Part shown: one piece after another, positions 1-6,306 of the stretch
Numbering within the stretch: the stretch's first letter is position 1
Layout of the letters: every line of letters begins with the position of its first letter
Assembly: GCA_030042755.1 (NCBI GenBank)
Contig: JASHZC010000004.1
Coordinates: forward strand, 1 to 6,306
Origin: Vulcanimicrobiota bacterium
Lineage (GTDB): Bacteria > Eremiobacterota > Eremiobacteria > Baltobacterales > Baltobacteraceae
DNA: 6,306 bases
Direction of reading: 5' to 3'
Notes under the pieces: generated by a model
Told to the model about the DNA's origin: nothing
What the model saw: only the letters and a program-made list of their open reading frames with translations
Database searches by the model: none
Position numbers and translations under genes: made by a program

Positions 1-905
1 TAGGCTTGCGTCTCCTGCAAGTCCACATCGAAACGGTCGTACTCTTCAAGCAGCTTCGTCGCCAACGCCGCGGTCGCTGCCACGTCTTGGCGGTTGTAGT
101 CGATGTAGAGCGGCGTAATGACGCCGTGACGTTCGACGGTCAGTTTGCCCTGTTCCACGCCGAAAGCTTTGCAGGCGGAGTCCAGGGTGTGGCCGCGATC
201 GGTCAGTACGAATGCCAGCGTGCGCAGATCGAGGAAGTGGCCGCGGAACTTCGAGTCCTCCGGTTCACCGGTCGGCGAGCCTTCCGGAATCAGATCGACG
301 GGATCGGGGTCGCGCGCGCCGGTAAAGCCCTTCAAGGCACGTTTACTGTCGATGTGCTTGATCGCGATGCGCGGCCGATACTTATTAATCCGCCGTACGC
401 CGTGCTTGTCCTCATAATCCCAGAGTGCGAGAGAGAAGCCGCCTGCGAACCGCTTATCCTTCGGTAAACCCCAACCGGTGGCCAGACGCGACAGATCGAA
501 CGGCAGATTGAAGCCCACGATCAGGCAGCGGCCGTCAAAGCCTGCGGTGTACAGCTTTTCGAGAAACTCCCGGCGCGTGAGCAGGAGCAGGCGTGGAACG
601 CCGCGCCGCCGATCGGTCGCGGCCGCGTGCGTGCGCACATAGGCTTCGAGCTTGGCGCGATCAGTGCGCGAAAGATCGTCACCGTAAAAGAGGCCTTCTT
701 CGAGGCAGATCCCGTCCTCGTAGTAGCGGTAGCTGCCGAAGGTGAGGGCCTGAGCGGTATCGGTGCGCGTTTCCGTATCGAAGACAAGCATGCGTGGCGG
801 GCGACGCCAGTGGCGCAGTTTCCTGCGTTCGCGCTCGCCAAGGTCCGGCCGCGGATAGACCCGGATCGCGAGCTTCAGCGGATCGGGTGTTACGCCGGCT
901 GCCAT
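1..905 (-). CDS. PolB-type DEDDy 3'-5' exonuclease / putative family B DNA polymerase, N-terminal part (runs off left edge)
   Basis: I translated this frame by hand. It is open from an ATG at 905-903 to the window edge, giving 301 residues with no stop. It shows a full DnaQ-fold exonuclease signature. Exo I is LVFDTET with D43 and E45. Exo II is VGFNLPFDLSRL with N133 and D137. Exo III is YNRQD with Y270 and D274. The tyrosine in Exo III puts it in the DEDDy class typical of family B DNA polymerase proofreading domains. From memory, similar actinobacterial hypothetical proteins continue past this point into a PolB-like region with a YPT/SLYPS-type motif, so a polymerase domain to the left is inferred, not seen. 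The start overlaps the end of the HNH-like gene by 16 nt and has only a weak ribosome site, which suggests translational coupling. M39 (ATG at 791) is an alternative start, but the charged N-terminal 38 residues seem to belong to the family. A stand-alone exonuclease is the alternative reading. Confidence 0.8.
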   Translation of the reverse strand, partial: MAAGVTPDPLKLAIRVYPRPDLGERERRKLRHWRRPPRMLVFDTETRTDTAQALTFGSYRYYEDGICLEEGLFYGDDLSRTDRAKLEAYVRTHAAATDRRRGVPRLLLLTRREFLEKLYTAGFDGRCLIVGFNLPFDLSRLATGWGLPKDKRFAGGFSLALWDYEDKHGVRRINKYRPRIAIKHIDSKRALKGFTGARDPDPVDLIPEGSPTGEPEDSKFRGHFLDLRTLAFVLTDRGHTLDSACKAFGVEQGKLTVERHGVITPLYIDYNRQDVAATAALATKLLEEYDRFDVDLQETQA

Positions 906-1378
906 CCCTCGAAATCCGTCCCTTTCCACCAGAGCCCACCGTGGTGCTCGCGCAGCCACGCATCGAGCTTGCGAAGAAACTCGGCAAGATAGTGCATGCC
1001 TCGCACGATCAGATGCTCGATGAACTCGGCAAGGCCGTCAAGGAATCCCGCAGCTGCCAGTAGCGGACTGCCATCGGGATTCGGGAGCGCGCCGGGCGGC
1101 CACTCGTATTGCGCGTCGCTGAGTGTACGGTGATCCATAAGCGAAACCTCGACGGTGATCGGCGAGTTGGCTTTGCCGCCGATGTGGTGCGTCTCCATCG
1201 TCTTCCTACCTTTCTTGAGCGCGTAACATGGGCGGCAGCGTTTTGGGCGGCTGTTGCACACGAGCATGTTGGCGCGTCCTTCGCCGCAGTCTACGCAGAG
1301 CGCGCCTTCGCCCACGCGCCGCTGGGTCTTCGCTCTGCGCGCGCCGGAGCTGATCGGATCATTCGACCGGCTCGCCAC
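890..1378 (-). CDS. Zinc-finger/HNH-like endonuclease family protein
   Basis: This 162-aa protein starts at GTG 1378-1376, sharing one base with the stop of the upstream 180-aa gene (TAGTG). The N-terminal half has a Cys cluster: C28-x2-C31, C41, and C48-x2-C51, which is zinc-finger-like. It is followed by METHHIGG (H64, H65) and SLMDHRTLSD (D82, H83). The HH...H spacing resembles the beta-beta-alpha metal motif of HNH nucleases. From memory, related proteins have N-D-H-R where this one has M-D-H-R, so the usual Asn may be absent here and activity is uncertain. The C-terminal half is amphipathic and Trp-rich, with no recognised domain. HNH genes are common passengers of casposons, and this one sits directly before the polymerase-type gene in the same operon. 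A nonenzymatic zinc-binding protein is the alternative. Confidence 0.7.
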   Translation of the reverse strand: MASRSNDPISSGARRAKTQRRVGEGALCVDCGEGRANMLVCNSRPKRCRPCYALKKGRKTMETHHIGGKANSPITVEVSLMDHRTLSDAQYEWPPGALPNPDGSPLLAAAGFLDGLAEFIEHLIVRGMHYLAEFLRKLDAWLREHHGGLWWKGTDFEGWQPA

Positions 1379-1920
1379 TAGCCGGCCCTCGCGTAGAGCG
1401 ACTGAAACGAGAGCACGCCGGCCGAGCCGAGTCGTTCCAGTTCGTCCAGATCGGTGAGCAGCGGGATCGTCTTGCCCTCGGCGTCGGTGATGGTCACGCC
1501 GCGGAACCGTGCGAGTTCGCTGTCGTCACCGGTCGCCAGAAATAGATCGACCGCGTTCCAATATTCGGCGATGAGCGTGGCCGCACGTGAGTCCGTGGTC
1601 GCGATCTCCGCCAGGCCGTCGGGCGTCGGCAGGATGAGCACGCGGAGCAAAGTGTCGCGAGCGCGGGCTGCGTACGTGCCGCGCTCGGTCTTGCGCAGCG
1701 CGCCCTTGGCATGGCGCAAGACGGTCGCGGGCGCGACCCCCTGCTCGCGCGATGCCTGCCGGAGTGAGACCTTCGCGGTCCGCATCTCGAAGAGAACCTT
1801 GACCGCTTTCTTCTGGACCTCGCGGCGACGCTCGGGCTGCGCGAAGTACTGCGCTGGAGTGCGAGGCTTGCGGACACGCTTCCCTTGACCTGCGCGCCGC
1901 TTTGGCTTACGCTTTGGCAT
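1378..1920 (-). CDS. Basic helix-turn-helix DNA-binding protein, 180 aa
   Basis: The N-terminus is very basic (about 20 residues rich in Lys and Arg). A predicted helix-turn-helix follows at about residues 50-73 (VSLRQASREQGVAPATVLRH), with the A-x3-G-x-A/S-x-T-V pattern of recombinase or transposase-like HTH modules. The C-terminal half holds an acidic segment with TDLDELERLGSAGVLSF, which I do not recognise. The ATG at 1920 is preceded by AAGGA at 10 nt. The stop shares a base with the next gene, so translation is probably coupled to the HNH-like gene. A 9-bp-stem hairpin lies immediately upstream of the ribosome site. Likely roles are element-specific DNA recognition, such as end or origin binding, or regulation. 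No catalytic motif is visible, so I do not call it a transposase. Confidence 0.75.
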   Translation of the reverse strand: MPKRKPKRRAGQGKRVRKPRTPAQYFAQPERRREVQKKAVKVLFEMRTAKVSLRQASREQGVAPATVLRHAKGALRKTERGTYAARARDTLLRVLILPTPDGLAEIATTDSRAATLIAEYWNAVDLFLATGDDSELARFRGVTITDAEGKTIPLLTDLDELERLGSAGVLSFQSLYARAG

Positions 1921-1935
1921 GGCTGTGAAATCCTT

Positions 1936-1966
1936 GAGGCCTGGTCGAGTGCAATCGCCAGGCCTC
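1936..1966 (-). promoter_or_regulatory. Perfect 9-bp inverted repeat (hairpin) before the 180-aa HTH gene
   Basis: GAGGCCTGG and CCAGGCCTC flank a 13-nt loop in the 60-bp gap between the 123-aa and 180-aa genes. On the minus-strand transcript the 3' arm ends directly at the AAGGA ribosome site of the 180-aa gene. There is no U-tract, so it is not a clear intrinsic terminator. It could be an mRNA processing or translation-control hairpin, an attenuator, or a protein-binding inverted repeat. Confidence 0.5.
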
Positions 1967-1980
1967 CGTCATTGGTGACA

Positions 1981-2352
1981 CTAGGGGCTTTCGGTTTCCG
2001 CCGCCTTGCGGAAGTAGTAGGCCTTGCCAGATTTGACGAGCTTGGTGTTGGCGATCGGCCCGCGCTTTGCGATATGTGCGGCAGCCGCCTGAAGCTCGGC
2101 GTCGCGCTTCTCGTTGGCTTGCAGCGTGATGATCTCGTCCGGCCGCCCGTCGTTCGGTGAGACGGTGGCCGCCCAGCGGTCCGCCCCCTCGTAGCCGGCG
2201 TTCTCCTGGTAGTCGATCGCCTTGATGGTAAAGACGAGATTCTTGGAAAGGTACTCGTCCTTATCGGCATAAGGCGTTGCGCTGGAGAAGGAAAACTCGG
2301 TCTCCTCGCGCGAGGTCCTCGCGCCCTCGGCGCGAGTCGTATGCGATTTCAT
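1981..2352 (-). CDS. Hypothetical 123-aa protein, predicted OB-fold-like, candidate ssDNA-binding protein
   Basis: The ATG at 2352-2350 has an AAAGGAAA ribosome site 8 nt upstream, so the start is well supported. After a charged, Ser/Thr-rich N-terminus, reading by eye gives strand FTIKAIDYQ, strand DRWAATVSP, strand DEIITLQAN, a helix around KRDAELQAAAAHIAKRG, then strands IANTKLVKSG and AYYFRKA. This beta-beta-beta-alpha-beta-beta order matches an OB fold, as in single-stranded DNA-binding proteins. The Tyr, Trp and Phe residues in the strands could stack on bases. Its position in an operon ending in a PolB-type gene fits a replication accessory role. I do not recognise a named family, and the function is an inference from topology and neighbours only. 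It lacks the acidic C-terminal tail of cellular SSB. Confidence 0.75.
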   Translation of the reverse strand: MKSHTTRAEGARTSREETEFSFSSATPYADKDEYLSKNLVFTIKAIDYQENAGYEGADRWAATVSPNDGRPDEIITLQANEKRDAELQAAAAHIAKRGPIANTKLVKSGKAYYFRKAAETESP

Positions 2353-2409
2353 TGGTCGTGATTTCCTTTCATGATGTGTCGTTGGTTTAGTGATGGGAGA
2401 CGAAGCTGA

Positions 2410-2697
2410 TCATGCTTGCGGTGGCGGCATGTTGCGCCAAGCGAACCAGAACGTAAGTGCGATGAAGCCCACAAAGGCGGCGAGGCCAATCCAGCCGGCG
2501 ATCTCTGAGCCCTCGCTCGCGTCGCCCGGTGGCTCGCACCACTCGCCCTTCATCGGGCGCGGATCATCCTCAAGCTCGCGGGCGATCCGCCGGACCGTCC
2601 AATCGCTGCATCCCACCTCGCGGGCGATCGCGCGGAACGAAAGCCGCGAGTCTTGGAGCAGCTGCTCGATGTGGCGACGGTCAACCGGGCCGCTCAC
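2410..2697 (-). CDS. Small HTH protein with a single C-terminal transmembrane segment, 95 aa
   Basis: The GTG start at 2697-2695 overlaps the stop of the Xre gene as GTGA, a standard sign of translational coupling. Residues 17-42 (LSFRAIAREVGCSDWTVRRI) form a classic helix-turn-helix, with the RAIAREVGCSxxTVRR pattern of resolvase/Hin-like or transposase-type HTHs. A Pro/Glu-rich linker follows. Residues 66-87 (IAGWIGLAAFVGFIALTFWF) are a clear membrane helix ending with a short tail RNMPPPQA. The protein is therefore predicted to tether a DNA-binding domain to the inner face of the membrane. Possible roles are a membrane-associated regulator or anchoring of element DNA at the membrane during replication. 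Neither can be told from the sequence. Confidence 0.7.
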   Translation of the reverse strand: MSGPVDRRHIEQLLQDSRLSFRAIAREVGCSDWTVRRIARELEDDPRPMKGEWCEPPGDASEGSEIAGWIGLAAFVGFIALTFWFAWRNMPPPQA

Positions 2698-2906
2698 GGC
2701 GCGACACCGAGTCCGTCGCCGATCTCTTCGAACATGCGCTCGGCGTCATCACCGAAGGTGCGCCGCAGCCGTTCGAGATCACGTGGGCTGGCCGCCAGGC
2801 GGCCTTGTTCAAGGTAGCCCAGCGTCAGATGGCTCATCCCGAGGTGTCGGGCCGCTTGCGCCTGCGTCAGGCCCTTAGAAAGCCGCCATAGCCTCAACCG
2901 CAACAA
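2694..2906 (-). CDS. Small Xre/Cro-type HTH repressor, 70 aa
   Basis: This is a single-domain HTH_3/Xre protein. RLSKGLTQAQAARHLGMSHL followed by TLGYLEQGRLAASPRDLERL covers the canonical helices, including the LTQxxxAxxLGMS core (residues 14-26) and the YLExGR turn. The remainder, rich in Glu and Asp, could be a short dimerisation helix. The start is TTG at 2906-2904, with GGGAG 7 nt upstream. A second in-frame TTG follows immediately and would suit the nearer AAGGA. No in-frame ATG exists upstream. It is the first gene of the minus-strand operon and diverges from the 358-aa gene. Boxes related to TTACTCCC overlap its promoter and ribosome site, so it is the obvious candidate for an autorepressor and element switch. 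Confidence 0.8.
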   Translation of the reverse strand: MLRLRLWRLSKGLTQAQAARHLGMSHLTLGYLEQGRLAASPRDLERLRRTFGDDAERMFEEIGDGLGVAP

Positions 2907-2908
2907 AT

Positions 2909-3016
2909 CCTTACTCCCATTCTGTGGACTAAAAGTGGCGACGGCTTCAGTATATCTGGGAAGTAAGGCTCCCGTCAGGGAATAATACCGGTATGGAAGG
3001 ATTACTCCCCGGGAGT
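2909..3016. promoter_or_regulatory. Cluster of four TTACTCCC-like boxes (putative operators) between the divergent arms
   Basis: Related boxes occur at 2909-2919 (plus, CCTTACTCCCA), 2957-2968 (minus, CCTTACTTCCCA), 2977-2987 (minus, TATTATTCCCT) and 2999-3010 (plus, GGATTACTCCCC). The first two form an inverted pair. The last extends into a perfect 6-bp inverted repeat around one base (ACTCCC-C-GGGAGT, 3004-3016). Box 1 covers the ribosome site of the Xre gene, boxes 2 and 3 cover its promoter, and box 4 lies just inside the 358-aa coding start. This suggests shared control of both arms by one repressor, but part of the GGGAG content could simply be ribosome sites. Confidence 0.45.
2949..2978 (-). 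promoter_or_regulatory. Sigma70-like promoter for the minus-strand operon
   Basis: On the minus strand CTGACG (2978-2973, four of six matches to TTGACA) and TATACT (2954-2949, five of six matches to TATAAT) are separated by 18 bp. This lies about 43 bp upstream of the TTG start of the Xre gene. A TTACTTCCC box sits inside the spacer and a TTATTCCC box overlaps the -35, a layout expected for repression. Confidence 0.55.
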
Positions 3017-4069
3017 CCGGCCGAACGGGCTCGCCCTGGTTCCCGCAGCTATGCCGGCCTCCAGCAGCGCGTCGAGTTCGTCCGATGGTTGGCAGACCAC
3101 GTAGCTCGGTCCGGGCTCAGCCACAAGCAGATCGCGCGCGAGCTATGGCCCGAGAGCGCCGAGGCGGCAACGACGCATCAAATAAAGCTGTATACGGAGG
3201 TGCGATGGACCAAAGCGGGGCCGAAGGTAACACTTCCAGCTCCGGCGACGCTCCGACGGCTTTGCAAGCTCCTGGACATTCCTTGGACCGAAGCCTTCGC
3301 CAACGCGGGCTACTACCGCGAGTTACTTCAGGCTTTGGGCGATCTCGCCGATCTCGGCTTCAAGTGGTACGCGGAAGATCGCGCCAACGGTCTTCTTCGT
3401 GAGAGTGTTCGCACTGAGGACGTCAGCCAAATCGGTGGCGAACCGGTTGGCTCAGCCTTCGAACGGCCGGAGTTTGCCGACCGTTACATCATCGGCTATT
3501 GGGAAGAAGGCCCGTACGATCCGCCGGAGATCACCTTCAACGAACAAGCCGATGCGGACGAGATCGAGTACATGAAGGAGTGGGTCCGCCAAGACGCAGC
3601 CCAGCCTAGGCGAATCAGGACGATCGTTCCAAAGCCACTTGCTGTCGCGGTCCTTATTGCAACGGTGGGATTTCCGCGCCGCGGTGATCTTTACAAAGAC
3701 GAATCGGTGAGCTATGCAGCGGAGTTGTTAAAGCCGGCGACGTGGCTCATTGATCTTGCTGAGGAGCAGTCGCAGCTTCAGGGTCTGCCGCCGTTGTTGC
3801 AGAGAGCCGATGACGCGCTCAAGGATCGGCTTCTCTCGCTTGAACTCAAGCGCGTGATTGCAGCAGAATACACCGTTGCCTGGGCGGGTCAGCAGTCGTC
3901 ACTGTACACGCACACGGCGCGGCTTGCAGCAATGCGCCGATTTGGCGTTGCCGGTTCGACCGAGTCTAGCCCTCAAACAGAAGAGCAACTTCCCGACATT
4001 CGAAGGGCGGCGCTCCCCTCACCTGAGCTCTTTAAGCCAGGCGCACTCAATGACACCGTAACAAACTAA
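2993..4069 (+). CDS. 358-aa protein with N-terminal Xre-like HTH region; function unknown
   Basis: The ATG at 2993 has AGGGA 11 nt upstream, a rather long spacing. Residues 27-52 (VEFVRWLADHVARSGLSHKQIAREL) resemble the first helices of an Xre-type domain. Residues 79-112 (LPAPATLRRLCKLLDIPWTEAF followed by an AGYY motif) resemble the last helices, separated by an insert. The remaining 240 residues contain no motif I can name. They include a short hydrophobic segment VPKPLAVAVLIATVGFPRRG that seems too short and proline-broken for a membrane helix, and a largely helical end. The gene is read away from the operon and towards cas1, with 58 bp between them, so it may share a transcript with cas1. 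It could be a regulator of excision or integration, or an adaptor for the Cas1 protein. Its base composition looks somewhat less GC-rich than its neighbours. Confidence 0.75.
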   Translation: MEGLLPGSPAERARPGSRSYAGLQQRVEFVRWLADHVARSGLSHKQIARELWPESAEAATTHQIKLYTEVRWTKAGPKVTLPAPATLRRLCKLLDIPWTEAFANAGYYRELLQALGDLADLGFKWYAEDRANGLLRESVRTEDVSQIGGEPVGSAFERPEFADRYIIGYWEEGPYDPPEITFNEQADADEIEYMKEWVRQDAAQPRRIRTIVPKPLAVAVLIATVGFPRRGDLYKDESVSYAAELLKPATWLIDLAEEQSQLQGLPPLLQRADDALKDRLLSLELKRVIAAEYTVAWAGQQSSLYTHTARLAAMRRFGVAGSTESSPQTEEQLPDIRRAALPSPELFKPGALNDTVTN

Positions 4070-4074
4070 AGATG

Positions 4075-4100
4075 CCCCCGGCCGCGCTAACGGCCGGAGG
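4075..4100 (+). terminator. GC-rich hairpin between the 358-aa gene and cas1
   Basis: CCGGCCG (4078-4084) pairs with CGGCCGG (4091-4097) around a 6-nt loop, and two further G-C pairs form after one mismatch. It starts 6 nt after the stop codon. There is no T-tract, so termination would be weak or factor-dependent. It could instead reduce cas1 expression relative to the upstream gene. Confidence 0.35.
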
Positions 4101-4127
4101 CGTTGCACCCGGAGGATTGAGCTCCAG

Positions 4128-5687
4128 ATGCTAAAGCAGAACTTTACGCCCTTGTATACCCCGCTGCAAGTCCGCGCCGGCGTTTTGGTCGTGGACGGCT
4201 TCGGCATTGCGCTGCGCGTGCTGTATGGCAAGCTGCGCGTGGACGATGGGATCGGCCGGCAACGGCGATCGCTCGTCCTCGATCGCGCGGGCAGCGGCCT
4301 CGAACGCTTGGTGCTGATCGGCAAGGCGGGCTTGGTCACGCTGGAGGCATTGGCGTGGCTGCGGGCGATCGGCGCGGCGTTCGTGCAGATCGGCCGCGAT
4401 GGCGAGGTCCTCGCGCACTCGTTTCCTTACATGTACGACGGACACCCGATTCGCCGCGCCCAAGCCCTCGCGGTCGCCAACGGCTTGGACCTCACAATCG
4501 CCCGCGAGCTGATCGCCGCCAAGCTGGACGGCCAACGCCAGATCCTGGTACGGCTTGGCGCTGATCCTCGCGAGCACGACAAGCTGCGAGGCGCGGTCGA
4601 TGCGGCCGAGTCGATCGAGCGCGTGCGCGTGATCGAGGCTACGGCTGCGGGGCTGTACTTCAGCGCGTTCCGCGACGTGCGGATTCACTTCCGCGATCGG
4701 GACCTCGCACGCATTCCGGCGCGTTGGCTGCGTGCTGACTCTCGCGCCTCAGTTTTGACCGGTGCGCCTCGCGCAGCAACGTCGGTATTGAATGCAATGA
4801 GAAACTACGTCCTCGCTTGCTGCGAGGCAGAAGCTCGGCTCGCGTTGCTCGCACACGGACTTGATCCCGCGATGGGCGTCCTCCATGCCGATCAGCGCAA
4901 CCGCGATTCCTTTGCGCTGGACGCCATGGAGCCGGTGCGAGCCGAGGTGGATGCCTTTCTCCTCGATCTGCTCGAAGATCGCGTCTTTACCGCGCGAGAC
5001 TTTGCCGAGCTTCCGAACGGTGTTTGCCGTATTGCGGCCCCCTTGACGCATGAACTTGCACTGACGTTGCCGCATTGGCGCGAATGCCTGCGCCCGATCG
5101 CGGCGAACCTCGCACAACGATTCCGCGAGCCGTTCGCAACGAGACGCACAAAGTCAGGACCGGCCAAGTCAACGCTGCTCGCAACACCTCGCAAAGCCTC
5201 GCAGCCGCGACCGTACGCAACGCGCAAATGGCGCGCACCCACGGTCGAAGCGCGCCCAGCGTCGCCGATCGCCTGTGCCATGTGCGGTGAGCCGGTGCTC
5301 AAACGCAGACGCCGGCATTGCGAGGCGTGTATGCCCAAGGCGCGACGTGAGCATGGACTCCGTGCGATGGCCGCGGCTCGCAAAGCCCTCGCCGCGCAAT
5401 CCGCGGCGGGCAACGATCCACGCCGCGCAGCCGCCGTGAACCGCGCGCGAGGCGAGGCGATCAGCGAGGCGCATCGCGGCAATCGCGGCTGGGCGCGCGA
5501 GCATCCAGGCCAGCGCGACGAAGCATGGTTCAAGCGCGCGATCGCGCCGAGGCTCGACGGTTTCTCGCTGCGGGAGATCGCCGACGCGACGGGCTTGTCC
5601 CTCGCGGCCTGCTCGCGTATCCGCGCTGGGGCGAAGGTTCCGCATCCGCGGCATTGGGCGGCACTGCGCGACCTCGTTCGTTTATAA
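4128..5687 (+). CDS. cas1: Solo Cas1 integrase with C-terminal zinc finger and HTH (casposase-like)
   Basis: This is a Cas1-family DNA integrase, which joins DNA ends into a target with a two-metal-free-type E-H-D metal site. The N-terminal beta domain (about 1-90, with VLVVDGFGIALRV and GKAGLVTLEALAWL) and the alpha-helical domain (about 91-335) are both present. The predicted active site is intact: E170 (RVIEATAAGLYF), H253 (GVLHADQRNRDS), and D265 with E268 (ALDAMEPVR). At 519 aa it is far longer than CRISPR Cas1 (about 300-340). The extra part is a basic linker, a zinc finger (C383-x2-C386, C398-x2-C401), a Lys/Arg-rich stretch and a C-terminal HTH (about 464-519, FSLREIADATGLSLAACSRI). 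A C-terminal HTH is a hallmark of casposases. No cas2 or array is present. GGAGG lies 12 nt before the ATG. An alternative reading is a domesticated solo Cas1 or a single-Cas1 adaptation gene with a distant array. Confidence 0.92.
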   Translation: MLKQNFTPLYTPLQVRAGVLVVDGFGIALRVLYGKLRVDDGIGRQRRSLVLDRAGSGLERLVLIGKAGLVTLEALAWLRAIGAAFVQIGRDGEVLAHSFPYMYDGHPIRRAQALAVANGLDLTIARELIAAKLDGQRQILVRLGADPREHDKLRGAVDAAESIERVRVIEATAAGLYFSAFRDVRIHFRDRDLARIPARWLRADSRASVLTGAPRAATSVLNAMRNYVLACCEAEARLALLAHGLDPAMGVLHADQRNRDSFALDAMEPVRAEVDAFLLDLLEDRVFTARDFAELPNGVCRIAAPLTHELALTLPHWRECLRPIAANLAQRFREPFATRRTKSGPAKSTLLATPRKASQPRPYATRKWRAPTVEARPASPIACAMCGEPVLKRRRRHCEACMPKARREHGLRAMAAARKALAAQSAAGNDPRRAAAVNRARGEAISEAHRGNRGWAREHPGQRDEAWFKRAIAPRLDGFSLREIADATGLSLAACSRIRAGAKVPHPRHWAALRDLVRL

Positions 5688-5719
5688 TCCCGCTGGAACT
5701 CCCAGGCGAAGCGTAGAAT
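5683..5719 (+). promoter_or_regulatory. Possible promoter region for the lipoprotein genes
   Basis: TATAAT (5683-5688) overlaps the cas1 stop, and TAGAAT lies at 5714-5719. Neither has a convincing -35 hexamer at 16-18 bp, so this is only a candidate. A promoter is expected here because the lipoprotein genes look unrelated to cas1. Confidence 0.3.
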
Positions 5720-5748
5720 GTTACCCCTGTGGAGGGTTGTCACCAGGC

Positions 5749-6174
5749 ATGAAAGGGATCGAGCTCTGTCGGCGTCCTCTCGCGACGCTTTGCGTCGTTG
5801 CTGCATGCGTTGGCTGTGGCCGCAAGTTTACCGAAGACCTCGCATTTCAAGCACCGCAGGGCTGGGTCTATGCGGCAGTGCCCAACGGTGGCGAGGTGTG
5901 GGTCAAGCCTGGTGGGTCGAAGGAATCAATCATGGCGCAGGCCACGGACAGTCCGCTCCCGCAGCGCCAGCCAGACTGGAAGGACATCACCATCTGTGGC
6001 AATCATTCCGCGGTGCTCATGATTCAAACGAACAACCCCGGCCAGATCTGGGAGGGCGTGAGCACAACCTGGGGTTCCGAACGATATATGGCCGTGTATG
6101 TTCGGCCCACAGGCTCTGCACCCGATCCAAACGCGGAATCTGCGATCCGGTCGTTATGCTTAAAGACGTCGTGA
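5749..6174 (+). CDS. Small secreted lipoprotein, 141 aa, unknown function
   Basis: From the ATG at 5749 the protein has a lipoprotein signal: positive MKGIELCRR, hydrophobic PLATLCVVAAC, and a V-A-A-C lipobox with the lipidated Cys at residue 20. GGAGGG lies 12 nt upstream. An in-frame TTG at 5737 directly abuts that site and is unlikely to be the start. The mature part begins with a short beta-rich domain (FQAPQGWVYAAVPNGGEVWV). It has two Cys residues (ITICGNHS and SLCLKTS) that could form a disulfide after export, and a C-terminal motif PDPNAESAIRSLCLK. I do not know its function. The sequence style resembles small lipoproteins of Eremiobacterota, so I read it as chromosomal flank rather than part of the Cas1 module. 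Confidence 0.75.
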   Translation: MKGIELCRRPLATLCVVAACVGCGRKFTEDLAFQAPQGWVYAAVPNGGEVWVKPGGSKESIMAQATDSPLPQRQPDWKDITICGNHSAVLMIQTNNPGQIWEGVSTTWGSERYMAVYVRPTGSAPDPNAESAIRSLCLKTS

Positions 6175-6193
6175 GTCGGGGTCTGGTCCGGCC

Positions 6194-6306
6194 ATGAGAT
6201 CAAATCGCGTTGTGCTAAGCGTCAGCGCCGCTGCATTGCTCGCAGGGTGCGGCGGATCGCAGCTGCCGATCGGCGCGCCAGGCACGATGCCACAATCAAA
6301 GGCGAG
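6194..6306 (+). CDS. Lipoprotein, N-terminal fragment (runs off right edge)
   Basis: The ATG at 6194 opens a frame that is uninterrupted to the window edge (37 codons). It encodes a signal peptide MRSNRVVLSVSAAALLAGC with a perfect L-A-G-C lipobox (Cys19), followed by GGSQLPIGAPGTMPQSKA. That post-lipobox motif recurs, in my memory, in many Eremiobacterota proteins that carry beta-propeller or other extracellular repeats. What follows here is unseen. It lies 19 bp after the previous lipoprotein stop and may be cotranscribed with it. Confidence 0.7.
   Translation, partial: MRSNRVVLSVSAAALLAGCGGSQLPIGAPGTMPQSKA

Follow-up and report, generated by a model that had tools for sequence, protein, structure and literature searches.

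Gene content of the window

The window (the whole stretch of DNA analysed) is a complete contig of 6.3 kb, and both ends of the element lie outside it. The following features were located:

3..959, minus strand: family-B DNA polymerase truncated at the window start, N-terminal part with the DEDDy exonuclease (phrog_17, 3.3e-7)
890..1378, minus strand: HNH-like zinc protein, conserved in casposon copies (tblastn: L001, L004, L171, L173; weak profile)
1378..1920, minus strand: 180-aa conserved casposon gene (homologues in L001, L002, L003, L166-L168, L170-L173)
1981..2352, minus strand: 123-aa conserved casposon gene (homologues in L002, L171)
2410..2697, minus strand: small HTH protein (Pfam: HTH_Tnp_ISL3 7.2e-8, HTH_AsnC-type 6.3e-7)
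2694..2906, minus strand: XRE-type HTH regulator (Pfam HTH_31 1.5e-11)
2993..4069, plus strand: cas1-adjacent casposon-conserved gene (homologues in L004-L008, L060)
4128..5687, plus strand: cas1 (casposase), 519 aa (PF01867 3.9e-30; TIGR00287 8.4e-25)
4296-5024, plus strand: Cas1 domain, part of cas1
5274-5330, plus strand: Cas1 zinc ribbon, part of cas1
about 5565-5618, plus strand: Cas1 C-terminal HTH, part of cas1
5633..5668, plus strand: core of the cas1 3'-end repeat, with many solitary copies in relatives; not an element end
5737..6174, plus strand: probable lipoprotein gene, probably cargo 3' of cas1 (ORF and signal-like start)
6194..6306, plus strand: another probable lipoprotein gene, of which the window end leaves only the start

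Casposons are jumping elements that insert themselves by Cas1, the enzyme that stores CRISPR immune memories. The window cas1, the visible polymerase part and the genes between them are all open. No complete recombinase or transposase family was found above the cut-off in the nine window proteins (Pfam, NCBIfam); one protein of 95 aa has a bare transposase-type HTH. Cas2, effector and recombinase families were likewise not detected in the window above the cut-off (Pfam, NCBIfam) or in the phrog search. Cas2 was found in none of 11 relatives' genomes, which as MAGs may be incomplete (control: Cas2 in 7 of 14 known genomes). The earlier statement that CRISPR parts are missing is thus borne out.

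The translation of 3-959 contains the motifs FDTET, NLPFD and YNRQD and is the N-terminal third of a family-B polymerase (PolB); it has no Pfam match. The true start of the gene may be the ATG at 905. A near-orthologue in L089 is open to the contig end and continues with DFLSMYPT, NATSYG and DTDS; together with the phrog_17 match it confirms the minus-strand exonuclease with PolB motifs recognized by the sequence-only reading. PolB homologues of 1004-1141 aa are present in L003, L004, L005 and L007 (motif A is deviant in L003 and L005), while the polymerase of L172 is split into several pieces. A single-sequence search of the PDB gave no PolB match; the PDB matches of a PolB profile are confined to two regions, the surroundings of motif C (Pol alpha and others) and the C-terminus, where the lac-repressor HTH is matched. 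Viral contigs yielded one weak PolB relative. The HNH-like gene shows CxxC pairs and an HH..N..H pattern (by eye), and its single, weak profile match is phrog_15427 (E=0.028). Matches of both PolB and the HNH-like gene to known families are weak.

Small HTH genes had also been announced. Pfam supports this for 2410-2697 and 2694-2906; for 2993-4069 an HTH is suggested by phrog_3949 (E=0.0025) and by the top Foldseek match, an HTH control protein (E=0.59). The structure model of the 2993-4069 product (mean pLDDT 77.6) resembles no fold in the PDB (Foldseek, E<=0.001); the protein probably combines an N-terminal HTH with a long helical C-terminal part. Homologues of the 2410..2697 protein occur in 7 of 11 loci, and a hydrophobic, membrane-like segment can be seen in it by eye. 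The product of 5737..6174 has no Pfam or NCBIfam match. In L001, L002 and L011, DNA of the signal region of the 6194..6306 gene is found again in the vicinity of casposon copies.

Cas1 and its phylogeny

Glu170, His253, Asp265 and Glu268 of Cas1 are invariant in all 18 alignment rows and match the corresponding catalytic residues (E, H, D, E) of 6opm, the casposase of M. mazei. Cas1 is therefore catalytically intact, as was claimed earlier. Also invariant among the 18 rows are Cys383, Cys386, Cys398 and Cys401 (CxxC..CxxC). The C-terminal HTH claimed for Cas1 is present (about residues 480-497), though its Pfam match is weak (E=0.099). The AlphaFold model of Cas1 was poor (mean pLDDT 59.5) and was set aside.

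In the unrooted Cas1 tree, where long branches were flagged, eight CRISPR-type rows (six of them Cas1s of relatives, classed by match pattern alone) split from the 32 others with support 96/93. The casposon Cas1s of the window and its relatives form one clade, which this split separates from CRISPR-type Cas1. Apart from them, in a clade of their own (100/99), stand eight archaeal proteins homologous to the M. mazei casposase, presumably casposon family 2; this agrees with the proposed separation from archaeal casposons. The Eremiobacterota casposon Cas1s fall into at least three subgroups. Cas1 of unit E1 in genome G001, 79-82% identical to that of the window, pairs with Cas1 of G013 (98/94) and, together with it, joins the window (90/74); cas1 of the neighbouring unit E2 is 64% identical to the window's and belongs to a different branch from E1. 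No Cas1 relative was found in viral contigs. Fourteen plasmid records match Cas1, all below 60% identity and none with a match covering more than 80% of the query; of these 14, the ten listed are annotated as CRISPR Cas1.

Element ends and target site in relatives

Fifteen elements of 4.7-16.5 kb each were delimited in 881 kb of related loci. All 15 have inverted repeats (TIRs) that start with GGG, poorly matched in two elements, and are bordered by target duplications (TSDs) of 14 or 15 bp, whose exactness is built into the scan; the reversed-sequence control gave no element. The TIRs begin with GGGATATTAC.. or GGGCATAGGG... The repeats and 14-15 bp duplications predicted from the window are thus found in its relatives. 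The window itself contains neither a TIR-like start nor a secA target sequence, so its ends and target are deduced from these relatives. The element had been drawn as positions 1-5687 with a repeat expected in the region after cas1; this has to be corrected, as the real element runs past both contig ends and its termini lie outside the window. Both cas1 and PolB are carried by 8 of the 15 elements. The other seven lack intact cas1, PolB or both, so that many copies must be dead or dependent on others. A member of the window family with cas1 and PolB, L043, measures 14,678 bp and has TIRs of 369 bp at 99.5% identity; its TSD, CTTACGCGGCGGCTC, adjoins secA. For three further loci of the family, L003 and L059 (cas1 and PolB) and L053 (cas1), no TIR/TSD pair was found.

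Seven of the 15 delimited elements, among them the window's closest delimited relative, E1 of G001, are bordered by 15 bp that duplicate the secA 3' end together with its stop codon. Up to three units stand in tandem at secA: in G001, E0, E1 and E2 lie between four identical 15-bp copies. The TIR pairs of the neighbours E1 and E2 agree inside each unit and differ between units.

Readable ends of secA (identified by Pfam) were available for 23 genomes, from 98 relatives. In 14 of the 23, the secA end is directly followed by N-GGG, the casposon-type repeat, compared with a background frequency of GGG of 1-2% per position in these loci. A Cas1 match is present in all 14 occupied genomes vs two of the nine others (Fisher p=1.5e-4, a value not to be taken literally because the genomes are related). 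In one occupied genome (G015) the Cas1 match is short (4.2e-7), and PolB matches are present. The secA end of G002 (in L053) carries no TIR, though cas1 lies 3 kb away. The expected presence/absence variation is seen as varying target occupancy among genomes; an empty secA site of the same species was not found among the relatives. The suggestion of a tRNA target holds for one more distant element, inserted at tRNA-Ser, while the main target is the secA 3' end.

Taken together, the findings describe a lineage of casposons whose target gene, secA, is new. No report of casposons in Eremiobacterota was found in the literature.

Interpretation and alternatives

The window is very probably the interior of a casposon, its host most likely being a member of the Eremiobacterota (Vulcanimicrobiota). 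The leftward genes would encode regulators, a nuclease of HNH-like type and a polymerase of family B that copies the element, and the rightward genes a partner protein and Cas1. At the secA 3' end, Cas1 would join the repeat ends with a stagger of 15 bp, and repair would duplicate these 15 bp at insertion, so that secA is kept whole. The restored site could accept more elements, and in this way intact and decayed units would come to lie in tandem arrays. The window copy is predicted to lie likewise behind secA. The integrative, casposon-like nature proposed earlier is thus supported by the relatives' TIRs and TSDs, secA occupancy and the Cas1 tree.

It is less likely, but conceivable, that the window represents a copy that has decayed or is non-autonomous, like E1 of G001, and that is mobile, if at all, with the help of other copies. 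Seven of 15 delimited relatives are without intact cas1, PolB or both, and E1 itself combines an intact cas1 ORF with only a fragment as PolB match; however, the window has open reading frames for cas1, for the visible part of PolB and for the intervening genes, and the near-orthologous PolB of L089 is open up to the contig end. A solo-cas1 island that has been domesticated, no longer moves and is passed on with the chromosome seems improbable: the shared secA position of casposon-type ends in many genomes and the decay of several copies would suit it, but not the exact TSDs, the TIRs matched per unit and differing between E1 and E2, the E1 and E2 cas1 genes on separate branches (identity to the window gene 82% for E1 and 64% for E2) or further targets including tRNA-Ser. 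That the locus is a remnant of CRISPR adaptation whose Cas1 has lost Cas2 is hardly credible. Homologues, where named by their sources, are called CRISPR-associated Cas1, yet the PolB partner, the C-terminal tail of Cas1, the TIRs and TSDs, the separation from CRISPR-type Cas1 in the tree and the failure to find Cas2 in the 11 relatives' genomes all argue against it.

Two other delimitations were abandoned. The last ~110 bp of cas1 were considered as an element terminus, with inverted copies in L003 and L001 as TIRs; this was dropped because the TIR/TSD pairs lie elsewhere. Integron-like cassettes, in which a gene stands between two such copies (L003/L042), were not adopted because truncated copies start anywhere from hmm position 8 to 105, with no fixed border.

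Comparison with known systems

The founding paper named casposons in four bacteria (PMC4046053). AceAut-C1 of family 3 resembles the window in its bacterial host and its PolB, HNH and HTH genes (PMC4046053). By its published description (PMC4046053), the AceAut-C1 Cas1 has C-terminal zinc-binding and HTH domains, a tail also present in the window Cas1 and not common to all members of family 3 (StrAlb, HenMar, NitAL212 and AceAut); our Cas1 tree compares the Cas1s of the window and its relatives with archaeal and CRISPR-type ones. The DNA methyltransferase described for HenMar-C1, also family 3 (PMC4046053), occurs here in L043. The present lineage differs from family 3 in its phylum and in its target, the secA 3' end.

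Family 2 is described with a C-terminal HTH both on Cas1 and on PolB and with a size of 6-16 kb (PMC4046053), all similar to the elements here, and tandem insertions are known for it. MetMaz-C1 of Methanosarcina mazei has a TIR starting GGGATATAGG.. and a 14-bp TSD, as compared with GGGATATTAC.. or GGGCATAGGG.. and 14-15 bp here. In contrast to family 2, the hosts are bacterial, window-type Cas1 lies outside the archaeal family-2 clade (100/99) and the stacks stand at a protein gene and include units without tested casposon genes. Thaumarchaeal casposons of family 1 likewise target an essential protein gene in its 3'-distal part, and a tandem pair is reported (PMC6563490); their target is ef-2 rather than secA. 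Family 1 is further described with a protein-primed PolB and, unlike the window, a Cas1 without extra domains (PMC4046053).

A single bacterial phylum holds many casposons here; ends have been delimited, the essential gene that they target is conserved, and intact and decayed units stand in tandem. The casposon-to-CRISPR hypothesis gains a natural system, in hosts where Cas2 was not found, which opens target choice, the need for a leader, insertion order and trans-mobilisation to study. With CRISPR arrays the secA stacks share the Cas1 enzyme family and the order repeat-unit-repeat with the target restored each time, and may serve as a natural model for how such arrays could have begun; here, however, each unit is an element of 5-16 kb that has ends of its own, and neither Cas2 nor effectors were found.

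A stronger reading, which we regard as doubtful, is that the casposase, acting at a fixed "leader" (the secA 3' end), built true arrays by secA-side growth and uptake in trans, an intermediate between transposon and CRISPR array. If true, these would be the missing natural intermediate, and their secA-side growth would parallel the leader-side growth of CRISPR arrays. Ranking the age of units by TIR identity was tried and given up, since identity does not order units by distance from secA and shows no polarity: matches are 17/17 for E1, 11/17 for the secA-proximal E2 and 5/17 for E0 in G001, and 14 (outer) and 9 (secA-proximal) of 17 in G006; the pairs of E0 and of the secA-proximal G006 unit are the two poor ones. 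In G006 the outer left end matches the inner right end better (13/17), so that its units may alternatively be read as a single 13.4-kb element. The 4.7-kb unit of G006 carries none of the tested casposon proteins. In the proposed arrays, 15-bp repeats stand between units of differing kinship, and this 4.7-kb unit would represent uptake in trans.

Gene content of the window and its relatives

Nine plausible genes and the start of a tenth were found by ORF reading in the window, which spans its entire contig (6306 bases). The genes form two opposite-strand groups diverging from the centre:

3–2906, minus strand, six leftward genes
2993–6174, plus strand, three rightward genes

Profile searches matched the Cas1 of the window to PF01867 (3.9e-30) and its DNA-polymerase exonuclease region to phrog_17 (3.3e-7), and two HTH proteins were also recognized by profile. 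The HNH-like gene was assigned by reading its motifs and has a single weak profile match. The polymerase part absent from the window is supplied by locus L089, its near-orthologue with 75–77% DNA identity over ~4 kb. The family-B DNA polymerases (PolB) of the relatives comprise 1004–1141 aa and carry family-B motifs and a C-terminal HTH, with motif A being deviant in loci L003 and L005.

The genome scan gave 11 related loci, several per genome, nine of them from Candidatus Eremiobacterota MAGs and two labelled only "bacterium". Cas1-related matches were revealed by whole-genome search in all seven genomes of these loci. Among 98 relatives of genome G001 such matches were found in 39, a count that takes in CRISPR-type Cas1, and PolB matches in at least 17. 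The protein database contained 548 Cas1 homologues at E≤0.001 among 7999 candidates scored; the organism names among the 120 homologues listed were Candidatus Cybelea (six) and Candidatus Binatia (one), and the listed homologues with a named organism are labelled CRISPR-associated Cas1.

Element ends

The sequence-only reading had inferred a self-replicating integrative element, or a descendant of one, and terminal inverted repeats (TIRs) with target-site duplications (TSDs) are present in its relatives. An inverted-repeat search of loci that have PolB nearby and belong to a Cas1 group further from the window found TIRs and 14-bp TSDs in L166, L168, L170, L173 and L174 and no TIR/TSD in L169, L171, L175 and L180; the same search delimited L043 and G001 unit E1 in the window family and the L060 element of a third Cas1 subgroup.

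Delimited elements of the distant group and of the window family
L166 element, distant group: 15,252 bp, TIR 34/34 bp, TSD ATGGGTTTCGCAGA
L168 element, distant group: 15,281 bp, TIR 30/30
L043 element, window family: 14,678 bp, TIR 369 bp, TSD is the secA 3' end
G001 unit E1, window family: 7,569 bp, TIR 197 bp, TSD is the secA 3' end

A rule-based scan of 880,894 bases for GGG...CCC ends with an exact 14- or 15-bp duplication yielded 29 rows versus 0 in reversed sequence. Fourteen rows were discarded as one-base shifts or alternative pairings inside the same arrays, and 15 elements were kept (G001 E0, E1 and E2, two in G006, G019, two in G033, L043, L060, L168, L170, L172, L173 and L174). The left end starts with GGGATA in nine of them and with GGGCATAGG in another two; the poorly matched ends are those of G001 E0 and of the secA-proximal G006 unit. 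No TIR/TSD pair was found in the window-family loci L003, L059 and L053. The 17.1-kb contig of L059 carries a 71-bp inverted repeat at both ends (1–71 and 17078–17148), and possibly represents a single casposon whose TIRs were the break points.

Both cas1 and a PolB lie inside eight of the 15 elements (14 judged by one protein-match test, the second G033 unit by a separate search); the PolB of L172 is split into pieces. In the other seven cas1, PolB or both are not intact, and the outer G006 unit (4,723 bp) gave zero matches to the proteins tested. Cas1 would join the element to its target, PolB would copy it, and derived units presumably moved in trans.

Target sites

The gene adjoining the arrays is secA (SecA_DEAD 9.8e-129, SEC-C motif). 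The TSD is composed of the last 14 nt of secA, including the stop codon, and one further base; secA upstream of it ends in CHGAAA and stop. A TSD of this kind occurs in seven of the 15 elements (three in G001, two in G006, L043 and G019); that of G019 equals the secA end of its own genome, with element and secA on separate contigs.

The secA 3'-end pattern was located in 23 of the 98 relatives, a set without G004 (the source of L043). It is directly followed by N-GGG in 14, mostly continuing like GGGCATAGGGTTAAGG or GGGATAGGAGTTAAG. All 14 N-GGG genomes have a Cas1 match versus two of the nine others (G002 strong, G061 weak), with p = 1.5e-4, or ~4e-4 without G022, one of the nine, where the contig stops too early to tell; the genomes being related, these p-values serve as guides. 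The window copy is predicted to have such TIRs and TSDs at its ends and to sit behind secA. At L053:12761-12790 (G002:C74) a secA end without TIR was seen with a casposon cas1 3 kb downstream, in a genome with many copies.

Apart from secA, a tRNA-Ser gene is targeted at its 3' end in L173, and in G033 the target is the start of an ORF whose translation opens with MGFAD. Two tandem 15-kb casposons lie at the start-codon region of the latter (G033:C6 near 314074), and the target sequence of L174 resembles this site.

Tandem arrays

Three G001 units (8.7, 7.6 and 16.4 kb) lie between four identical 15-mer copies, ending at secA. Two G006 units lie between three 15-mer copies; in an alternative, better-matching pairing the copies divide one 13.4-kb element. 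The sequence left of the outermost G006 copy ends in a TIR-like CCC. A 14-mer is common to the two 15-kb units of G033, and TIR-like ends past the outer TSD were seen by eye at L043, L060, L168, L170, L174 and G019. In G001 the TIRs of E1 and E2 differ, their cas1 identities to that of the window are 82% and 64%, and these genes belong to separate tree branches, a pattern that favours independent insertions over duplication.

Casposons in tandem have already been described for Methanosarcina and Nitrosopumilus (PMC6563490, PMC9939771 and PMC10359463). The literature searched gave no report linking casposons with Eremiobacterota or with secA, and casposon was absent among the best matches listed in a wider search. 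The kind of element is already known; what is new is the phylum, the target gene, the clade of Cas1 and how far the stacking goes.

Kinship of Cas1

The Cas1 tree (40 rows) is unrooted, has several long branches and was built without family-3 (published bacterial) casposases. Four sets each form one side of a branch of their own: the window family (11 rows, 100/99), the distant group (nine rows, 100/99), archaeal homologues of the M. mazei casposase (eight rows, 100/99) and CRISPR-type Cas1s (eight rows, 96/93, six of them classed by match pattern only). All 24 Eremiobacterota casposases are united at 100/99; an intermediate group of four is less firm (79/71). Cas2 was found in none of the 11 casposon-bearing genomes (MAGs that may be incomplete), the control search being positive in 7 of 14 known genomes.

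Repeats of the cas1 3' end and cargo

The last 70–150 bp of cas1 (window 5538–5694, core GTSCCGCAYCCGMGGCAYTGG) recur in many copies without the remaining cas1; solitary copies were seen in L003, L042, L045, L094, L095, L101 and others. Seven genomes contain 53 cas1 matches at E≤1.4e-10, of which 37 are short (<200 aa); 26 of these extend at least as far as residue 505, and some four of the 26 are the second part of a longer, split gene. Two same-direction repeats enclose an Mrr-type restriction endonuclease gene (L003:9834-11145 and L042:9417-10691; assigned by Pfam for the L003 copy), and this module has 90% DNA identity across two genomes with differing left flanks. Defence-type cargo was observed in relatives at the PolB side (L005:3-3974, L004:1888-2997), namely type I restriction-modification genes (HsdM, HsdS, HsdR N-terminus) and a DNA methyltransferase. 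A lipoprotein-like gene family with a common signal region (L001 and window 6214–6306) is found around casposons in both orientations.
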